A program made the translations under genes and the position numbers. From a virus, in the IMG/VR virus record IMGVR_UViG_3300035698_021020, positions 1 to 64,000 of that record: DNA of 64,000 nucleotides; one strand, given 5' to 3'. Below the pieces are notes generated by a model. That model was not told where the DNA came from and did not search any database. It saw only the letters and a list, made by a program, of their open reading frames with translations. Numbering within the stretch: the first letter of the stretch is position 1; every line of letters starts with the position of its first letter. Below, in pieces: positions 1 to 64,000 of the stretch.

Positions 1-1508
1 TCCAAAAATAATTGGATTCTTATATAATTAATATCAATTGCAGGTAGACCGGTACTAGTTACAGGTGCTTGATTATCAATAATCTTAACATAATATTCAG
101 TAACACCGTCATTTACAATATCTCCATCTTGGATAAATCCTTGAAAATATGATTTATAGAACGCACTACCTTCCATCGCAACTAAGATATTATCATTAGT
201 TCCTTGGTCTACTAAGTATACTTCACCTAATGCTATTGAAGTAGAAGCACCAAAGTCTTGCCATCCAAGTTGGAAATTAGCTTCTGTTACTAATCCAGCA
301 ACAGAAGGATTATTATCAATCACATATACAAGTTCTGCATCTGCTGGTCGTCTATAACTTATTGTATCAATAAGTGGAGTCGGGTCTGCTACGTTTCCAG
401 TATATGTTTCTCCTCCAGTATCTGCAGTATAAACATTTTGTGAATTAAGTTCGTCATATCCATGACCAACAATATCAACTCTATGTGTATCTACATTAGT
501 ATCAGCAAAGTTGTCATTTTCAAAATTAATAAGATCAAGTTTGTCTTCATCTAATGAACACATTATTCCAGTAGTTGGAAATGATCTATTTACTAATCTA
601 TCAATAGCAACAGTTGTTCCTGATTGATCTTTAAAATCTGGGATAAGACATCCAATTGTTCTACTAATTACAGTAGTTTCTCTAAGTGCAAAGAAATCTG
701 CTGATCTATCTTGTTTAAGACCGCTTGGATCAAAAAATTGTCTGTATGCAGGATCAGTCGAAAGTCTTTTGCTATCAGACCAATCTCCATTAAGTACAAT
801 TACTTCAACGAAATAGTCTGAGATGAAATCATCCTCATGCACATATTCTGGAAATTCAATATCACTACCTGCAACAGTTGAATACCATTCCTTCGCAGTC
901 ACATCATATCCACGAAGATCAGCTTTTCTAACCCATATAGTTACATTGCTTTTTCCTAAGTTAACAAATGAAAGTAATTTATTTGATTCTAATGTTACTT
1001 GACCTAATGTACCAGGACTAGATATGAAATCATCGCCAAGTGCCAAGTTTTTAGATCTATTTAGTTGCTCCGATGTAGAGATCCAAAGTTTTTGTCGATT
1101 AAAGAATTGAACAGTAGGATATTCACTAGTTGGGTCCTCATTATTATTTGATGAAGCTTCAGTGTTGAATGTTGAGAATGTTGCCTGATCTTTATTAGCA
1201 ATCACATCAGTGTCGGTATCCAATGGGACAACATTTAATGCAAATACTGGACCTTCTCGTAGAGCTATATCAATAGTTCTATGGAAGTAACTTCCAGCTT
1301 TTTCTAATTTAGGGTCATTATCTCCATAAACTGCTTTTCTAGTTCTAGGTGAATCTATTAATACTACTGTGTTGTATGGTCCTATTCTACTTGATCCAAC
1401 TACCAGTCGACCTGTTGTGAGTGGTAATGTTACTTGTTGGTCATCTATGACTTCTACCGTGTAGACGCCGCTGGCCTTGTAATCATTTAGATTGATCGTT
1501 TGTCCCAT
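1..1508 (-). CDS. 18: Tail sheath protein, gp18-like (C-terminus beyond window)
   Basis: The reading frame is open from an ATG (complement of 1506-1508) to the left edge without a stop, giving about 502 residues; the C-terminus lies outside the window. The N-terminal part resembles contractile sheath proteins: a GVYTVEVIDD entry strand, then GRLVVGSSRIGPYN and a segment with ALREGPVFALNVV, the usual sheath N-domain order. Sheath subunits polymerise around the tail tube and contract at infection. A late-type promoter box lies just upstream (1529-1537), and tube and other virion genes occur on the same strand further right. Assignment rests on N-terminal pattern, length over 500 residues and context; another large tail protein is possible. 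Confidence 0.6.
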   Translation of the reverse strand, partial: MGQTINLNDYKASGVYTVEVIDDQQVTLPLTTGRLVVGSSRIGPYNTVVLIDSPRTRKAVYGDNDPKLEKAGSYFHRTIDIALREGPVFALNVVPLDTDTDVIANKDQATFSTFNTEASSNNNEDPTSEYPTVQFFNRQKLWISTSEQLNRSKNLALGDDFISSPGTLGQVTLESNKLLSFVNLGKSNVTIWVRKADLRGYDVTAKEWYSTVAGSDIEFPEYVHEDDFISDYFVEVIVLNGDWSDSKRLSTDPAYRQFFDPSGLKQDRSADFFALRETTVISRTIGCLIPDFKDQSGTTVAIDRLVNRSFPTTGIMCSLDEDKLDLINFENDNFADTNVDTHRVDIVGHGYDELNSQNVYTADTGGETYTGNVADPTPLIDTISYRRPADAELVYVIDNNPSVAGLVTEANFQLGWQDFGASTSIALGEVYLVDQGTNDNILVAMEGSAFYKSYFQGFIQDGDIVNDGVTEYYVKIIDNQAPVTSTGLPAIDINYIRIQLFL

Positions 1509-1522
1509 TTCTGTACAGATAT

Positions 1523-1537
1523 TTTTTATTATTTATC
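1523..1537 (-). promoter_or_regulatory. Late-type promoter for the sheath gene
   Basis: Minus-strand GATAAATAATAAAAA, 21 bases from the sheath start codon. It matches the T4 late box TATAAATA at seven of eight positions and is repeated before many other virion genes in this window. Confidence 0.7.
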
Positions 1538-1598
1538 AATCAATGTCTCTAGAATTCTAAAAATGTCGCAAAAATAGAGATCCTATCGATCTCGGTCA

Positions 1599-1606
1599 GT
1601 ATAAGA
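1599..1606 (+). promoter_or_regulatory. Early/middle-type promoter box GTATAAGA
   Basis: GTATAAGA 16 bases before the gp56 start, opening the 1.6-14.2 kb replication block. The same octamer precedes several other plus-strand transcription units here. No convincing partner -35 element is visible. Confidence 0.45.
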
Positions 1607-1622
1607 GTTTAAACTACTGCAA

Positions 1623-2090
1623 ATGGCTAATATTGATAACACTTGTTCTGAACTGGAGATCGAAGATTTATACTCAGAAAGTACAGATACTCTCGGAGAC
1701 GTTATGCGACTTCAAAAAGATACACAGGAGAACACATATGGTATGAATTTTAAAGACATGAGTTTGAGAGAACTTATGGACTTTTGGCATATTAATACCC
1801 ATGCTCTAATTGATGAAATTCATGAAGCAACTGATGCACTTGGAGGCATTAAAGATGGAGACGGTAATGCTATTTGGAAGAACTGGAAGAAAGCATATGC
1901 TAATTTTGGAGATAAGAAGTTCTCTGATCTCAGCCCTACTGATCAACTTGAAGCCAAATTTGAAGTAGTTGACATATTTCATTTCTTCATGAATCAAGCT
2001 ATTTCAATTGGAATGACTCCAGAAGAATTATTCAATATGTATATGTCTAAGAATAAAGAAAATCGAGACAGACAAGCTCGAGGATATTAA
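1623..2090 (+). CDS. 56: dCTPase/dUTPase, gp56-like
   Basis: Predicted all-alpha dimeric nucleotide pyrophosphatase that hydrolyses dCTP (and dUTP) to the monophosphates, in T4 keeping unmodified cytosine out of phage DNA. The central EIHEATDAL helix with acidic metal ligands, the WKNWKKAY block and the stretch SPTDQLEAKFEVVDIFHFF match T4 gp56 closely, and the ends (MYMSKNKENRDRQARGY) also align. Length 155 versus 171 in T4. It is the first gene of the plus-strand replication block, behind a GTATAAGA box. Its presence with the dCMP-type gp42 homologue (12275) and dCMP deaminase (13338) points to modified cytosine. Confidence 0.9.
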   Translation: MANIDNTCSELEIEDLYSESTDTLGDVMRLQKDTQENTYGMNFKDMSLRELMDFWHINTHALIDEIHEATDALGGIKDGDGNAIWKNWKKAYANFGDKKFSDLSPTDQLEAKFEVVDIFHFFMNQAISIGMTPEELFNMYMSKNKENRDRQARGY

Positions 2091-2103
2091 AAAAACCATT
2101 AAT

Positions 2104-2388
2104 ATGGAATTAGTAAAAGGGCCTGGAAAAGGCGAAGAAAACCAAAAACCAACGGTGACAGGAGATCCAATTGCAGCACCAGCTCCAATATCAGCAGAAG
2201 CTGTTAGAGAAGCACCATGGGCAAAATGTGAAAAATGTGAAGGAGAAGTCTTCTCTCAAGAAAGAATTAAAATAAAAATGATCTCGAAGTTCTTAACTGG
2301 AGATACACAAGATCAAATTATACCAATGCCAGTGATTGCATGCGCCGCTTGTGGACATGTTAACGAGTTATTTCAACCTAAAATATGA
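2104..2388 (+). CDS. Small zinc-ribbon protein, function unknown
   Basis: Ninety-four residues: a Pro/Ala-rich flexible N-terminus (about residues 1-38), then two CxxC knuckles (CEKC near 42 and CAAC near 80) separated by a basic, hydrophobic stretch, typical of a zinc ribbon. Start ATG follows TTAAT with no Shine-Dalgarno. Its end overlaps the polymerase gene by 4 bases (ATGA), so it is probably co-translated with it. I do not recognise a family; a DNA-binding or replisome accessory role is only a guess from context. Confidence 0.6.
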   Translation: MELVKGPGKGEENQKPTVTGDPIAAPAPISAEAVREAPWAKCEKCEGEVFSQERIKIKMISKFLTGDTQDQIIPMPVIACAACGHVNELFQPKI

Positions 2389-3806
2389 TTGTAGGATCTC
2401 AAGTATTACCTGATGGAACATTGCTCATCTCTTATTATGATAGTAATGGTAAAATTGCTTATTTCAAAAAGAGGCTAATGCCTCATGAACTCTTTAATTG
2501 GGTAGAATCAAAACAACCGACTAAAGATCAAAATTGGAATGGTCTTCCTGTAAAACAGCAAATAACTAAACCACAATATGTAAGTCCACATAGGATACAG
2601 GAAATTATACTTGAAAAGTTCTCGTCTGCTGAATCTGGTCTCATCTATAATAATGATAACTTTCCTAAGAAAGCATATATGGATATTGAGATAAAGGTAG
2701 ATGAGAGTAATGATTTTCCAGATTCTGAAAAAGCTGCAATGGAAGTTGGACTTATTACTTTCTGTGATGAAGACAATGTTTTATACGTCCTTTCATCATT
2801 AGAGAATCAAGAATTTCCAGATGGATTAACTCCAGAAACCATTGTAAAAATGGAAAATGAAGTTCATGAATATTTTAGATCAATTAATCCATTGAAAGAA
2901 TCTGATAGAGCAATTCTAAATCAGACATTTAAGGTTAAGCATAAATTCTTTAAAACTGAGGAAGAACTTATGAAATTTTATTTTCATAAAGTTGCACCTA
3001 AACATTCATTCTTAACTGGATGGAACTTTACAGGATATGACTGGAAGTATCTTATGAATAGGGCAAAAAATCTTAAAATAGATTCTTTGGCTGGTTTTGC
3101 AACAAGTAAGACATTCTCTAAGAATAACATACCGACTCACCTTGGTATGCTTGATTACATGGATATATTTGATCAATTGAAACCATATAAAGTAGTAGAG
3201 AACTTAACTCTTGATTACATTGGAAATCTCACGCTTAATGTTAATAAACTTGATCATGGATATGAAACTTATCATGAATTCCAAAAAGATGCATATCTTT
3301 ATACCTTATATAATGTGATTGACGTTATTATTGTTAAGATGATTGAAGATAAATTTGGACTTTTAGATGTTGCTTTCGAAATGGCAAATATTGCACAAGT
3401 CGAAGTAAGTAGAGCATTCAGTCCAGTATACGTAACTGAGATTTTACTATGTAGAGAATTCTTAAAGGCAAATAAGAAAATGATGAAGCTTCCTTGGGGT
3501 AATACTCCAGAACAAGGAACATATGCTGGAGCATATGTTATGCCTCCTATTCCAGGTCACTATTTTTATGTTGCATGTTATGATTTCGCATCAATGTATC
3601 CAAATATTCAAATTCAATTCAATATTTCTCCAGATTCATATCTTGGAAAAATCGATGAGCTTAGATTAGATGGAACAGAGATCACAACTAAGAACAACAC
3701 AGCATTTGATAATAGGAAAGATTCAATGGCTAGAAATATATTAACTAGCCTTTATAATCAGCGAGTTGAAACAAAAGATCAAATGAAAAAATTAAAAGCA
3801 GCATAA
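2385..3806 (+). CDS. 43A: DNA polymerase gp43, N-terminal half (exonuclease and palm motif A)
   Basis: Family B DNA polymerase, first half only. Visible: the exonuclease domain with KAYMDIEIKV (Exo I, D-x-E) near residue 100, WNFTGYDWKYLMN (Exo II) near 220 and YTLYNVIDVIIV (Exo III) near 310; then polymerase motif A, DFASMYPNIQ, near 404. The protein stops at residue 473 shortly after YNQRVETKDQ in the fingers, before motif B. Motifs B and C are on the separate gene at 61477. Full T4 gp43 is 898 residues; the halves sum to 952. No intein sequence is seen at the break, so assembly must be non-covalent. Split gp43 is known in some Aeromonas T4-like phages. Confidence 0.93.
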   Translation: MIVGSQVLPDGTLLISYYDSNGKIAYFKKRLMPHELFNWVESKQPTKDQNWNGLPVKQQITKPQYVSPHRIQEIILEKFSSAESGLIYNNDNFPKKAYMDIEIKVDESNDFPDSEKAAMEVGLITFCDEDNVLYVLSSLENQEFPDGLTPETIVKMENEVHEYFRSINPLKESDRAILNQTFKVKHKFFKTEEELMKFYFHKVAPKHSFLTGWNFTGYDWKYLMNRAKNLKIDSLAGFATSKTFSKNNIPTHLGMLDYMDIFDQLKPYKVVENLTLDYIGNLTLNVNKLDHGYETYHEFQKDAYLYTLYNVIDVIIVKMIEDKFGLLDVAFEMANIAQVEVSRAFSPVYVTEILLCREFLKANKKMMKLPWGNTPEQGTYAGAYVMPPIPGHYFYVACYDFASMYPNIQIQFNISPDSYLGKIDELRLDGTEITTKNNTAFDNRKDSMARNILTSLYNQRVETKDQMKKLKAA

Positions 3807-4045
3807 TGGCTAAACCGATATTTACCATAGGCTTTCCTAGAGAAGCTGGACAAGAATCACTAGAAGGAGCACAAGAAGGATTAAGTTCAAAACTTGGTGA
3901 TGATTATCACGTAATAGTATATGCTACTAGTAAAACCCGAGACATAAAATTCGACTTATTCAATGTATCTGATGTATCTGACTCAGACATTGAAGAGTTG
4001 AAGGCTATCGTCTTAGATACGATAAAAAATAATGAAGAAGAATGA
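3806..4045 (+). CDS. Hypothetical protein, 79 aa
   Basis: Acidic small protein; its ATG shares a base with the stop of the polymerase gene and its end overlaps the next gene by four bases, so it is embedded in the operon. The sequence suggests an alternating beta/alpha fold (HVIVYATSKTRDIKFDLFNV then a DSDIEELKAIVLDTI helix). No family recognised. Confidence 0.6.
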   Translation: MAKPIFTIGFPREAGQESLEGAQEGLSSKLGDDYHVIVYATSKTRDIKFDLFNVSDVSDSDIEELKAIVLDTIKNNEEE

Positions 4046-4293
4046 CACATACCGATGAACTTGTTGGATGGCTTAAGGGCTTTTTTGACGCAAAGAAAAA
4101 TGATGTTAGTAGATCAGACATCAGAAAAATCAGAAAAAAACTAGATGAATATAGTGTAGCTCCACCAGTAGTGATGATACATGATTCACCAACTGGCTAT
4201 GACTTACTTCAAAACAATCCTCCAGTCGATCCAGAATTTTTGGCAGCGATTGCTGACAAGAAAGACGCCACATCTATGGACGAACTGGCTTAA
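4042..4293 (+). CDS. Hypothetical protein, 83 aa
   Basis: Starts in the ATGA overlap with the preceding gene. The N-terminal half is predicted helical and basic (SRSDIRKIRKKLDEY), the C-terminal half Pro-rich and acidic. It could be a small adaptor; nothing in it identifies a function. Operon position between the polymerase half and uvsX is the only context. Confidence 0.6.
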   Translation: MTHTDELVGWLKGFFDAKKNDVSRSDIRKIRKKLDEYSVAPPVVMIHDSPTGYDLLQNNPPVDPEFLAAIADKKDATSMDELA

Positions 4294-4309
4294 AAAAACC
4301 AATACTGTT

Positions 4310-4996
4310 ATGGATATGGAAAGAATGCAGTCTTTAATGGAAAACTTTAGAGGAAATAGTTTCCAATGGATAAAGACTAACGATATGCAGCTACGAGGAA
4401 AAGTAGTAAAATGTCGAGATATTAAACCTCAATCGAATGGAAGGTTCAGTGCAATTTTTGATGATGGATCTCAAATAGATTCAGCTCAACTTACAAATAG
4501 CATGTTAATGATTACTGGAGATACTAAACCTATGTCTATTAGTGAAATAAATTCAATAGCTGGACCAGTAACTAATGCTGCTGCTAGACATGAGAAAGGT
4601 CCAACTGACGGTGGACCTATCGATATTCCAGAACATCTTAAAGAGAATATTGCTCCTCCAGGATCAGGTTTGGAGAATATGAATCCAGGTCACAGGAATC
4701 CACCTCCTCCACCGAGAGCAACAGCACCAAATATGTTTAAAATGTTTAATTCAGATGAAACTGATATAAACATTAAAGTTAAAGTTAAAGTTCCAGACAA
4801 GAAGCTTCTTAAGATGATGTATAATAATGCAGAAGATAAGAGTGTTTTCTTGGAACAGTTATCTGAATATCTATTATCTGTGATAAATAAACAAGTAGTT
4901 ACTGATTCTATGCAAACTTTGCTAGAACCAAAAAGGAAAGCTCCAGTACCTACTATGAATATCACAGAAATAGAAGATGGAAAAGCCAAAAACTAA
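4310..4996 (+). CDS. Hypothetical protein, 228 aa
   Basis: An earlier in-frame ATG at 4181 would overlap the preceding gene by over 110 bases, so I choose ATG 4310, 16 bases after that gene's stop. The protein has an N-terminal small beta-rich part (residues 20-75: RGKVVKCRDIKPQSNGRFSAIF, resembling an SH3- or OB-like barrel), a Pro/Gly-rich linker containing NPPPPPRA, and a C-terminal segment starting with repeated KVKVKVP followed by helices. The linker suggests two tethered domains. Its end overlaps the next gene by 20 bases. Function unknown. Confidence 0.6.
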   Translation: MDMERMQSLMENFRGNSFQWIKTNDMQLRGKVVKCRDIKPQSNGRFSAIFDDGSQIDSAQLTNSMLMITGDTKPMSISEINSIAGPVTNAAARHEKGPTDGGPIDIPEHLKENIAPPGSGLENMNPGHRNPPPPPRATAPNMFKMFNSDETDINIKVKVKVPDKKLLKMMYNNAEDKSVFLEQLSEYLLSVINKQVVTDSMQTLLEPKRKAPVPTMNITEIEDGKAKN

Positions 4997-5543
4997 TATA
5001 AACATAGAGCCTAATGAAGAATATTCAGATGGCAAATATTCAGTTCTTTCTTTTAAAAAGGAAGATGATTCATTTAGAAGAATAACTTGTGATCAAGAGT
5101 CTATTGCGCTTATTCCATTTTGCTCAAATGAGAGCAATCAAATTAAATGTGTTTACTTATCAAAATATCGAGATTATCTTGGTAATTCTGATAAGTTTAC
5201 ATGTATAACAGGAAAAGTAGATAAGAACGAATCTGATTCATATTATGATGTAGTTGAATCGCTAATATCAAAGGAATTGAAAATAAGCGACGTAGACGTA
5301 AATGATATTTATTTCCTAGGTAAAATAGACCACACTGTCCCATTCACAAAAGGATACAAATGTTATGGCGTAGATCTAACTAGGTACCTGGACGCCCCAT
5401 ATGATGATAACTTAGGTAAGAATAGATTATCATCTCGTAATACAATAGATAAAGTCAGGTTCTCCAGAATACTAAATGGGGACGTCACAGACTCTCTAGT
5501 TCTAGCCTCAAGCCTTATACTGCTTTCTTATTTCCAGAAATAG
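4977..5543 (+). CDS. Possible degenerate Nudix-fold protein
   Basis: 188 residues. The layout ALIPF, then VYLSKYRDYLG, then ITGKVDKNESDS followed by a helix ending SKEL and IYFLGKI resembles the strand-helix pattern of Nudix hydrolases, but the catalytic REUxEE residues of the Nudix box are absent, so it is probably not an active hydrolase. Overlaps the previous gene by 20 bases and is separated from uvsX by about 45 bases. The fold is an inference from pattern only; it may be an unrelated small protein. Confidence 0.4.
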   Translation: MEKPKTNINIEPNEEYSDGKYSVLSFKKEDDSFRRITCDQESIALIPFCSNESNQIKCVYLSKYRDYLGNSDKFTCITGKVDKNESDSYYDVVESLISKELKISDVDVNDIYFLGKIDHTVPFTKGYKCYGVDLTRYLDAPYDDNLGKNRLSSRNTIDKVRFSRILNGDVTDSLVLASSLILLSYFQK

Positions 5544-5588
5544 AACTATTGTTCTCGTTCGAGTAAAAGATAATAAACATTTTAGCAA

Positions 5589-6815
5589 ATGTCTAAATCC
5601 GATACGAACCTCAAAGCGTTCAATAAATTCAATGAACTATTAGAAAAAAATAACAAAACTAAGAGCGGTCTAAAGGGCTTTTCTGATATTACTGAGTTTA
5701 TTCCAACTGGTAATCTTATGCTTAACGCTCTAATGTCTGGCTCACTATTTGGTGGGTATGCCAACTCAAGAAGTACAGGTATGAGTGGCGATTCCGGTAC
5801 AGGTAAAACTTTCCTTGCTATGAATGCTGTTAGAGAAGCGCAGCAGATGGATTACATGGTATTTTATATTGATACTGAAGGAGCATTAGATACAACTGAT
5901 TTTACGAAATTTGGAATTGATATTGATCTTCTACAATACAAAAGAATAGGAGTTATTTCAGAACTTAAGTTTTTTATCCATAACATAATAAAAACAGCTA
6001 CTGATAATCCAGGTATAAAGATAATGGTTGTAGTTGATTCAGTAACTATGCTTGAAACCAATAAACAAGTAACTGATACTGAGGGTGGTAAGAATGCGAA
6101 TGATATGGGACTTACTGCAAAAGAATTAAGATCTTTATTTAAGTCATTTACTTTAGAATTATCAAATCTTAAAATTCCATTATTATTTACAAGTCATATT
6201 TACGATGGAACAGGAATGTTCGCAACTCGTACAATGTCTGGAGGTAAAGGTCCAATGTATGCAGCTAGTGTTGTACTTATGCTTGGAAAGAAACCTCTTA
6301 AAGAAGGTGATCTTAAGACTGGAGTAATCTGTCGAGCTACAACAAATAAGAATAGATTAGCTAAGCCGAGTATAATTGAAATCCATATTAGTTTCCTTAA
6401 AGGAATGAACAAATATGTTGGACTACATTATCTACCATTTAATTTTAGCAATTGCGGAGTAGATCGAGGTTCTAAACTTACTGAAAATCAATGGTCTAAA
6501 TTAAAGCAGCATGAACAAGAAGCTTGCACTAAATTTGATGTTACTGAAAAAGACAAAGATGACAAAGATGTAATTGTTACTTATTATTTTCAACCTAAAT
6601 CTAAAGCTCATAATTATATCCTAAGAGAAACAGGAGAAGCTATTCCGCTTAGACAATTATTTACAGCAAAGGTTTGGACTGAGCCTGTTCTTAGAAAATT
6701 AGATGAATCAGTAGTTCAACCAATGTTTAAATATTCAACTATGAAGGATATACTAGATGACGAAGAATCTGAATTTGATTCATTAGGAAAAGATGAAGAG
6801 CTTGAAGAAGTATGA
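5589..6815 (+). CDS. uvsX: UvsX recombinase (RecA family)
   Basis: Strand-exchange ATPase driving recombination-dependent replication and repair. Walker A GDSGTGKT at residues 67-74, FYIDTEGALD after it, Walker B MVVVDSVTML, then the GGKNANDMGLTAKEL and FTSHIYDGTG motifs characteristic of UvsX. 408 residues against 391 in T4. The C-terminal tail is acidic (DDEESEFDSLGKDEE). It precedes a helicase gp41 gene as in T4, with one small gene between. Start ATG at 5589 has only A/T-rich sequence before it, with a GTAAAAGA box about 20 bases upstream that may be a promoter. Confidence 0.95.
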   Translation: MSKSDTNLKAFNKFNELLEKNNKTKSGLKGFSDITEFIPTGNLMLNALMSGSLFGGYANSRSTGMSGDSGTGKTFLAMNAVREAQQMDYMVFYIDTEGALDTTDFTKFGIDIDLLQYKRIGVISELKFFIHNIIKTATDNPGIKIMVVVDSVTMLETNKQVTDTEGGKNANDMGLTAKELRSLFKSFTLELSNLKIPLLFTSHIYDGTGMFATRTMSGGKGPMYAASVVLMLGKKPLKEGDLKTGVICRATTNKNRLAKPSIIEIHISFLKGMNKYVGLHYLPFNFSNCGVDRGSKLTENQWSKLKQHEQEACTKFDVTEKDKDDKDVIVTYYFQPKSKAHNYILRETGEAIPLRQLFTAKVWTEPVLRKLDESVVQPMFKYSTMKDILDDEESEFDSLGKDEELEEV

Positions 6816-7147
6816 TATTAAGTTTATCTCCAGATACACCAATTAAATACCATCTAAAGTTACATAATGAAGTTTCAGAAGATGATAAGTTCTCAGTACT
6901 ATTTGATATTGAGCAGTACATATTAAAGGTAATTGCAGCAAAGGGACGAGATCTAGATATGTCTGGACTCAAATTTACAACCAAATCGTTAAAATATATT
7001 TTCGGCGAGAGAATAAAAGATGAAACCTTTAGGCAAAAAACCGTTAAAAGTATTAAAGACCTTATCACTTCTGGCTTCTTAAGAGTAGAAGAGAAGACGA
7101 TATACATAACAGAGAAAGGATTAACATACTTTTATAAAATAAATTAA
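6812..7147 (+). CDS. Winged-helix-like small protein
   Basis: 111 residues, overlapping uvsX by 4 bases (ATGA) and abutting gene 41 (TAATGG). The second half, with a basic helix, a QKTVKSIKDLITSGFLRVEE recognition-like helix and a strand ending ITEKGLTYFY, looks like a winged helix-turn-helix. In T4 this position is held by gene 40, but I see no similarity to gp40. A DNA-binding accessory of the recombination/helicase machinery is plausible but unproved. Confidence 0.5.
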   Translation: MILSLSPDTPIKYHLKLHNEVSEDDKFSVLFDIEQYILKVIAAKGRDLDMSGLKFTTKSLKYIFGERIKDETFRQKTVKSIKDLITSGFLRVEEKTIYITEKGLTYFYKIN

Positions 7148-8634
7148 TGGTAGATTTTGCAGAGAATATTGAGTCGCTTGAGACAATGGTATGGAATTTT
7201 ATACTTAATCCAGATAATGATGAGGATAGTATAAAGAGACCATCACATGACGACTCTTTGAGTAGAAAGGAATTAATTGTACTTATAAATCCTGAATATT
7301 TCAATGATGATAATCAGCATAATGTTTATCGCTTAGCTTTAAAATTCTTCAAAGAATATGACAAGATCCCAAATAGACGAGAGCTTAAAAGCTTTTGTGA
7401 TCTTAATACTTCTGGATTATCGACAGACGAGTTTAATGCATTATATGACTTCAATATAAAGGAACACAGTTATACTTTCCTTTATGATTATGTAAAAGCT
7501 TTCGTATTATTGAGAAATCTTAATATGACATTCTTTGATATGACGGTCTTTTTAAAGACAACTAAGATCGATCCTAAGAATATCGATAGTGTGACTCAAA
7601 AAGTTAGAGACACAATCAATGAAAAGCTTTCAATTAATTTCTCAAGTGGAAATCGTGGATTGAATTTTCGAGATCACTTATCTCACATACAAGTACCTAA
7701 AAATGGTAGCCCAACTGGAATACCATTCTTCGACAAGACACAAGGCGGAGGTTGGAACCCTAAATCTTTAGTAGTATTTCAAGGAAGACCAAAGGTTGGA
7801 AAGTCTACTGTACTTGGTAATGTTGCTACACGGTCATTAGCTGTTGGTAACTTGACAGGACTAGTAACTGTTGAATTATCTGAACGAAAGTATATGAAGC
7901 GGCTTGGTTCAAATCTCCTAAATATTAAAGGAGATGACTATAATCAAATCACTGATGAAGATAAGGCAGAGCTAATTAAAGTCAAACTTGAAGAGTTTGC
8001 TAAGAAGAACGGAAAGGATGGAAATTTATATGTTGCTGAATTTGGTACAGGAAGCTGTACTGCAGTAGATATAGAAAATCACTTTATGCGTATTGAAGCT
8101 AAAGAAAAACGAAAGTTCACAGTTATTATTGTTGACTATATTAATCTTATGGCTTCAATTAAAGCAACTGAGGGCTCATATTCTAAAATAAAGCAAATAT
8201 CTGAGGAACTTAGAGCAGTTGCTCAACGAAACAATTGGTGCATAATAACTGCAACTCAAATTCGTAGAGAAGATGTTAATAACTTTGACTTAAGTATGGA
8301 TTCAGTAGCTGAGTCCTTTGGACTTGTACATACAGTTGATGCTCTTTATGGAATTATGAGAAGTCCATTAGAGAAGAGAATGAAAATAAATGTTATCGCA
8401 AATCGTGATGATGGATATGAAGGAAGCTATAAGTTCTTCGAAATGAGAACAGACTATTTTAGATTGACTGAGGAAGTTGGAATAAATAGTGAATACTATA
8501 GCGATGACGAACAAATCGGTCAGCTAGAAGAAGAAATTAGAGCAGAAACAAATGCTGTTGCTTCTGGACTGAATGATGGAATAACATTAGCTGGTGAAGG
8601 AGATTATGATAATCTCTTTGACGCAATAAAATAA
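7147..8634 (+). CDS. 41: Replicative DNA helicase gp41 (DnaB family)
   Basis: Hexameric 5'-3' helicase of the phage replisome, partner of the gp61-type primase at 62909. The C-terminal RecA-like core shows Walker A GRPKVGKST (about residues 213-221), a following VTVELSERKYMKRL segment typical of gp41/DnaB, Walker B FTVIIVDYINLM and the sensor ITATQIRRED. The N-terminal 170 residues are the helical interaction domain. 495 residues versus 475 in T4; the tail is acidic. No intein is present here, although gp41 is a known split-intein site in marine phages. Confidence 0.95.
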   Translation: MVDFAENIESLETMVWNFILNPDNDEDSIKRPSHDDSLSRKELIVLINPEYFNDDNQHNVYRLALKFFKEYDKIPNRRELKSFCDLNTSGLSTDEFNALYDFNIKEHSYTFLYDYVKAFVLLRNLNMTFFDMTVFLKTTKIDPKNIDSVTQKVRDTINEKLSINFSSGNRGLNFRDHLSHIQVPKNGSPTGIPFFDKTQGGGWNPKSLVVFQGRPKVGKSTVLGNVATRSLAVGNLTGLVTVELSERKYMKRLGSNLLNIKGDDYNQITDEDKAELIKVKLEEFAKKNGKDGNLYVAEFGTGSCTAVDIENHFMRIEAKEKRKFTVIIVDYINLMASIKATEGSYSKIKQISEELRAVAQRNNWCIITATQIRREDVNNFDLSMDSVAESFGLVHTVDALYGIMRSPLEKRMKINVIANRDDGYEGSYKFFEMRTDYFRLTEEVGINSEYYSDDEQIGQLEEEIRAETNAVASGLNDGITLAGEGDYDNLFDAIK

Positions 8635-8644
8635 TCCAATATGG

Positions 8645-9214
8645 ATGAGTATAGACGACACAGAAAACACATATCATCGTGAGGAATCAAATGAGGAAAT
8701 ACACTCAAGACGTTCTAAAGAAGATAAAATATTCGGAAACGGCTACAAAACCGGTGATGGTCTTTCTGAGGACGATGAATATCAATATACATCATCAATA
8801 GAGGTAGAAGCATCTTATGCTAATAGATACCTAAAGGATATTTACGAATATGAATCTGGGATAGAATCTAACTTTACATTAGATACTATTTTTGATATCG
8901 TTAAAAAAGATAAACGAATCACTACTATTTTAGAAGAAGCTGCATCTGACTCCAAATCAGCTAAGATTAAACTAAAAAGAGAACAAGTTAATTTCATTTT
9001 CTTTAGAATAGAAGAGTTATTATTGGAGGAAACTGATTCATCTATATTCAATAGCTCAATTTATATTTTAGAAGTAATCTCAGCTTTGTCTTCGAATGAA
9101 TATAAGAAATTATTTGATATGCTTGATACAGAAATCCAAGAAAAACTACTTATTGAATTAAATGAGAAGTATAAATTCTTAGATGGCAAGATGAACAAAA
9201 AACGTATACACTAA
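8645..9214 (+). CDS. Hypothetical acidic protein, 189 aa
   Basis: Start at ATG 8645; an ATG four bases earlier opens a different frame that stops after 13 codons. The first 60 residues are charged and probably disordered (EESNEEIHSRRSKEDK), the rest predicted helical, with EELLLEETD and EIQEKLLIELNEKY. It ends flush with the next gene (TAATGG). Located between helicase gp41 and the 47/46 nuclease pair. No family recognised. Confidence 0.55.
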   Translation: MSIDDTENTYHREESNEEIHSRRSKEDKIFGNGYKTGDGLSEDDEYQYTSSIEVEASYANRYLKDIYEYESGIESNFTLDTIFDIVKKDKRITTILEEAASDSKSAKIKLKREQVNFIFFRIEELLLEETDSSIFNSSIYILEVISALSSNEYKKLFDMLDTEIQEKLLIELNEKYKFLDGKMNKKRIH

Positions 9215-9447
9215 TGGGAACCTTTCTAAAAGTCAAAACTGTTTCAGGAATTGAGACGGTTATTAATATGGATAATATATTTCAATATTTTTTCCTACAT
9301 GCTTCACCTAATTCAGGATTATATTTACACACAAGCCAAACATCCTTGATAGTTCATACTATTGTTGAAGCTGAGGCCAGAAAAATGGAAAAGGATATGG
9401 ATAAACTCCTTAAAACTATTGACTTAGCTTCACTATCAAATCAATGA
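9214..9447 (+). CDS. Hypothetical protein, 77 aa
   Basis: Short protein with an N-terminal beta-rich part (FLKVKTVSGIETVINMDNI) followed by a helix (IVEAEARKMEKDMDKLLKTI). It begins at the stop of the preceding gene and overlaps gene 47 by four bases (ATGA). Tight coupling to 47/46 suggests co-translation. Function unknown. Confidence 0.55.
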   Translation: MGTFLKVKTVSGIETVINMDNIFQYFFLHASPNSGLYLHTSQTSLIVHTIVEAEARKMEKDMDKLLKTIDLASLSNQ

Positions 9448-10550
9448 TAACATCAATTGAAAACATACGTAAGGTTTTCATATTGGGTGATCTTCATATT
9501 GGAGTTCGCAACAACTCAAAAGAATGGGTTGAAATACAGAGAAACTTTTTAATTAACCACTTCGTCAAACTAGTTGACGAAGAAGGTTTTGATCCTGACC
9601 GAGATATTCTTATTCAACTTGGGGATTGGCATCATGTTAGAGAATCAATGAATGTCAGAGTTTTTCATGAATCATTGATGATAGCTGAAACTCTATGTAA
9701 GAAATTCAAACGTGGAGTTTTTGAGATCGTTGGGAACCATGACGTTTATTACAAAGATAGAACTGATGTCAACTCGATGACTATATTAGACAAGACTATT
9801 GATAATTTCCATGTATATGAGAAAACTACTGTTCTTAATGTAAATGGTCAGAAATTCTTAATGCTTCCATGGATAGAATCAGTATCTGAAATCAAAGATG
9901 AAGTTCTAACCCATGATGATTGTGATTATATCTTCTGTCATGCTGATGTTAAAACCTTTGCTTTGAATCGTAGAATGAAATTGGAACATGGTCTAGAACG
10001 TAAAGATCTTGAGAATTTCAAGCATGTTTTTATGGGACATATTCATATTAGGCAAAATAAAGGAAATGCGACATACGCTGGTACTCCATATGAATTAGAT
10101 AGAGGAGATCGTGGAAATACTAAGGGATTCTATGTATTGAACCTTGAAGATGATTCGATTAAATTCATAAAGAACTTATTTTCTCCCGTCCACGTCAAAT
10201 ATGAAGCGCTTGATATCTTGGAATTAACTCTAACTGAAGCTAAGGAGAAATTCAACAATAACTTTGTCGATATTATGATAGATTCAGAATTAGCTTCTAA
10301 GTTTCCATATGCAGATTTTGCTGAACTTATTGATAATTCAAAACACCGCAGATTAGACTTTTTACCAAAACCTAATTCCAAATCAGCATTAGAATCTGAC
10401 GTAGATTTAAACCAATCATATGAATATAACATCTTTAATATACTTGATGAGAAGATAAATGCGATGAAGATCTCATCAGATGCTGCTGGAAAAATAAAAG
10501 GAAAATTCACACAAGTGTATGATTCAATAAGCGCAGACTCAGCCGAATGA
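9444..10550 (+). CDS. 47: Recombination nuclease subunit gp47 (SbcD/Mre11-like)
   Basis: Metallophosphoesterase nuclease that works with gp46 to resect DNA ends for recombination-dependent replication and host DNA breakdown. Motifs in order: GDLHIG near residue 15 (D-x-H), QLGDWHH near 60, VGNHDVYY (GNHD) near 96, CHADV, and MGHIHIR near 195 (GHxH). 368 residues against 339 in T4. Its last four bases overlap the gp46 start, as expected for equimolar partners. Confidence 0.95.
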   Translation: MITSIENIRKVFILGDLHIGVRNNSKEWVEIQRNFLINHFVKLVDEEGFDPDRDILIQLGDWHHVRESMNVRVFHESLMIAETLCKKFKRGVFEIVGNHDVYYKDRTDVNSMTILDKTIDNFHVYEKTTVLNVNGQKFLMLPWIESVSEIKDEVLTHDDCDYIFCHADVKTFALNRRMKLEHGLERKDLENFKHVFMGHIHIRQNKGNATYAGTPYELDRGDRGNTKGFYVLNLEDDSIKFIKNLFSPVHVKYEALDILELTLTEAKEKFNNNFVDIMIDSELASKFPYADFAELIDNSKHRRLDFLPKPNSKSALESDVDLNQSYEYNIFNILDEKINAMKISSDAAGKIKGKFTQVYDSISADSAE

Positions 10551-12235
10551 AATTATTAGAAGTATCATATAGAAATCTTATTTCCTACGGAAATATTATG
10601 CAGACCTTTAAATTTGGCGATGAACCTAGATTAGTATTAGTCGAAGGACCAAATGGCGCAGGTAAATCCTCAATTAAAGAAGCTCTTACTGTTTCAGTTT
10701 ATGGCAAGTCTGCAATTCGAGCAATGAAGGATATCCCAAATTGGATAAACAAAAATGCATATACTCGTATTAAATTTCTAACTAACTCTGGAGAACTTGT
10801 AGATATTGAACGTGGAATAGCACCAAATTTTAGTAATATAATTATTGATGGTGTTCCATTTAATCTTCCAGATAAACGAAAAGTTGATGAATTTATAGAA
10901 GACGATTTGGCTAGAATTCCATTTAGCGTTTTCTGTAACACAATAAGTTTATCATTTGACGACTTTAAATCATTTGTGAATCTCAATAGAGTAGATAAAG
11001 AGAAAATTGTTGATAGAATATTTGGAATTGATATTCTTTCTAAGATGAGAACAGTAGTTAAACAAGAGCTTAGCGACAGTAAGAAAGAATTAGCTACCGT
11101 TAATGCACAAATATTAAAAGATAGATCTACACTACAAAGATCTATGGCCCAATTAGACGAACTAAAGGAGAAACTTACTCAAAAGAAAGATAAAGAAGCA
11201 GAGGACTTAAGAAATAAGATAAAGGCTGACTCTATTTCTTTAGAGACGCTGGCCAAAACTAACGACCTGAAAAAGAACGAAGTTCAATTGGCCATAGAAA
11301 AAACATTATCTTATAGAGATAGTGCAAAGGCAATACAATTAAAAGTAGCACAAGTAGATAAGAATCTAGATCTATATAAGAATAACACTTGTCCACATTG
11401 CTTAAATGACTTAACATCTAATACCTCAAATCAAATTAAGGAAACTTTAGAATTAAAAAGAGAAACACTTCGAGATAATATTCCAGAAATAGCTAAATCG
11501 TTTAAATTAGCGAAAGCTGAATTAGAGGAATTAATTGCATCTCAAAATATATCAAATGCTGATTATCATAGAGCTCAAGCCGATATTTCTAATTTGAAAT
11601 CTGATTTAGCGTCTATTATTGCTAATATGGTAACTGATGAAACTGAATCTATTCAGAGCATCATTGATTCAATAAGTGGAGATATTGATTCTAGTTCTGT
11701 TGATCATGAGCATAAGAGCGAAGAAGTAGAGCTATATTCGACTCTAGATATACTCCTGTCTGAGTCTGGTATAAAGAAAACATTAATTAATAAGATTATA
11801 CCAACTCTAAATAATAGGATCGCTGCCATATCTGAAAGACTTGAATTCAAATTCTCTTTTTCATTCGATAGTAATTTTGACCCGACTGTTAATTATCTTG
11901 GAATGGATATTCCTCCTTCTGCTTTATCTACTGGACAAAGGAAAAAGATGAACTTAATTGTTCTTCTAGCATTCATCGAAATAATTAAGATGAAGCATGG
12001 CAAAATGAATATTATGTTCTTAGATGAGATATTCAGCTCATTAGATAAGAATAATGTGTATATGGCCATGGAAATACTTAGGGAGTATGCAAACAAATAT
12101 AAAATGACCATATTTGTTGTATCACATGAGACATTACCAGAAGAATTCTTTGATACTAGAATTGTAGTTAAAGAGAGAAACGGCTTCTCAGAAATGGAAG
12201 TGATTGAAACAGTTAATCAAATCGCTAAACCTTGA
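10547..12235 (+). CDS. 46: Recombination nuclease subunit gp46 (SbcC/Rad50-like)
   Basis: SMC/Rad50-type ATPase partner of gp47. Walker A GPNGAGKSS at about residues 34-42; long coiled-coil arms on either side of a zinc hook (TCPHC near 284); ABC signature LSTGQRKKMN near 465; Walker B IMFLDEIFSSLD and a switch histidine in VVSHE. 562 residues, close to the 560 of T4 gp46. Ends just before a short gap holding a GTATAAAA box. Confidence 0.95.
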   Translation: MKLLEVSYRNLISYGNIMQTFKFGDEPRLVLVEGPNGAGKSSIKEALTVSVYGKSAIRAMKDIPNWINKNAYTRIKFLTNSGELVDIERGIAPNFSNIIIDGVPFNLPDKRKVDEFIEDDLARIPFSVFCNTISLSFDDFKSFVNLNRVDKEKIVDRIFGIDILSKMRTVVKQELSDSKKELATVNAQILKDRSTLQRSMAQLDELKEKLTQKKDKEAEDLRNKIKADSISLETLAKTNDLKKNEVQLAIEKTLSYRDSAKAIQLKVAQVDKNLDLYKNNTCPHCLNDLTSNTSNQIKETLELKRETLRDNIPEIAKSFKLAKAELEELIASQNISNADYHRAQADISNLKSDLASIIANMVTDETESIQSIIDSISGDIDSSSVDHEHKSEEVELYSTLDILLSESGIKKTLINKIIPTLNNRIAAISERLEFKFSFSFDSNFDPTVNYLGMDIPPSALSTGQRKKMNLIVLLAFIEIIKMKHGKMNIMFLDEIFSSLDKNNVYMAMEILREYANKYKMTIFVVSHETLPEEFFDTRIVVKERNGFSEMEVIETVNQIAKP

Positions 12236-12247
12236 TCACTATTTAGT

Positions 12248-12255
12248 GTATAAAA
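12248..12255 (+). promoter_or_regulatory. Possible early/middle promoter box GTATAAAA
   Basis: Variant of the GTATAAGA box 19 bases before the gp42-like start, in the only gap between gene 46 and gene 42. Confidence 0.3.
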
Positions 12256-12274
12256 TATAAAGACTTACTGAAAT

Positions 12275-13138
12275 ATGATAATGCATCATGGCGAGACATT
12301 CGCTGACGTATACCAAAATAGTTTAATTGAGTTGATGACTGATCCAGAATATCATACTCGACCTAGAGATATGTTAGTAAATGAAAACACTAATGTTGCT
12401 CTTCAAATAGGTAATCCATTATCTTGTTTATATAATACAGAGGCTAGATCTTCTATGAAGAAATATATAGCTGCAGAACTTCTATGGTATTTCATGGGTA
12501 GGCGAGAGGTAGAGTTCATTTCCAAATATGCTAAATTTTGGAAAAGCATAGATAATGGTGATGGAACAGTAAATTCAGCATATGGTTATCTACTATTTAA
12601 AGAATATGGATTAACTGGAATTACTCAATATGAATGGGCATACAATTCATTAATTGAAGATAAAGATACCAGACAAGCTATTATGCATTTCAATATGCCT
12701 AAACACCAATATGAAGGAAATAAAGATTTTGTTTGTACTTTAACTGGAATATTCCAAATAAGAGACAATTGTTTGAATTTGAGTATAAACATGAGAAGTA
12801 ATGATGTTATTTGGGGATTACCCACGGATCTCGTATTCTTTGTAATTTTACAAAGCCAAATGCTTTCTCATTTAAAAACAAAATACCCAGATCTTAAAAT
12901 GGGATCATATACTCATTATGCTCATTCATACCACATTTATGAAAAGCATTTTGAACAAGTCACAGACATGATAAATTTACCATTCAAATCAGAAAATATT
13001 CCATCAGTTGGATTAGACCTTATTGATGTTCATGGTAATGCTACATCAGATTTTCAATTATTATTTAAAAACTATGAAGAGACTGATACTCTTTATGAAG
13101 ACCCACTATACTCATGGATACATCAAAACTTAAAGTAA
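12275..13138 (+). CDS. 42: dCMP hydroxymethylase-like enzyme (thymidylate synthase superfamily), gp42-like
   Basis: Thymidylate-synthase fold enzyme predicted to act on dCMP, transferring a one-carbon unit from methylene-tetrahydrofolate to C5. Catalytic Cys154 (DFVCTLTG), phosphate-binding MRSND (R174, S175, D177), ELLWYF near 69 and HSYHIY near 218 are all present. Asp185 (GLPTD) sits 31 residues after the Cys, exactly where dUMP-specific synthases have Asn and T4 gp42 has Asp179, and INMRSND matches gp42 rather than the QRSxD of thymidylate synthases. Product could be hydroxymethyl- or methyl-dCMP. 287 residues. An annotation as plain ThyA would be misleading. Confidence 0.8.
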   Translation: MIMHHGETFADVYQNSLIELMTDPEYHTRPRDMLVNENTNVALQIGNPLSCLYNTEARSSMKKYIAAELLWYFMGRREVEFISKYAKFWKSIDNGDGTVNSAYGYLLFKEYGLTGITQYEWAYNSLIEDKDTRQAIMHFNMPKHQYEGNKDFVCTLTGIFQIRDNCLNLSINMRSNDVIWGLPTDLVFFVILQSQMLSHLKTKYPDLKMGSYTHYAHSYHIYEKHFEQVTDMINLPFKSENIPSVGLDLIDVHGNATSDFQLLFKNYEETDTLYEDPLYSWIHQNLK

Positions 13139-13338
13139 AATTAACCGGAGCCTTGACTGCTGGAATTAGTGCAGTATTAATATATGCAGTTCTTTCTGCT
13201 TGTTGCATGGCTGTGTATTATAGTACGAATCTATCTGAGTTATTTAATATTGATCCTACATATTGGCAATGGCTTGGAATAGTATTCATAACATCTATAC
13301 TTTTTAACGATATTCCAATTACATTTAAAAACAAATAA
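13114..13338 (+). CDS. Small two-helix membrane protein
   Basis: 74 residues; begins 25 bases inside the end of the preceding gene in another frame and ends flush with the dCMP deaminase start. Two hydrophobic helices are evident: about residues 10-37 (ALTAGISAVLIYAVLSACCM) and about 50-65 (WQWLGIVFITSILF). Probably an inner-membrane protein; no family recognised. Confidence 0.55.
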   Translation: MDTSKLKVKLTGALTAGISAVLIYAVLSACCMAVYYSTNLSELFNIDPTYWQWLGIVFITSILFNDIPITFKNK

Positions 13339-13754
13339 TGGAGAAGCAATTAAAATACGATAAAGCCTATTTAAAAATGGCTACAGAATGGAAGAATCTT
13401 TCTTGTTGTAAGCGCAAGAAAGTTGGTGCATTAATAGTTAAGGATGGTGCAATAATTTCTGATGGATTTAATGGAACTCCTACTGGTTTTCCAAATGATT
13501 GCGAAGATCAAAACAATGAGACATATTGGTATGTACTTCATGCTGAAGCTAATGCTATATTAAAGGTAGCTAGATCTACACAAAGTACAGACGGAGCTTC
13601 ATTATATCTTACATATTCTCCATGTAAAGAATGTTCTAAGTTGATCCTGCAGTCTGGTATAAAACGAGTAGTATATCAAGATGAATATCGAGATATAATG
13701 GGTCTCAAAATACTTAGAGAAGCTGGAGTAGAAATAATTCAACTTACCTTATAA
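13338..13754 (+). CDS. cd: dCMP deaminase
   Basis: Zinc-dependent deaminase converting dCMP to dUMP. Zinc and catalytic motif HAEANAI (His68, Glu70) and PCKEC (Cys96, Cys99) are intact; GFNGTPTGFPNDC before them is typical of the phage/eukaryotic dCMP deaminase family. 138 residues, shorter than T4 Cd (193). It lies two genes after the dCMP-modifying enzyme and competes for the same substrate, so together they set the fate of dCMP made by gp56 and host DNA breakdown. Confidence 0.93.
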   Translation: MEKQLKYDKAYLKMATEWKNLSCCKRKKVGALIVKDGAIISDGFNGTPTGFPNDCEDQNNETYWYVLHAEANAILKVARSTQSTDGASLYLTYSPCKECSKLILQSGIKRVVYQDEYRDIMGLKILREAGVEIIQLTL

Positions 13755-13755
13755 T

Positions 13756-14187
13756 ATGGAGGAAGAACACACAGAAGAAGAAAAAGTAATTCACAATATC
13801 TCAATAGTGTTTGTACGAGAATACAAATATTTCATTAGAGTATTTGAGAAGAAAACTAGGGAAGATTATATCCTGAATGTAAGTAAAATAATTAAGGATA
13901 AATTTAAGTCAAAATTCATTGTTCCTAATAAGATTCAATCGTTTTTATTGAATTATGAAATAAAGAAACTTCTGGATAAAGCCATAAATACCAAAAGCAG
14001 AAAATACAAAAGAGTTATTTATTTGAACTCAAATCTTTCTGAATCTGTTATATTGAATACAATTGATTTTATTAATGATGAGTATGTCGATTTTAAATTC
14101 GATTACTCTTTAATAGAAAACGGCTCAGAAGATGAGCCGTTTCGTGAATTAGATATGTTGACTACTTTAGTTACTCCTCAGAAGTAG
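13756..14187 (+). CDS. Hypothetical protein, 143 aa
   Basis: Last gene of the first plus-strand block, one base after the deaminase stop. Basic middle (NTKSRKYKRVIYLNSNL) and helical N-terminal half; no motif recognised. Its final 17 bases overlap the end of the convergent gene at 14171, and a perfect 9-bp hairpin (14118-14142) sits in its 3' end. Confidence 0.55.
   Translation: MEEEHTEEEKVIHNISIVFVREYKYFIRVFEKKTREDYILNVSKIIKDKFKSKFIVPNKIQSFLLNYEIKKLLDKAINTKSRKYKRVIYLNSNLSESVILNTIDFINDEYVDFKFDYSLIENGSEDEPFRELDMLTTLVTPQK
14118..14142. terminator. Intragenic 9-bp hairpin, possible bidirectional terminator
   Basis: AAACGGCTC (14118-14126), loop AGAAGAT, GAGCCGTTT (14134-14142). It is perfect, GC-rich against an AT-rich background, flanked by A and T runs, and lies about 30-45 bases from the convergent gene ends. 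It is inside a coding sequence. Confidence 0.45.
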
Positions 14188-14974
14188 TAGGGACTTCATT
14201 TCCTTCTTCTTCATCCTCGTCCTCATCTCCGCCTTCTTCATAAGATTCAAGTTCAGATTCTATATCATCTAGTGCAGTTGCACTTAATAAATCAGATTCT
14301 CCTTCTAAATCTACACCATCCTCATCATCATAATTTTCATAGTCATCTTGTGGTTCAGACTCATCAGGCTCTTCTATATTATCTCCATACATAGATGCAT
14401 GATCTTCATCAGACATTGTTCCTGCATTAGATCCTATCATAAGGTCTTTAGCATCTTCATCATAGTATGCAACAACTTGTCCATCCTTTGTGAAGGCTTT
14501 ACCGTTAATTCCACTTGGTGCAGCTCCGAAACCATCCCAATCTATTTTCCTTTTATCAAGTTCATCTTCAGCTAACGCAATATTACGTACGCTTATTGTT
14601 TCTTGGTTTTCTCTAGAATATTGCTCATTCAGGAAAGAATCAAATGAAGTGATTGCGAATCCTTCTCCAATTACTTTAACTGGAATAGCTGTATGATATG
14701 GATCAGCATAATTTGTTGACTTCTTTCCTTCTTGCTTATATACAATATCATTTGTAGCAGCTTTATATGTAGAGTCATAATGAGGCGATTTAAACAGCTC
14801 GTGTCTTTCCATAGTGTGTTGGTATTGAGCTAATTTAGGTGCTTTATTGATTCGATTTCCTTTATCGTCTTTATATAGTTCTCCTGAAGCTGGTCCACCG
14901 AATCCAGGTTGAGTTAAATCCATATATCGATCGAAATCTAGAATATCTCTTCTCTTTGTGTCAAATACTTCCAT
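14171..14974 (-). CDS. Virion-region protein with highly acidic C-terminus, unknown
   Basis: 267 residues directly downstream of the tail tube gene on the same strand. The last 70 residues are almost all Asp/Glu with spacers (for example GGDEDEDEEEGNE), reminiscent of acidic head-core or DNA-mimicking segments. A middle segment contains ITSFDSFLNEQYSREN, like the F-x-x-F-L-x-E motif seen in other late proteins here. No family recognised; a late structural or prohead-core protein is the best guess. Confidence 0.5.
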   Translation of the reverse strand: MEVFDTKRRDILDFDRYMDLTQPGFGGPASGELYKDDKGNRINKAPKLAQYQHTMERHELFKSPHYDSTYKAATNDIVYKQEGKKSTNYADPYHTAIPVKVIGEGFAITSFDSFLNEQYSRENQETISVRNIALAEDELDKRKIDWDGFGAAPSGINGKAFTKDGQVVAYYDEDAKDLMIGSNAGTMSDEDHASMYGDNIEEPDESEPQDDYENYDDEDGVDLEGESDLLSATALDDIESELESYEEGGDEDEDEEEGNEVPTTSEE

Positions 14975-14978
14975 CTTA

Positions 14979-15548
14979 TTATACGTTTATTTGTCCTATT
15001 CGTGATTCTTTCCAAGCATCAGCTCTAAACTTAGCATCAATATCATAAAGCTTATCAGAATTATAATCAAGGTCTAGTGGAGTTAATGCACCATTTGGTA
15101 TAACTGGTGTAAATTTGAATTCTCTAAAAATAGATGCTTCTTTATTTGCGATTCCAACATATATTTCTCCAACATAATCACGCTTAAGTCCTTGACGACC
15201 AGTTAATGGGTCATATACTAGATCTCCCCATGCACGTAATGTATTATAAATGTACATATTATTGTCATCGTTTAAATTAACTGTGAATTTAATTGCTAAA
15301 TCAGCAATAGTGTCTTTAGGTATAGCAGAACCGAATGAACGTTTCGCAAATTTATACTTTTGTTCAACTAAATCAGTTGGTGTAAGTTCAGGAAGACCTG
15401 TAAGAGTCAGAACGTGTTCAACCAATAAATCAACGTTATCAGTTATCACAGAAGGTGGAGTAATGATCACCTCAAATTGATTGACGAATATTGGCTCCCA
15501 ATACTCAGTCGCTGCTTTAGAATTACTCCAGTGTGGTAAACCGGCCAT
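14979..15548 (-). CDS. 19: Tail tube protein, gp19-like
   Basis: Start taken at the ATG (complement 15546-15548) giving MAGLPHWSNSKAATEYWEP; a longer in-frame version would run across the late promoter box at 15568-15576. 189 residues (T4 gp19 is 163). The sequence FVNQFEVIITPPSV, VEHVLTLTGLPELTP, FAKRSFGSAIP and LRAWGDLVYDPLTGRQGLKR follows the tail-tube beta-barrel plan, with the W-x-x-x-V-Y-D-P-x-T-G signature of gp19 proteins. It would polymerise inside the sheath to form the DNA channel. Confidence 0.85.
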   Translation of the reverse strand: MAGLPHWSNSKAATEYWEPIFVNQFEVIITPPSVITDNVDLLVEHVLTLTGLPELTPTDLVEQKYKFAKRSFGSAIPKDTIADLAIKFTVNLNDDNNMYIYNTLRAWGDLVYDPLTGRQGLKRDYVGEIYVGIANKEASIFREFKFTPVIPNGALTPLDLDYNSDKLYDIDAKFRADAWKESRIGQINV

Positions 15549-15567
15549 GTTGTAATGATTATTTAGT

Positions 15568-15576
15568 TTATTTATC
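15568..15576 (-). promoter_or_regulatory. Late-type promoter for the tail tube gene
   Basis: Minus-strand GATAAATAA, 20 bases from the chosen tube start; overlaps the 3' end of the upstream gene. Confidence 0.65.
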
Positions 15577-16386
15577 TCCTCTAGTTGGAGTTTCGCTAGC
15601 TGCTGTTGAACTATCTTTAATATCAAACAAATTATCAAAGTCAGTCATCATGTGCGCTGCGATTTGTGAAGAACGATTAGAGTATGTTTCTATTGATACT
15701 TGATCTCCACTGAATTGTAGAATTAAACTAGGAAGAATAGTTCTAAAAATAACATCATATTGATTTTCAATATCATCAAATTCTTTAATTGATGAAATAG
15801 GATGCTGTGGGTCTTGTCCTAAATTTAAAGTGTGAGAACCTACTACGTTTACTTTGAATGCCTCCCAAGTTTTAACTCTTTGTCCATTTAAAGTATCAAC
15901 CATTCCAGTTGAAGCCTTAAGTGTTATCTTTGGTGCTCCTGAATCAAGTCCGCTTGTTGATACTTCTCTAAAAGTTAAATGATCAGTTGTGAAATTAACT
16001 GTGTATTTAGTGCCAGCAAAGTGTTCCTTATTTAATTCAGTAATTCTAGTACTACTTAAACCAGATTCACCTTCGTTGGCCATTATGTTTGCATACTCAG
16101 GATTAATACGTTTTTTGATAGCTTCACTGGCCATCTCAAACTTTCTCTTAAGAATATTAACCTCACTTAATATTACATAAGTTGAGGTAGCAGTTCCGTC
16201 CTTCAGTTTAACATCTGGAAATATGTCTAACGTGTGTAATTTAGCATTAATTTGTTTAGGATCAATGTGAGTAACTCCATTAATTATAGACCAGACTATT
16301 TCATGGCTCACAACTGCTTGAAAAACGAATCCACCATCTTTAGCAGATACGTTATCGCTATATGCTTCTTCAGTAAGTGGATACAT
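15568..16386 (-). CDS. Putative tail/neck protein, unknown family
   Basis: 272 residues between a small late gene and the tail tube gene on the same strand; its 3' end contains the late promoter of the tube gene. Its layout is mixed alpha/beta with IVWSIINGVTHIDPKQINAK, YVILSEVNILKRKFEMA and LPSLILQFSGDQVSIETYS. T4 tail terminator gp15 has the same length, but I see no clear sequence match. Position suggests tail or neck assembly. Confidence 0.45.
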   Translation of the reverse strand: MYPLTEEAYSDNVSAKDGGFVFQAVVSHEIVWSIINGVTHIDPKQINAKLHTLDIFPDVKLKDGTATSTYVILSEVNILKRKFEMASEAIKKRINPEYANIMANEGESGLSSTRITELNKEHFAGTKYTVNFTTDHLTFREVSTSGLDSGAPKITLKASTGMVDTLNGQRVKTWEAFKVNVVGSHTLNLGQDPQHPISSIKEFDDIENQYDVIFRTILPSLILQFSGDQVSIETYSNRSSQIAAHMMTDFDNLFDIKDSSTAASETPTRGDK

Positions 16387-16664
16387 TATTTCTTCTCTTT
16401 CTTCTCTTTGCTGTCTCTTTTATGAGTGTATGCTTTCCAAAGAGTATTGTATATGTTACATGACGCACCCAAGAAGTTAGCAATACCTACAAACTTCTTT
16501 TTGTCTTGTCCATCCATGTTAGCGATTTTGACGCCAATTTTCTTGGCGTCATTTACTGTAAGTTCTTCATCCTCGTCTTTTCCAACGAGTTTCTTAAGAT
16601 CTCCCTTCTTCTCTAACAAACGGAATTCATCAAAGCTTGTTATGGCTTTCTGAGTCATGTCCAT
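16386..16664 (-). CDS. Small late protein with possible capsid-targeting N-terminus
   Basis: 92 residues, highly charged, ending in a Lys/Glu tail (SKEKKEKK). The N-terminus AITSFDEFRLLEKKGD resembles T4 capsid-targeting sequences, with an L-L-E site that a gp21-type protease could cut (inference). Stop and start of neighbours abut. No family recognised. Confidence 0.45.
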   Translation of the reverse strand: MDMTQKAITSFDEFRLLEKKGDLKKLVGKDEDEELTVNDAKKIGVKIANMDGQDKKKFVGIANFLGASCNIYNTLWKAYTHKRDSKEKKEKK

Positions 16665-16667
16665 TAC

Positions 16668-16889
16668 TTAGTTTATCTTTTTATTCTTAATTTGAGCAAG
16701 ATGCTTAGTCGTGCCTTTCTTAATCGCTGGAGTACCTGCACCCTTAACTGGACCTACGCCCAATTCTTGGTTTACTTTTGCAGAACCACTTTTACCTTTA
16801 TCAGCAACATTTGCTTTTTTTCGGTAGTTTTTATCAGCACTATTAAAAGCTGACATGAACTGTGCGTAATTCATTACTGGATTAGCCAT
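16668..16889 (-). CDS. Small basic late protein, 73 aa
   Basis: MANPVMNYAQFMSAFNSADK start preferred (complement 16887-16889); an ATG nine bases upstream would leave almost no leader after the promoter box. Very basic, Gly/Lys-rich (KKANVADKGKSGSAKV), probably disordered, which suits an internal head protein binding DNA. First gene of a four- to five-gene late unit. Function unknown. Confidence 0.5.
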   Translation of the reverse strand: MANPVMNYAQFMSAFNSADKNYRKKANVADKGKSGSAKVNQELGVGPVKGAGTPAIKKGTTKHLAQIKNKKIN

Positions 16890-16901
16890 TATGTACATGA
16901 T

Positions 16902-16916
16902 TTTTTATTATTTATC
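16902..16916 (-). promoter_or_regulatory. Late-type promoter for the 14.2-16.9 kb unit
   Basis: Minus-strand GATAAATAATAAAAA, 18-20 bases before the first start codon; same box as before the sheath gene. Confidence 0.7.
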
Positions 16917-16981
16917 TTCTATTTGTCTAAAAAAAATAGTATCTTATACTTAATCCACACAAAACTAAATGACTTATCTGT

Positions 16982-16989
16982 GTATAAGT
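16982..16989 (+). promoter_or_regulatory. Early/middle-type promoter box GTATAAGT
   Basis: Eight bases before the helicase start, in a divergent gap shared with the late promoter at 16902-16916. Transcription from it would start within a base or two of the ATG, so the message may be leaderless. Confidence 0.4.
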
Positions 16990-16996
16990 TAACTAC

Positions 16997-18580
16997 ATGG
17001 CAGAAATAACTCTAGACTTCAAACCGAGGAAACAACAAAAGGAAATGCTTGCCTTTACTACTTCTGCCATAAATAGTGGTAAGAAGTTTATTATGATTGA
17101 TGCACCAACGGGTACAGGCAAATCGTTCTTTGCGATTATGCTTTCTCATTGGTATACTAAGACTTATAATAAGAAAGCTAAGATTGATATCCTGACCAAC
17201 ACCAAGCTCCTTCAGGACCAATATGTTGATGATTTCGAATTTGCTGCTAATCTAAAAGGAAACAATAATTATTACTGTGGGAAACACAAAATAAATTGTG
17301 GAGAAGCTAAATTGATTAATAGAGCAAATAATGACCATTGTAAAATATGTCCTCATAGAATTGCTCAAAATAAATTCACAAGAAGTCCATTAAGCCTTAC
17401 TAATTTCCATCTAGCTACGTCATATATGATGTATCTTCCACAGTTTTTTCTTGAACGAGATGCTCGACTTCTAATTATTGATGAAGCAAATATGTTTGAA
17501 GAGACTTTTTGTGACTTCATTGCTTCTACTTTGTCAGAAAGGAGTTTAAAATTAATGGATATTTGGGAACCATTTATGGAAAGTGATATATCTCGATTAG
17601 ATACTCTTCCAGCTATTTCTGGATATATTGCAGATGTAGTTATTCCATTGATTGATAATAAGATTGAAGAACACTTATCTGGAGTTAAGAATCTCAGAGG
17701 TAAAAAGAAATTAGATGCGGCTAAGAAAGCAGACTTCATAGATAAAATCAAATGTAAATATGACAGATTTGTAGGCGATTCTGAGAATTACAAAACAAAT
17801 TGGATATTTGAAAAAGATCTAGATAATCACGGTAAAACTAGAATTACGGTTGAACCTATATGGGGAAACATTTATCTAAAAGAAAACTTTTGGGATAAAT
17901 ACGATCATATCGTCCTAATGTCGGGTACCATATTAGACCAGGAGTTATTCTCGTTTATTATGGGAATACCAAATGAAGAATCTACATATCTATCTTTGGA
18001 TTGTCCATTTGATGCTGAGAAGCGACCAGTGATCTACGCTAAATTTGGTAAAATGTCATATTATGATAAAGCCGAAACTTTTAAAATAGCTGCACCAGTA
18101 ATCGCAAATATTTTAAAAAAGAATGCAAAGCACAAAGGAATAATTCATACATCTACTTATCAGTTCAGTAAGTGGATACAGGAACAAGTCAAAGACAAGC
18201 GACTTCTATTTCATACTACTGCTACTAGAGAAAAAACACTTAAGAAACATATCGTAAGTCAAAAGGAGACAGTTATAGTTTCTCCATCCATGATAAATGG
18301 AATTGACCTTAAAGATGAATTATCTAGATTTCAGATAATTTTAAAAGTACCTTTTCCTAATCTTATGAGTAAGAGAATAAAGAGGAGACTTGAAACTAAA
18401 CCTGAATGGTATAATTGGAAAGCTCTTGCTGATTTACTTCAAGCATATGGCAGATCAATTAGAAATAGTACAGATTGGGCAGAAACATATATTTTGGATT
18501 CATGCTTTGATCAAATACGGTATAATGCACCACAATATTTCAAAGACGCATTAAAGATCAAAACACTACCTAAGAAATGA
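16997..18580 (+). CDS. XPD/DinG-type Fe-S DNA helicase
   Basis: Superfamily 2 helicase. Walker A APTGTGKS at 36-43; four cysteines C94, C101, C115 and C118 (YYCGKHKINCGEA, DHCKICPH) placed between motifs I and II like the iron-sulfur cluster of XPD and DinG; DEAN box (LIIDEANMFEE); motif III region LMSGTILD; and motif VI QAYGRSIRN. 527 residues. Predicted 5'-3' helicase clearing structures or R-loops. It overlaps the topoisomerase gene by four bases, and has no counterpart in T4 itself. DinG versus Rad3 subtype cannot be settled by eye. Confidence 0.88.
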   Translation: MAEITLDFKPRKQQKEMLAFTTSAINSGKKFIMIDAPTGTGKSFFAIMLSHWYTKTYNKKAKIDILTNTKLLQDQYVDDFEFAANLKGNNNYYCGKHKINCGEAKLINRANNDHCKICPHRIAQNKFTRSPLSLTNFHLATSYMMYLPQFFLERDARLLIIDEANMFEETFCDFIASTLSERSLKLMDIWEPFMESDISRLDTLPAISGYIADVVIPLIDNKIEEHLSGVKNLRGKKKLDAAKKADFIDKIKCKYDRFVGDSENYKTNWIFEKDLDNHGKTRITVEPIWGNIYLKENFWDKYDHIVLMSGTILDQELFSFIMGIPNEESTYLSLDCPFDAEKRPVIYAKFGKMSYYDKAETFKIAAPVIANILKKNAKHKGIIHTSTYQFSKWIQEQVKDKRLLFHTTATREKTLKKHIVSQKETVIVSPSMINGIDLKDELSRFQIILKVPFPNLMSKRIKRRLETKPEWYNWKALADLLQAYGRSIRNSTDWAETYILDSCFDQIRYNAPQYFKDALKIKTLPKK

Positions 18581-20445
18581 CGAAGAAAAGTATAGATGAT
18601 AATTATCAGAAACTAACAGATTCTGAACATGTTTTAAAAAGACCATCTATGTATATAGGAACAGTCGTTCCACATAATGGACCAATACATTTATATGATG
18701 GCAAGAAGGTATATTTAGACACAATTACCTATAATCCGGGATTTATAAAGATATTTGATGAAATTATATCTAACTCTGCTGATGAACATCGTAAAAATAA
18801 GAAACTTTCTGAGGTACGAGTAACATTAAATCTAGATTCAAATACTATAAGTGTTTGGGACAATGGTGGAATTCCTGTTAAAATGCATACGGTACATAAA
18901 GAGTGGATCCCAGAAATGATATTCTCAAGTCTTAGATCTGGTTCAAATTTTGATGATACTGAAAAACGAAAAGGCGCTGGTACAAATGGAGTAGGATCAA
19001 CTCTTACTAATATATACAGTACAAAATTCAAAATTGTTACCTGTGATGGAACAAATCAATTTCATCAAATATTTAGTAATAACTTATCTAAGAGGACCAA
19101 GGCCTTAATTACTCCAAATAAACGAAAATTCACAGAAATAACTTATACTCCAGAACTTTCTAGGTTTAAAATGGAAACTATTTCTGATAATGATTGTAAA
19201 CTTTTATTTAGACGATGTTTAGATATCGCTGCATGTAACATAAAATTGCGAATCTCATTCACGACTATTAAAAACAAAAAGAAAAGCACATTTAATATTA
19301 AGCTAAACTCATTCTCAGATTACATAGCATTACATACTCCTGATTATTTTTATGAAGAAAGTGATGATTGGAAGATAGGATTTGCTGTTTCTAATGATGG
19401 GTTCACGAATACTAGCTTTGTTAACTCTGTACATACATCAAATGGTGGTACTCATGTAGAGTATATTACAAATCAACTTATCGCTCATCTAAGGGAGTTC
19501 ATCAAAAAGAAACATAAGATTGAGGTCAAGCCAAATGATATTAGAAATCATATACACGTGTTTATTGAAAGCTCTGTTATAAATTCTAATTTTGATGCTC
19601 AGACTAAGACACAACTGATGACCGAAGTTAGAGACTTTGGAACAGAGCATAATGTTTCTGAAAAATTAGCAAAGGCTGTTTTTAAATCTGAAATTGTTGA
19701 ATCAGTATTAGATTGGGTAAATCAGAAGCTTAAGGCTCAGGAAAATGCAGAACTTAGAAAGTTAAACAAAGGGCTTAGTAAAGAGAAAGTCATCAAATTA
19801 ATTGATGCACAGAAGAAAGGAGATAGAGGTAAATGCACATTAGGAATATTCGAAGGAGATTCTGCAAAATCTGCATTTAGAGAACATAGAGATCCTCAAT
19901 ATCAAGGAGCATTTCCTTTACGAGGTAAGTTTATGAATGTGAGCGAATTAAGCAATCTTAGAGTTGTTAAGAATAAGCAAGGAAAAACTACAGAAGCTGT
20001 TCCATTAATGGCAGCAATTGGTTTAAAACTTGGTGAGAAACCTAAAAACTTGAGATATGGAAAGATCTACATATATACTGATGCGGATCCAGATGGAGAT
20101 TGCATTGCTGCTTTAGTAATTAATTTCCTAAATAGATATTGGCCTGAATTATTCGATGATGGTAGAGTCTATAAAGTATTGACTCCACTTGTTGTTGCCA
20201 AGAAAGGAAAACAAGTAAAGAGTTTCTATACTTCTGAAGAATATGAAAAATGGACCAAACTTAAAGGATCCGCTGGTTGGGAAACTGAATATAAGAAAGG
20301 ATTAGCTGCATTATGTGATTCAGAATATAAAGAGATAATTCATAATCCAAAATTAATTAAAATGATTAATGATAAAAATTATAAAGATTCACTAGATGCA
20401 TGGTTTGGAAAAGATTCTCAACCTAGAAAAGATAGACTTTTATAA
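18577..20445 (+). CDS. 39: Type II topoisomerase large subunit, gp39 with gp60 part fused
   Basis: ATPase plus TOPRIM subunit of phage topoisomerase II. N-terminal GHKL ATPase: KRPSMYIG near 25, EIISNSADEH (N-box), VWDNGGIPV (G1) and RKGAGTNGVGSTLTNI (ATP lid). TOPRIM: LGIFEGDSAKSAF near 425 and YIYTDADPDGD near 505. At 622 residues it covers both T4 gp39 and gp60, which are separate in T4, so this is the unsplit form. Followed after 64 bases by the medium subunit gene. Confidence 0.95.
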   Translation: MTKKSIDDNYQKLTDSEHVLKRPSMYIGTVVPHNGPIHLYDGKKVYLDTITYNPGFIKIFDEIISNSADEHRKNKKLSEVRVTLNLDSNTISVWDNGGIPVKMHTVHKEWIPEMIFSSLRSGSNFDDTEKRKGAGTNGVGSTLTNIYSTKFKIVTCDGTNQFHQIFSNNLSKRTKALITPNKRKFTEITYTPELSRFKMETISDNDCKLLFRRCLDIAACNIKLRISFTTIKNKKKSTFNIKLNSFSDYIALHTPDYFYEESDDWKIGFAVSNDGFTNTSFVNSVHTSNGGTHVEYITNQLIAHLREFIKKKHKIEVKPNDIRNHIHVFIESSVINSNFDAQTKTQLMTEVRDFGTEHNVSEKLAKAVFKSEIVESVLDWVNQKLKAQENAELRKLNKGLSKEKVIKLIDAQKKGDRGKCTLGIFEGDSAKSAFREHRDPQYQGAFPLRGKFMNVSELSNLRVVKNKQGKTTEAVPLMAAIGLKLGEKPKNLRYGKIYIYTDADPDGDCIAALVINFLNRYWPELFDDGRVYKVLTPLVVAKKGKQVKSFYTSEEYEKWTKLKGSAGWETEYKKGLAALCDSEYKEIIHNPKLIKMINDKNYKDSLDAWFGKDSQPRKDRLL

Positions 20446-20509
20446 AATATTATTAAATTTAATAAGCTTAAGTAACTTATTCTAACTCTAATTATAAAAA
20501 GAATACTGA

Positions 20510-21046
20510 ATGGAGAATAGTAAAACAATAACTGATTTCCTAGACAAGGAATATCGAGACTATGCAGTTTATGTTCTTGAGGAACGAGCTATTCCATCTG
20601 TAATTGATGGATTTAAGCCAACTCAAAGAAAAATCATTTATATTGCAGATAAAGTCTGGAAGAATGGAAAAGAGAAGCCTTTGAAGGTATTCCAACTTGC
20701 AGGTAGAGTTGCAGCAGATGCTAAGTACCATCATGGCGACTGTCTTGATCCAGATACTGAGATATTATTAAGTGACGGTTCATATATCACAATATGTGAA
20801 TGGTTTGAAAAATATCGAGATACTAAACTTAAAGTTTTAGCATTTGATGAATCTACTGATAAATTTGTAGAAGCAATCGGTCATTCTCCTAGGATAGGTC
20901 AAGTTACTGATCTTGAGTATGAAATTGAGATGGAAGACGGTAGCATATTCAAATGCACAAACAATCATCCGTTCTTAACTCAGCGTGGATGGATTAAAGC
21001 TAAAGATTTAGAGGAAGACGACGACATAATAAATTTAAAATCATAA
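20510..21046 (+). CDS. 52: Topoisomerase medium subunit gp52, N-part fused to N-half of a split intein
   Basis: Residues 1-77 are the gp52 N-terminus (EERAIPSVIDGFKPTQRKI, then AAKYHHGD). The next residue, Cys78 (codon 20741-20743), starts a 101-residue intein N-fragment: block A CLDPDTEILLSDG and block B CTNNHPFLTQRGW (TxxH). The reading frame then stops. It should trans-splice with the C-intein at 22031 to restore YHHGD-SSLNGAI, a gp52 active-region sequence. Expected spliced length 451 residues, like T4 gp52 (442). The insertion sits next to the conserved YHHG motif, a typical intein site. Confidence 0.92.
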   Translation: MENSKTITDFLDKEYRDYAVYVLEERAIPSVIDGFKPTQRKIIYIADKVWKNGKEKPLKVFQLAGRVAADAKYHHGDCLDPDTEILLSDGSYITICEWFEKYRDTKLKVLAFDESTDKFVEAIGHSPRIGQVTDLEYEIEMEDGSIFKCTNNHPFLTQRGWIKAKDLEEDDDIINLKS

Positions 21047-21049
21047 TCC

Positions 21050-21063
21050 ATCACCTTGGTGAT
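21050..21063. repeat. Short inverted repeat after the N-intein stop
   Basis: ATCACC-TT-GGTGAT, directly between the N-intein stop and the endonuclease gene, followed by ATATTT. It could be a weak terminator or a structure isolating the endonuclease message; the stem is short and evidence is weak. Confidence 0.3.
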
Positions 21064-21072
21064 ATTTAGCCT

Positions 21073-21081
21073 AATAAATAA
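21073..21081 (+). promoter_or_regulatory. Late-like promoter box before the homing endonuclease
   Basis: AATAAATAA followed by AATAAAAG, 18 bases before the endonuclease start. It matches the window's late box except for the first base. T4 homing endonuclease genes often carry their own late promoters. Confidence 0.45.
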
Positions 21082-21098
21082 AATAAAAGCTAGTCACT

Positions 21099-22034
21099 AT
21101 GGAATTAAAATGCGATAAATGCAACATAATGTATAATAATAGCCCATATCTAAATACTAATAGAATTAATAATGATCCTATTAGATTTCTACATACATGT
21201 AAGGAATGTAGAAAAATTAAGAAATGTGGAAACTGCAATAATGAATTTAAACATTATCAGAATCAAACATGTTCTAAGAAATGTGCAGCTATTCTAAAGG
21301 AGAAAACATATATGTTAACACAGGGAGCTCCACATAATTTTTCTAAGAATTCGAAATCTAAAATTAGAATACAATTAGAATTACTAGAAAATGAAGGAAT
21401 ATCTAATGTTTTTCAAAGGGATACAGTAAAGGCTGCAATTAAAGCCACTATGATGACAAGATATGGTGTAGACAATATATCGAAATCTGAAGATATTAAA
21501 ATTAAAAAGAAAGAAACTCTTCGTCAAACGTTAATTGATAATCCTGATCTATTTAAGAACAAATGGTGGGAGAATCATAATAGATTTATAAATGACATAG
21601 GATATGATCCAAGATTGAGTATATTTGGAAAAGCGTCGATTGAATCAATGCTAGTATTTAATCCAATATCTAAATTATGCACATCACTTGGAATACTAGA
21701 ATCTGATATATATGTAGGACATGATACTAAATCTGAATATTTTATTAATATTGGTACTAAAACATATTTCTATGATTTCTGTATTAGATCTAAGAATATA
21801 ATAATCGAATATCATGGTGTCGGATTTCATGCAAATCCTACGTGGGAATTGACTAAACTAAATAAATGGAGATCTGCATTTACAAATGAGACCTCAAGTG
21901 AGAATATTAGAAAGACTAAAATAAAAAATAATGCAGCTATTAATAAAGGATTCAAGATTCTTGAAATATGGAGTGATTCCAATATAGATGACAATATTAA
22001 TCTGTGTAAAGCATTTATAAACGCTAACATATGA
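21099..22034 (+). CDS. Vsr-like homing endonuclease inside a fractured gene
   Basis: 311-residue free-standing endonuclease lying between the two intein halves of gp52. N-terminal zinc-finger-like Cys pairs: CDKC, CKEC, CGNC and CSKKC in the first 75 residues. A C-terminal nuclease core TKTYFYDFCIRSKNIIIEYHG...FHANP has the D-F ... E-Y-H-G ... H-x-N-P pattern of the very-short-patch-repair (Vsr, EDxHD) type homing endonucleases reported in fractured split-intein genes. Expected to cut intein-less gp52 alleles and spread the whole insertion. Its last four bases (ATGA) overlap the start of the C-intein gene. Confidence 0.8.
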   Translation: MELKCDKCNIMYNNSPYLNTNRINNDPIRFLHTCKECRKIKKCGNCNNEFKHYQNQTCSKKCAAILKEKTYMLTQGAPHNFSKNSKSKIRIQLELLENEGISNVFQRDTVKAAIKATMMTRYGVDNISKSEDIKIKKKETLRQTLIDNPDLFKNKWWENHNRFINDIGYDPRLSIFGKASIESMLVFNPISKLCTSLGILESDIYVGHDTKSEYFINIGTKTYFYDFCIRSKNIIIEYHGVGFHANPTWELTKLNKWRSAFTNETSSENIRKTKIKNNAAINKGFKILEIWSDSNIDDNINLCKAFINANI

Positions 22035-23275
22035 AAATAAAATCTATTAAAATAAACAATCTAGAATCTCCTAAGAAATTCTATGATATAACCGTAGATA
22101 AGCATCACAATTTTGTAATTGGACGCAAATCTAAAATAGTGACACATAATTCATCATTGAATGGAGCTATTATAACCATGGCTCAGTCATTTAAGAACTC
22201 TATGCCTGTCCTTCAATCAATTGGACAATATGGATCATTACGATCTCCAGAAGCAGGAGCCCCAAGATATGTATCTACTAAACTTCATGAGAACTTCAGA
22301 CAGATCTACATGGATTTTGAATTGCTTACTCCAACTTATGATGAAGGCGATGAGATAGAACCAGAATATTTTCTTCCTATTATTCCAACTGTGTTACTGA
22401 ATGGGAGTTCAGGAATAGCGGTAGGGTTCGCAACTAATATCTTAAATAGAAATCCAATAGTTTTAATTGACTGTTGCCTAAAGGAATTGACTGGAAAGAG
22501 ATTTAATGAGCCTGTTCCATGGTACAATGGATACAATGGAGTTGTGCATAAAGATACAGCATCTGGCTCATGGATATTTAGCGGAAGATGGAATGCTAAA
22601 AATACAACTACTGTTGATATATCTGAACTTCCACCATCTATGACATATGAGAAGTATGACACATATCTTTCAAACAAAGAAGATCTTAGAGCTATTACGA
22701 GTTATGCGAACAGAGGTAAAGGTTCTATTGATTATGAAGTGAAGTTCTCTAGAAGCGAATTAGCTAGATTAACGACAAGTGATAGACTAACTCGTTTATT
22801 GAAGATGGAAGAAAAACAATCTGAGAATCTAACTGTCTTAGATGAGAATAAGAAACTGAAAATCTTCAAAAGCGCATCAGAGATAATCAAATACTTTGTT
22901 GCCTTTAGATTGAAATATTATGATAAGCGAAAAATTCATTTAATTGAGAAACTCAATAGAGAATTATTGATGCTTACAAATAGAGCTAGATTCATTAAAG
23001 ACATTATCGATAGGAAACTGAAAATCAATAATGTTCCTAAGCGAACTATAGTTCTTTATTTGGAAACCGCAGATTATGATGAAGTAGATAGATCATATAA
23101 CTATTTGCTTTATATGCCAATTCACTCACTAACTAAGGAAAGATATGAAGAGATCTTATCTGAAGTAGGAGATAAGAAGGTAGAATTAGTAGCAACAAAA
23201 AAGCTGAAACCTGCTACGATGTATGAAACAGATCTTAAAGATCTCAGATCAGCACTAATTAAGAAATACAAATGA
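22031..23275 (+). CDS. 52: C-half of split intein fused to gp52 C-part
   Basis: Starts with a 40-residue C-intein: MKIKSIKINNLESPKKFYDI, then a block F segment and a block G end IVTHN, followed by Ser as the +1 extein residue (codon 22151-22153). The remaining 374 residues are gp52: SSLNGAIITMAQSFKNSM, YGSLRSPEAGAPRYVSTKL with the probable catalytic Tyr in RYVSTK, LNGSSGIAVGFATNI and a C-terminal coiled-coil part. Both Cys1 and the HN-Ser junction are intact, so splicing should work. It overlaps guaB-like gene by four bases. Confidence 0.92.
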   Translation: MKIKSIKINNLESPKKFYDITVDKHHNFVIGRKSKIVTHNSSLNGAIITMAQSFKNSMPVLQSIGQYGSLRSPEAGAPRYVSTKLHENFRQIYMDFELLTPTYDEGDEIEPEYFLPIIPTVLLNGSSGIAVGFATNILNRNPIVLIDCCLKELTGKRFNEPVPWYNGYNGVVHKDTASGSWIFSGRWNAKNTTTVDISELPPSMTYEKYDTYLSNKEDLRAITSYANRGKGSIDYEVKFSRSELARLTTSDRLTRLLKMEEKQSENLTVLDENKKLKIFKSASEIIKYFVAFRLKYYDKRKIHLIEKLNRELLMLTNRARFIKDIIDRKLKINNVPKRTIVLYLETADYDEVDRSYNYLLYMPIHSLTKERYEEILSEVGDKKVELVATKKLKPATMYETDLKDLRSALIKKYK

Positions 23276-24342
23276 GCGAAAATCAAACAGCATTAACTTA
23301 CGATGACGTGCAATTAATTCCTGCACGTTCATCAGTCGAATCAAGAGAAACTATTGATCTTACTACTCAATTAAGTAGGAATTATCAAATAATGACACCA
23401 TTTATTGCTTCATGTATGGACACAATATGTGAGAAAGAAATGGCGTTCAAAATGTTCCAATATGGTGGAGTAGGCTGCATCCATAGATTTATGTCAATTG
23501 AACAGCAGTGCGTACAAGTTAGATGGCTCTCAGTAGAAATATCTAATTACTTATCGACTGCTGACGACGATTGTATATGGGAATGTGCCCCTAGTGAGAT
23601 CCCAATAATGGCAGCAATCGGTATTGGTCATGATTATGTCGAACATGCAGAACGACTTGTCGATGATGGAGTAAATGTCATATTAATAGATGTTGCCCAT
23701 GGACATCATACTAGAGTTATGTTGGCTATTAAAAAACTAAAAGAAGTGTTACCTAAGCATGTCGATGTTATTGCTGGCAATATCGCAACTACTGAAGGAG
23801 CAGTCGCTCTCATAGAATCTGGAGTAGATGGACTCAGAGTTGGAATAGGCGGCGGTAGTCTATGTACAACTCGAATAAAAACAGGATTTGGTGTTCCAAA
23901 CCTAACCGCTATTCAGAATATCGCTAGACTAGGAAGTACTGTAGATATTCCAATCATGGCAGATGGCGGAATACGAAACAGTGGTGATATTGCAAAGGCT
24001 CTTGCCTTTGGCGCAGATTGCGTAATGCTAGGTTCTATTCTTTCTGGAACAGAAGAAACACCAGGAAAGATAATAGAACAAGACGGTGCTCTATTTAAAA
24101 GATACGCAGGAGCCGCTTCATTAGAAACCAAATCAAAACATGGTCAGAAAGAACGAAATATCGAAGGAGTATCTACAATGGTTCCATTCAAAGGAGGAGT
24201 AAAATTCACACTAGAAGGATTAATTGACGGATTAAAATCAGCTCTTTCATATGGAGGTGCTGAGAATATTTATAAATTTGCACCAGAATATTGTATAGTA
24301 ACTACTTCTGGTAGAATAGAAGCATCACCTCATAAAATATAA
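23272..24342 (+). CDS. IMP dehydrogenase / GMP reductase family enzyme lacking CBS domains
   Basis: TIM-barrel purine enzyme. Visible: [14 protein letters not shown] at the start, IDVAHGHH, the catalytic-Cys loop [31 protein letters not shown] and [12 protein letters not shown]. The loop has G instead of P in the usual GxGPGS. No CBS pair is inserted; at 356 residues it has the size of GMP reductase, but the C-terminal end [12 protein letters not shown] resembles IMP dehydrogenase. IMP dehydrogenase (IMP to XMP) is slightly favoured. IMPDH is a known fractured split-intein host in marine phages; here it is intact. Confidence 0.8.
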
Positions 24343-24343
24343 T

Positions 24344-24661
24344 ATGAGCAAAACAATAACAGTACGTGCAGATTTTCGAGATACTATTATTAATCTGAGT
24401 GAGATTACACGCATTGAAGCATTAGCTGATTATGTTATTATTCGAACTAAGACTGATAAGATCGTGACAGTGTCTACAATGAAAGGCATTCTTTCTCGTC
24501 TTCCTGAAAAATTCATAAGAACTCATCGTTCGCATATTGTGAATTCTGCTAAAATAAAGTCTGCTAATTATAAAGCAGTTATACTTCCAGGAAAAGTTGT
24601 TGTCCCAGTTGGACGAGCTTTCTGGAAAGAACTTCGAGATAAGCTTAGAACTGCTGCATAA
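24344..24661 (+). CDS. LytTR-domain DNA-binding regulator
   Basis: 105 residues that are essentially a stand-alone LytTR domain: ITRIEALADYVIIRTKTDK, then the helix and loop LPEKFIRTHRSHIVN (the R-x-H-R/K-S-x-I-V-N signature), and final strands ending VPVGRAFWKELRDKL. Such domains bind direct repeats upstream of target promoters, normally as output domains of response regulators in Bacteroidota and Firmicutes. No receiver domain is present, so activity would depend on expression. It may control a phage or host gene set; targets are not visible. Confidence 0.85.
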   Translation: MSKTITVRADFRDTIINLSEITRIEALADYVIIRTKTDKIVTVSTMKGILSRLPEKFIRTHRSHIVNSAKIKSANYKAVILPGKVVVPVGRAFWKELRDKLRTAA

Positions 24662-24821
24662 TTTAGAGATCTTAGAGGCAAGTTACTGGGAGCATTTTAA
24701 ATACGCTAAGGATCTTGCGATGTATCTTCCATTAAAGCATCCTAAGCGAATTGCGATAGAAGCTGAGTTAAATAAAATGATAGAGGAGATCAACAAACTG
24801 AAAAAATCAAACTCGAAATAG
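24597..24821 (+). CDS. Possible small helical protein, start uncertain
   Basis: An open frame (TTG start at 24597) overlaps the LytTR gene and continues to a stop at 24819-24821. The part beyond LytTR, LEASYWEHFKYAKDLAMYLP and EAELNKMIEEINKLKKSNSK, looks like a real amphipathic helical protein. The first ATG is only at 24720, so the true start may be a TTG or CTG near 24655. Low certainty. Confidence 0.35.
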   Translation: MLSQLDELSGKNFEISLELLHNLEILEASYWEHFKYAKDLAMYLPLKHPKRIAIEAELNKMIEEINKLKKSNSK

Positions 24822-24828
24822 TATAATA
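24821..24828 (+). promoter_or_regulatory. Possible promoter box GTATAATA
   Basis: Variant of the GTATAAGA box 8 bases before the start of the 24837 gene, overlapping the stop of the previous frame. Confidence 0.3.
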
Positions 24829-24836
24829 ATTACACA

Positions 24837-25127
24837 ATGGCCGAATACTCAAAACAATATTTAGATGTACATGATCCAGGCGGAATGGATCCTGATTTTG
24901 ATATCGAAGAAATCGCGTCTAGCCTGAGTAGTAAACAATATGCCTCGCAAATATGTGAAGGCTTTGGATTTATTGCAATTGGAAAAAATAAAACTGGTGA
25001 AATACAATTAGCCATGCCTACTGCTGAATCATTAAGTGGAGGTAAACCAGGAGCTACAGTAAATGTAGAATGGAAGTCACTCAAAGAAGTAATAACCAAT
25101 TCCAAAAAAAATGAAGAGGAAGTTTAG
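24837..25127 (+). CDS. Hypothetical protein, 96 aa
   Basis: Acidic N-terminus (HDPGGMDPDFDIEEIAS) followed by a possible beta-rich part (EGFGFIAIGKNKTGEIQLAM). First of a run of small genes to 26569 with overlapping ends. No family recognised. Confidence 0.55.
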   Translation: MAEYSKQYLDVHDPGGMDPDFDIEEIASSLSSKQYASQICEGFGFIAIGKNKTGEIQLAMPTAESLSGGKPGATVNVEWKSLKEVITNSKKNEEEV

Positions 25128-25419
25128 TCTTATTTTAATTTTATGTGTACTGTCAATTGGCGGAGTTATTGCACAAGATACAATTTTTATGTTCACTCCA
25201 CATAATGACCCTATTGTTCATCATACTGAATCGAGAGATTCGTTATTTATTTACAATAATACAATGGGTAGACTTATCCAAGAGATTTGGGTAGATGACC
25301 CTATTGATCATGATGGATACTCACCAGTTATTGTAATGGTCCCAACGGTTATTGTAATATTCCGAAAGAAATTAGAACACGCCAAAAATGAGCAAGCAAA
25401 TAACAGTAACTTTTACTGA
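25111..25419 (+). CDS. Small exported protein with signal peptide
   Basis: 102 residues. Residues 1-22 form a clear Sec signal (KRK, then FSLILILCVLSIGGVIA) with likely cleavage before Gln23; an A-Q junction is common in Bacteroidota. The mature part is acidic with no membrane helix except a hydrophobic VIVMVPTVIVIF stretch near residue 74 that might re-insert. Overlaps both neighbours. Possibly a periplasmic superinfection or lysis accessory, unproved. Confidence 0.5.
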   Translation: MKRKFSLILILCVLSIGGVIAQDTIFMFTPHNDPIVHHTESRDSLFIYNNTMGRLIQEIWVDDPIDHDGYSPVIVMVPTVIVIFRKKLEHAKNEQANNSNFY

Positions 25420-25552
25420 AACCGAACGAATTGCTATTAACACTCTTTCTCATATGTACGTTGATAAGATGGATGAGAAAGCGGACATGAGTAATCCAGT
25501 TCTTGTTCAAGTCAAAGCAACACTACAATCAATTCAGAAAAAACTAGTATGA
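25388..25552 (+). CDS. Small protein, 54 aa
   Basis: ATG at 25388 within the end of the exported-protein gene, stop at 25550-25552 overlapping the next start (ATGA). Sequence begins MSKQITVTFTETERIAINTL and ends with a lysine-rich helix. Fills an otherwise empty 130-base gap, and the overlaps on both sides support it. Function unknown. Confidence 0.5.
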   Translation: MSKQITVTFTETERIAINTLSHMYVDKMDEKADMSNPVLVQVKATLQSIQKKLV

Positions 25553-25965
25553 TCTCAATAGAGAATACTACCATAGACGATCAGCCACATCAAATGGTTG
25601 CTGAGGGTTCAGAAGATTCTAAAATAGATGAGTCTGAAGTGTATATGTTTATGGATGCTCAAGGCTGGCATGTTCAATCAATCGAAATAAATTTCGATAC
25701 TCTTCAGTCAGTATGGCGATGGACTTGTAAATTACACACTAAAAATAGTCTTACTCTTCTTCAATTAAAGGAAAAGATTGATTATTTACTTAAACATAAT
25801 CCTAGGCATGCTAATTGGCAAGTTAAGATACTTGATAATTCACCTAGCATGGGAGCCAGATCATCTACTGCTATTGATAATCTAGATCCTGGATTTGATT
25901 GGGAATCAGGTATTATTCATTTAAAAACAAGAGTGCCTCTTTATAAACACAAAAAAGCAAAATGA
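25549..25965 (+). CDS. Hypothetical protein, 138 aa
   Basis: Acidic start (VAEGSEDSKIDESEVY), then an alpha/beta core with W-rich segment WHVQSIEINFDTLQSVWRW, and a helix LQLKEKIDYLLKHNP. Coupled by ATGA to both neighbours. Not recognised. Confidence 0.55.
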   Translation: MISIENTTIDDQPHQMVAEGSEDSKIDESEVYMFMDAQGWHVQSIEINFDTLQSVWRWTCKLHTKNSLTLLQLKEKIDYLLKHNPRHANWQVKILDNSPSMGARSSTAIDNLDPGFDWESGIIHLKTRVPLYKHKKAK

Positions 25966-26264
25966 TAACATTCTTTCTTATTCTTGGGATATTTTCTATT
26001 ATTAATCTAGTAGAACTTGGATATATGTGGTTCCAATGGGACAAAATCTCAGTCACTTTGGACATAACTAAAGGAGTTGTCAATATTGCAGGACAAAAGG
26101 AGAAACTGGACGCAATTGCTTCTATTGTATTAAGCGTCCTATCTAAATTCAAAGGACTAGTTATGATCCCTATAATCCTACTTCTTTTTATAAACCTTAT
26201 TGCTTCTATTGTCTTAGGTTTTATATTGTCAGGATTACATAGTATAGTACTATTATTCGTCTAA
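25962..26264 (+). CDS. Small membrane protein, 100 aa
   Basis: Begins with a hydrophobic helix (FFLILGIFSIINLVELGYMW, residues 4-23), then a short soluble loop (DKISVTLDITKGVVNIAGQK) and about 45 hydrophobic C-terminal residues that could form two further helices. Probable inner-membrane protein with three segments. The size is compatible with a holin, but nothing specific supports that. Confidence 0.5.
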   Translation: MITFFLILGIFSIINLVELGYMWFQWDKISVTLDITKGVVNIAGQKEKLDAIASIVLSVLSKFKGLVMIPIILLLFINLIASIVLGFILSGLHSIVLLFV

Positions 26265-26278
26265 AAACAAATCGGAAA

Positions 26279-26569
26279 ATGAAGTACAACCCAATTGACA
26301 TTCAAAAAGAATTGATTCGAAGTAAGATAATCGCTTACTTCATTCAGTATATTTCAGGTAACCTTTATTACAAGGTAACTTTAGAATCAGGAACATATCA
26401 GTTTCCTATAGAGACTACTGAACTTGTTGAAAAATCTGATGATCTATCTGAGATGATTCTATCTACAGATCTAGGTACCAGTAACTTTAATGCTGAAATG
26501 AAAGGATCTTATCTGAATCGCTGGATCCAGAAAGCAATTAAAAATAAAGAGTTCATTAAAATAGATTAA
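26279..26569 (+). CDS. Hypothetical protein, 96 aa
   Basis: Last gene of the plus-strand block before a strong terminator. A helix-strand start (IQKELIRSKIIAYFIQYISG) followed by strands (LYYKVTLESGTYQFPIETTE). No family recognised. Confidence 0.5.
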   Translation: MKYNPIDIQKELIRSKIIAYFIQYISGNLYYKVTLESGTYQFPIETTELVEKSDDLSEMILSTDLGTSNFNAEMKGSYLNRWIQKAIKNKEFIKID

Positions 26570-26607
26570 GTCATTCTACGCAACCTACCCCAAAAGTGTG
26601 ACACAAG

Positions 26608-26639
26608 AAAAAGGCCTCTAAAAATTTAGAGGCCTTTTT
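26608..26639. terminator. Strong bidirectional intrinsic terminator
   Basis: AAAAAGGCCTCTAAA, two-base centre, TTTAGAGGCCTTTTT: a perfect 15-bp inverted repeat with a GC core and T run in both directions, between the convergent ends of the 26279 gene and the capsid gene. Best intrinsic terminator in the window. Confidence 0.9.
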
Positions 26640-26658
26640 AAGTAAGCGTATTTAACTC

Positions 26659-28290
26659 TTAGCTACCTAAAGCTGAAGGAGCAACACCACCAGTAAGAAC
26701 TGCTAGGTCTCCAGCTATATCCATAGAGATATATTGAGTTTCTGGATGCCATCCAGCCTCAGTTACAGCATAACGAGACTTCATACCAACTTTAGGAGAG
26801 AAAGATCCCTCTGAGATTGTTTGAAGTGACTCAGCCATGATATAAGGCATGAATTTAACACCTGGCTCTTCGTCTGCACCTTTACGTCCAAGTACGATAC
26901 GTGTATCTCCCCATCTAAGGTTAGGATCTACGTATACTTGTACTCCGTAAACTTTTCCTGCAGGATAAAGGTTTCCAGCAACTCCACTCATATCCGAAGG
27001 AACTTGAGCAATTGAGTAACCAGCAACATCAGCCATAGCAGAAGCAACTCGTCCATTTGTTACCAAGAAGGTACCAGCACCGAATCTCCCTCTGTGATAG
27101 ATCAAGTTCGCAAGCTCTAATGTCTTGGTAACTAATCTACGTTGTAGAGTCGAAACGTTTTCAAATCCACCAGTTCCAGCATTAAGATCAAGAGTAGTAA
27201 TACCTGAACCTTCAACTAACGCTACTTCCGCAGAGTGAGTGTCAGCTAGATCGAATACTCTATCTACTAATACTTTATTGATTGACTGTGCCAAGTCATT
27301 AACTGCAACGTTCTCAAGCATTGAGATAACGTCGTAATTCCATACTCGGTTAAGATCCTGAATCTGTTCAACAGTTGCAGAAATTGCTACTTGGTCAGAA
27401 ATAGCTTCTACGAACTTTGTGAACATTCTCATACCCATTTGACGGAACTTAGAAAGTTCTGCCTTTTCTCTGGTCATTCCCGTAGGAGTGTTACCAGTCG
27501 CAGGTAGATAAGGACCTTCGAACTGTGTAGTAGCGTAATCTTCATCACTCACTGCAGTGAAACCAGAAATATGGTTTTCAAGAGCAGAAGGTAGAGATAC
27601 AGCACCTGTTCCAACTACTGCAGCATCACCAGAAATGGTAACGTTGTTTCCTTCGAACGATAGTGCAACTGTTTCATTAGCTACGGTATCAGCAAGAATT
27701 TTTATGATTACATGACCATCAACTCGAGAGAATCCTACGAATTGAGCAGTGTGACCTGTTTGTCCAGTAACAGCATCACCAGATACTGCATTTGGGTAAT
27801 CATTTGCGGTTAATCCACTAAGCTTGATCAGATAAGGATCTGCATCCTGATCTTCACGACCACCAGCGTAGACATAATCCAAATAAGGTAAGAACCCTAC
27901 TGGAGAATCCATTGGAATTACAGGGACTAGATCGAAACCGATAGTCTTAGCTGCAACTTGGATAGCTACGGGTAGAAGTGAAGGAAATTTATCACCTGAA
28001 CCTGAGTCAGCGTATGAATTTTTTGCACCACCACTAAAAGGTGTTTGTGATGCAGTTGGAGCAGCTGGTGCTCCCATGAAACCTCCGATTGACTGAGGAG
28101 TTTGGAAAAACGATCCTGGAGCAGCTTGCTCAAAGAGTGGTGTAGCGTTATCAAAGATCGCATGGTTGTGAGCATATTCTGCTAACCATGGAGTCTTCTC
28201 AACACTTGCACCCATTCCTTCTAGGATTGGCTTCCAGTTCTCATTCAACTGGTTGTCGTTTGTACGTTTAAAAACTTTAGTACGTGCCAT
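26659..28290 (-). CDS. 23: Major capsid protein, gp23-like
   Basis: 543 residues with the gp23 landmarks: NENWKPILEGMGA near 16 (T4: LLNKWKPLLEGEG), TIGFDLVPVIPMDSPVGFLP near 117, a long helix region with VISMLENVAVNDLAQSINK, NGRVASAMADV (T4 SRNVVNVLASV), VQVYVDPNLRWGDTRIVLG and FMPYIMAESL followed by VGMKSRYAV. T4 gp23 is matured by gp21 after Glu65; here PLFE54-Q would be a matching LxE site (inference). The terminator lies right after the stop. No clear late box directly upstream, so it may be read from promoters before or within the protease-scaffold gene. Confidence 0.9.
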   Translation of the reverse strand: MARTKVFKRTNDNQLNENWKPILEGMGASVEKTPWLAEYAHNHAIFDNATPLFEQAAPGSFFQTPQSIGGFMGAPAAPTASQTPFSGGAKNSYADSGSGDKFPSLLPVAIQVAAKTIGFDLVPVIPMDSPVGFLPYLDYVYAGGREDQDADPYLIKLSGLTANDYPNAVSGDAVTGQTGHTAQFVGFSRVDGHVIIKILADTVANETVALSFEGNNVTISGDAAVVGTGAVSLPSALENHISGFTAVSDEDYATTQFEGPYLPATGNTPTGMTREKAELSKFRQMGMRMFTKFVEAISDQVAISATVEQIQDLNRVWNYDVISMLENVAVNDLAQSINKVLVDRVFDLADTHSAEVALVEGSGITTLDLNAGTGGFENVSTLQRRLVTKTLELANLIYHRGRFGAGTFLVTNGRVASAMADVAGYSIAQVPSDMSGVAGNLYPAGKVYGVQVYVDPNLRWGDTRIVLGRKGADEEPGVKFMPYIMAESLQTISEGSFSPKVGMKSRYAVTEAGWHPETQYISMDIAGDLAVLTGGVAPSALGS

Positions 28291-28327
28291 TTTTTATATT
28301 GACTTTTTTTATTGTTACTTTTTACTA

Positions 28328-29614
28328 TTACTTGCGATATTCTGCCATTCTAAGCATTTTATCCATGTAACTTTGAGTGTAACCTCTCTGGGACTCAACA
28401 ACCTGTTGAACAGGTATTAGGCCTTCTGTACTTTGGCTGTTTTCGTTGAGTTGTTTCAATTTTTTATTACTCTTTTCTACTTCAATTCTCTCATTAATAC
28501 CTCGTGTATCCATTTCTGACCAGAAGGTAGTAACTTGATATGGAGTATTTAATGTATAGAGATGTGCTCTATTATAAATCTGAGCTTTTTCGCTTTCATT
28601 CATTTTGCTCCATAGATCTTTCTTACTATCAGGCATGAATTTAATAACATTTGGAATTTCAGAGTTTTTATGATTAACTACTGCTTCCATTATAGATACT
28701 ACATCTTTCTCAGTAAACCATACTGATCCGTGTAGAGCTTCTACGATTGATACGCGAGTTTCGCTATCGATTTTGAAGAAAATATCTTTATTCGGTTGTG
28801 ATAATACTTTTAAGAATGGATGTCTTCCTTCTAAAACTGCATTTGCAGAATCACTCTTAACATCAAGTATAAGATTATCAACTTGTTCAACTAGAGCATC
28901 TACTCCAGTAAGTTGGATAGTTTCTCCTGTAGATTCATTCACTTTAGAAACTCCTTTAAGGATATTCCTTTTAGCTTTAGGTCCATCTGAACCATTTATC
29001 TCTTCAGTGATGTATTCAGCATAACCGATTGTCTGAGTTACTTTTTCACTAAGATAATCTCCAAATTCTCTGTTGTTTTGAATATCTTTAGCAAGAGATT
29101 CAGCATATTCGATTCCAAGATTTGTACCTTCTCCAATATATTCAGCATATTGAAGCCCTTTATCAAGTTCCTTTGCTAAGTAATCTTGATATTTAAGTGA
29201 ATTCTTAAGATTCTCTTTTAAGTATTCTGAGTATTTAACTGAACCAGCTACTTTCTCTAGAATAGAATCTTGTTGTTTACTTAAGTTAGCCGTTTTCTCT
29301 CCAATGTAATTTGCATACTTGATAGAGTTGTTAGTAACTTCAGAAACATGTTGAGTATATGAAATAGATTCATTTAATTTCGTTGACATATAATCAGTGA
29401 AATTAATAACTCCTTCTAAAGTAGAAGTCAAATAATCTACATATTCATATAGTTTCTCAGTACTTTCATTTGCGATAGTGTCTACGTCTGTAGAGTTACG
29501 CGATTCATTAATAAGAGTTCTTTGAGCAGCTAATTCTTGTTTAACTTCTGCAAATTTCTCTTTTAGGACTCCTGAATACTTGTCCATATGTTCCGCTGTT
29601 ACAAACTCGGCCAT
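28328..29614 (-). CDS. 22: Internal scaffold-only product of the protease-scaffold gene
   Basis: In-frame ATG at the complement of 29612-29614 (MAEFVTAEHMDKYSG) would give a 428-residue scaffold without protease. It lies about 65 bases downstream of an internal GATAAATAA late box. The region around the start (KNEEKNNNAM) reads like a linker. Proposed by analogy with nested scaffold genes of herpesviruses (UL26.5) and phage lambda (Nu3); not proved by sequence alone. Confidence 0.5.
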   Translation of the reverse strand: MAEFVTAEHMDKYSGVLKEKFAEVKQELAAQRTLINESRNSTDVDTIANESTEKLYEYVDYLTSTLEGVINFTDYMSTKLNESISYTQHVSEVTNNSIKYANYIGEKTANLSKQQDSILEKVAGSVKYSEYLKENLKNSLKYQDYLAKELDKGLQYAEYIGEGTNLGIEYAESLAKDIQNNREFGDYLSEKVTQTIGYAEYITEEINGSDGPKAKRNILKGVSKVNESTGETIQLTGVDALVEQVDNLILDVKSDSANAVLEGRHPFLKVLSQPNKDIFFKIDSETRVSIVEALHGSVWFTEKDVVSIMEAVVNHKNSEIPNVIKFMPDSKKDLWSKMNESEKAQIYNRAHLYTLNTPYQVTTFWSEMDTRGINERIEVEKSNKKLKQLNENSQSTEGLIPVQQVVESQRGYTQSYMDKMLRMAEYRK

Positions 29615-30358
29615 TGCGTTATTGTTTTTTTCTTCGTTTTTACTTAACACTGGGATTGCTCCTAGATCATTATTAAGTTTATTTATCTTATAGACTTTAA
29701 AATTATCAGCAAAGTTCAAGCTTTCTGATATGTCTTGTAAATGATTCGATTTAACTATTGAAGTCTCCTTTAAATGATCGTAACTTTCAGTTATCATTTT
29801 GAATTCGCTTTGTAGCGATTCATTAGTTGTTTTCTTTAGAATTGCCTCAGTAAAACCAGGTTCTCCAACTAGGTCATAAGTAAAGATACGTTGTAGTGAT
29901 ACACGTCCACCTTCATTAACTGTTCCAGCTGATCTCGATGAGATCGAGAGATTAACTCCTCCATCTAATAAAGCCTTAGCGATTTTTCCGTTTGGTGTAT
30001 TTTCTAGTAGTCGTAGTCTAATATTTACTTTATCACCACCATCATATTCTAAACCTTCAATAATATGTGAAGCATCCGCTAGTTTAACATCGAAATGTTG
30101 AGGATGATCTAAATCACCAGTAAGCTGACGTTTAGATATTTTTTCTTTAAGATAAGTAAGGTGTGGAAGATACTCTTCCTTCTCGTAAACTCTGCGATTG
30201 TTATTCGCTTTTCCAAAAACCGCACATACTCCTTCGAGTATAATTGATTTAGGATCTTTAGAGACAACTGCTAAATCTTCACCGATATTCTCTATAATAA
30301 GAACAGCGTCATCTGAGATTTCAGACATCCACATAGGTAATTCATTAGAATTCTTCAA
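28328..30358 (-). CDS. 21: Prohead protease-scaffold fusion (gp21 plus gp22 type)
   Basis: 676 residues. Residues 1-185 match T4 gp21: ANNNRRVYEKE, LTGDLDHPQHFDVKLADASH with His85, and VNLSISSRSAGTV with Ser140, the same numbers as the T4 catalytic pair. Residues about 250-600 are scaffold-like, a long helical region with a degenerate repeat of the type Y-x-E/D-Y-L/I about every 19-20 residues (IKYANYIGEK, VKYSEYLKEN, LKYQDYLAKE, LQYAEYIGEG, IGYAEYITEE). In T4 these are two genes. The same polypeptide thus brings protease into the core; self-cleavage would separate them. An internal promoter and start (29687, 29614) can give scaffold alone. Confidence 0.85.
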   Translation of the reverse strand: MKNSNELPMWMSEISDDAVLIIENIGEDLAVVSKDPKSIILEGVCAVFGKANNNRRVYEKEEYLPHLTYLKEKISKRQLTGDLDHPQHFDVKLADASHIIEGLEYDGGDKVNIRLRLLENTPNGKIAKALLDGGVNLSISSRSAGTVNEGGRVSLQRIFTYDLVGEPGFTEAILKKTTNESLQSEFKMITESYDHLKETSIVKSNHLQDISESLNFADNFKVYKINKLNNDLGAIPVLSKNEEKNNNAMAEFVTAEHMDKYSGVLKEKFAEVKQELAAQRTLINESRNSTDVDTIANESTEKLYEYVDYLTSTLEGVINFTDYMSTKLNESISYTQHVSEVTNNSIKYANYIGEKTANLSKQQDSILEKVAGSVKYSEYLKENLKNSLKYQDYLAKELDKGLQYAEYIGEGTNLGIEYAESLAKDIQNNREFGDYLSEKVTQTIGYAEYITEEINGSDGPKAKRNILKGVSKVNESTGETIQLTGVDALVEQVDNLILDVKSDSANAVLEGRHPFLKVLSQPNKDIFFKIDSETRVSIVEALHGSVWFTEKDVVSIMEAVVNHKNSEIPNVIKFMPDSKKDLWSKMNESEKAQIYNRAHLYTLNTPYQVTTFWSEMDTRGINERIEVEKSNKKLKQLNENSQSTEGLIPVQQVVESQRGYTQSYMDKMLRMAEYRK
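29679..29687 (-). promoter_or_regulatory. Internal late-type promoter in the protease-scaffold gene
   Basis: Minus-strand GATAAATAA inside coding sequence (codons for KINKLNN), followed 65 bases later by the in-frame scaffold ATG. Could drive scaffold and downstream capsid gene. Confidence 0.5.
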
Positions 30359-30370
30359 AGCCTGTTGAAT

Positions 30371-30385
30371 TTTTTATTATTTATT
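30371..30385 (-). promoter_or_regulatory. Late-type promoter for the protease-scaffold gene
   Basis: Minus-strand AATAAATAATAAAAA, about 19 bases before the start codon. Matches the box at 16902-16916 except the first base. Confidence 0.65.
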
Positions 30386-30416
30386 CAGGCTCCGAAGAAA
30401 AATTGACAGGAAGGTA

Positions 30417-31466
30417 TTAAATGTTCTTCAGCAGGGAAATAAGTAGAGTTTTATTCTTTTTCGTTAGTTTAGAAACATTTGGTGCCAGGACGTTGAATCG
30501 TATAGTATAATCACCCAGTTCACCAGATGAACCGATTATTCCACCTTTAGGCAATACGAACTTCAAATTATTAGTTGATTCAGGCTGATTAATTTTAGCC
30601 TCATATTTCTTTCCTATTATCGTTTCAATTTCAATCTTTTCTTCTTCCGATAATATTTTATATAGAGGGAGATCAACATATTGGATAATTTCACCATCAT
30701 TTATTTCAATTCTTTCTGGAATAACTAAATGAACTTCGATGAATAAGTCACCAGTAATTGGAACTAATATTTCTTCATTCCAAATATCAGTATTACGATA
30801 CACCTCTTCATTACCCATTTTCTGGACTCTGATTTTTGATGTATATACTCTATCATTTATTTTCTTAAATTGGAGATAATTAATTTTTGTATTTAGAGTA
30901 ATACTTATATCCTTATCTTCAGTAGACATATGGTATTTTATTTTACCATCTGCATATTTTCCATCATATGATATGACTTTTCTAGATACGTGAACTACTA
31001 TCTTTTCTCCAGTCATTGTTTCGACTAAGCTGACTTCTGCAGGAACAGTTAAAGATAGATGATCAAGAGTTGGTGGGGCTGCGTGAGTCTTTCCTTGAGT
31101 TCCTCTAGCGCTATCACTACTTTTCTGCCTAGCTCCTTTAGTATAATTGAATGGATTACTTTGAAAGTCTCTATCACGTCCTCCGTTTTTAAATCGATCC
31201 TTATTTATGAAGTCTTCAAAATCATCTACACTCGTTCTTCGAGTATAAGGTCGTTTAGGTTTTCTAGAATTATCATACGTTCTCTTCTTACTATCTGAAC
31301 TCAACGTATCATATGCTTCAGAAACTTGTTTAAATTTCTCTTCTGATGCTTTGCTTCCTTGGTTTTTATCAGGATGATACTTTACGGCTAACTTTCGATA
31401 TGCTGATTTTATCTCCGGCTTAGTAGCTAATTCAGTTACACCTAATATTGAATAATAATCTGTCAA
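30417..31466 (-). CDS. DnaJ-like co-chaperone
   Basis: 349 residues. J domain at residues 1-66: [20 protein letters not shown] with HPD at 31-33, and [11 protein letters not shown] basic, Ser/Gly-rich linker follows (about 70-125), then two beta-rich C-terminal domains like the DnaJ substrate-binding region. No CxxCxGxG zinc repeats, so it is the type II (CbpA-like) form. A phage J-protein beside capsid genes could direct host DnaK to capsid assembly (inference). It shares the minus strand with the head genes and lies back to back with the glycan cassette. Confidence 0.92.
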
Positions 31467-31491
31467 GATATAAACTTTTTATTACTATCTT

Positions 31492-31499
31492 GTATAAGA
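31492..31499 (+). promoter_or_regulatory. Promoter box GTATAAGA of the glycan cassette
   Basis: GTATAAGA 21 bases before the first cassette gene, in the divergent gap after the DnaJ start. Same octamer as before gp56, the UvsY-like gene and the polymerase C-half. Confidence 0.45.
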
Positions 31500-31520
31500 A
31501 ATTGAAAAATAGTTCTACCC

Positions 31521-32195
31521 TTGGGAAAAATAGTTAAAAGGCTTCGAGAATTTATAGGCATCCATTATGGACAGGATATAATTGTATGCGGGTGCGGGAC
31601 TTCTCTCTTAGGCTTCGAGGAACATCATTCTGACTATATCACAATTGGTGTAAACGATGTACCTAAGTTATTTGAACCTACATATTTAGTAGTCACAGAT
31701 CACCAAGGTCGATTTAAAGAACAACGCAGGAAGGATTTAGTGAACAATTCGAAAGCGAAACGATTATTTACTTGTGCTGCTGGCTGGAGACATAAGAATA
31801 TAGTTCACTTTGATTTGGGAGAAAAAGCACTAAAAAATCTAGATTCACAACATAAAATCGATCATTTTGTTAATTCACCATATGTTGCTGCTTGTCTTGC
31901 TTATAAACTTGGCGCTAGGAATATTGGAATAATTGGAGTAGACTTCAATACTGGTCATTTCTATAATCCAAAGGATGGTAAACATCCAGTCTTACAAATG
32001 AATTATTTGAAACAAGTAAAAGCAGCATATTCATTACTCCATAGTCAATTAAAACTCAGAGGAGTAGCTATGTATGATTTGAGCTTGAATGGCCAATTAG
32101 ACATACCAAAAATAACACTGGAAGAATTCAGCAAATTACAGAAGAATGAAGATAATAATACCTGGACGAAAGGCTTCAAAAGGCCTACCATTTAA
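31521..32195 (+). CDS. MptE/DUF115-like protein of the glycan cassette (1 of 3)
   Basis: Starts at TTG 31521, since no ATG precedes the conserved region. Contains IIVCGCGTSL (Rossmann-like glycine loop), ITIGVNDVPKLF and IIGVDFNTGHFYN, as in the 6-hydroxymethylpterin pyrophosphokinase MptE-like / DUF115 group found in flagellar and surface sialylation loci. Paralogous in plan to the genes at 34444 and 40332. Probably a glycan transferase or related enzyme. Overlaps NeuA-like gene by 50 bases. Confidence 0.6.
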   Translation: MGKIVKRLREFIGIHYGQDIIVCGCGTSLLGFEEHHSDYITIGVNDVPKLFEPTYLVVTDHQGRFKEQRRKDLVNNSKAKRLFTCAAGWRHKNIVHFDLGEKALKNLDSQHKIDHFVNSPYVAACLAYKLGARNIGIIGVDFNTGHFYNPKDGKHPVLQMNYLKQVKAAYSLLHSQLKLRGVAMYDLSLNGQLDIPKITLEEFSKLQKNEDNNTWTKGFKRPTI

Positions 32196-32793
32196 GAATA
32201 GGAAATTATTCTTCCAAACTGCAGACATAATACCACACGATATTAGACATGATGTTTGGGTGACAAGTGATGATTCTTTACTCGAAACTAAAGCTAAACA
32301 ACATAATTTTAATTTCATAAAACGACCTGAGTCTTTAAGTCAGGATACTACGTCTATACGAGATGTATTAGTACATGCCTTAAATCAAATATTACCTGAT
32401 CCAGATGAAATCATATTACTTTTATATTTGACGTACCCAGAAAGGACTTGGGAGCATGTTAATAATGCTCTTAAATTTTTCAAAGATCAGCATATTAATA
32501 GCAATGCTACTTCTATGTTGTGTAAAAAAGAAATAAAGACTAATCCATATTTATGTTTACATGAGCATGGAGTAGATGGAATATATGGAAAACAGATTAT
32601 ACCGCACGATTTATACAGAAGACAAGATTATCCTAAGTGCTTTGAGATAAGTCATTATGTATGCTTTTTCCAGGCGTCAGCTATAAATAAGTTAAACAAA
32701 AATATGTACGGAGAATCTACTGTATTTTACACCATTCCAGATGTAATAGATGTAGATAGTCAACGTGAACTAGATGAATTTACCAACAGATGA
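32146..32793 (+). CDS. neuA: CMP-nonulosonate (sialic acid type) cytidylyltransferase, NeuA-like
   Basis: Activates a nonulosonic acid (sialic, legionaminic or pseudaminic type) with CTP. MKIIIPGRKASKGLPFKNRK matches the N-terminal nucleotide loop (IxxRxxSKGLPxKN); VWVTSDDSLLETKAKQH is the next conserved segment; TYPERTW and the end PDVIDVDSQRELDEF (D-x-D metal site) follow. 215 residues, normal for the family. CMP-KDO synthetase is an alternative, but pairing with the NeuB-like gene at 37535 favours nonulosonate. Confidence 0.85.
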   Translation: MKIIIPGRKASKGLPFKNRKLFFQTADIIPHDIRHDVWVTSDDSLLETKAKQHNFNFIKRPESLSQDTTSIRDVLVHALNQILPDPDEIILLLYLTYPERTWEHVNNALKFFKDQHINSNATSMLCKKEIKTNPYLCLHEHGVDGIYGKQIIPHDLYRRQDYPKCFEISHYVCFFQASAINKLNKNMYGESTVFYTIPDVIDVDSQRELDEFTNR

Positions 32794-34450
32794 AATAGTA
32801 TTCGTAACTGAAGCTAGTGATAAGTTTTTACATTTAACTAGAACTTGCATATTTACATTTACTAAAGAGAATCAATGGTCTGATGGAACGATAATTTTAT
32901 TGATCCACAAGTCGGCAGCATTTAGTAATCGTTCTCTTTCTGAATTAATTAAGATTTATCCTAAAATTGAATTACGAGATGTCACAAATAATCCTCTTAT
33001 TGAATATGCAATATCTCGTAATTCAAGATTTACCAAAGATCCAGCATATATTCTAGATCTTTTTAAACTTTCATTATTTGGATTAGAGCATAAGATCATA
33101 TACTCTTCATACTATAATGTGTTCCTTAAATCAATAAGTGAATTCTTACTTGAATCTTCTATTACTATTAATGATTCTGGACTACTGTTATTCTACAAAG
33201 ATTCAAATATAACTCTAGACGATGTTCTCATTCTTGACGCATTAAGTAATGATATAGGATTATTGTCTATGCATGGAATAGATGAATTAATAACCGAGTT
33301 AATCACTAAAGAGGAACATAATACTATCCAGCAATATGTATTAATTAGATCCACTGAAATTACCGATAAGAAATACAATCAACTTTCTCCCAAGATAAAA
33401 GCAGCACATATTATAAACTTCAATAGTATTAAGAATAAATCTGCTATGCATGCTAAAATAGATCGACTTTGGCAATTTACAAATAAGTCGTCAACTAGAT
33501 TATCAAATAGACCTGCTAATTATACTAATAGAGAAGTAGCAAATATGCGTGCTAGAGATATTGCTAGACGAAAGAAAACGACTAAACTACCTAATCGAGT
33601 TAGACTAGATAAACCTGCAATTCCTAAATTAGGTGCAACGTATATAGTATTTGATGGCATTGAGTTATTGGAATCAGCAATAAATAGTATACGAGAACAT
33701 GTAGATTTCGTATGTGTCGCATATCAAAAGGTATCATGGTTTGGAGCTAAGATTAAAGCTAAAGATGTAGCTGAGCTGAATAAATTAAAGAAGATCGGAT
33801 TAATTGATTCACTTATTGAATTTTCAGCATTTGCACCAGTAAATACAAAATCGAAGGCTAACAAAGTAAAAATAGCTAAGTCGTATGAAATAGCTAAACG
33901 AAATTTCACATTAAACGAGTGTATTAGAAATGGATGTACTCATTATATTTGTCTTGATGTAGATGAATTCTATGATGCATATGACTTTAAACAAGCAAAA
34001 GACTATATTTACATGAATGATGTTCATTATAGTGCATGTAAATACATAAATTATGTTACTCCAGTTCTACATAGAGGACTCAGTAACCAATATGTCCCAT
34101 TTATCTGCAGAGTAAACCAGACTAGTAAAAACGGATTACAATTCTTTGTACGTACTGATCCTACTCGTGGTGTTTATACAAGTAATGCTACTTCAACACA
34201 TACTTTTACTCCAGCCAGACTAATAATGCATCATATGGAAACAGTCAGAATGGATATACACAGAAAATATGCGTCAACTACTAGATTCTATTTAGATCGA
34301 GATAGACTAAAGGAACTATCGAAAATAATAAATTCAGTAGAACCTGACCAAGAACACATAGCATTTGACAGTATAATTTACGCAGCAGGCGAATCATACA
34401 AATTAGTAAAAACAACAAATAAATTCAATATCCCATATACATCATGGTAA
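32774..34450 (+). CDS. Two-domain glycosyltransferase
   Basis: 558 residues. The N-terminal 230 residues look like a glycogenin/GT8-type fold (EIVFVTEASDKFLHLTRTCI, then DLFKLSLFGLEHKIIYSSYY). After a basic linker (ARDIARRKKTTKLPNR) a second GT-A-like domain begins at about residue 290 (GATYIVFDGIELLESAINSI), with the metal-site motif CLDVDEFYD and a late HHMETVRMDIHRKY segment. The N-terminal domain lacks an obvious DxD and may be inactive. Likely adds sugars to the cassette's product. Overlaps neighbours by 7-20 bases. Confidence 0.65.
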   Translation: MNLPTDEIVFVTEASDKFLHLTRTCIFTFTKENQWSDGTIILLIHKSAAFSNRSLSELIKIYPKIELRDVTNNPLIEYAISRNSRFTKDPAYILDLFKLSLFGLEHKIIYSSYYNVFLKSISEFLLESSITINDSGLLLFYKDSNITLDDVLILDALSNDIGLLSMHGIDELITELITKEEHNTIQQYVLIRSTEITDKKYNQLSPKIKAAHIINFNSIKNKSAMHAKIDRLWQFTNKSSTRLSNRPANYTNREVANMRARDIARRKKTTKLPNRVRLDKPAIPKLGATYIVFDGIELLESAINSIREHVDFVCVAYQKVSWFGAKIKAKDVAELNKLKKIGLIDSLIEFSAFAPVNTKSKANKVKIAKSYEIAKRNFTLNECIRNGCTHYICLDVDEFYDAYDFKQAKDYIYMNDVHYSACKYINYVTPVLHRGLSNQYVPFICRVNQTSKNGLQFFVRTDPTRGVYTSNATSTHTFTPARLIMHHMETVRMDIHRKYASTTRFYLDRDRLKELSKIINSVEPDQEHIAFDSIIYAAGESYKLVKTTNKFNIPYTSW

Positions 34451-35118
34451 ACAACATTACAGCATTACGTGATATACACAGAGGCAAGGACATATATGTC
34501 GTAGCTAGTGGAAAAAGCTTAGATTACTTCTCTTCTACTTTCTTTGATGATAGAATAGTCATTGGAGTAAATCAAGTTTACAAAAAAATAAGGACTAAGT
34601 ATTTAGTGTATAAGGAGCCTAAGCTATTAGATAAAGCAGTTGCGACAGGAGCAAAGGTTCTTTTATCTAAACACAGATATGGAAATACTAGACTTCCTTT
34701 GAATGTTATACCTAGAGATTCCAGAAATGTATATACATATCGACATAATTGTAATACTGATGCAGGAATAATCGATTCATCTGATATTAAAGAGAAATTG
34801 ATTGTTAGTAAATCGACCATAACTACTGCTATTCATGCGGCTGCCTATATGGGAGCAGGATCTATTTTCATAGTAGGCCACGACTGTGGACTAATAAATA
34901 ATGAAGCTAATTTTAGTGGATATTATGATACGATTACTGATACTCCATGGAAACAGTGGGATGATTATAAAGCTTGGCTCCTGACTATTGAAGCTCAAAC
35001 TAAGAATGTTAAAGCTCTAATTTCTAAAGCTTATTCGTGTAACATCCATTCAATTAATCCATTCATTAATTTTAATCTAGAAGGACAGAAATATTCTGGA
35101 GAAAATAATATAAACTAA
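34444..35118 (+). CDS. MptE/DUF115-like protein of the glycan cassette (2 of 3)
   Basis: KDIYVVASGKSLDYFSSTFF, IVIGVNQVYKKIRTKYLVYK and a second segment GAGSIFIVGHDCGLINNEAN follow the same plan as the 31521 protein: glycine loop, G-V-N motif, then a G-x-D/H-D-C/F-x-x-G loop. 224 residues, the same length. Its stop abuts the next start. Possibly a sialyltransferase-like or pterin-kinase-fold enzyme. Confidence 0.6.
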   Translation: MVNNITALRDIHRGKDIYVVASGKSLDYFSSTFFDDRIVIGVNQVYKKIRTKYLVYKEPKLLDKAVATGAKVLLSKHRYGNTRLPLNVIPRDSRNVYTYRHNCNTDAGIIDSSDIKEKLIVSKSTITTAIHAAAYMGAGSIFIVGHDCGLINNEANFSGYYDTITDTPWKQWDDYKAWLLTIEAQTKNVKALISKAYSCNIHSINPFINFNLEGQKYSGENNIN

Positions 35119-35807
35119 TGGTAGACGTAGTCATAATAAGCTTAGCTAAAAACGCAGAATTCAAGAAATTAACAATGGATACCGTTGATACTCTTCTATC
35201 GTCTGATCCGCTGATACGATTTAAAGTTTACATAATTGAATCAAACAAAGCCGAATCCTTTCCTGAATATGCAAATAATGGGGATATTGAAGTAATTCAT
35301 CCAACTTCTAAATTCGGATATCACCGATATTTGAATATTGGAATAAACGCTGGCAAGAATCCATTTGTATGTTTATGTAACAATGACCTACTTTTTGAAA
35401 AGGGCTGGGCAACTAGTATGATGCATGCCATGAATAAAGACCCAAAGTTACTAAGTACATCTCCATATTCAACTAAGCCACATAAAACAGTATTCAAACT
35501 TCCACAAGATCGTGAAATAGAATATGGATATAAAATAAGACGACATGTAGCAGGTTGGTGTATATTTCAAAAGCGTTCCATATATCAGAAGATTGGAAGA
35601 CTAGATGAACGATTTGAATTTTGGTATGCAGATAATGATTATGCTGAGACACTAAAAAGAAAGAATATAAAACATGCATTAGTTAGAGGATCAGTAGTTG
35701 AACATGTTGAGAGTAAAACACTCAAATCAAAATCAGCAGCTGAACAGCATGCTTTAACTAGGGCACAAGTAAAAACATTCACCGATAAATGGAAAATACA
35801 ACCATAA
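35118..35807 (+). CDS. GT2-type glycosyltransferase
   Basis: 229 residues with GT-A layout: VDVVIISLAKNAEFKK, KVYIIESNKAES, YLNIGINAGKNPFVCLCNND (the D-x-D-like N-N-D), AGWCIFQKRSIYQKIG and FWYADNDYAETLKRK acid-acceptor loop, as in rhamnosyl- and other family 2 transferases. Soluble, no membrane helix. Overlaps the next gene by 19 bases. Confidence 0.8.
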   Translation: MVDVVIISLAKNAEFKKLTMDTVDTLLSSDPLIRFKVYIIESNKAESFPEYANNGDIEVIHPTSKFGYHRYLNIGINAGKNPFVCLCNNDLLFEKGWATSMMHAMNKDPKLLSTSPYSTKPHKTVFKLPQDREIEYGYKIRRHVAGWCIFQKRSIYQKIGRLDERFEFWYADNDYAETLKRKNIKHALVRGSVVEHVESKTLKSKSAAEQHALTRAQVKTFTDKWKIQP

Positions 35808-36898
35808 AGAAAGGATTACATCTCTGCTCAGTTTCAATAAATTCTGGAGATATAAATTTAGCAGAAGCAGCAGAAGTTGCATTGAAGGCTAAGTGTAATA
35901 TTGCCTGGACTAGAGATGATTGTCGAAAGTTAGTAACACTAGATAGAGTCTTGGAAATAAATGAGAAATTCGATTTTATTGTTCTAGGTCCAGGTGGAAT
36001 CTTTTTATTAGATGAAGTAAATGGAAAAGGAATAGGCAAATTGAATAATCTTCCATATAATTCTATAAAGAGACAATCAGGATATCAATGGATAATCTCA
36101 GACTCTGTTCTGGATAGAATAACTATTCCTATTATTGTATTCTCAGTTGGTTGGAATCAATTTAGACAAGCAGATCGAAAGCAATATCCAAATAAAAATT
36201 CTATGATTAAACTGATTGAGAAATCAGCTTATTTTTCTATGAGACACCGTGGAGACATAACTGATTTCTTAGCTAATTCTGATCCTAAACTTAGAGATAA
36301 GATAGATTTCTGCTTCTGCCCAACGATACTAAACGATGTACCTATTACTCAACACAAGAAGAAAATAATAGGCTTTCAAATAGCCAATGACAGATGGCAA
36401 ATGCGATATGGTAATAAAGACCAAGCCTATTCTAAATTTAAACACATTGCTAAAACTATGGAGCACTTTCGTAAATTAGGATACGAGATTCACATAATCG
36501 ACCAATGCTTAGATACGATGTTTATTGATTGGCTTAAATATACGAAACAGTTGAGAAGTCAATATAAACTGATCGTACTTAAGGGAAGATCTAGAACTTT
36601 CCAAAATGAATACTATACTAGGCTTGAGACTATTTTTGCAACTAGAGGTCATGCACAAATGATACCTATGGGATTAGGAACAAAAGTAGTTTCGATAATC
36701 TCGCATAATAAATTGAAATACTTCCTTTCAGATATCTCAGCTGACTCTACTGGAGTAGAATTTAGTGATATTTCATTACAGACACTATTGACTGCATATA
36801 TGAGTACAAGAACAACTGATTTTAGATCAATTGTGAAAACAATCAAAAGCAACATCAATTCGAATTTAGATAAAATAACTAATATAATTAATGGCTAA
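35789..36898 (+). CDS. Polysaccharide pyruvyltransferase-like protein
   Basis: 369 residues. DFIVLGPGGIFLLDE near 70, IIVFSVGWNQFRQ near 115, FSMRHRGDITDFL and RGHAQMIPMGLGTKVVSIIS near 290 follow the CsaB/WcaK polysaccharide pyruvyltransferase layout (sugar-binding RxHxxxxxxxxG). This family adds pyruvate ketals to glycans, or in some relatives transfers sugars. It lies between a GT2 gene and a methyltransferase gene. Confidence 0.7.
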   Translation: MENTTIKKGLHLCSVSINSGDINLAEAAEVALKAKCNIAWTRDDCRKLVTLDRVLEINEKFDFIVLGPGGIFLLDEVNGKGIGKLNNLPYNSIKRQSGYQWIISDSVLDRITIPIIVFSVGWNQFRQADRKQYPNKNSMIKLIEKSAYFSMRHRGDITDFLANSDPKLRDKIDFCFCPTILNDVPITQHKKKIIGFQIANDRWQMRYGNKDQAYSKFKHIAKTMEHFRKLGYEIHIIDQCLDTMFIDWLKYTKQLRSQYKLIVLKGRSRTFQNEYYTRLETIFATRGHAQMIPMGLGTKVVSIISHNKLKYFLSDISADSTGVEFSDISLQTLLTAYMSTRTTDFRSIVKTIKSNINSNLDKITNIING

Positions 36899-37538
36899 CG
36901 GTAGTTTAATTAAAGTTGAATTAGAGAAGTACAATGCTCTTCATAATAGGAAAGCCTACGGTTTGGAAACAGCTAGGAAAAAGTGGTTTACTTTACCTAG
37001 TGATTCAAAATTTATACGCAAAGCCATTAAAATATTGTCAAGTTCAGATACTATTCTTGATGTAGCTTGTGGAAAGGGTTCATTTATTGATCACTTTAAA
37101 GAAACACTTAATTCAGAAATACAAGGAATCGATATTTCAAATATAGCTGTTGATTCTAGGCCAGATTTGAGTATTGATTTAGGAAGTATACACAGGCTGC
37201 CATATTCTGATAATTCATATGATTGTGTTTATCATTTAGACGGAATGGAACATATTCCTGTTACACTACAATCTAAGGTATTAGATGAGCAATTTAGAGT
37301 AGCAAAGAAATTTATCATACATAGTCTTAGCACTAATATTGATAAAAGGAGTGACGAATATCTAAAGAAGATAAATATTAATACAACATCAGTTCATATA
37401 AATCTTAAATCATTTGATGAATGGAAGAACTTCTTTAGAAAAAAAGCAAGAGAAAATGGATGGAAGATCATCGAATTTGATTGTGTTTCCTTTGATACAC
37501 AAGTTTGCATAATAATGAAAAATAATACAAGTAAATGA
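36891..37538 (+). CDS. SAM-dependent methyltransferase
   Basis: Class I methyltransferase: motif I ILDVACGKGSFIDHF at about residue 56, motif II IQGIDIS, and SYDCVYHLDGMEHIP. 215 residues. In this context it probably methylates a sugar of the cassette glycan rather than DNA; there is no NPPY or DPPY motif. Overlaps the upstream gene by 8 and the NeuB gene by 4 bases. Confidence 0.8.
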   Translation: MANGSLIKVELEKYNALHNRKAYGLETARKKWFTLPSDSKFIRKAIKILSSSDTILDVACGKGSFIDHFKETLNSEIQGIDISNIAVDSRPDLSIDLGSIHRLPYSDNSYDCVYHLDGMEHIPVTLQSKVLDEQFRVAKKFIIHSLSTNIDKRSDEYLKKININTTSVHINLKSFDEWKNFFRKKARENGWKIIEFDCVSFDTQVCIIMKNNTSK

Positions 37539-38428
37539 TAAAGACTCAAATAATAGGAGAAATTGGCATTAATTTCGCATATGGCGAGGATAAGACTAAA
37601 TTTCTTGAAAACACTAAAAAACTCATAGACGTTGCTTGTGTTGCAGGTTGCGATTATGTTAAATTCCAAAAAAGAACTCCAATTCTTTGTGTTCCAAATG
37701 AACAGAAAGGAAAGGCTAAACGAGTTCCATGGAACGAAAATGAAATAACTTATCTTGATTATAAGAATGACTCAGAATTTGGAAAAGCTGAATTTGATGA
37801 GATAGATAAGTATTGTGACGAAAAAGGAATGAAGTGGTTCGCATCAGTTTGGGATACCAAATCAGTTGATTTCATGAGTAAATATGAGATCTTACTTCCA
37901 AATAATACTTGGGGATCAATGATGAAGATTCCATCAGCTCTAATTAATGATGTCGCTTTAGTCGAATATGCTAGGGAATATTGTGAGTTCCTTATTATTT
38001 CAACAGGGATGAGTACTCAAAAAGAAATTGATACTGCAATATATGTAGGATCACCTGATGTAGTTATGCATACTAATTCTACATATCCTTCTCCAAATGA
38101 CGAATTGAATTTAGATTACATACGTTATTTAACCATGATGAATGATAGTGGCGATTTTGATAAGAAATTTGATGTTGGTTATTCTGGTCACGAATTTGGA
38201 CTAACTACTAGTATTGTTGCCACGGTACTTGGAGCAACATGGATAGAAAGACATATTACTTTAGATCGAACGTTATGGGGCAGTGATCAAATGGCCTCAG
38301 TAGAGCCACAAGGCCTAATTAAATTAGTAAAGAGTATTCGAGATATTGAGAATGCTAGAGGAGGATATGGGCCAAGAAAGGTTCTTGATTCTGAGAAGTC
38401 AAAGAGAAAAAGTTTAAGAGGAGAATGA
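37535..38428 (+). CDS. neuB: Nonulosonate (sialic acid type) synthase, NeuB-like, without SAF domain
   Basis: Condenses phosphoenolpyruvate with an N-acyl-hexosamine to make a nine-carbon acid. QIIGEIGINFAYGEDKTK, DVACVAGCDYVKFQKR, LIISTGMSTQKEI, VGYSGHEFGL and ERHITLDRTLWGSDQMASVE are all NeuB barrel signatures. 297 residues: the C-terminal antifreeze-like (SAF) domain of typical 330-350 residue NeuB enzymes is missing; the protein ends soon after the barrel (SKRKSLRGE). The preceding epimerase or aminosugar steps are not in the window and must come from elsewhere. Confidence 0.9.
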   Translation: MIKTQIIGEIGINFAYGEDKTKFLENTKKLIDVACVAGCDYVKFQKRTPILCVPNEQKGKAKRVPWNENEITYLDYKNDSEFGKAEFDEIDKYCDEKGMKWFASVWDTKSVDFMSKYEILLPNNTWGSMMKIPSALINDVALVEYAREYCEFLIISTGMSTQKEIDTAIYVGSPDVVMHTNSTYPSPNDELNLDYIRYLTMMNDSGDFDKKFDVGYSGHEFGLTTSIVATVLGATWIERHITLDRTLWGSDQMASVEPQGLIKLVKSIRDIENARGGYGPRKVLDSEKSKRKSLRGE

Positions 38429-39057
38429 TAATAACGAAGAACAAAATAGTAATATTGGATAATCCGAAGACAGGCTCACGATCATTACGTACTTCAATAT
38501 ATCCACAAATAGTCAGAAAAGGTAATTGTGCCTTTCGATCTAATAAAAATGTTTATCAAGTTGATTTTGATTATGATAATGCTAACTATGGTCATGGCTC
38601 ATTAAAGAGTGCAGTTGAATATATTAGAACAACACTCAAAGATGACCCAGAAGCATATACATATATTACAGCAATTAGGAATCCATATGATAGAATACGA
38701 TCATGGTGCAAAGATCAACATAATCGGTCTAAGGAAACATTAGATATTAGCCCCAAGCAAGTATTTGAGTTACCTATTGACTGTGGACCAAGTAGATTTT
38801 TGAATTTTATTCCGACTAAGTTCAGATTCTATGAGGATTTTAAAATAACTGAATTTATGTTTACTGAAACTCTCAATTCAGATTTAAGAAGAATAAGCGA
38901 GAAGTATAAATTAAATCTAATAGTTGATGATTCAGTAAGAGAGAATAAGAGTAAATTATATCCTTCTTTGGATTTATCGATGGACTCTAATACACTTTCT
39001 AAAATAAATGAATTCTTTCATGAAGATTTTATTGATGGTGGATACACAAAAAAATAA
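38425..39057 (+). CDS. Sulfotransferase (first of tandem pair)
   Basis: 210 residues with the PAPS-dependent sulfotransferase layout: 5'-phosphosulfate loop KIVILDNPKTGSRSLRTSI at about residue 7, 3'-phosphate motif TAIRNPYDRIRSW near 95, and a C-terminal FFHEDFIDGGY that ends many family 2 enzymes. Likely sulfates a sugar of the cassette glycan; requires host PAPS. Shares ATGA overlap with NeuB. Confidence 0.8.
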   Translation: MIITKNKIVILDNPKTGSRSLRTSIYPQIVRKGNCAFRSNKNVYQVDFDYDNANYGHGSLKSAVEYIRTTLKDDPEAYTYITAIRNPYDRIRSWCKDQHNRSKETLDISPKQVFELPIDCGPSRFLNFIPTKFRFYEDFKITEFMFTETLNSDLRRISEKYKLNLIVDDSVRENKSKLYPSLDLSMDSNTLSKINEFFHEDFIDGGYTKK

Positions 39058-39064
39058 ATAATTA

Positions 39065-39754
39065 ATGCTAATATTAAAGTCAAAATTAATTTTCTTAGAA
39101 AATCCAAAATGTGGATCTAGTACATTACGTCATTACTTTAAACAAATTCCAGACAGTGATAGGATTTTTAAGTCTATGGAAAAAATAAATGAGTGTTCTG
39201 GTATTCATGATCCAAATTATATTCACTGTACATTAAAAGCAGCAATTATTAAACTTAGGGAGCTTGCTCTTGATCCAGATGAATTTACATTTATTTGTGC
39301 TATTCGTGAACCATATACCAGAGTAAAATCTGCTTTGAATTATCATAGAGTCCTAGTTAATCGAAGAATGCAGACTGATGAATTCATAAAAACTAGAATA
39401 GTTACAACTATTGCAAAGGACTATAGATTTTTTGAAAAATATAAGATTCATCATTTGATTAAATGTGAGACAATTAATAGTGACCTTGCCGAATTGAATA
39501 TACAATATAAATTAGGTTTAACTATTAATTTATCTACTAAAATTAACTCAAAGGGATTTGCTAAGCCTATTCAATTAGCCAATGAACATATTGCAATGAT
39601 AAACCACGCCTATCATGAAGATTTCATAGATGGCGACTATAAAAAAATAATTCCAGATGACTTACCTAGAAAAGTTAAAAGCCGAATTAGTAATGTCAAC
39701 ATATTTAGATGGATGGCAACTCCTTTGGATAAAAAACAAGATAAAGGAACTTGA
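39065..39754 (+). CDS. Sulfotransferase (second of tandem pair)
   Basis: 229 residues, parallel to the preceding protein: KLIFLENPKCGSSTLRHYF near the N-terminus, CAIREPYTRVKSAL near 85, and HAYHEDFIDGDY near 205. The shared start and end motifs suggest ancient tandem duplication followed by divergence, so the two may modify different positions. Confidence 0.8.
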   Translation: MLILKSKLIFLENPKCGSSTLRHYFKQIPDSDRIFKSMEKINECSGIHDPNYIHCTLKAAIIKLRELALDPDEFTFICAIREPYTRVKSALNYHRVLVNRRMQTDEFIKTRIVTTIAKDYRFFEKYKIHHLIKCETINSDLAELNIQYKLGLTINLSTKINSKGFAKPIQLANEHIAMINHAYHEDFIDGDYKKIIPDDLPRKVKSRISNVNIFRWMATPLDKKQDKGT

Positions 39755-40056
39755 AACCAAAAATAACTCTTAAGAATATCTCTAATTTTTTAGAGGGCAA
39801 TCTAAAAATGCTTGGTGATAACTTTGGACTTCTTCCGGCTTATCAAAAGGAACAAGTATTATATCGAGGAAATATTTGTAAAGCTGATTGTGTTAAGAAT
39901 GGTTTTTGCAAAGAGTGCGGCTGTGATCTTCCAGGTAAATTTTATTCTACTGCATCTTGTAATAATGGAGAACGGTTTCCAGACATTATGAATGAAGCCG
40001 ATTGGGAAGAATTCAAGACTGAAAATAAGATTAAGATAAATGATATACTACATTGA
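39751..40056 (+). CDS. Small cysteine-rich protein
   Basis: TTG start overlapping the sulfotransferase stop (TTGA). Seven cysteines cluster in residues 43-71 (CKADCVKNGFCKECGCDLPG, then SCNNGERFPD), likely binding zinc or iron-sulfur. The GFCKECGC...PGKFYS block looks conserved enough to be a family, but I cannot name it. Confidence 0.55.
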   Translation: MKPKITLKNISNFLEGNLKMLGDNFGLLPAYQKEQVLYRGNICKADCVKNGFCKECGCDLPGKFYSTASCNNGERFPDIMNEADWEEFKTENKIKINDILH

Positions 40057-40345
40057 TATTGATGATACTATTTGCAAGTTAGAAGCACCAATGGATTATG
40101 CCTCGGCTAAACCTATTAAAAAGGCCGTGGATAAAGTTAATAAATTATATGCAGACGGTCATATTGTTGTTTTTTGGACTGCTCGTGGAACTGTGTCTGG
40201 TAAAAACTTCAGAGAATTAACCGAACACCAATTGAAACTCTGGAAAGTTAATCATCATGAATTGAAGATGGGTAAACCAGCATATGATATATTTATTGAT
40301 GATAAGAATATGAACAGTATAGATTGGCTAAATGAAAAAGACTAA
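40040..40345 (+). CDS. HAD-family phosphatase
   Basis: 101-residue minimal HAD fold: nucleophile motif DIDDTICKLE (residues 5-14), motif II FWTARGTVSG, and acidic motif FIDDKNMNS near 90. Cap-less. Such small enzymes often dephosphorylate sugar or nonulosonate phosphates, which would fit a NeuB pathway that passes through a 9-phosphate (inference). Confidence 0.8.
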   Translation: MIYYIDIDDTICKLEAPMDYASAKPIKKAVDKVNKLYADGHIVVFWTARGTVSGKNFRELTEHQLKLWKVNHHELKMGKPAYDIFIDDKNMNSIDWLNEKD

Positions 40346-40940
40346 AGTTCTCATATTAGGTAATGACCCACAAATAAATGATATTGATTTCGATCGACTT
40401 GATCCATCTATAATTACGCTTGGTGTTAATAGAATTTGGCTCAAATACATACCGAATTATTTCTTCTTCCATGATTGGGATATTGTTCATGAACTAAATC
40501 AGAATCCAGAGACGCTGGCTAAGCTTCGCGAGAATTCCACTATTTTCTCAAGCGATTGGTATAGATTCAACAAAAAACCAATACCAGCATGGTTAAGATT
40601 ATTGGATCGGCCACGTAGTAAAAAGAGTAATTTCCCAGATTCAGTAACTACGTCTATGTGGTTATTTAAGAATCACTATGCTGAGCATTTAGAGTGTACG
40701 TATTACATTGCTGGAGTCTCATTGAAGTGGCAAGAACCTAGTCATTTTTGGAAGACTATTCCAAATTATCAAACCAAGAATAAATTCAATAGCGTTTGGT
40801 ATAATCCTAGATTCGCAAAAACCTTACAGAATTTTAAAGCATTAGATGGAGCAAGATATCGAATGATATCAGTTAATTCTAATTCTAATCTTAATAAGAT
40901 GATGAGGCACGAAAGTATTGATACTCTCTACTTAAAGTGA
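40332..40940 (+). CDS. MptE/DUF115-like protein of the glycan cassette (3 of 3)
   Basis: 202 residues: KVLILGNDPQINDIDFDRLD, IITLGVNRIWLKYIPNYFFF and TYYIAGVSLKW follow the same order as the proteins at 31521 and 34444 (glycine loop, G-V-N motif, then a second strand). Last gene of the cassette; its 3' end overlaps the convergent baseplate gene by nine bases. Confidence 0.55.
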   Translation: MKKTKVLILGNDPQINDIDFDRLDPSIITLGVNRIWLKYIPNYFFFHDWDIVHELNQNPETLAKLRENSTIFSSDWYRFNKKPIPAWLRLLDRPRSKKSNFPDSVTTSMWLFKNHYAEHLECTYYIAGVSLKWQEPSHFWKTIPNYQTKNKFNSVWYNPRFAKTLQNFKALDGARYRMISVNSNSNLNKMMRHESIDTLYLK

Positions 40941-41726
40941 GACTTTTACTGACTTAGAAAGAGTAGCTTCTTTAAATGCTTTTACTGCACTTGATAAAGC
41001 TCCTGGAGTAGTTGGCGTCTTAGCATCAATTGCTTGAGCCATGACTTCTAATAATAAGAATAACATATCTCCTAATACTGCTGGTCCAGTTACTGGATTA
41101 TGCCCAACTTTTACAAAATTTCCATTTATCCAAATATCATTTGATGATGCTTCTATTTCACTACCTGAAGTCATCTCAATTCTAGAATTAGAATTCATTG
41201 TGATATTACCGCCTCTAAATTCTAAGATCGACTGAGTTTCAGCATGTTCAACTGTGATTGCTTTATCTCTAGCTATGTTTATACGAGATCCTTTAAGCTC
41301 AATAGTTATTCCTTTACTTAACGAGAACCATACTTTTAGATCTTCATCTCCATCAAATAAGATAATATGTGAACCTAAATATTCTCCATCCTTATTCAAT
41401 TCTTCTTTAGCATCATCTGCTAATTCATGGATTGAATGGTATTCTGGAGAATATGGATTTCCACCATCAAATTTAACAACAACCACTGCTCCTTTCTTTG
41501 GAACTGATAATGATCCTGCCTTTCCTTCTTTTCCGAAGAATGCACTCTTTTGTTTTGGGTATGCCCAAGGTAAATCATTAGTGTCTTCGATATCATCGTG
41601 TAAACTAATGACTCTGACTCTAGCTCTTCCTTCTTTTCTTGGATCATTAGGATCCTCAATAATTCCTAAGAATTGTTTATCTAAAAGGTCTTGCTTTCGT
41701 ATGTTAATATCGTGATTATGATCCAT
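40932..41726 (-). CDS. 5: Baseplate spike protein, gp5/gpV-like without lysozyme domain
   Basis: 264 residues. An N-terminal OB-fold domain (DKQFLGIIEDPNDPRKEGRA, RVRVISLHDD, LPWAYP) as in gp5 and gpV. A following beta-helix-like stretch of short strands (ITIELKGSRINIA, ITMNSNSRIEMTSGSEIEA, DIWINGNFVKVG) would form the trimeric needle. There is no muramidase domain, unlike T4 gp5; the SleB-type enzyme at 48738 may supply that activity. Sits with hub-like and gp53-like genes. Confidence 0.8.
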   Translation of the reverse strand: MDHNHDINIRKQDLLDKQFLGIIEDPNDPRKEGRARVRVISLHDDIEDTNDLPWAYPKQKSAFFGKEGKAGSLSVPKKGAVVVVKFDGGNPYSPEYHSIHELADDAKEELNKDGEYLGSHIILFDGDEDLKVWFSLSKGITIELKGSRINIARDKAITVEHAETQSILEFRGGNITMNSNSRIEMTSGSEIEASSNDIWINGNFVKVGHNPVTGPAVLGDMLFLLLEVMAQAIDAKTPTTPGALSSAVKAFKEATLSKSVKVSL

Positions 41727-41747
41727 TTAATTCTTATACAATTTCTC

Positions 41748-42800
41748 TTAATACAGTTTTCCTAAATCTGTTACTGGTGGTTCTAAAAATGCACTTGCTG
41801 CACCTAATGCTGGATTTACGAAACTTCCAATTGAACCGAGCGCATTCATAACTTGTCCACCTGCATTTGCTATATCATCTCCAATAACTGGTAATCCAGA
41901 TAGGAAAGATGCAGCATTTGTTGCAAGTGCTCCAATGTTTCTAGCGCCACTCCATGGGTTATTAATTGAAGATTTCAATAAATTGTCATATAGCTTTGTT
42001 CCATCTGCATATTTACTTTCTTCTTCAAAATATCCAACATTTATCTTAAATAGATTAGTCTCTTGATCTTTAACTGTGTCTACACTTATATCACGACCAC
42101 CTGCAAATGTTTCTGAAAAATCAAAGGTACATTGTCGACATTTGAATTTCACATATCCATAACTTTGAAGGACGTTAGATAGGATGTTTCCACCTCCAAC
42201 GATGTTTCCTAAATCTGCTGTATTTACTCCTAACGCGTTTGCTGCTTGTTGCGTTACTCCAGGAAGTCTGAATCTCATATTTCTAGCTTCAGCCACATAT
42301 ATATCCATTGAGAACCATTGTAAATTGTCTGGAACACGTTCTCTCATGAATTGCTTGTCATAAACTGCATTTCGATATAAATCAGCCAGTCTGTTTATTC
42401 TAAGATCAACCGCTTCAAGAGTTTCTATCTCAATAACTGCTTCCATTCCTTTTTGTGCAGCTTCTATATTTGTTCCCTTTTGCCATAGATCTCGTAATCC
42501 AGTTATACTTTGGAAATACCATGGTGCATTAAACGTCAAATAACTAAGAGTCTCTTTGAATACTTTTAGGTTATTTGCTTTGTCTGCGTATTGTCGATTT
42601 ATCAAGAAATTAATGGCGCTATCTTTGCTTTCTCCAAACAATGGAGATTGCCATAAATGGTTATCGACAAGTGAGGTTGGTATACCTTCAAAATTAAAGT
42701 CAATAGCGAAAGTTAGGAACGTAGGCTCATCATATGGATCTGTGAAAAAACCCTTTCTAAAATTATTAGTTTTATTTTTTATTCCTATAAAATTATGCAT
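41748..42800 (-). CDS. Baseplate or tail-tube initiator-like protein
   Basis: 350 residues between the spike and hub genes. Features include YLTFNAPWYFQSITGLRDLW, a helical segment, YVKFKCRQCTFDFSETFAGG and a Gly/Ala-rich C-terminal 80 residues. The position and a folded N-terminal domain with a hydrophobic tail resemble tail-tube initiators (gp48/gp54), but I see no decisive motif. Structural protein of the baseplate is the safest call. Confidence 0.5.
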   Translation of the reverse strand: MHNFIGIKNKTNNFRKGFFTDPYDEPTFLTFAIDFNFEGIPTSLVDNHLWQSPLFGESKDSAINFLINRQYADKANNLKVFKETLSYLTFNAPWYFQSITGLRDLWQKGTNIEAAQKGMEAVIEIETLEAVDLRINRLADLYRNAVYDKQFMRERVPDNLQWFSMDIYVAEARNMRFRLPGVTQQAANALGVNTADLGNIVGGGNILSNVLQSYGYVKFKCRQCTFDFSETFAGGRDISVDTVKDQETNLFKINVGYFEEESKYADGTKLYDNLLKSSINNPWSGARNIGALATNAASFLSGLPVIGDDIANAGGQVMNALGSIGSFVNPALGAASAFLEPPVTDLGKLY

Positions 42801-42801
42801 C

Positions 42802-44322
42802 TCATTCTGTTATTTTTGATGGCTTCCATTCTCTCCTTGACAGAAATAATTCAGTCTTTAATGGACTAGCACTAAGTACATCATAATGATATTTGGTTCC
42901 ACTTAGGAAATAAAATCCAGTAAGTTGCTCATCAGATACTTCTTTAGCTAAATCAATATCAGGTATTTGTTCAACATCTTTGTCAGGTTTATTTAATCCA
43001 GTAGATGTCTTGAATAATTTTTGTGCTTGATGCATCGTTACATATATAGGAACGGCAAATCCTCTAGATACTTGAAAATTGATATTCTTATTTACTGCAC
43101 GCAATTTTAGCTTATCTAATTCTTGGATATTATGTCTATTTAATAATCTGGCTGCATTCCATTCTGGGTGAGTATTTCCATAATCTATGCACATCCATTT
43201 AGTCGATGTATTAGTAATTAGTGCTTCTTCATCAGGTATCAAGAAGTTATCATTATCTCTATCTTCAGATTTTAATGGTTCAATAAAGAAATTAGTAAAC
43301 TTCTTAGCTGGTTCACTATCATTTTTTAAATGATCATAATAATATACCTCTTTTTTATATCCTTGATTTCGAATTATTCTTCCATGATCAGAAGCTAATG
43401 CTAATTCATATATGAAATTAGAATCTGATTTTCTTTGCATCTCAGTCGTCAGATAATTGTAAATTACAGTATCTTCGATAGTTTCACGAATTGCACCAGT
43501 TTGTTCAACTGCAGCTTGGCTTAAATCTTTCATTAAAGAATTAGAAGATGTGACGAAAGTATCTTGCATTTCTTCTATTTTCAATTGAGAATTTACCTCT
43601 ATGAAATTCAGATAGTAATACTTATCTATAAATGCAATAAAGAATGAATCATCATTTTGATATGCATGGTCTGCAATCTCTTGCATTAATTCACAATAAC
43701 TCAAGTTAGCATTTACCCAAGTCATCTTATCATTAGTTGTATATTCATTCTCAGCAAAACCTAGACCAAGTTCATCACATATCTTTATTAGGGCACGCTT
43801 TGAGGTCATATTAGCATAGCTCACTGCAGTCAAATCATAAAGATGTGGTATATACAGTTCTCCTTTTACCATGTACGTGGTGCTAGATCCTGCAGCAGAA
43901 TCAGTTCCATTATATGATCTCGGCATTGCCTTCATACTTGTTATAATAAAGTCACAACGAATAGGCTTAAATTTTTCACTTCCAGATTTTAAATAGACAT
44001 TCATGATTAAATTAGTCTTAGGGTAATAATCACCAGCGAATTCGCCTAATTCATCAATAAATATCATACTTATCTTAGGAAGAAACCCAGTCTCGTCAAT
44101 AGTTAATGTTTCTATTTTAGAAAGAGGTTGTCCACTTATTTTAACGTATGGCTTATTAGCACCAGTTTTCTGACCAGTACTTGGCTTATCTTTATTGTCT
44201 ACTCTAGAAGTATTACTATTGCCATCATTATTTGAACCAGCTTTAGAAGTATCAAGTTCAGTTAATGACTTTAGAGGTATTTTAGGAAGTAATGTTCCTT
44301 TTATTGCTTGATTAAATGACAT
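42802..44322 (-). CDS. Baseplate hub protein, gp27/gpD-like
   Basis: 506 residues. After a Ser/Asn-rich disordered start (about residues 20-60), GFLPKISMIFIDELGEFAGD and RCDFIITSMKAMP look like the first hub barrel, and MTSKRALIKICDELGLGFAE, then YCELMQEIADHAYQNDDSFF, match the helix-loop region of hub proteins (gp27 and late control D type). Neighbouring gp5-like spike gene would attach to it. The gene order spike, tube-like, hub, gp53 supports it. Confidence 0.7.
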   Translation of the reverse strand: MSFNQAIKGTLLPKIPLKSLTELDTSKAGSNNDGNSNTSRVDNKDKPSTGQKTGANKPYVKISGQPLSKIETLTIDETGFLPKISMIFIDELGEFAGDYYPKTNLIMNVYLKSGSEKFKPIRCDFIITSMKAMPRSYNGTDSAAGSSTTYMVKGELYIPHLYDLTAVSYANMTSKRALIKICDELGLGFAENEYTTNDKMTWVNANLSYCELMQEIADHAYQNDDSFFIAFIDKYYYLNFIEVNSQLKIEEMQDTFVTSSNSLMKDLSQAAVEQTGAIRETIEDTVIYNYLTTEMQRKSDSNFIYELALASDHGRIIRNQGYKKEVYYYDHLKNDSEPAKKFTNFFIEPLKSEDRDNDNFLIPDEEALITNTSTKWMCIDYGNTHPEWNAARLLNRHNIQELDKLKLRAVNKNINFQVSRGFAVPIYVTMHQAQKLFKTSTGLNKPDKDVEQIPDIDLAKEVSDEQLTGFYFLSGTKYHYDVLSASPLKTELFLSRREWKPSKITE

Positions 44323-44909
44323 TAAAATAAATTAGCTTTAGTCAATTGTTGAATAAGTCTAGCTCTAGATATTGGAACTGGACAATTATCTTTATTAATG
44401 GATGTAACATCTTCGCCAAATATAACCTTTCCATCTCTTACTTTTACATTCTTGTTTCCAGAAGTATTAACATTCGGTGGAACTACTTCAGATACTTTGG
44501 CTTTAATTGCGTCAAGGCGTTTTTTATCTTTTACGTTCTTTGGCTTAAGAAGTTTATCTCCATTACTTTGAGTTGTTCCTCTTCCTTTTTCTACAATTAT
44601 CTTTGCTGGTCTAATTAATGAATCTAACTTACTAATAATTGGAGTTATTAGGAATTCTCCAGGCATAAGCGAAAATGGATTTGATATTCCATTATATTTC
44701 AATAGCACATCCCAATACTTATGATCAGCGTAAATTCTGTCACTAGTTAAATCAGGACGGCCAGCTTCATCTTCAGAAACCATCGTAAATCCTCCAGCAG
44801 TTTGGCCTGAACCTAAGAAACTAAATGTCGCACTAATTAAGTCAACAATAGTTTCTCCGTTTGCTTTTGTGAAAAGTCTTTTACTTCTTAATAATTTCGA
44901 TAGTAACAT
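44322..44909 (-). CDS. 53: Baseplate wedge protein, gp53-like with LysM-type fold
   Basis: 195 residues. The segment RIYADHKYWDVLLKYNGISN followed by PFSLMPGEFLITP is the LysM-like motif known in T4 gp53. C-terminal part basic with a Lys-rich linker. It sits on the same strand between hub and larger baseplate genes, overlapping both by one base. T4 gp53 has 196 residues. Confidence 0.75.
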   Translation of the reverse strand: MLLSKLLRSKRLFTKANGETIVDLISATFSFLGSGQTAGGFTMVSEDEAGRPDLTSDRIYADHKYWDVLLKYNGISNPFSLMPGEFLITPIISKLDSLIRPAKIIVEKGRGTTQSNGDKLLKPKNVKDKKRLDAIKAKVSEVVPPNVNTSGNKNVKVRDGKVIFGEDVTSINKDNCPVPISRARLIQQLTKANLF

Positions 44910-46804
44910 TATTCTTTAGTTTTTAAGTCTTTGAAATATCCAACTAGTACTGGTGATTGAGCAAAAGATTCACCATATGCACTTCTTATTCTAGGTCTCC
45001 AAGCGTCTGCCATTTGTTCAGCTGGAGGCAAACCGCTCGAAGTATTTGCATTTTCTGGTGTTCCAGGATTATTAACTGTTGTTACATTTTGAGTAGCATC
45101 AACTGATCCTCCTGCTCCTCTAGAATCAGCAGTTTCACTGATTACTTTATCTTTATCTCCTTGTGATTGATATGCACTAGACGGAGGAGGCAATGGTGAG
45201 AAATACATTTTACCGCCACCTAAGTTGAATATTGATTCTATATCTTGTTTTGCTCTAGGTCTTCCATGTTTCAAATTTACTGTGAACGTGACTTCAGTCG
45301 GTACATCATCTAGTCCAAGTTCTTCATTGAATGTAATAGTTGTGTTATACACAAGAAGATTTCCTATTGTTGCAAATGGATTCATTGGGTTGCCCACAGT
45401 TAAGTGCCATTCACCTACTGCTCTACCATCTAAAAATGATCTCATCGTTAGTGGTACTTGCATTAAGTTTTGTACCCAAGAACCGGCTAGATTCTGAGCT
45501 CCGCCATTATTTCTTAGTGACTCTGTAATAGCACCTTCATCTTTATTATTAATTCCAGTTCCAATATCGTCAATTAACTTCTTAGTGTCTTCAAGTTGAT
45601 TTTTTATAGTTGCTGCAATATATGCAATTACTTCTTTTATTCCTCCAATATAATCTCCTTTTTCAAATAATGTAGTTGGTAATCCAGGTAGAATATATCC
45701 AGTCTTTTGGAAATATCGAGTAGATCCGCCCCAAAATTCTGCAGAATTATGTGTTAAGGCTAGGAAGTTAGATATTAGGTCCAACATAGCCACCTTTGGA
45801 TTAACATTACCCCAACTTCTGAGCTTATATGTGAACTTTAATGCAATATCATTAGTGAAATCAAATCCTCGATCTCTAATAGTAGTTTCATGAATAACAT
45901 TAACAGGACCAAGTACTCTATTCCAATATGGTCCAGTATCTCCATATGATTCTTTTACCCAGGTCTGCATCTTCTCATCATATCCAGTAGCTTCATATGG
46001 ATTATTTGGATTATCAAAAACAGTTGCTAGTAATATATTTCTAACTGTTTCATTCTCAGCTTGAGTAATACCTACTGCATCAAGTAATGCTCCAGCATCT
46101 ACTTCATTTCCTTGTACATCCTTAACATCAGCTGTTTTCTTAGCCCATTTGAATCCATAATTTATTCCTAAGACTTCACCAATTTTATTTCCAGATTCTC
46201 CGCCCCACCAGGTAACGGCTTGAGCTAATGGAATAAGAGGCATCTCTTTATCTGCTTGTTGTAGGTTATCATCCACTGGAATAGGATACCTACGCAAAGT
46301 GAGTAATCGGTTATTTGGAATCTTTCCATAATACTTACACCATAAGAAATCGTTTAATTGATATGGTGTTGGTCCTAAGATAGTTCCACTAATATTATCA
46401 CCTGCTCCATTTTTGGCCCAACGAATAATTTCAGTAGCAGTTGGATTTTCTACAATATGCTTATAATCTGAACTTTGTACGCTAGGTCCTCTATTAGTTC
46501 CTGGTGCTATTTCACTAAGATCTCTGTGATTCTCTGGATAATATTGTTTTCCATCAGTTGATCCATATTTAGCATATCTAAACATGTATAATGGATTAAA
46601 CATAGATGGAGTAGCAATTAAAGGAATTGCATTTGCGCCTAATGCTCCTTCTACTGCATCTCCAGTAGCAGCATAGGCACTATCTACTTGTTGAAACGTC
46701 GAATCATCAACATTCTGGAGTATATTCGTAGTCGCAGAAGGAGTATCTACTACTTGTCCTATTGTGTTTTGCGCTGCGATTATATTTGGATTTCCAGCCA
46801 TCAA
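44909..46804 (-). CDS. Large baseplate or tail structural protein, unknown type
   Basis: 631 residues. Start at one of two adjacent ATGs (MMAGNPN). A central domain (about 430-540) contains VPLTMRSFLDGRAVGEWHLT, VGNPMNPFATIGNLLVYN and ELGLDDVPTE, a conserved-looking structural core, and a C-terminal Pro/Ser/Asn-rich tail. First gene of the baseplate unit, with a late box 13-20 bases upstream. May serve as wedge or tube-initiator scaffold; family not identified. Confidence 0.5.
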   Translation of the reverse strand: MMAGNPNIIAAQNTIGQVVDTPSATTNILQNVDDSTFQQVDSAYAATGDAVEGALGANAIPLIATPSMFNPLYMFRYAKYGSTDGKQYYPENHRDLSEIAPGTNRGPSVQSSDYKHIVENPTATEIIRWAKNGAGDNISGTILGPTPYQLNDFLWCKYYGKIPNNRLLTLRRYPIPVDDNLQQADKEMPLIPLAQAVTWWGGESGNKIGEVLGINYGFKWAKKTADVKDVQGNEVDAGALLDAVGITQAENETVRNILLATVFDNPNNPYEATGYDEKMQTWVKESYGDTGPYWNRVLGPVNVIHETTIRDRGFDFTNDIALKFTYKLRSWGNVNPKVAMLDLISNFLALTHNSAEFWGGSTRYFQKTGYILPGLPTTLFEKGDYIGGIKEVIAYIAATIKNQLEDTKKLIDDIGTGINNKDEGAITESLRNNGGAQNLAGSWVQNLMQVPLTMRSFLDGRAVGEWHLTVGNPMNPFATIGNLLVYNTTITFNEELGLDDVPTEVTFTVNLKHGRPRAKQDIESIFNLGGGKMYFSPLPPPSSAYQSQGDKDKVISETADSRGAGGSVDATQNVTTVNNPGTPENANTSSGLPPAEQMADAWRPRIRSAYGESFAQSPVLVGYFKDLKTKE

Positions 46805-46810
46805 GTATGC

Positions 46811-46825
46811 TTTTTATTATTTATC
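46811..46825 (-). promoter_or_regulatory. Late-type promoter for the baseplate unit
   Basis: Minus-strand GATAAATAATAAAAA, directly before the 44909-46804 gene. Confidence 0.7.
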
Positions 46826-46847
46826 GAAAAGGAGAAATAATAGCCGA

Positions 46848-48455
46848 TTAAGATCTCTTGCTCTTAGAACTTATAAAATCATCAAAAGTAACAATTACTC
46901 TTTTCTTCTTCTTTACAGCTTTCTTCTTCTTTCCAGGACCAGCTTGTGACATTTTATCCATATCAGATACAATTGCATCTGGGGTTTGTAACAATTGTCC
47001 TGGAGCAGAACCGCTGTCTGGATTCATTACAGTCTCACCACCACCTCCGTTTCCCATTGGAGTCATTTGCTCTTTGACTTCTTCTTTAGGAGTCATTGCT
47101 TTTTCAATTGATCTACCGGTTTGTTTTCCACCAATGATGGATCCAGTTCCTTTAGCTAATTGAGTTATTCCACTCCAAACAGCTAAGTTTCTTTTTCTAG
47201 CTTTTTGAGCAAAGGCTTCATCTCCTCTATCTGGTTGACTTCCGACTAATCCTTTAAGTATGCTTCCTACTCCAGATAAAAGATTACGCAATGGGCTCTC
47301 TTTTATTCGATCTTTTTCTGAAACAGCTAATTTGACTGCAGTATATAATGGAAGTACTATTTCTGGTGATAATTGAATACCTCCGAAGTTTCCAAGGTTA
47401 AAATCTCGTGAAAGATAATAATTCTTGATCTCTTTATTCTTCTCAGTAACAGTATCTTCTAGCCTAGTTACGTAATTTTGTTCTGAACGTACGTCCAATT
47501 CACCATCTTTAGTGCTTTTTATGTAACTTAGCATCCAAGAACGCGATGAATTAAGATAAACCAACTGATCTTCTTCTTCTGAGCTTTCTGAGACTCTTGC
47601 AGTTCGACTAAAGTCGATATATTTAGCTTTTGTGTTACCAAATACGTATTTTTGCAATGCTAAGTCCATCCAAGGCGTATTTCTGCGTTCTAGGGCCTTA
47701 AATAGCTTAAAATAATCACCAGGAACTTCAATTTTACGATTTGCTAATGCTGGGAGTTGAGAAATACTTATTGCACGTATTAATCTTGCAATAATACGCT
47801 TTTTACGCTTAATTGTAAGATTCTTGTCTATTGGGATTTTTCTTTCCTTAGTTTCAAGACTTTTTGACAAAGCTTGAGTCATTAATCCAATCATAGTCAG
47901 CATATCTCTATGTAGATCTATTTTCTCTTGACTATCCGGCTTCTCAGGTATCTCCTGAATACTCTTGTCCTCTAATGTTATGATATTATTGAATGGAGTA
48001 ACTGCTCCTTCCCTGCTTATATCAATGATCTTCTGGATATGACCCTTAGCTTCTTTATACATAGTAATCGATTCAAAGACTACATGGTCTATCTGCCCAA
48101 CCAATAAATTGTGAACCTTTAATAATCGTTCAGCAGAATGACTAAGCTTATTGATTAGGCCCATGAATGTGAGCTGGTCTTTCTCTCTATCTAAAACTGT
48201 GATTTCTTTTTCTAAACTAATTGCAATATCTTTTTCAGATGTTGCATATGTTTCTAAGAAATCGATCTTGTCTTTACTAACTACAGTATAAAATAATTCG
48301 TCTAATCCAGTATTAGTTGGATTATCGAAATATTCCAATGGAATAGAATCAAATGAAGTATTGAACCCTTGTATTGAGGCACTAACTGCATCTTTATCTT
48401 TAATGCTTCCACCTATCTTTGAAATAATATGCTGAATGATCGACTTAAAATCCAT
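46848..48455 (-). CDS. Late helical protein with basic C-terminus, unknown
   Basis: 535 residues, mostly predicted helical and charged (DLHRDMLTMIGLMTQALSKS, KRKKRIIARLIRAISISQLP). A Gly-rich stretch GGGGE near 475 and a strongly basic run KKKKAVKKKKRV near 515, followed by VTFDDFISSKSKRS. Could be a DNA-associated internal protein or tail component. The end resembles the F-x-x-F motif of other late proteins. No family recognised. Confidence 0.45.
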   Translation of the reverse strand: MDFKSIIQHIISKIGGSIKDKDAVSASIQGFNTSFDSIPLEYFDNPTNTGLDELFYTVVSKDKIDFLETYATSEKDIAISLEKEITVLDREKDQLTFMGLINKLSHSAERLLKVHNLLVGQIDHVVFESITMYKEAKGHIQKIIDISREGAVTPFNNIITLEDKSIQEIPEKPDSQEKIDLHRDMLTMIGLMTQALSKSLETKERKIPIDKNLTIKRKKRIIARLIRAISISQLPALANRKIEVPGDYFKLFKALERRNTPWMDLALQKYVFGNTKAKYIDFSRTARVSESSEEEDQLVYLNSSRSWMLSYIKSTKDGELDVRSEQNYVTRLEDTVTEKNKEIKNYYLSRDFNLGNFGGIQLSPEIVLPLYTAVKLAVSEKDRIKESPLRNLLSGVGSILKGLVGSQPDRGDEAFAQKARKRNLAVWSGITQLAKGTGSIIGGKQTGRSIEKAMTPKEEVKEQMTPMGNGGGGETVMNPDSGSAPGQLLQTPDAIVSDMDKMSQAGPGKKKKAVKKKKRVIVTFDDFISSKSKRS

Positions 48456-48469
48456 ATAGAAGGTTTTGT

Positions 48470-48478
48470 TTATTTATT
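48470..48478 (-). promoter_or_regulatory. Late-type promoter box
   Basis: Minus-strand AATAAATAA, about 15 bases before the 46848-48455 start and overlapping the end of the small upstream gene. Confidence 0.55.
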
Positions 48479-48667
48479 CGTCTTGAAATCGTTATATGGT
48501 TTTACATAGAGATGCTTATTTACGTTTCTCTTCATATATGAATATACTGAAGTTTCTTCATCTTCTTCAGGGTGCTGTAATACTGCATTTTGAAGTTTAG
48601 CTTTTCCTCGTCTATAATCTCTAAAATTCTTCCAACTTGGATCTTGTTTTATTGGCTTCTTTCCCAT
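48470..48667 (-). CDS. Small late protein, 65 aa
   Basis: Basic protein starting MGKKPIKQDPSWKNFRDYRR, with a downstream VYSYMKRNVNKHLYVKPYND. Preceded at the usual distance by a GATAAATAA late box. No family recognised. Confidence 0.5.
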   Translation of the reverse strand: MGKKPIKQDPSWKNFRDYRRGKAKLQNAVLQHPEEDEETSVYSYMKRNVNKHLYVKPYNDFKTNK

Positions 48668-48682
48668 GTGTCAAGCTTTAGG

Positions 48683-48691
48683 TTATTTATC
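48683..48691 (-). promoter_or_regulatory. Late-type promoter (minus) of a divergent pair
   Basis: Minus-strand GATAAATAA, 16 bases before the 48667 start. Its plus-strand partner box begins 22 bases away at 48713. Confidence 0.65.
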
Positions 48692-48712
48692 AGAAGACTA
48701 TCATATCATGCT

Positions 48713-48727
48713 GATAAATAATAAAAA
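48713..48727 (+). promoter_or_regulatory. Late-type promoter (plus) of a divergent pair
   Basis: GATAAATAATAAAAA, 10 bases before the hydrolase ATG at 48738. Exact match to the minus-strand late boxes, showing the motif is a promoter and not a strand-bias artefact. Confidence 0.7.
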
Positions 48728-48737
48728 TCATTACAAT

Positions 48738-49562
48738 ATGCTACTTACCTCTTTTACTGAATGGAAAGCGAAACTGTTCGAAAGTGACAAAGCTGATAAG
48801 ACTTCTGAGATAACGCTTACTGATATTTGGAGAGGATATGATGTTTTAAAATTTGGAGCTAGACAGATATCGCCAACCTCGGCACTAAAGACGATTCAGA
48901 AAAAAATATTGATAAATTTGAATGGTAATCCTAAAAATAAGGATTGGGCAATTAAGAACAAATTTACAGTAGATGGAGACTTTGGTAAAACTACTGCAGC
49001 TGCTTTAGGCATGGTGTTAACAGGAAAGCCATTCACGGATCCTACTAATCTTTCAATAGGACCAAACACATTAAAGAAATTAGGCTTCCTAGAGCCACCT
49101 AAATATTCATTAGATGTAACATTAATGGCTACAACTCTAGTAGTTGAAGCTGGTGGAGGAGGAAAGAAAGAAATACAAGCAATAAGTAACGTGATTGCTA
49201 ATAGAGTAGTAGCTAGAAAGAAATATTCAGCAATCCAAATAATATTAGAAAAGGGTCAATTCTCTCTATGGAATCCATATGATAGATCATCAAAGGATAA
49301 ATTATTAAATAGTGCTATGCGTCATTGGAGGCCAGAAAATAAGAAGAATTGGAAATATTCAGTAAATATGGCCAAAACTATTTTAAATAAAGCGGCCTTT
49401 GAAGATAATACTAGAGGAGCGACTCACTATTTTAATAAAGAAATCGTTTTTCCAAAATGGGCTAAAGTTCCTACTTGGAAAAAGCACGAGACTGGATTAA
49501 TTCATACATTCGGCAGAGATACTTCAGTATCATGGGCTAAAAACCCAGTATTAAGAGCTTAA
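48738..49562 (+). CDS. SleB-type cell-wall hydrolase with possible capsid-targeting N-terminus
   Basis: Start placed at ATG 48738, just after the late promoter; the frame is open further left but across the promoter. 274 residues. Middle residues (about 35-110) resemble a peptidoglycan-binding or docking domain (KFTVDGDFGKTTAAALGMVL, GPNTLKKLGFL). The C-terminal part is a Hydrolase_2/SleB domain: TTLVVEAGGGGKKEIQAISN with catalytic Glu, NVIANRVV and KGQFSLWNPYD. Likely endolysin or virion lysozyme. The start MLLTSFTEWKAKLFES resembles T4 capsid-targeting sequences with an LFE cleavage site, which may favour a virion role. Confidence 0.85.
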   Translation: MLLTSFTEWKAKLFESDKADKTSEITLTDIWRGYDVLKFGARQISPTSALKTIQKKILINLNGNPKNKDWAIKNKFTVDGDFGKTTAAALGMVLTGKPFTDPTNLSIGPNTLKKLGFLEPPKYSLDVTLMATTLVVEAGGGGKKEIQAISNVIANRVVARKKYSAIQIILEKGQFSLWNPYDRSSKDKLLNSAMRHWRPENKKNWKYSVNMAKTILNKAAFEDNTRGATHYFNKEIVFPKWAKVPTWKKHETGLIHTFGRDTSVSWAKNPVLRA

Positions 49563-51238
49563 TAATTGATTGTTGTAAACTCGCCATCTATGAAATTGAT
49601 ATGCTGAGCTTTTCCAGACTTATGAATAATAATATGAGACTGTAACCATGCGCTAGCACCAATATTGTATCCCATTCGCATAACAGTTGAGGTACCTACA
49701 GCTAATGCTCCATCCTTTCTTCCTGGTGAGTGATAATGTCCTACTATTATCTTAGTATTAAGCTTTCTGAATTGTTGTAATGATCCTCTGCTTCCGCTTG
49801 TTCCAACATCTCCATGTTGAGCTAATTCCCAATCTTTAACAATATAACTATCACTTCTTCCTAGAGTAATGAAAGTAGGAAACTTCTGTTCGATAAGTAT
49901 TGGAATAACTCCTTTAATCTCATCATTTCTGTATTGATTAGCATGTTGTTCTAATAACAATTGGCTAAATTGCATATACTCTAATGAGTTCTTAGAAGTG
50001 GATTGTTTCTTCCAATCTCCATCACGTAGCCATCTATCTAAGAAATCATCGTGATTACTTCTAACAATGACGACATTATTATAATGTTGAAAGTCTTCAA
50101 GACCGGTCAACATATAATCTACTTCTCTACGTAATGAATTTGATCCATTTATCTCTTTTCCATATTGAGCAAATGGGTCCTTTGATTCATGATGATTTAT
50201 AGACTTGCCGTCAAATACATCGTGTAGAACCACATGATCTGGATTAACTGTATCCAAAAATCTATGTGTCTCACGCATTACTTCTTTATCTTCATATCCA
50301 TAATGGATGTCTCCTAATACGCAAGCTTCAAGTTTTTCTATTCGAGTTACATTAGATATGCCTTCCCATTTCACCGGTTCTGCACCTAAATTAGCTTTAG
50401 TCCATTCAGCTTTTTCTCTAGCTGTACTGAATAAAATAGGTACATATTCGCCAGTTGATTTTATATCGTATATTAAATCTGAGAAGTCTCCATTTGCATC
50501 TGCTGATACTTGACGTATAAAGAAAGTTTCGTCATCTTTTATCTCAATAATAGCAAAACCTAAAGTATGATGAAATTCTCCTTTCTTTCCGGCTTTAGAA
50601 TCTGTGTAATTCTTAACTGTACATGCTCCTGTCGTAACCATCATTTTAGGTTTACAACCATCTAAGACAGCACACATTTCCATTTGAAGTTTAGGCGAGC
50701 CGAATACACATGAATTAACTCCACTCATACCTTGCATTCCAGTCATTGGATTAACTGCAGTTGGTTGAATCTTAACATCAGACATGATTGATACATATTT
50801 ATGTACATTGTGTCTAGCTGCATCCAGATATGGAATTAAAATTTCGCTCCATACATCAGCTTTTTGCGTTGAGCCTAATGTTGTTGAATTTCGATATCTT
50901 CCTGCAATAACATGAATATCTGCTTTTCTAAATTTAGCATATTCTTGTACACTTGCGAAGAATCGTTCATGTGCTGGAGTATTATTCTGAGCATATGTAA
51001 TAAAGAAAGTCTTAGTTTTCTTGTCGAATTTCTTAGTCCTAGCTTTGATTAATTCGTCAGATTCAACATCCGCCTTTTGTTTTAGACCTAATTCTACTGC
51101 CCATCTAGCAACAGTTCTATGTGACTTATCGATATATTCTGATAAGACTGATATGCGCTGTGACCATGGAATAGCTGAATCATAATAAACTTTTTTGAAA
51201 AATGCTTTATTTGCTGTAGTTAGTTCTTCAAATTTCAT
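49559..51238 (-). CDS. HTH plus metallophosphoesterase protein
   Basis: 559 residues. Residues 1-60 look like a helix-turn-helix (ISVLSEYIDKSHRTVARWAV). From about residue 310 a calcineurin-like phosphoesterase: CVLGDIHYGYEDKE, VLHDVFDGKSINH, VVIVRSNHDDFLDRW, LAQHGDVGTSG and KIIVGHYHSPG. The middle domain (FFITYAQNNTPAHERFFASV, IMSDVKIQP) is unknown. Size and phosphoesterase domain recall the T5 A1 pre-early host-DNA degradation protein, but I cannot confirm homology. A GTATAAGT box lies on the same strand upstream (51261-51268). A Mre11-like nuclease is plausible. Confidence 0.7.
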   Translation of the reverse strand: MKFEELTTANKAFFKKVYYDSAIPWSQRISVLSEYIDKSHRTVARWAVELGLKQKADVESDELIKARTKKFDKKTKTFFITYAQNNTPAHERFFASVQEYAKFRKADIHVIAGRYRNSTTLGSTQKADVWSEILIPYLDAARHNVHKYVSIMSDVKIQPTAVNPMTGMQGMSGVNSCVFGSPKLQMEMCAVLDGCKPKMMVTTGACTVKNYTDSKAGKKGEFHHTLGFAIIEIKDDETFFIRQVSADANGDFSDLIYDIKSTGEYVPILFSTAREKAEWTKANLGAEPVKWEGISNVTRIEKLEACVLGDIHYGYEDKEVMRETHRFLDTVNPDHVVLHDVFDGKSINHHESKDPFAQYGKEINGSNSLRREVDYMLTGLEDFQHYNNVVIVRSNHDDFLDRWLRDGDWKKQSTSKNSLEYMQFSQLLLEQHANQYRNDEIKGVIPILIEQKFPTFITLGRSDSYIVKDWELAQHGDVGTSGSRGSLQQFRKLNTKIIVGHYHSPGRKDGALAVGTSTVMRMGYNIGASAWLQSHIIIHKSGKAQHINFIDGEFTTINY

Positions 51239-51260
51239 TCGTGATAAACTTTTATTAATT

Positions 51261-51268
51261 ACTTATAC
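51261..51268 (-). promoter_or_regulatory. Possible promoter box GTATAAGT
   Basis: Minus-strand GTATAAGT, 23 bases before the phosphoesterase start, inside a TATAAGTAATTAATAAAAG stretch that also looks partly late-like. Only low confidence. Confidence 0.3.
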
Positions 51269-51291
51269 CACAAAAGGAAAATCAAGTTTTA

Positions 51292-53229
51292 CTATTGATT
51301 TTCCTCTGTAGTTTCATTATTCTCCTCGGAAGTAATGATATTGCCAATTGCTGATAGTCCTTTAAAGGTGACTTGAGATTCATTTAACTTAGTATATTCA
51401 CGTTCTTCTTTAATAGCAGCATCTTCAGTCGTTCCTTCTAATTCATTTCTAAGATTAAAAAACTCTGAAGCGATAGATTTTGGAACCTTCTTCTTAAATT
51501 CTTGAAAATTAGAATCTCTAATTAATGCTAACAAATCAGATGAAGCTACATAAGTAGGAAGCTCTATTAATTTGAAATCATCCATGAATTTGAATGGGAT
51601 TCTTCTTTTCTTTATGTGATCTAATTGAACTGCGAAATCTTTAATTCGCTTTTCAGTTGTTCCCCATAAGACTGGTTTATAATCTGATTGAATTGCATCA
51701 ATTACTTCCTCAATTTGACCAGAAGAAATTATTTTAATCTCAATTATATCTTGTGAATACTCTTGTTGAACTTTAGAAAGCATTGTTTTAGTTTGCTTTA
51801 AAGTAAATGGAGAAGTTTTAGTTTGAGAATCTGATTTGATTGCAATCAACACAGTCTTATGTCCATTTTCAGCATTCAATTTCTGAGTAGCCTTAATATG
51901 ACCTATTGAAATAGGCTGAAATTTCCCAATTAAAATATTAACAGAAGTTACTTTATGTTTTCTAGATCTATTTCTAACTGATTCTTGTTCGCTAACTAAT
52001 CCGCTTCCAACTGATACTCCGATGAATTCTTTGAAACTTGGGAATAAGCCCTCATAAACTGCATCTCCCATTATAATATTCTTAATCTTCTTAATAACGA
52101 GGTTCAACTGATTAAGCAATTCTGGAGTAAAGAATCCAGCTTGTGATTTCTTTCGAGTTCTTCTAAAGAAATTCAATAGAATTTTGTATATCTCAGTATA
52201 TGTTTCATTATTCGCAATAATTGACTTTACTTCTGGATCATTAATCAATTCAGTATTTAAAGCAAATTCAGGTCTCTTTAAATAATCTGGAACTTCTAAC
52301 ATAAGTCCTTTATATTTTGAGCTATATTCCTTAATAAAATCTTTGAATATCTTATTTATAAGATTCAAATACTTCTCATCAAAGGTTGAACCTGAGTTAG
52401 CTGCTTGTGTTAATTCCGAAATATCATAAAGCTCAATATGGTTCATAATATCTAATATGATGAGCCAAATATAATCTTGTGAAACATTCGGTTTAGCTTC
52501 ATTATCTTTAAGTCTCTGTTGGAATACCGGATCCATGATCTTTGCTAAGAAAACTCGTTCTTCTGGATTTTCCGAAGCATCGTCATAAAATCTAAATACA
52601 ATAGTATCTATATCTCTACCACCAGTGATGAAGGATTCATCAGCTAGAATCGATAGAATATATTTAGTGAATGATTTAGTTCTGAATTTATCATTAAGTT
52701 CATCTAACGGAGTATATATAAATTCCAATATATCAGAGCGTTGCTCATCATCTAAATGACCTTCAAATACGATTGGAGGTCTTTCTACTTCTAAGTAATC
52801 TGCCCATTTGTCAAGTTGTTCCTTAGTCTGAACAGTCTTTAAAATATTTCCTGAATCATCTAATCGATGAATATAAGAAAGCATCAAGTCATTCTTAGGA
52901 ATAACCTTAAGTCCTTGTTCATATGCATCTCCTCTAGTAAAATATTGAAATCCGAAATAGAAGTTAGATAGAATTCTATTACGCTTTTCTGGTGACATAC
53001 TGTTAAAGTATGATATTGCTGGATTGTAGTACTTCATTAGCACTCTATCCACATAACTAATTTCACCTGATTTTTTGAAGTATTGGAATCTATCATCTTT
53101 GCTTTTCTTTACACCAAAGAAGGCACCATCTATTCTCTCATTTATGATAACATAATTGTTGAGTAGACCGGTTAGAAAGTCTTTACCTTTCTTCTCATAA
53201 ATCTCACGTAAATTGTTTATTCCTGCCAT
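51292..53229 (-). CDS. Fusion of ligase-like N-terminus and NadM-like nucleotidyltransferase
   Basis: 645 residues. N-terminal part VIINERIDGAFFGVKK near 30 resembles motif I of nucleotidyltransferase-type ligases (K-x-D-G), but with Arg in place of the catalytic Lys, so it is probably inactive. The middle is helical. From about residue 435 a cytidylyltransferase fold: VNILIGKFQPISIGHIKATQ (HxGH variant SIGH), VLIAIKSDSQTKTSPF and YVASSDLLALIRD (ISxTxxR-like). It may be an NMN adenylyltransferase or nucleotide-sensing domain. Acidic tail. Confidence 0.6.
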   Translation of the reverse strand: MAGINNLREIYEKKGKDFLTGLLNNYVIINERIDGAFFGVKKSKDDRFQYFKKSGEISYVDRVLMKYYNPAISYFNSMSPEKRNRILSNFYFGFQYFTRGDAYEQGLKVIPKNDLMLSYIHRLDDSGNILKTVQTKEQLDKWADYLEVERPPIVFEGHLDDEQRSDILEFIYTPLDELNDKFRTKSFTKYILSILADESFITGGRDIDTIVFRFYDDASENPEERVFLAKIMDPVFQQRLKDNEAKPNVSQDYIWLIILDIMNHIELYDISELTQAANSGSTFDEKYLNLINKIFKDFIKEYSSKYKGLMLEVPDYLKRPEFALNTELINDPEVKSIIANNETYTEIYKILLNFFRRTRKKSQAGFFTPELLNQLNLVIKKIKNIIMGDAVYEGLFPSFKEFIGVSVGSGLVSEQESVRNRSRKHKVTSVNILIGKFQPISIGHIKATQKLNAENGHKTVLIAIKSDSQTKTSPFTLKQTKTMLSKVQQEYSQDIIEIKIISSGQIEEVIDAIQSDYKPVLWGTTEKRIKDFAVQLDHIKKRRIPFKFMDDFKLIELPTYVASSDLLALIRDSNFQEFKKKVPKSIASEFFNLRNELEGTTEDAAIKEEREYTKLNESQVTFKGLSAIGNIITSEENNETTEENQ

Positions 53230-53241
53230 GATGTGTATTGA

Positions 53242-53835
53242 TTATAGATCGCTATTATCTATCTCTGGCTTAACCTCAGCCTTTGGCTTCTCTTCTACTT
53301 CTTTTTCTACTTCTGGTTTAGCCTCTTTCTTAGGTCCATTTTCTTCTTCTTTTCGATGAAGTTCTGTTCTAATACTCTTTGAGTCCATACTAATTGTAAT
53401 ACTTTGGATGCTATCTGCATCTTCTTTATTCTTAAGGAAGTATTTTAAAAGTTTCTTAAGATTCATATTAAGTGACTCTTCTCCGAAACCGCCAGTCTCA
53501 CTTATTTTGTCCTTTAATTCTTTAGTAGCTTCCCAGCTTCCTTTGTAACTAATTGACCAAACATAAAATCTAACGTCTTCATCCTTACTTCCGTAATAAT
53601 GATCATGGTCTTTAATCTTTTGGATTGCGCCATTTGCATCTCGATAAGTAGTAGTTCTACCTAAAGTATCAGTCGGCACTCCGAATCTCACACTATCAGG
53701 AAGAACTTGCATTAGTTCTTCAATACGTTCAATGATTTGACCAGACTTATAACCTTTTAAAGGTTTGCCCTTTTTATCGCTGTGTTCGTCTTGTTCCTTT
53801 AGATATTCGGTGAATCCTATAACTCTTCTACCCAT
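53242..53835 (-). CDS. Late protein with possible capsid-targeting N-terminus
   Basis: 197 residues. The first residues RVIGFTEYLKEQDEHSDKKG resemble a capsid-targeting sequence with an LKE site. The middle contains a compact domain (YVWSISYKGSWEATKELKDK) and the end is a Lys/Glu-rich disordered tail (EVEKEVEEKPKAEVKPEIDN). A late promoter box precedes it. Function unknown. Confidence 0.45.
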   Translation of the reverse strand: MGRRVIGFTEYLKEQDEHSDKKGKPLKGYKSGQIIERIEELMQVLPDSVRFGVPTDTLGRTTTYRDANGAIQKIKDHDHYYGSKDEDVRFYVWSISYKGSWEATKELKDKISETGGFGEESLNMNLKKLLKYFLKNKEDADSIQSITISMDSKSIRTELHRKEEENGPKKEAKPEVEKEVEEKPKAEVKPEIDNSDL

Positions 53836-53845
53836 TGTGATAGAT

Positions 53846-53860
53846 TTTTTATTATTTATC
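53846..53860 (-). promoter_or_regulatory. Late-type promoter
   Basis: Minus-strand GATAAATAATAAAAA, 11-20 bases before the 53835 start; overlaps the end of the kinase gene. Confidence 0.7.
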
Positions 53861-54473
53861 CTAAGACTGGAATGCTATTCACTATATTATTCATAGTCTT
53901 ATTAAACCTAGCAATACTCTCTTCATCAAAGTTATTATTGAAATATTCCAATGAATTATTTCTAGTAGTATCAGCCATATGTCTAGTCATCTGATAATAT
54001 ACTTTAGAAAAGTATCTAGATTCTATTTCAGGATTCTCGAAATTGTCAAAATAGTCATGTGATTTATCACGATCTGAATCATTAAGATCTGCTGATCTAG
54101 TTATATGTAATACACTTACGTCATGAAATAACTCAGAATTACTTAAAACAGCTTCAAATTCATCCATTAATCTTCCTTCATGCATTCTACGTCTATACAT
54201 AGACCAAACATATGCTGAGAAAATCGACCTGTCAAATACTAGAATCTTATCTTTAAATATCGTATTATTCAATTCAAAAATAGTTAGAACATTTGCTATG
54301 CTGAAGTAATGTATTCCAGGACCAGTCTCTTGATCCTCTAGTCCTAAGTCGCTCAAATACTTTGAGAATTGGAACTTATAATATTGAACACGCGGGTCTG
54401 TATTTTGTGCAAAGAATGCATCCATTAAATGCGTTTTTCCCACGTGCCTACTACCTTCTACTAATATTAACAT
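53856..54473 (-). CDS. P-loop (deoxy)nucleotide kinase-like protein
   Basis: 205 residues. P-loop GSRHVGKTH at residues 7-15 and DRSIFSAYVWSMYRRR near 80 (D-R motif of thymidylate and deoxynucleoside kinases), then LHITRSADLNDSDRDKSH near 125 as a lid-like segment. Not clearly gp1. A deoxynucleotide kinase would fit if modified dCMP must be phosphorylated, but substrate cannot be read from sequence. Confidence 0.6.
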   Translation of the reverse strand: MLILVEGSRHVGKTHLMDAFFAQNTDPRVQYYKFQFSKYLSDLGLEDQETGPGIHYFSIANVLTIFELNNTIFKDKILVFDRSIFSAYVWSMYRRRMHEGRLMDEFEAVLSNSELFHDVSVLHITRSADLNDSDRDKSHDYFDNFENPEIESRYFSKVYYQMTRHMADTTRNNSLEYFNNNFDEESIARFNKTMNNIVNSIPVLG

Positions 54474-54516
54474 TCGTTTAATTTTTTTAAATATCGTGGG
54501 CCTTCAATCATTAAAA

Positions 54517-55068
54517 TCATATCAGTATTACTTTTTTAGCACCGCTTATTTGAATATTGTCAATCTTGAACATGTTAGACTTATCAACCAAATATAGTTT
54601 TACCTCATATGCATGTTCAACACTATTAAAATAGTCTTGATACAATGAAAGCTGATGAATAGAATCTTCATAAATCTCAATGACATTAATATTCGGACGA
54701 GCCTCCAGCATTATGATAACTTCATCTACTTTTGGGGTTCTTCGTCCTAAGAAATGAAATTCGTTAAATTTAATGCTTCTATTACTTAGAACTAACTTAA
54801 CTTCTTTTTCTACTTCTTTAACTCTGTGAGTTATTAAAGTTTGAAAGGTCTTCATATCTCCTCTGCCTTCTTTCCACGCATCATATACTGGTCCAACCAT
54901 TTGAATGTTGTATACATTATCATTTAATGAATTCGGGTGGTCATAAAAGTCATACGGGTGTGTGAACGTTATTTCTGAATTTTCTGCTAGTCTTTTGCTA
55001 GCATAACTAGGGACTCGAACGAATGTCTCGTCAAAGTCAAATACTTGTAATCGATTATATTGTTCCAT
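54517..55068 (-). CDS. HAD-family protein, Swiss-army-knife RNA-repair-like
   Basis: Start at ATG (complement 55066-55068) giving MEQYNRLQVFDFDETFVRVP; a longer in-frame version runs across the plus-strand promoter and is rejected. HAD motif I VFDFDETFVRVP (residues 9-20), TLITHRVKEVEKEVKLVLSN like the motif II strand, and LGRRTPKVDEVIIMLE then IEIYEDSIHQL (acidic motif). The spacing resembles the HAD domain of Swiss Army Knife RNA repair proteins. 183 residues. Confidence 0.65.
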   Translation of the reverse strand: MEQYNRLQVFDFDETFVRVPSYASKRLAENSEITFTHPYDFYDHPNSLNDNVYNIQMVGPVYDAWKEGRGDMKTFQTLITHRVKEVEKEVKLVLSNRSIKFNEFHFLGRRTPKVDEVIIMLEARPNINVIEIYEDSIHQLSLYQDYFNSVEHAYEVKLYLVDKSNMFKIDNIQISGAKKVILI

Positions 55069-55084
55069 GTACCTGTCTTCTACA

Positions 55085-55099
55085 GATAAATAATAAAAA
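55085..55099 (+). promoter_or_regulatory. Late-type promoter (plus)
   Basis: GATAAATAATAAAAA on the plus strand, about 30 bases before the ATG at 55130. Confidence 0.65.
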
Positions 55100-55129
55100 G
55101 TTTTCAACTTGGGCAAACTCAAATACATA

Positions 55130-55597
55130 ATGCTGCGTGAAGAACTTATCGAAGATGAGGCAGAAACTTCTGAGGGTACTTGGAATCATATTCGAGATGC
55201 AATACAAACAAAAGTTCCATTTGTCATAATCACATTTAAGACTAAGGAAAGCTGTAATGCTGCAATTAAAACAGATCTTAGAGAATATAATGTGACTCGT
55301 CAATTAAATATTCTGTATAGAAATAATGATAAGTTGAAATACCCATCCGTTTTCTTCGTATTAAATAAAGACTTTGACTTTAAAGAAAGAGTTAAGGATC
55401 TATTTGAGAAATATGATGTTCGAATGATTATTATTGGAGTACAGAATGGAGATTCATCTACTGTTTACTTTGAAGATGGCTCGTCTAGTAATTATGGAAA
55501 CGAAGTAGTCAATGTGCTTGACCAAGCTGAATTCCAAAATGAGGATCACTTCAAAGTAGGTTCAATGCATTACCAATTCGTAGAATTTAAAAAATAA
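55130..55597 (+). CDS. Hypothetical protein, 155 aa
   Basis: ATG at 55130 chosen; an in-frame TTG at 55109 would add seven residues. Two-part alpha/beta protein: PFVIITFKTKESCNAAIKTD and FFVLNKDFDFKERVKDLFEK, then RMIIIGVQNGDSSTVYFEDG. The order resembles half-domains of a Rossmann-like or repeat fold. A late box precedes, although the following genes are recombination genes. Function unknown. Confidence 0.5.
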   Translation: MLREELIEDEAETSEGTWNHIRDAIQTKVPFVIITFKTKESCNAAIKTDLREYNVTRQLNILYRNNDKLKYPSVFFVLNKDFDFKERVKDLFEKYDVRMIIIGVQNGDSSTVYFEDGSSSNYGNEVVNVLDQAEFQNEDHFKVGSMHYQFVEFKK

Positions 55598-55615
55598 ACT
55601 ATTATACTACTTTGA

Positions 55616-55623
55616 GTATAAGA
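55616..55623 (+). promoter_or_regulatory. Early/middle-type promoter box GTATAAGA
   Basis: GTATAAGA 17 bases before the UvsY-like start, heading the uvsY-uvsW unit. Confidence 0.45.
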
Positions 55624-55640
55624 TATAAAACATTGATTAA

Positions 55641-56099
55641 ATGAGCGATGTTGCAAAATCAGAAAAGGAATTAACTCCACAAGAAAAAATGGCTGCTCGC
55701 TTTGAAACAGAGCGAAGTAAAGTATCAAAGGAAATTTACGAAAATATTGGCTATCTATCTAGCTTGAATACTCTTGGTCAAGCACAAGTCAATATGTTAT
55801 CATTACGACAACGTCTACTTGAGGATAATCATACTCTGTTAGAACATATAACTAAACTTCAAAGAGATTATAGAAAGAAAAGAGCGCTTGCTCTTGAACA
55901 ACTCTCAACGAATCAACAATATCGGTTCCAATCTAAGGAAAAAGATGCATTAGTAGATGGAAAGCTTTCCGATACTAAGCAATGGCTTGAAATGTTTGAA
56001 AATCAAGTTCAATTCTTTAATGATACTATGCGAACAGTTGACAACATCATTTTTGGACTCAAAACTCGACTAGATATAGAAAAAACAGTAGGCATGTAA
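55641..56099 (+). CDS. uvsY: UvsY-like recombination mediator (tentative)
   Basis: 152 residues, helical throughout. The second half, KRALALEQLSTNQQYRFQSK, then ALVDGKLSDTKQWLEMFENQ and MRTVDNIIFGLKTRLDIEK, follows the UvsY pattern of a mid helix then a V-x-x-D-x-x-x-x-W segment and a C-terminal I-K-S/T-R helix. It lies directly upstream of uvsW, as uvsY and uvsW are neighbours in T4. UvsY loads UvsX on gp32-coated DNA. Sequence match is weak, so context carries half the weight. Confidence 0.55.
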   Translation: MSDVAKSEKELTPQEKMAARFETERSKVSKEIYENIGYLSSLNTLGQAQVNMLSLRQRLLEDNHTLLEHITKLQRDYRKKRALALEQLSTNQQYRFQSKEKDALVDGKLSDTKQWLEMFENQVQFFNDTMRTVDNIIFGLKTRLDIEKTVGM

Positions 56100-56101
56100 T
56101 C

Positions 56102-57124
56102 ATGCTTAGGTTTAAAATATCTGAGGACAAGAAAACCGTTAAGCTTGTTCATTTCGATCTGAATTCTGAACGGAGCCACCTAGTTTCTTACTTCAAAAAG
56201 AAATCAAAGAAAGCTGACTTTAATGTGTTGGTTGAACGTGGCATATGGGATGGAATGGATTCATTCTTTAAAGACAACGAGATAAAAATAGGTCTATGGA
56301 AAGAGATCTATAATTTCGCTGACCAATACGGTTATGAAACTGAAATTGAAGGAATAGAGAAGCATCTAAATTTATCATTCACTAAGGAGAAGTATGACAA
56401 GTATGTTACTGATTTACTTGATGGAGTTACTGACGAATTTGGAGAGCCTCTAATTCCAAGAAATTATCAAGCTGAGTCTGCATATAGAGCAATAAAGTAT
56501 AAATTCTGTACTCAAGAACTAGCAACTGCTGCTGGTAAGACCTTAATCTTCTACATATTCAATTCATTCCTTAGAGACGCTGGCAAAATTAACAAAAAGT
56601 CAAAGGCTTTGTTAATCGTTCCAAAGGCTGGATTAGTAAACCAGACAGCACTTGCATTTAACAGATTTACAAAGAAAGGGAGAGATCCACTTAAGCTTTG
56701 CCTAATTGGTGGAAAGAATAAATTCGACCAGAAGATATTTGATGAATCTGAAATGATTATAGCCACTTATCAAAGCCTAAATCATTGGCCAGAGGAGAGG
56801 TTCAAGTCAATTTATTGTGTAGATGTTGATGAATGCTTGCATCCAAGCACTTTAATAACAATGTCGGATTATACTACTAAGTCTATCTCTAATATTAATA
56901 TTGGAGATTCCATAATAACAAAGAATGATATGACTGGAGAACTAGAAGTCAGTGAAGTAGATAAAATACATCATAATTTATCTAGTGAAGAAAATATGTT
57001 TGACTTGGAGTTAGAGGATGGGACTAATATATTACTTACTGGTAATCATAGAATTAAATTAGTATCTGGTGAATATATTAGAGTTGATGAATTAACTGGA
57101 GAAGAAGATATTATGTCCCTCTAA
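56102..57124 (+). CDS. uvsW: UvsW helicase N-part fused to N-half of a second split intein
   Basis: Residues 1-244 are UvsW: a small N-terminal domain, then the helicase core with RNYQAESAYRAIKYKF (Q-like motif), LATAAGKTLIFYIF (motif I), ALLIVPKAGLVNQTA (motif Ia) and MIIATYQSLNHW. The protein is cut at motif II, YCVDVDE, where Cys245 (codon 56834-56836) starts a 96-residue intein N-fragment: CLHPSTLITMSDYTTK (block A) and LLTGNHRIKLVSGEY (block B, TxxH). UvsW drives branch migration and R-loop removal. Splicing with the 57966 product restores DVDE-CHKSRG. Confidence 0.9.
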   Translation: MLRFKISEDKKTVKLVHFDLNSERSHLVSYFKKKSKKADFNVLVERGIWDGMDSFFKDNEIKIGLWKEIYNFADQYGYETEIEGIEKHLNLSFTKEKYDKYVTDLLDGVTDEFGEPLIPRNYQAESAYRAIKYKFCTQELATAAGKTLIFYIFNSFLRDAGKINKKSKALLIVPKAGLVNQTALAFNRFTKKGRDPLKLCLIGGKNKFDQKIFDESEMIIATYQSLNHWPEERFKSIYCVDVDECLHPSTLITMSDYTTKSISNINIGDSIITKNDMTGELEVSEVDKIHHNLSSEENMFDLELEDGTNILLTGNHRIKLVSGEYIRVDELTGEEDIMSL

Positions 57125-57141
57125 TTTTATGAAGTTCTTTA

Positions 57142-57150
57142 TATAAATAA
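57142..57150 (+). promoter_or_regulatory. Late promoter box TATAAATAA before the second endonuclease
   Basis: Exact T4 late octamer TATAAATA, 12 bases before the endonuclease ATG and directly after the N-intein stop. The cleanest T4-consensus late box in the window. Confidence 0.6.
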
Positions 57151-57161
57151 AAGTAAAGGAA

Positions 57162-57976
57162 ATGACTAAACTCGAATTATATAACCATATAAATACAAAT
57201 AAGTCTAAATTTATTGCTATTTCCGGTAAAAGTATTGATGATAATTTAAAAATTGGTTAGAACAAGAGAAAATATCAATTCCAATACCTAAAATAACAGT
57301 AAATGCAGTATATGACTATCTTTTAAATAATAAAGGAAAATATTGTGCACTTTGTCGTTCTGAAAATAGATTCAAATCTTTAAATTTAGGATATACTTTA
57401 TTTTGTTCAAAGTCGTGTCTTCATAAATGGCGATCTATTAATATGTCTGGTAAAAACAATAATGTCTTTAAAATGTCAAATGAAGCCAAATTAATCAGTA
57501 GAAAAAGGCAATCTGATACTATGAAACAACTTATATTAGATGGTAAGTTTACACCAACTGTAACAAATAGCTGGTGTAAATCTAGAATTAAAGTCAATAT
57601 TTCTAGAAATAGTGAAGATATTATAATATCATGTCGATCATCTTGGGACGCATATTTTCAAATACATAATCCTACTTTTTTATATGAGAATGTTAGAATA
57701 CCATATGAATATTGTGGAAAATTCAAAGTTTATTTAGTAGATTTTGTTGATACTTCTAATAGAAAACTATATGAGATTAAACCAAGTGGATTAATTGAGT
57801 CTAAAATGAATAGACTTAAAGAACATGCTGCTATTTCTTGGGCTAAATCAAATAATTATACCTTTGAATTTATTACTCAAAAATGGTTTAAGAAATACTT
57901 TGATATATCGAAAATAAAAACGCAGTCTGAATATACTAAAATTAAAAGATTACTATCCCAATTTCATGAAAATTAA
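57162..57976 (+). pseudogene. PD-(D/E)XK-like homing endonuclease, frameshifted
   Basis: ATG 57162 reads 32 codons to TAG at 57258-57260. The -1 frame continues without a stop to 57976 and supplies the rest of the protein: WLEQEKISIPIPK, zinc-finger cysteines CALC and FCSKSC, and a nuclease core YCGKFKVYLVDFVDTSNRKL followed by YEIKP (D ... E-x-K). Joining the frames gives about 271 residues. The shift falls at T-TTA-AAA (57245-57251), a canonical -1 slippery heptamer, so it is a one-base loss, programmed -1 frameshifting or a homopolymer sequencing error. An ATG at 57443 exists but would drop the zinc finger. Overlaps the C-intein gene by 11 bases. Confidence 0.75.
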
Positions 57977-58928
57977 AAAAATAACAAAATTAGGTAGGGC
58001 AGGGGAAGTTTTTAACTTGCGTATTAAAACACAATCTGATGCAAATCATAATTATTTTGCAAATGGAATAAATGTAGCAAATTGTCATAAAAGTAGAGGA
58101 AATGTAATCAAGAAGGTAATAGAATACTGTATAAACTGGAGATATATGCTTGGTTTATCTGGAACAGTAAAGCTTGATGAAAAATACTCCGATTATTTCA
58201 GAATGCTTGAAACAATTGGTCCATTGGTTCTTACTTTATCTGCGAAGCACCTAATTGACAATCAGTATTCTCCAAATATCAAAATTAAGCAAATTAAGCT
58301 GGCTTATGATAAAGATAGTGAATATTTGAAGAAATATTGGGACTTGAAGGCAAATGGGGCTTCCATGTACTCAAATAAGCGAGATTTTGGAGGAGATATG
58401 TTCGAATTGGAAAAACAATTCCTTTATAATAATCCAGAACGACTATCTTTCATAAATGAACTAGTTAGGCGTCTAAATAAGAACACATTAGTCTTATTTT
58501 CGAATATCAAAGATGAATATGGCAAAAAGATATATGAAGAGATTTCAAAATGGAATAAGCATACCTTTTATATCGATGGTGAAGTAGATAATGATCTTCG
58601 TGAACAATATAAGGCAATAATGGAAGCAGAAGACAATGTTGTCATCGTTGCTTCATTTGGGACGTTCTCAACCGGTATTGATATTAAGAAAGTGTATCAC
58701 ATTATCTTTGCTGAATCAACCAAAGCTGAAATAACCATTCGCCAATCGATAGGTAGAGGAATGAGAGCGTTTAAGAATAAATTAGCAACATATATTTGGG
58801 ACATCGTCGATATGCTTGATGGATATATGGTCAAGCACTCAAAGGCTCGACTTAAGATCTATAAAGAGCAGAAATTTGAAGTATCTAATATGGATGTAGA
58901 TCTAACGAAGTTCAATAAGCCTAATTGA
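57966..58928 (+). CDS. uvsW: C-half of second split intein fused to UvsW C-part
   Basis: Residues 1-39 are a C-intein (MKIKKITKLGRAGEVFNLRI, block F DANHNYFANG), ending NVAN before Cys as +1 residue (codon 58083-58085). The penultimate residue is Ala, not the usual His. The other 281 residues are the UvsW C-half: CHKSRGNVIKKVIEYCINWR, MLGLSGTVK (motif III), VLFSNIKDEYGKKIY (motif IV), VVIVASFGTFSTGIDIKKV (motif V) and IRQSIGRGMRAFKNK (motif VI). Spliced length would be 525 residues, like T4 UvsW (503). Confidence 0.9.
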   Translation: MKIKKITKLGRAGEVFNLRIKTQSDANHNYFANGINVANCHKSRGNVIKKVIEYCINWRYMLGLSGTVKLDEKYSDYFRMLETIGPLVLTLSAKHLIDNQYSPNIKIKQIKLAYDKDSEYLKKYWDLKANGASMYSNKRDFGGDMFELEKQFLYNNPERLSFINELVRRLNKNTLVLFSNIKDEYGKKIYEEISKWNKHTFYIDGEVDNDLREQYKAIMEAEDNVVIVASFGTFSTGIDIKKVYHIIFAESTKAEITIRQSIGRGMRAFKNKLATYIWDIVDMLDGYMVKHSKARLKIYKEQKFEVSNMDVDLTKFNKPN

Positions 58929-59690
58929 TTACTTAGACCCATTGAGCTGTTCACTACTCTCTATCTTCTCAAACATAGTTTCAATCTTCTTAATAATTGG
59001 GTGACGGACTATGTCCTTCTTCTGTAATTCAACACAAGCAATATCTTCAATATCATTAAAGTATTCAGTTAATATTTCAAGAGCACTCTTATTTCGCTTA
59101 TTAACTGACTTTTGCTTGATGTCTCCTAAAAATATCATCTTAGCTCCATATCCAATTCTAGTGATAAGAGTTCTGAGGTTGTCTTTTGATATCTGCTGAG
59201 CTTCATCAATTATGATTATTGAATTATCTAGTGTAACGCCTAATGCAAATTTAATAGGCAGAGTCTCAATTACTCCCATGTCTCTAAGAATAGTAGTATT
59301 TGCTTTTCCAATTACTTTATGGAAATTACTGAAGAATGGATACATAAACATTTCCATCTTTTCTTGTAGTGTTCCTTTTAAGAATCCAATTTCTTCATCT
59401 CTAGGTACATTTACAGATTTGATTAATATGATTTTCTTATATGTTCCAGGATCTTCTTTGATATATTTTAAAGCTCTTGCACAAGCTAAATAAGTCTTTC
59501 CCGTCCCAGGTGGGCCTGTAATAATAGATATGATATTCTCATCTATTGCATTGACTACTGTTTTTTGAGCTACACTTTTACATTTGATATTTATAGTAGA
59601 GGATAATGACTTTGATATAGTCGCTATATCTCGTTCTTCGGTCCAATCATCGAAATTTTCTTCACTTTGTAATCTGTGTACTTTTGCCAT
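58929..59690 (-). CDS. phoH: PhoH-like ATPase
   Basis: 253 residues. Walker A SIITGPPGTGKTYLACARAL at 59-66, KSVNVPRDEEIGFLKGTLQE, IIIIDEAQQISKDNLRTLIT (Walker B) and MIFLGDIKQKSVNKR are PhoH-family landmarks. Common in marine and T4-like phages; role uncertain, proposed RNA metabolism or phosphate-starvation response. Abuts the convergent UvsW end. Confidence 0.92.
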   Translation of the reverse strand: MAKVHRLQSEENFDDWTEERDIATISKSLSSTINIKCKSVAQKTVVNAIDENIISIITGPPGTGKTYLACARALKYIKEDPGTYKKIILIKSVNVPRDEEIGFLKGTLQEKMEMFMYPFFSNFHKVIGKANTTILRDMGVIETLPIKFALGVTLDNSIIIIDEAQQISKDNLRTLITRIGYGAKMIFLGDIKQKSVNKRNKSALEILTEYFNDIEDIACVELQKKDIVRHPIIKKIETMFEKIESSEQLNGSK

Positions 59691-59693
59691 GTG

Positions 59694-60311
59694 TTAGTAT
59701 ATTTTTGTTGCAATAACTATTCCTAGTATAATTCGAATATAGTTTAATCTAAAATTTAGGAAATATGTTATTGATTGTTCTTCTTTTTCTGATAAGCCTA
59801 ATCCGATCATGTTCTCATAATTCAATTGTAATATTCCCAATGTTTGAGTAGTACTTAGCGCCACATCATTAATGATGAACATATCATATAAAATTGATTC
59901 GAATGGAGGATCATGTAATGGATCTGATTCAAGCTTATGTATAAAGTTTCTGCTTCTTTTTAAAGCGTCCAGCTTTAAACTTAACTCCTTTGACTTGAGC
60001 GCTTCGTCTAAATAATTTTTGACTGGAGTTAATTGAACTACTTTGTCTGCGGATTCTGTTAGTTCATATATATGGTCTAAATTAAATGCAACCATTAATT
60101 TAAAAGTTCCATCTCGATAGAAGAAATTAATCTTCTCATTAGTACCAAATGAACCTAATGTTTTCAATAATATTTCAGATACTCCTATTTCAGAAAAATC
60201 TGTTCCTTCTACCTCTATTGCTATATTATATTCATTAAATGGAAATGCTTCCATGAATGGAAGTATATCATACAGCTCCTCGAGTTTATTAAGTGGGGTT
60301 TCATCACTCAT
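59694..60311 (-). CDS. Hypothetical protein, 205 aa
   Basis: Acidic N-terminus (TPLNKLEELYDILPFMEAFP), a beta-strand pair (INFFYRDGTFKLMVAFNLDH) and a helical second half (KELSLKLDALKRSRNFIHKL) with a hydrophobic end (YIRIILGIVIATKIY) that may be one membrane-associated helix. A late box lies beyond its upstream neighbour. Not recognised; late virion protein possible. Confidence 0.45.
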   Translation of the reverse strand: MSDETPLNKLEELYDILPFMEAFPFNEYNIAIEVEGTDFSEIGVSEILLKTLGSFGTNEKINFFYRDGTFKLMVAFNLDHIYELTESADKVVQLTPVKNYLDEALKSKELSLKLDALKRSRNFIHKLESDPLHDPPFESILYDMFIINDVALSTTQTLGILQLNYENMIGLGLSEKEEQSITYFLNFRLNYIRIILGIVIATKIY

Positions 60312-60329
60312 TAACTTCTCTCTTTCTTA

Positions 60330-60338
60330 TTATTTATT
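60330..60338 (-). promoter_or_regulatory. Late-type promoter
   Basis: Minus-strand AATAAATAA 19 bases before the 60311 start, overlapping the end of the 60339 gene by context. Confidence 0.55.
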
Positions 60339-61418
60339 TCATAAACCAGCTATATGAGATCTAAAAATTGCTTTTAGTGCTCTAGTATTATTACGCAATA
60401 TTCGTAGATCGACAATTAAAGATGGGTCAAAATTACTACGACCAGTATATGTATTTGACTCTACTGCAAAACTATCATATGTATCTGCCCTCAATTCAAA
60501 TCGTCCAAAATATTTTAGAGAGTCAGATGTTAAATTTAACGCTTCTAGATTTACCATACAGAGTTGAAGTATATCAGTTCGATTTGACGTTAAATTAATA
60601 TTTTTCATATTAGTTGTTTTATCTACTTCTATTCGTATTAATTTCATTGAATGAGGTAATATTATATTATACATTATTGACTCATTTTCAAAATGATTGC
60701 TTATTTCCCAAGTATTTCCAAATTGTTCATTAGATTTTTCTGGATTTCCCTTAACTGTAAGAATAGGAATAATTAATTTACCGGAAGTATTATTCTTATT
60801 AAGTTTTATAATTTGAGACTTGGCTTGAACTATGTCTCCCTTTTTTGTATACTTTAATTGAAGGGCAAGGTCTAACTTCTTCCAATTTATTCCAGAAATA
60901 CCTATATTATCTGCTGTCTTTTTGACTGTCACTAACATATCACTAAACGCAGTATTTTTAGATGCAACAGAAGCCGATGCTGCTTTACTTATTAAAGTAG
61001 GACCATGTAAAACATATTTTTCATTAAGATATTTTAGCGCCTTTATTGCATAATCTTCAGATGAAATATCAGGATCACGCATTAACATTCTAGGTTCGCC
61101 TGCCCCAAGTAATCGCAAATAATTAGATTTTAGAAAAATAGTTGGTCTCATTCTGTCCATTGCACCCTTTGTAAATTCAAGAGTCCCATTTCCTAATTGA
61201 ACTATTGTTGATCTAAGTGTGTATGATCCCTTCTTCAGAAACTTCTTCATTTCTGGAGTAGTCAGAACTGCATATAGCCACTCTGTTTCTGGATTCTTAG
61301 CCATTTCTTTTAACCAACCTGGAGTACCAATTGTTCTAGATGTCTTTCGTAGTGCTGCTCTAATGTCAGGTTTCGGTATATCCTCATATGATTCAAAAAG
61401 AGAATTTGTACTTTTCAT
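60339..61418 (-). CDS. Late protein with possible capsid-targeting N-terminus, unknown
   Basis: 359 residues, start MKSTNSLFESYEDIPKPDIR with an LFE site 9 residues in, like the start of the hydrolase at 48738. It has a basic region RMRPTIFLKSNYLRLLGAGE and a beta-rich C-terminal half (LQLKYTKKGDIVQAKSQIIK, WEISNHFENESIMYNIILPH). Late box AATAAATAA directly upstream. Probably an internal head or tail protein; family unknown. Confidence 0.5.
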   Translation of the reverse strand: MKSTNSLFESYEDIPKPDIRAALRKTSRTIGTPGWLKEMAKNPETEWLYAVLTTPEMKKFLKKGSYTLRSTIVQLGNGTLEFTKGAMDRMRPTIFLKSNYLRLLGAGEPRMLMRDPDISSEDYAIKALKYLNEKYVLHGPTLISKAASASVASKNTAFSDMLVTVKKTADNIGISGINWKKLDLALQLKYTKKGDIVQAKSQIIKLNKNNTSGKLIIPILTVKGNPEKSNEQFGNTWEISNHFENESIMYNIILPHSMKLIRIEVDKTTNMKNINLTSNRTDILQLCMVNLEALNLTSDSLKYFGRFELRADTYDSFAVESNTYTGRSNFDPSLIVDLRILRNNTRALKAIFRSHIAGL

Positions 61419-61422
61419 ACTC

Positions 61423-61431
61423 TTATTTATT
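61423..61431 (-). promoter_or_regulatory. Late-type promoter
   Basis: Minus-strand AATAAATAA just 5 bases from the 61418 start codon, divergent from the GTATAAGA box at 61465. Confidence 0.5.
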
Positions 61432-61464
61432 TAGTATTGTAGTAAACTTACGAACTAGTCGTTA

Positions 61465-61472
61465 GTATAAGA
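61465..61472 (+). promoter_or_regulatory. Promoter box GTATAAGA, possibly leaderless
   Basis: GTATAAGA only 4 bases before the polymerase C-half ATG. Transcription six bases past the box would begin at the ATG itself. Confidence 0.45.
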
Positions 61473-61476
61473 TCGT

Positions 61477-62916
61477 ATGGAAGACAATTCTAAACTACTT
61501 AAGAAGCTCGATCTAAAGCAAAATGCGATCAAGCTTCTTATCAACTCTATTTATGGCGCATTTGGAAACAAGTGGTTCTACTTTTTCAATAGAGACATAG
61601 CTCAATCAATTACTTTACAAGGACAAGATTTAATTAAATTCAGTATTAAAGCTGCTAATCATTATTTCTACAATAAGTGGCACCTCGATACTGAAGTTCA
61701 TAAGTTATTAGGTATAGACCATTACAAAATCAATAAAATTGATTATGATGCATCGATTTATAGTGATACAGATTCAGTATATGTTCAATTTGATTCTGCT
61801 ATTGCTTCAATAGAAGGATTTGACTATACTGATATTGAAAAAGGTCTTGAAATATGTATTGCTCTAGATAGATATCGAATAGCTCAGTATTTTACTGATT
61901 GCTTTGATAAGTACAGCAAATTATTCAACACAAAAAACCGTCTTAATCTTGAATTAGAGAATTTATCAGAATCTGGAATATGGTTAGCCAAAAAGAATTA
62001 TGCAATTAAAGTTGCATATGAACCTAATGCAAACTTTGCAGTATTGCCTCCAAAGGACAGATATATGATAATTAAAGGATTGGAACCAGTTAAGAGTTCA
62101 TATCCAACTTGGGCTAGAACGAAATTAAAGGAACTAACTGAATATATGGTGAAAATGGGTAAAACCCTTAATATTGAGGAGGACCTTATGCCTAAACTCA
62201 AGGAACTTGAAGAAGAATTTCAAAATGTTCCTCACCATGAAGCATCATTCAATTTCAAAATTCGAGTTTACAATAAGTATATTGAGAGTGAAAAAGAGCT
62301 TCGACTACTGAAGGGTATTCCAATATATTCTAGAGCGGCAGCTTATTACAATCACAGATTACTTCAAACTGGTTTAAATAAGAAATATAGCTTACTTCGT
62401 GAAGGTGATAAAATCAAGTATTATTTTTGTGAACAAAATGAAAATGATTTTGAGATCTTTGCGTATCATCCAAGTAAATTTCCAGACGAAATAGTTCCTC
62501 CATTGGATCGTACGAAGCAATTCTTTGCATTGATTGTGGAACCAATGAATAGAATATTAACAGCTATGAGAATGAGTTCACTAGATGAAGATCTAAAACG
62601 AGCTGTTCCATATGTGAATACTAAAACTAAGAAGGTATTAACTGATGCTGATTTGTTTCCACTTTACATCATCAATATAGAATCCTTAGAATATGTAGAA
62701 GTACCTGAGAAATTCTGGAAAATTATTGGAAATCCTAATGTCGAAGTTCCTGATGAATATTATGAAGAATATCTTTCAGTCATCACTAAATATGGTTTAA
62801 ATTCCGCAATAGTCACTAAAATCGAACTTCCAAAATACCTTAAGCGGCTTGAACGTAAAGCTGAGCGTCTTGCTAAAAAAGAAGAAGAAGCTAAGTTAGC
62901 ATTACAAAATGGATAA
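61477..62916 (+). CDS. 43B: DNA polymerase gp43, C-terminal half (motifs B and C, thumb)
   Basis: Second half of the family B polymerase. Motif B KLLINSIYGAFGNKWFYFFN starts near residue 19 (T4 RKLLINSLYGALGNVWF), motif C SIYSDTDSVYVQF near 95, KKNYAIKVAY (KxY) near 168, then the thumb with GLEPVKSSYPTWARTKLKEL. The N-terminal 17 residues (EDNSKLLKKLDLK) are a new start in the fingers helix. 479 residues. Exonuclease and motif A are 58 kb away at 2385. It has its own GTATAAGA box and is followed by primase. Confidence 0.93.
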   Translation: MEDNSKLLKKLDLKQNAIKLLINSIYGAFGNKWFYFFNRDIAQSITLQGQDLIKFSIKAANHYFYNKWHLDTEVHKLLGIDHYKINKIDYDASIYSDTDSVYVQFDSAIASIEGFDYTDIEKGLEICIALDRYRIAQYFTDCFDKYSKLFNTKNRLNLELENLSESGIWLAKKNYAIKVAYEPNANFAVLPPKDRYMIIKGLEPVKSSYPTWARTKLKELTEYMVKMGKTLNIEEDLMPKLKELEEEFQNVPHHEASFNFKIRVYNKYIESEKELRLLKGIPIYSRAAAYYNHRLLQTGLNKKYSLLREGDKIKYYFCEQNENDFEIFAYHPSKFPDEIVPPLDRTKQFFALIVEPMNRILTAMRMSSLDEDLKRAVPYVNTKTKKVLTDADLFPLYIINIESLEYVEVPEKFWKIIGNPNVEVPDEYYEEYLSVITKYGLNSAIVTKIELPKYLKRLERKAERLAKKEEEAKLALQNG

Positions 62917-64000
62917 CAAATATTCTATAAAGGAATATTGCCAAGACATATTAATTAAGCGATTTCCTGGAGATAAGTATCGACAACAGATAAACGATAC
63001 TAATCCAATTAAGCTTATTTTCGCATGTCCATTTTGTGGAGATTCTCTCAAAGATGCATCAAAAAAAAGAGGAAATCTACACTTAGATACACAAACATAC
63101 AAGTGCTATAATGATGGCTGTATGATATGGATGCCATTTTCCGACTTCGTATCTAAATTCACTCCAAAATACAAGCTTAAAATACCCGACATTCGGGAGA
63201 CTACTCTTAAATTTGATATTAGCAAGTCTAGGCATAAGCGCGGATTTATTATTGAGTTCTTATTAAATACTGAAGCGAATCGTCATCTTCTATCATTTTC
63301 TGAAATAGTTCAGAAATTCTCATTGACTCCATGTAAGGATGCAGATCCAGAAAGTAGAGTAGGTTTATATGTCAGAAAAAGGAACTTAATTGGGCTTCCG
63401 ATGTTCAATAAGACTTGTTATTTCGACTCAAGTCAGAATAAAATATACTTGTTCAACATTGACCTTAAATCAGATAAGTTAATTGGTTTTGCTTTACGTA
63501 AAATCAATGATGATGCTCCTGGTCTGCGCTACAATATAAAAGACTACAAAGACTTTAAAGAAACTGGATTAGCTAAGGGGCTCTCAGATGATTATATCAA
63601 TGAGATAATTCAAATCAATAATTACTATAACGTTCTTAACTTAAATTTCACAGAGGACATTACTGTAACTGAGGGACAGATTGATGCTATGTTTATACGA
63701 AACTGCGTCGCTACTACTGGTGTTACTAAATCTAAGAATATTCTTGAAACTCTTACCACTAAGCGAAAAACAAGAGTTTTGTTTGATAATGATGGTGCAG
63801 GACTAAAAGAATCAATTGAACTACTTAGAAAAGGATATCGAGTTTTCCTATGGGCTAAGGTAATAGCTGGTCTTAAGAAAAAGTACTCAAAGGATATTTA
63901 CACCATTCGAACAAAAATAAAAGACATAAACGATCTATACTCATTCCTAAAGTCTCATGATGCTGACTTGGATTATGAGAAATTCAATATCTTTATCGAC
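62909..64000 (+). CDS. 61: DNA primase gp61-like (C-terminus beyond window)
   Basis: ATG 62909 overlaps the polymerase end by 8 bases; the frame is open to the right edge (364 residues). N-terminal zinc ribbon CPFCGDS near 40 and CYNDGC near 67; TOPRIM-like catalytic core with VTEGQIDAMFIRNC near 255 and VLFDNDGAGLKESI near 290. Makes primers for lagging-strand synthesis with gp41. Its neighbour being polymerase C-half puts two replisome genes together. Confidence 0.9.
   Translation, partial: MDNKYSIKEYCQDILIKRFPGDKYRQQINDTNPIKLIFACPFCGDSLKDASKKRGNLHLDTQTYKCYNDGCMIWMPFSDFVSKFTPKYKLKIPDIRETTLKFDISKSRHKRGFIIEFLLNTEANRHLLSFSEIVQKFSLTPCKDADPESRVGLYVRKRNLIGLPMFNKTCYFDSSQNKIYLFNIDLKSDKLIGFALRKINDDAPGLRYNIKDYKDFKETGLAKGLSDDYINEIIQINNYYNVLNLNFTEDITVTEGQIDAMFIRNCVATTGVTKSKNILETLTTKRKTRVLFDNDGAGLKESIELLRKGYRVFLWAKVIAGLKKKYSKDIYTIRTKIKDINDLYSFLKSHDADLDYEKFNIFID

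What the first reader, a model, noticed from the sequence alone, without database searches (positions are those of the whole stretch)
56102..58928. Second fractured gene: UvsW helicase interrupted in its DExH box
The N-part ends exactly at VDVDE and the C-extein resumes with CHKSRG, so the split intein sits inside motif II of the helicase, while an endonuclease gene fills the space between. Two independent fractured genes in one 64 kb segment is unusual and implies active homing in this lineage.
Basis: partly seen in the sequence, partly recalled or inferred. Interest (0 to 1): 0.93.

Follow-up and report, generated by a model that had tools for sequence, protein, structure and literature searches.

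The report
Split intein breaking phage UvsW helicase
A phage repair-helicase gene is broken in two inside its ATP-splitting motif by a split intein (a protein that stitches its flanks together and cuts itself out) plus a DNA-cutting enzyme gene, and the same element sits at the same site in many unrelated phages, with tracks of recent jumping in one group.

Summary
Confirmed. Window 56102-57124 encodes the UvsW N-half plus a 96-aa IntN; 57966-58928 encodes a 39-aa IntC plus the C-half. The cut is exactly DE|CH (helicase motif II). In 77-78 non-redundant phage loci the site, Cys1, block-B TxNH, terminal Asn and +1 Cys are essentially invariant while other intein columns vary, so trans-splicing is very probably under selection. 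A contiguous 139-aa relative folds as an intein. Between the halves lies a TnsA-like PD-(D/E)xK homing endonuclease (HEN), not the EDxHD/Vsr type I recall for published fractured genes. Its stop codon overlaps the IntC start in 67 of 75 loci, even where the HEN is otherwise deleted, which suggests translational coupling. Lak-B phages are polymorphic for the insert (4 occupied, 5 empty) with a co-conversion tract of 21 nt left and 87 nt right: a footprint of recent homing. In the window itself the HEN frame is broken, so active homing is not shown here. The same HEN family accompanies inteins at Walker-B DE|C in TerL, PhoH, clamp-loader and XPD/DinG-like genes. Known kind, new site and nuclease, wide spread. 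Dassa 2009 could not be read, so priority is unchecked.

The parts
56102..56833 (+). UvsW N-extein, 244 aa (DEAD/ResIII domain), ends ..VDVDE
56834..57124 (+). IntN, 96 aa, Cys1, block B TGNH, net charge -13, with stop codon
57162..57260 (+). first 32 codons of the HEN in one frame, then stop (frame broken at an A-run)
57245..57976 (+). rest of the HEN in another frame: Cys pairs (Zn-ribbon-like), PD-(D/E)xK domain RSSWD..VDF..YEIKP; internal ATG at 57443
57966..57976 (+). 11-nt overlap of HEN stop and IntC start, probable translational coupling
57966..58082 (+). IntC, 39 aa, ends ..NGINVAN (penultimate Ala, terminal Asn), net charge +5
58083..58928 (+). UvsW C-extein, 281 aa, starts +1 Cys (CHKSRG), Helicase_C domain

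Best explanation
The uvsW gene is fractured by a naturally split class-1 type intein placed exactly between Glu and Cys of the motif II DECH. The two precursors bind through their oppositely charged intein halves and trans-splice: Cys1 N-S shift, transfer to the +1 Cys, Asn cyclisation, restoring a contiguous ..VDVDECHKSRG.. UvsW. The gene between the halves is a homing endonuclease of a TnsA-like PD-(D/E)xK family that once drove the insertion by cutting intein-free uvsW; co-conversion carries flanking DNA, including the obligatory Cys codon. IntC translation is probably coupled to the end of the HEN frame. In this phage the HEN frame is broken, so the element is probably in the degenerating phase of the homing cycle while splicing is retained because UvsW needs it. 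Shown: anatomy, recurrence, conservation, broken frame, Lak-B footprint. Inferred: splicing chemistry, coupling, cleavage activity.
For: Same DE|C..N|C junction in 78 of 78 non-redundant loci, +1/+2 CH in 77. Among 129 well-filled intein columns over 77 loci only 13 are at least 95% conserved, and they include Cys1, T69, N71, H72, N125 and terminal Asn; median top-residue frequency 0.57. IntN profile matches Ssp DnaB intein E 7e-9; AF2 of contiguous L039 intein pLDDT 92.6 with inteins and intein-like domains as top PDB folds, E about 1e-8. IntN net charge -13 and IntC +5 in the window; in all six loci compared IntN is negative and IntC is zero or positive. Contiguous one-ORF versions L039/L040 and L099 at the same site. 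Lak-B: 4 occupied vs 5 empty genomes, 1654-bp insert; 7 differences within 21 nt left and 27 within 87 nt right, against 0 in the next 1379 nt left (B2) and 14 in the next 2613 nt right. The HEN stretch is the lowest-GC part of the record (0.249 vs 0.332; 0 of 1431 windows as low). HEN states intact, frame-broken, remnant and absent all seen. Stop/start overlap 67 of 75, kept in HEN-deleted L008/L037 and L042.
Against: No splicing assay or proteome. Penultimate residue is Ala rather than His (family: Ser 63, Ala 9, Glu 3, Lys 2, His 1). Intein-versus-extein tree conflict (window intein with L008, window extein with L010) is not significant on the intein side, AU p 0.29. No Shine-Dalgarno-like stretch is evident before the IntC ATG. 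A metagenome indel error could mimic the HEN frame break; no near-identical strain was found to check it.
Confidence: 0.9

Rival explanations
1. Genes in pieces: a HEN split uvsW and the two polypeptides assemble without splicing, as reported for Aeromonas NrdA and split gp43.
For: Such cases exist in T4-like phages (PMC2988022). No splicing assay is available here.
Against: Complete intein motifs at both junctions, invariant nucleophiles and Asn over 77-78 divergent loci, and contiguous in-frame intein versions. The break lies inside the ATPase motif, where an unspliced join is unlikely to work.
Confidence: 0.04
2. The window locus is a decaying allele: the intein no longer splices and uvsW is a pseudogene or replaced by another helicase.
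For: HEN frame broken; the record is a fragment, so a second uvsW elsewhere is possible.
Against: Both UvsW halves and both intein halves are fully open, with catalytic residues intact.
Confidence: 0.05
3. Assembly chimera or artefact.
For: Metagenomic contig; low-GC insert.
Against: Same arrangement in cultured and circularised phages (S16, STP4-a, PM2, Lak-B) and about 90 clusters.
Confidence: 0.01

Closest known systems
Fractured genes with split inteins and EDxHD (Vsr-like) HEN (Dassa et al. 2009; cited in held papers, text not held)
   Same: Host gene split in two ORFs on one strand, IntN and IntC at the break, HEN ORF between them, phage setting.
   Different: HEN is TnsA-like PD-(D/E)xK; site is UvsW motif II; IntC start overlaps HEN stop. 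From memory the published cases are gp41, NrdA, NrdJ, IMPDH and others, not UvsW; unchecked.
Ssp/Npu DnaB and gp41-1 / NrdJ-1 inteins
   Same: Hint fold, Cys1, TxxH, terminal Asn, break between blocks B and F.
   Different: Penultimate Ser/Ala (1 His in 78); host UvsW; low sequence identity (about 24-31% in fold matches).
Split uvsW of Salmonella phages S16/STP4-a/CF-SP2/SEA1 and Proteus phage PM2
   Same: Same arrangement, with related IntN, HEN family and IntC.
   Different: Deposited only as helicase pieces plus hypothetical protein; the fragments appear already clustered in PHROGs (phrog_16259, phrog_9690, phrog_15427).
Walker-B (TerL1-e) inteins of mycobacteriophages (PMC5050341) and the GOS-TerL split intein
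   Same: ATPase Walker-B region as insertion niche (for GOS-TerL from memory, not checked).
   Different: TerL, not a helicase; HEN type not compared here.
TnsA endonuclease of Tn7
   Same: Best PDB fold of the HEN, prob 0.99-1.0 but E only 0.03; Pfam TnsA_N hit below cut-off.
   Different: Here fused to Cys-rich and NUMOD3-like parts and found inside split inteins, not a transposon.

Membership tests
Split intein | N-terminal Cys/Ser/Thr, block B TxxH, terminal Asn, +1 Cys/Ser/Thr | tested here: met
   Cys1, T69-N71-H72, Asn135, +1 Cys, invariant or nearly so in 77-78 loci
Split intein | Hint fold | tested here: met
   Contiguous homologue L039: pLDDT 92.6, inteins among the top PDB hits; window IntN about 53% identical to it
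Split intein | Two separately encoded fragments on the two host halves | tested here: met
Split intein | Trans-splicing activity | not testable with these tools
   needs co-expression or proteomics
Fractured gene (Dassa type) | Free-standing HEN ORF between the halves | tested here: met
   HEN present (frame-broken in the window) and intact in most relatives
Fractured gene (Dassa type) | HEN of the EDxHD/Vsr family | tested here: not met
   Motif E..D..ExK with TnsA as best fold; I-Bth0305I only fifth, prob 0.90
UvsW helicase | SF2 N and C domains with UvsW relatives as best matches | tested here: met
Mobile (homing) intein | Empty alleles in close relatives with co-conversion tract | tested here: met
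   Lak-B, for the same element; for the window's own lineage only more distant empty DEVH/DETH relatives
Mobile (homing) intein | Functional HEN in the window | tested here: not met
   full-length reading frame broken; a shorter product from ATG 57443 is possible, activity not tested

The most novel reading that the evidence does not exclude
A TnsA-like HEN lineage is specialised on the Walker-B / motif II sequence 'DE|C' of P-loop ATPases and has carried inteins, canonical and atypically split, into at least five unrelated phage ATPase families (UvsW, XPD/DinG-like helicase, TerL, PhoH, clamp-loader/AAA+). Its reading frame doubles as the translational coupler for IntC, so its 3' end is kept even after the nuclease is lost. 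Alleles with V or T at +1 would be refractory unless co-conversion supplies the Cys codon.
Probability: 0.5. Interest if true: 0.75.

Novelty: new variant of a known kind. Interest (0 to 1): 0.62.

Why it matters
It turns a one-off 'fractured gene' into a large natural family (at least 78 distinct loci) with occupied, empty, nuclease-broken, nuclease-deleted and one-ORF states, which makes the intein homing cycle and the origin of split inteins directly testable, in culturable phages (S16 group) and in a natural polymorphism (Lak-B). It also offers many untested split-intein pairs with Ser/Ala penultimate residues, and a homing endonuclease family that appears tied to ATPase active-site sequences.

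Tried and rejected
Group I intron or other structured RNA at the locus: no Rfam match in the window, nor in the four relatives with a second insert. Programmed -1 frameshift in the HEN at TTTAAAA: the heptamer occurs 54 times in the window against 53 expected, and L010 and L068 read through without it; left as mutation or error. Tree conflict as proof of horizontal transfer: suggestive only. Near-identical strain to check the frame break: none in viral contigs. Cellular copies of the IntN: none found by the pattern scan of genome contigs. Literature: no held paper found that links uvsW to a split intein; Dassa 2009 is not held.

Full report
WHAT IS THERE. Two same-strand ORFs encode the halves of a UvsW-type SF2 helicase: 56102-57124 and 57966-58928. 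The first ends ..VDVDE followed by CLHPSTLITM..; the second starts MKIKKITK.. and runs to NGINVAN, then CHKSRG... Pfam, PHROGs and NCBIfam assign the extein parts to DEAD/ResIII, UvsW_N and Helicase_C, and the junctions to Hint or intein models; NCBI's intein_Cterm passes its cut-off. The intein therefore splits motif II as DE|CH, with the helicase's own Cys as the +1 nucleophile.

THE SAME SITE EVERYWHERE. Profile scans of viral contigs, plus the annotated phage collection, gave 149 loci with an IntN-like match, which collapse to 91 clusters. Of the 78 with both halves readable, all have Cys1, terminal Asn and DE before the break, and 77 have CH after it; the penultimate residue is Ser 63, Ala 9, Glu 3, Lys 2, His 1. 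Six of these 78 lie in a different, XPD/DinG-like helicase. The counts are lower bounds, since the scans return at most 80 loci each. Only 13 of 129 well-filled intein columns are at least 95% conserved, and they include the splicing residues. Cultured examples are Salmonella phages of the S16 group and Proteus phage PM2, deposited as helicase pieces around a hypothetical protein. Versions in one ORF exist (L039/L040, L099), and L113/L195 fuse IntN to the HEN. The L039 intein (139 aa) is predicted at pLDDT 92.6, and inteins and bacterial intein-like domains are its best PDB matches.

THE NUCLEASE. The ORF between the halves is a PD-(D/E)xK protein with conserved Cys pairs and the motif RSSW(E/D)..VDF..YEIKP. 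TnsA gives the best fold match (prob 0.99-1.0, E 0.03) and the EDxHD enzyme I-Bth0305I is weaker; the sequence hit to Pfam TnsA_N is below cut-off. In the window its frame is broken: codons from ATG 57162 end at a stop at 57258, and the homologous continuation is in another frame from 57245; L010 reads through in one frame. Whether this is a mutation or an assembly error could not be settled. L008/L037 and L042 keep only a C-terminal HEN remnant; L044, L058 and L105 show none.

COUPLING. In 67 of 75 loci a long frame ends in a stop codon that overlaps the IntC start, often by 4 or 11 nt (11 in the window). The overlap is kept in HEN-deleted L037 and L042. I infer translational coupling of IntC to the HEN frame; it is not tested.

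HOMING. Lak-B phages B2, B4, B7 and B8 carry a 1654-bp insert, while B1, B3, B5, B6 and B9 are empty. Against the empty allele, B2 differs at 7 sites within 21 nt on the left and at none of the next 1379, and at 27 sites within 87 nt on the right and 14 in the following 2613. This is the co-conversion footprint expected of double-strand-break homing. In the window's own group, all 24 sampled empty alleles (L011-L034) have V or T at +1, so a new insertion there would have to bring the Cys codon by co-conversion; this is inference. The extein tree places the window with L010, L068 and L076, while the intein tree places it with L008; extein data reject the latter (AU p 0.00026) but intein data do not reject the former (p 0.29), so transfer into this lineage is suggested, not shown. 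The HEN stretch has the lowest GC of any 844-bp window in the record.

WIDER PATTERN. The same HEN family accompanies inteins at hydrophobic-DE|C (Walker B) sites in an XPD/DinG-like helicase (L053, L056, L059, L066, L072, L094), TerL (L197, L163, L172, L187, L131, L137), PhoH (L200), clamp-loader-like genes (L180, L158, L167, L186) and an AAA+ gene (L135). The gene names here rest on my reading of the motifs, and on record annotation for TerL and PhoH. Some HENs sit at other sites (L134, L139).

VERDICT. 'Active homing in this lineage' is not shown for this phage. The kind is known (split intein in a fractured gene); the site, the nuclease family, the breadth and the population footprint appear undescribed in the held library, but the founding paper could not be read.

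Noticed in passing
window 20510-23275: First fractured gene: topoisomerase II gp52/GyrA-like..KYHHGD|CLDPDT.. IntN, a different HEN (21099-22034, looks EDxHD/Vsr-like by eye), IntC ..KIVTHN|SSLNG...
   Followed up: partly
window 16997-18580: XPD/DinG-like helicase, intein-free with DEAN at motif II; its relatives in L053, L056 and L072 carry the same intein at DE|CH.
   Followed up: partly
L008 6540-7900, L011 7000-8560, L014 5400-6950, L026 7200-8600: A second break in UvsW at motif V: an HNH-like ORF, a Hint-like tail lacking block A on the N-part, and a conserved 7-nt TGAGNNC between VASY and GTFSTG, readable as a +1 frameshift at TAT TGA G. Unexplained.
   Followed up: partly
L099 upstream of 4000: The N-extein seems to hold another intein at the P-loop (..IVTHN|TFMC..), so two inteins in one helicase.
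   Followed up: no
L197, L199, L200, L180, L135: TnsA-like HEN in fractured TerL, PhoH, clamp-loader-like and AAA+ genes, all at DE|C.
   Followed up: partly
window 61477-64042 (L036 1477-4042): DNA polymerase B ORF whose start aligns near residue 502 of the phage family, with no N-terminal half just upstream; possibly another split gene.
   Followed up: no
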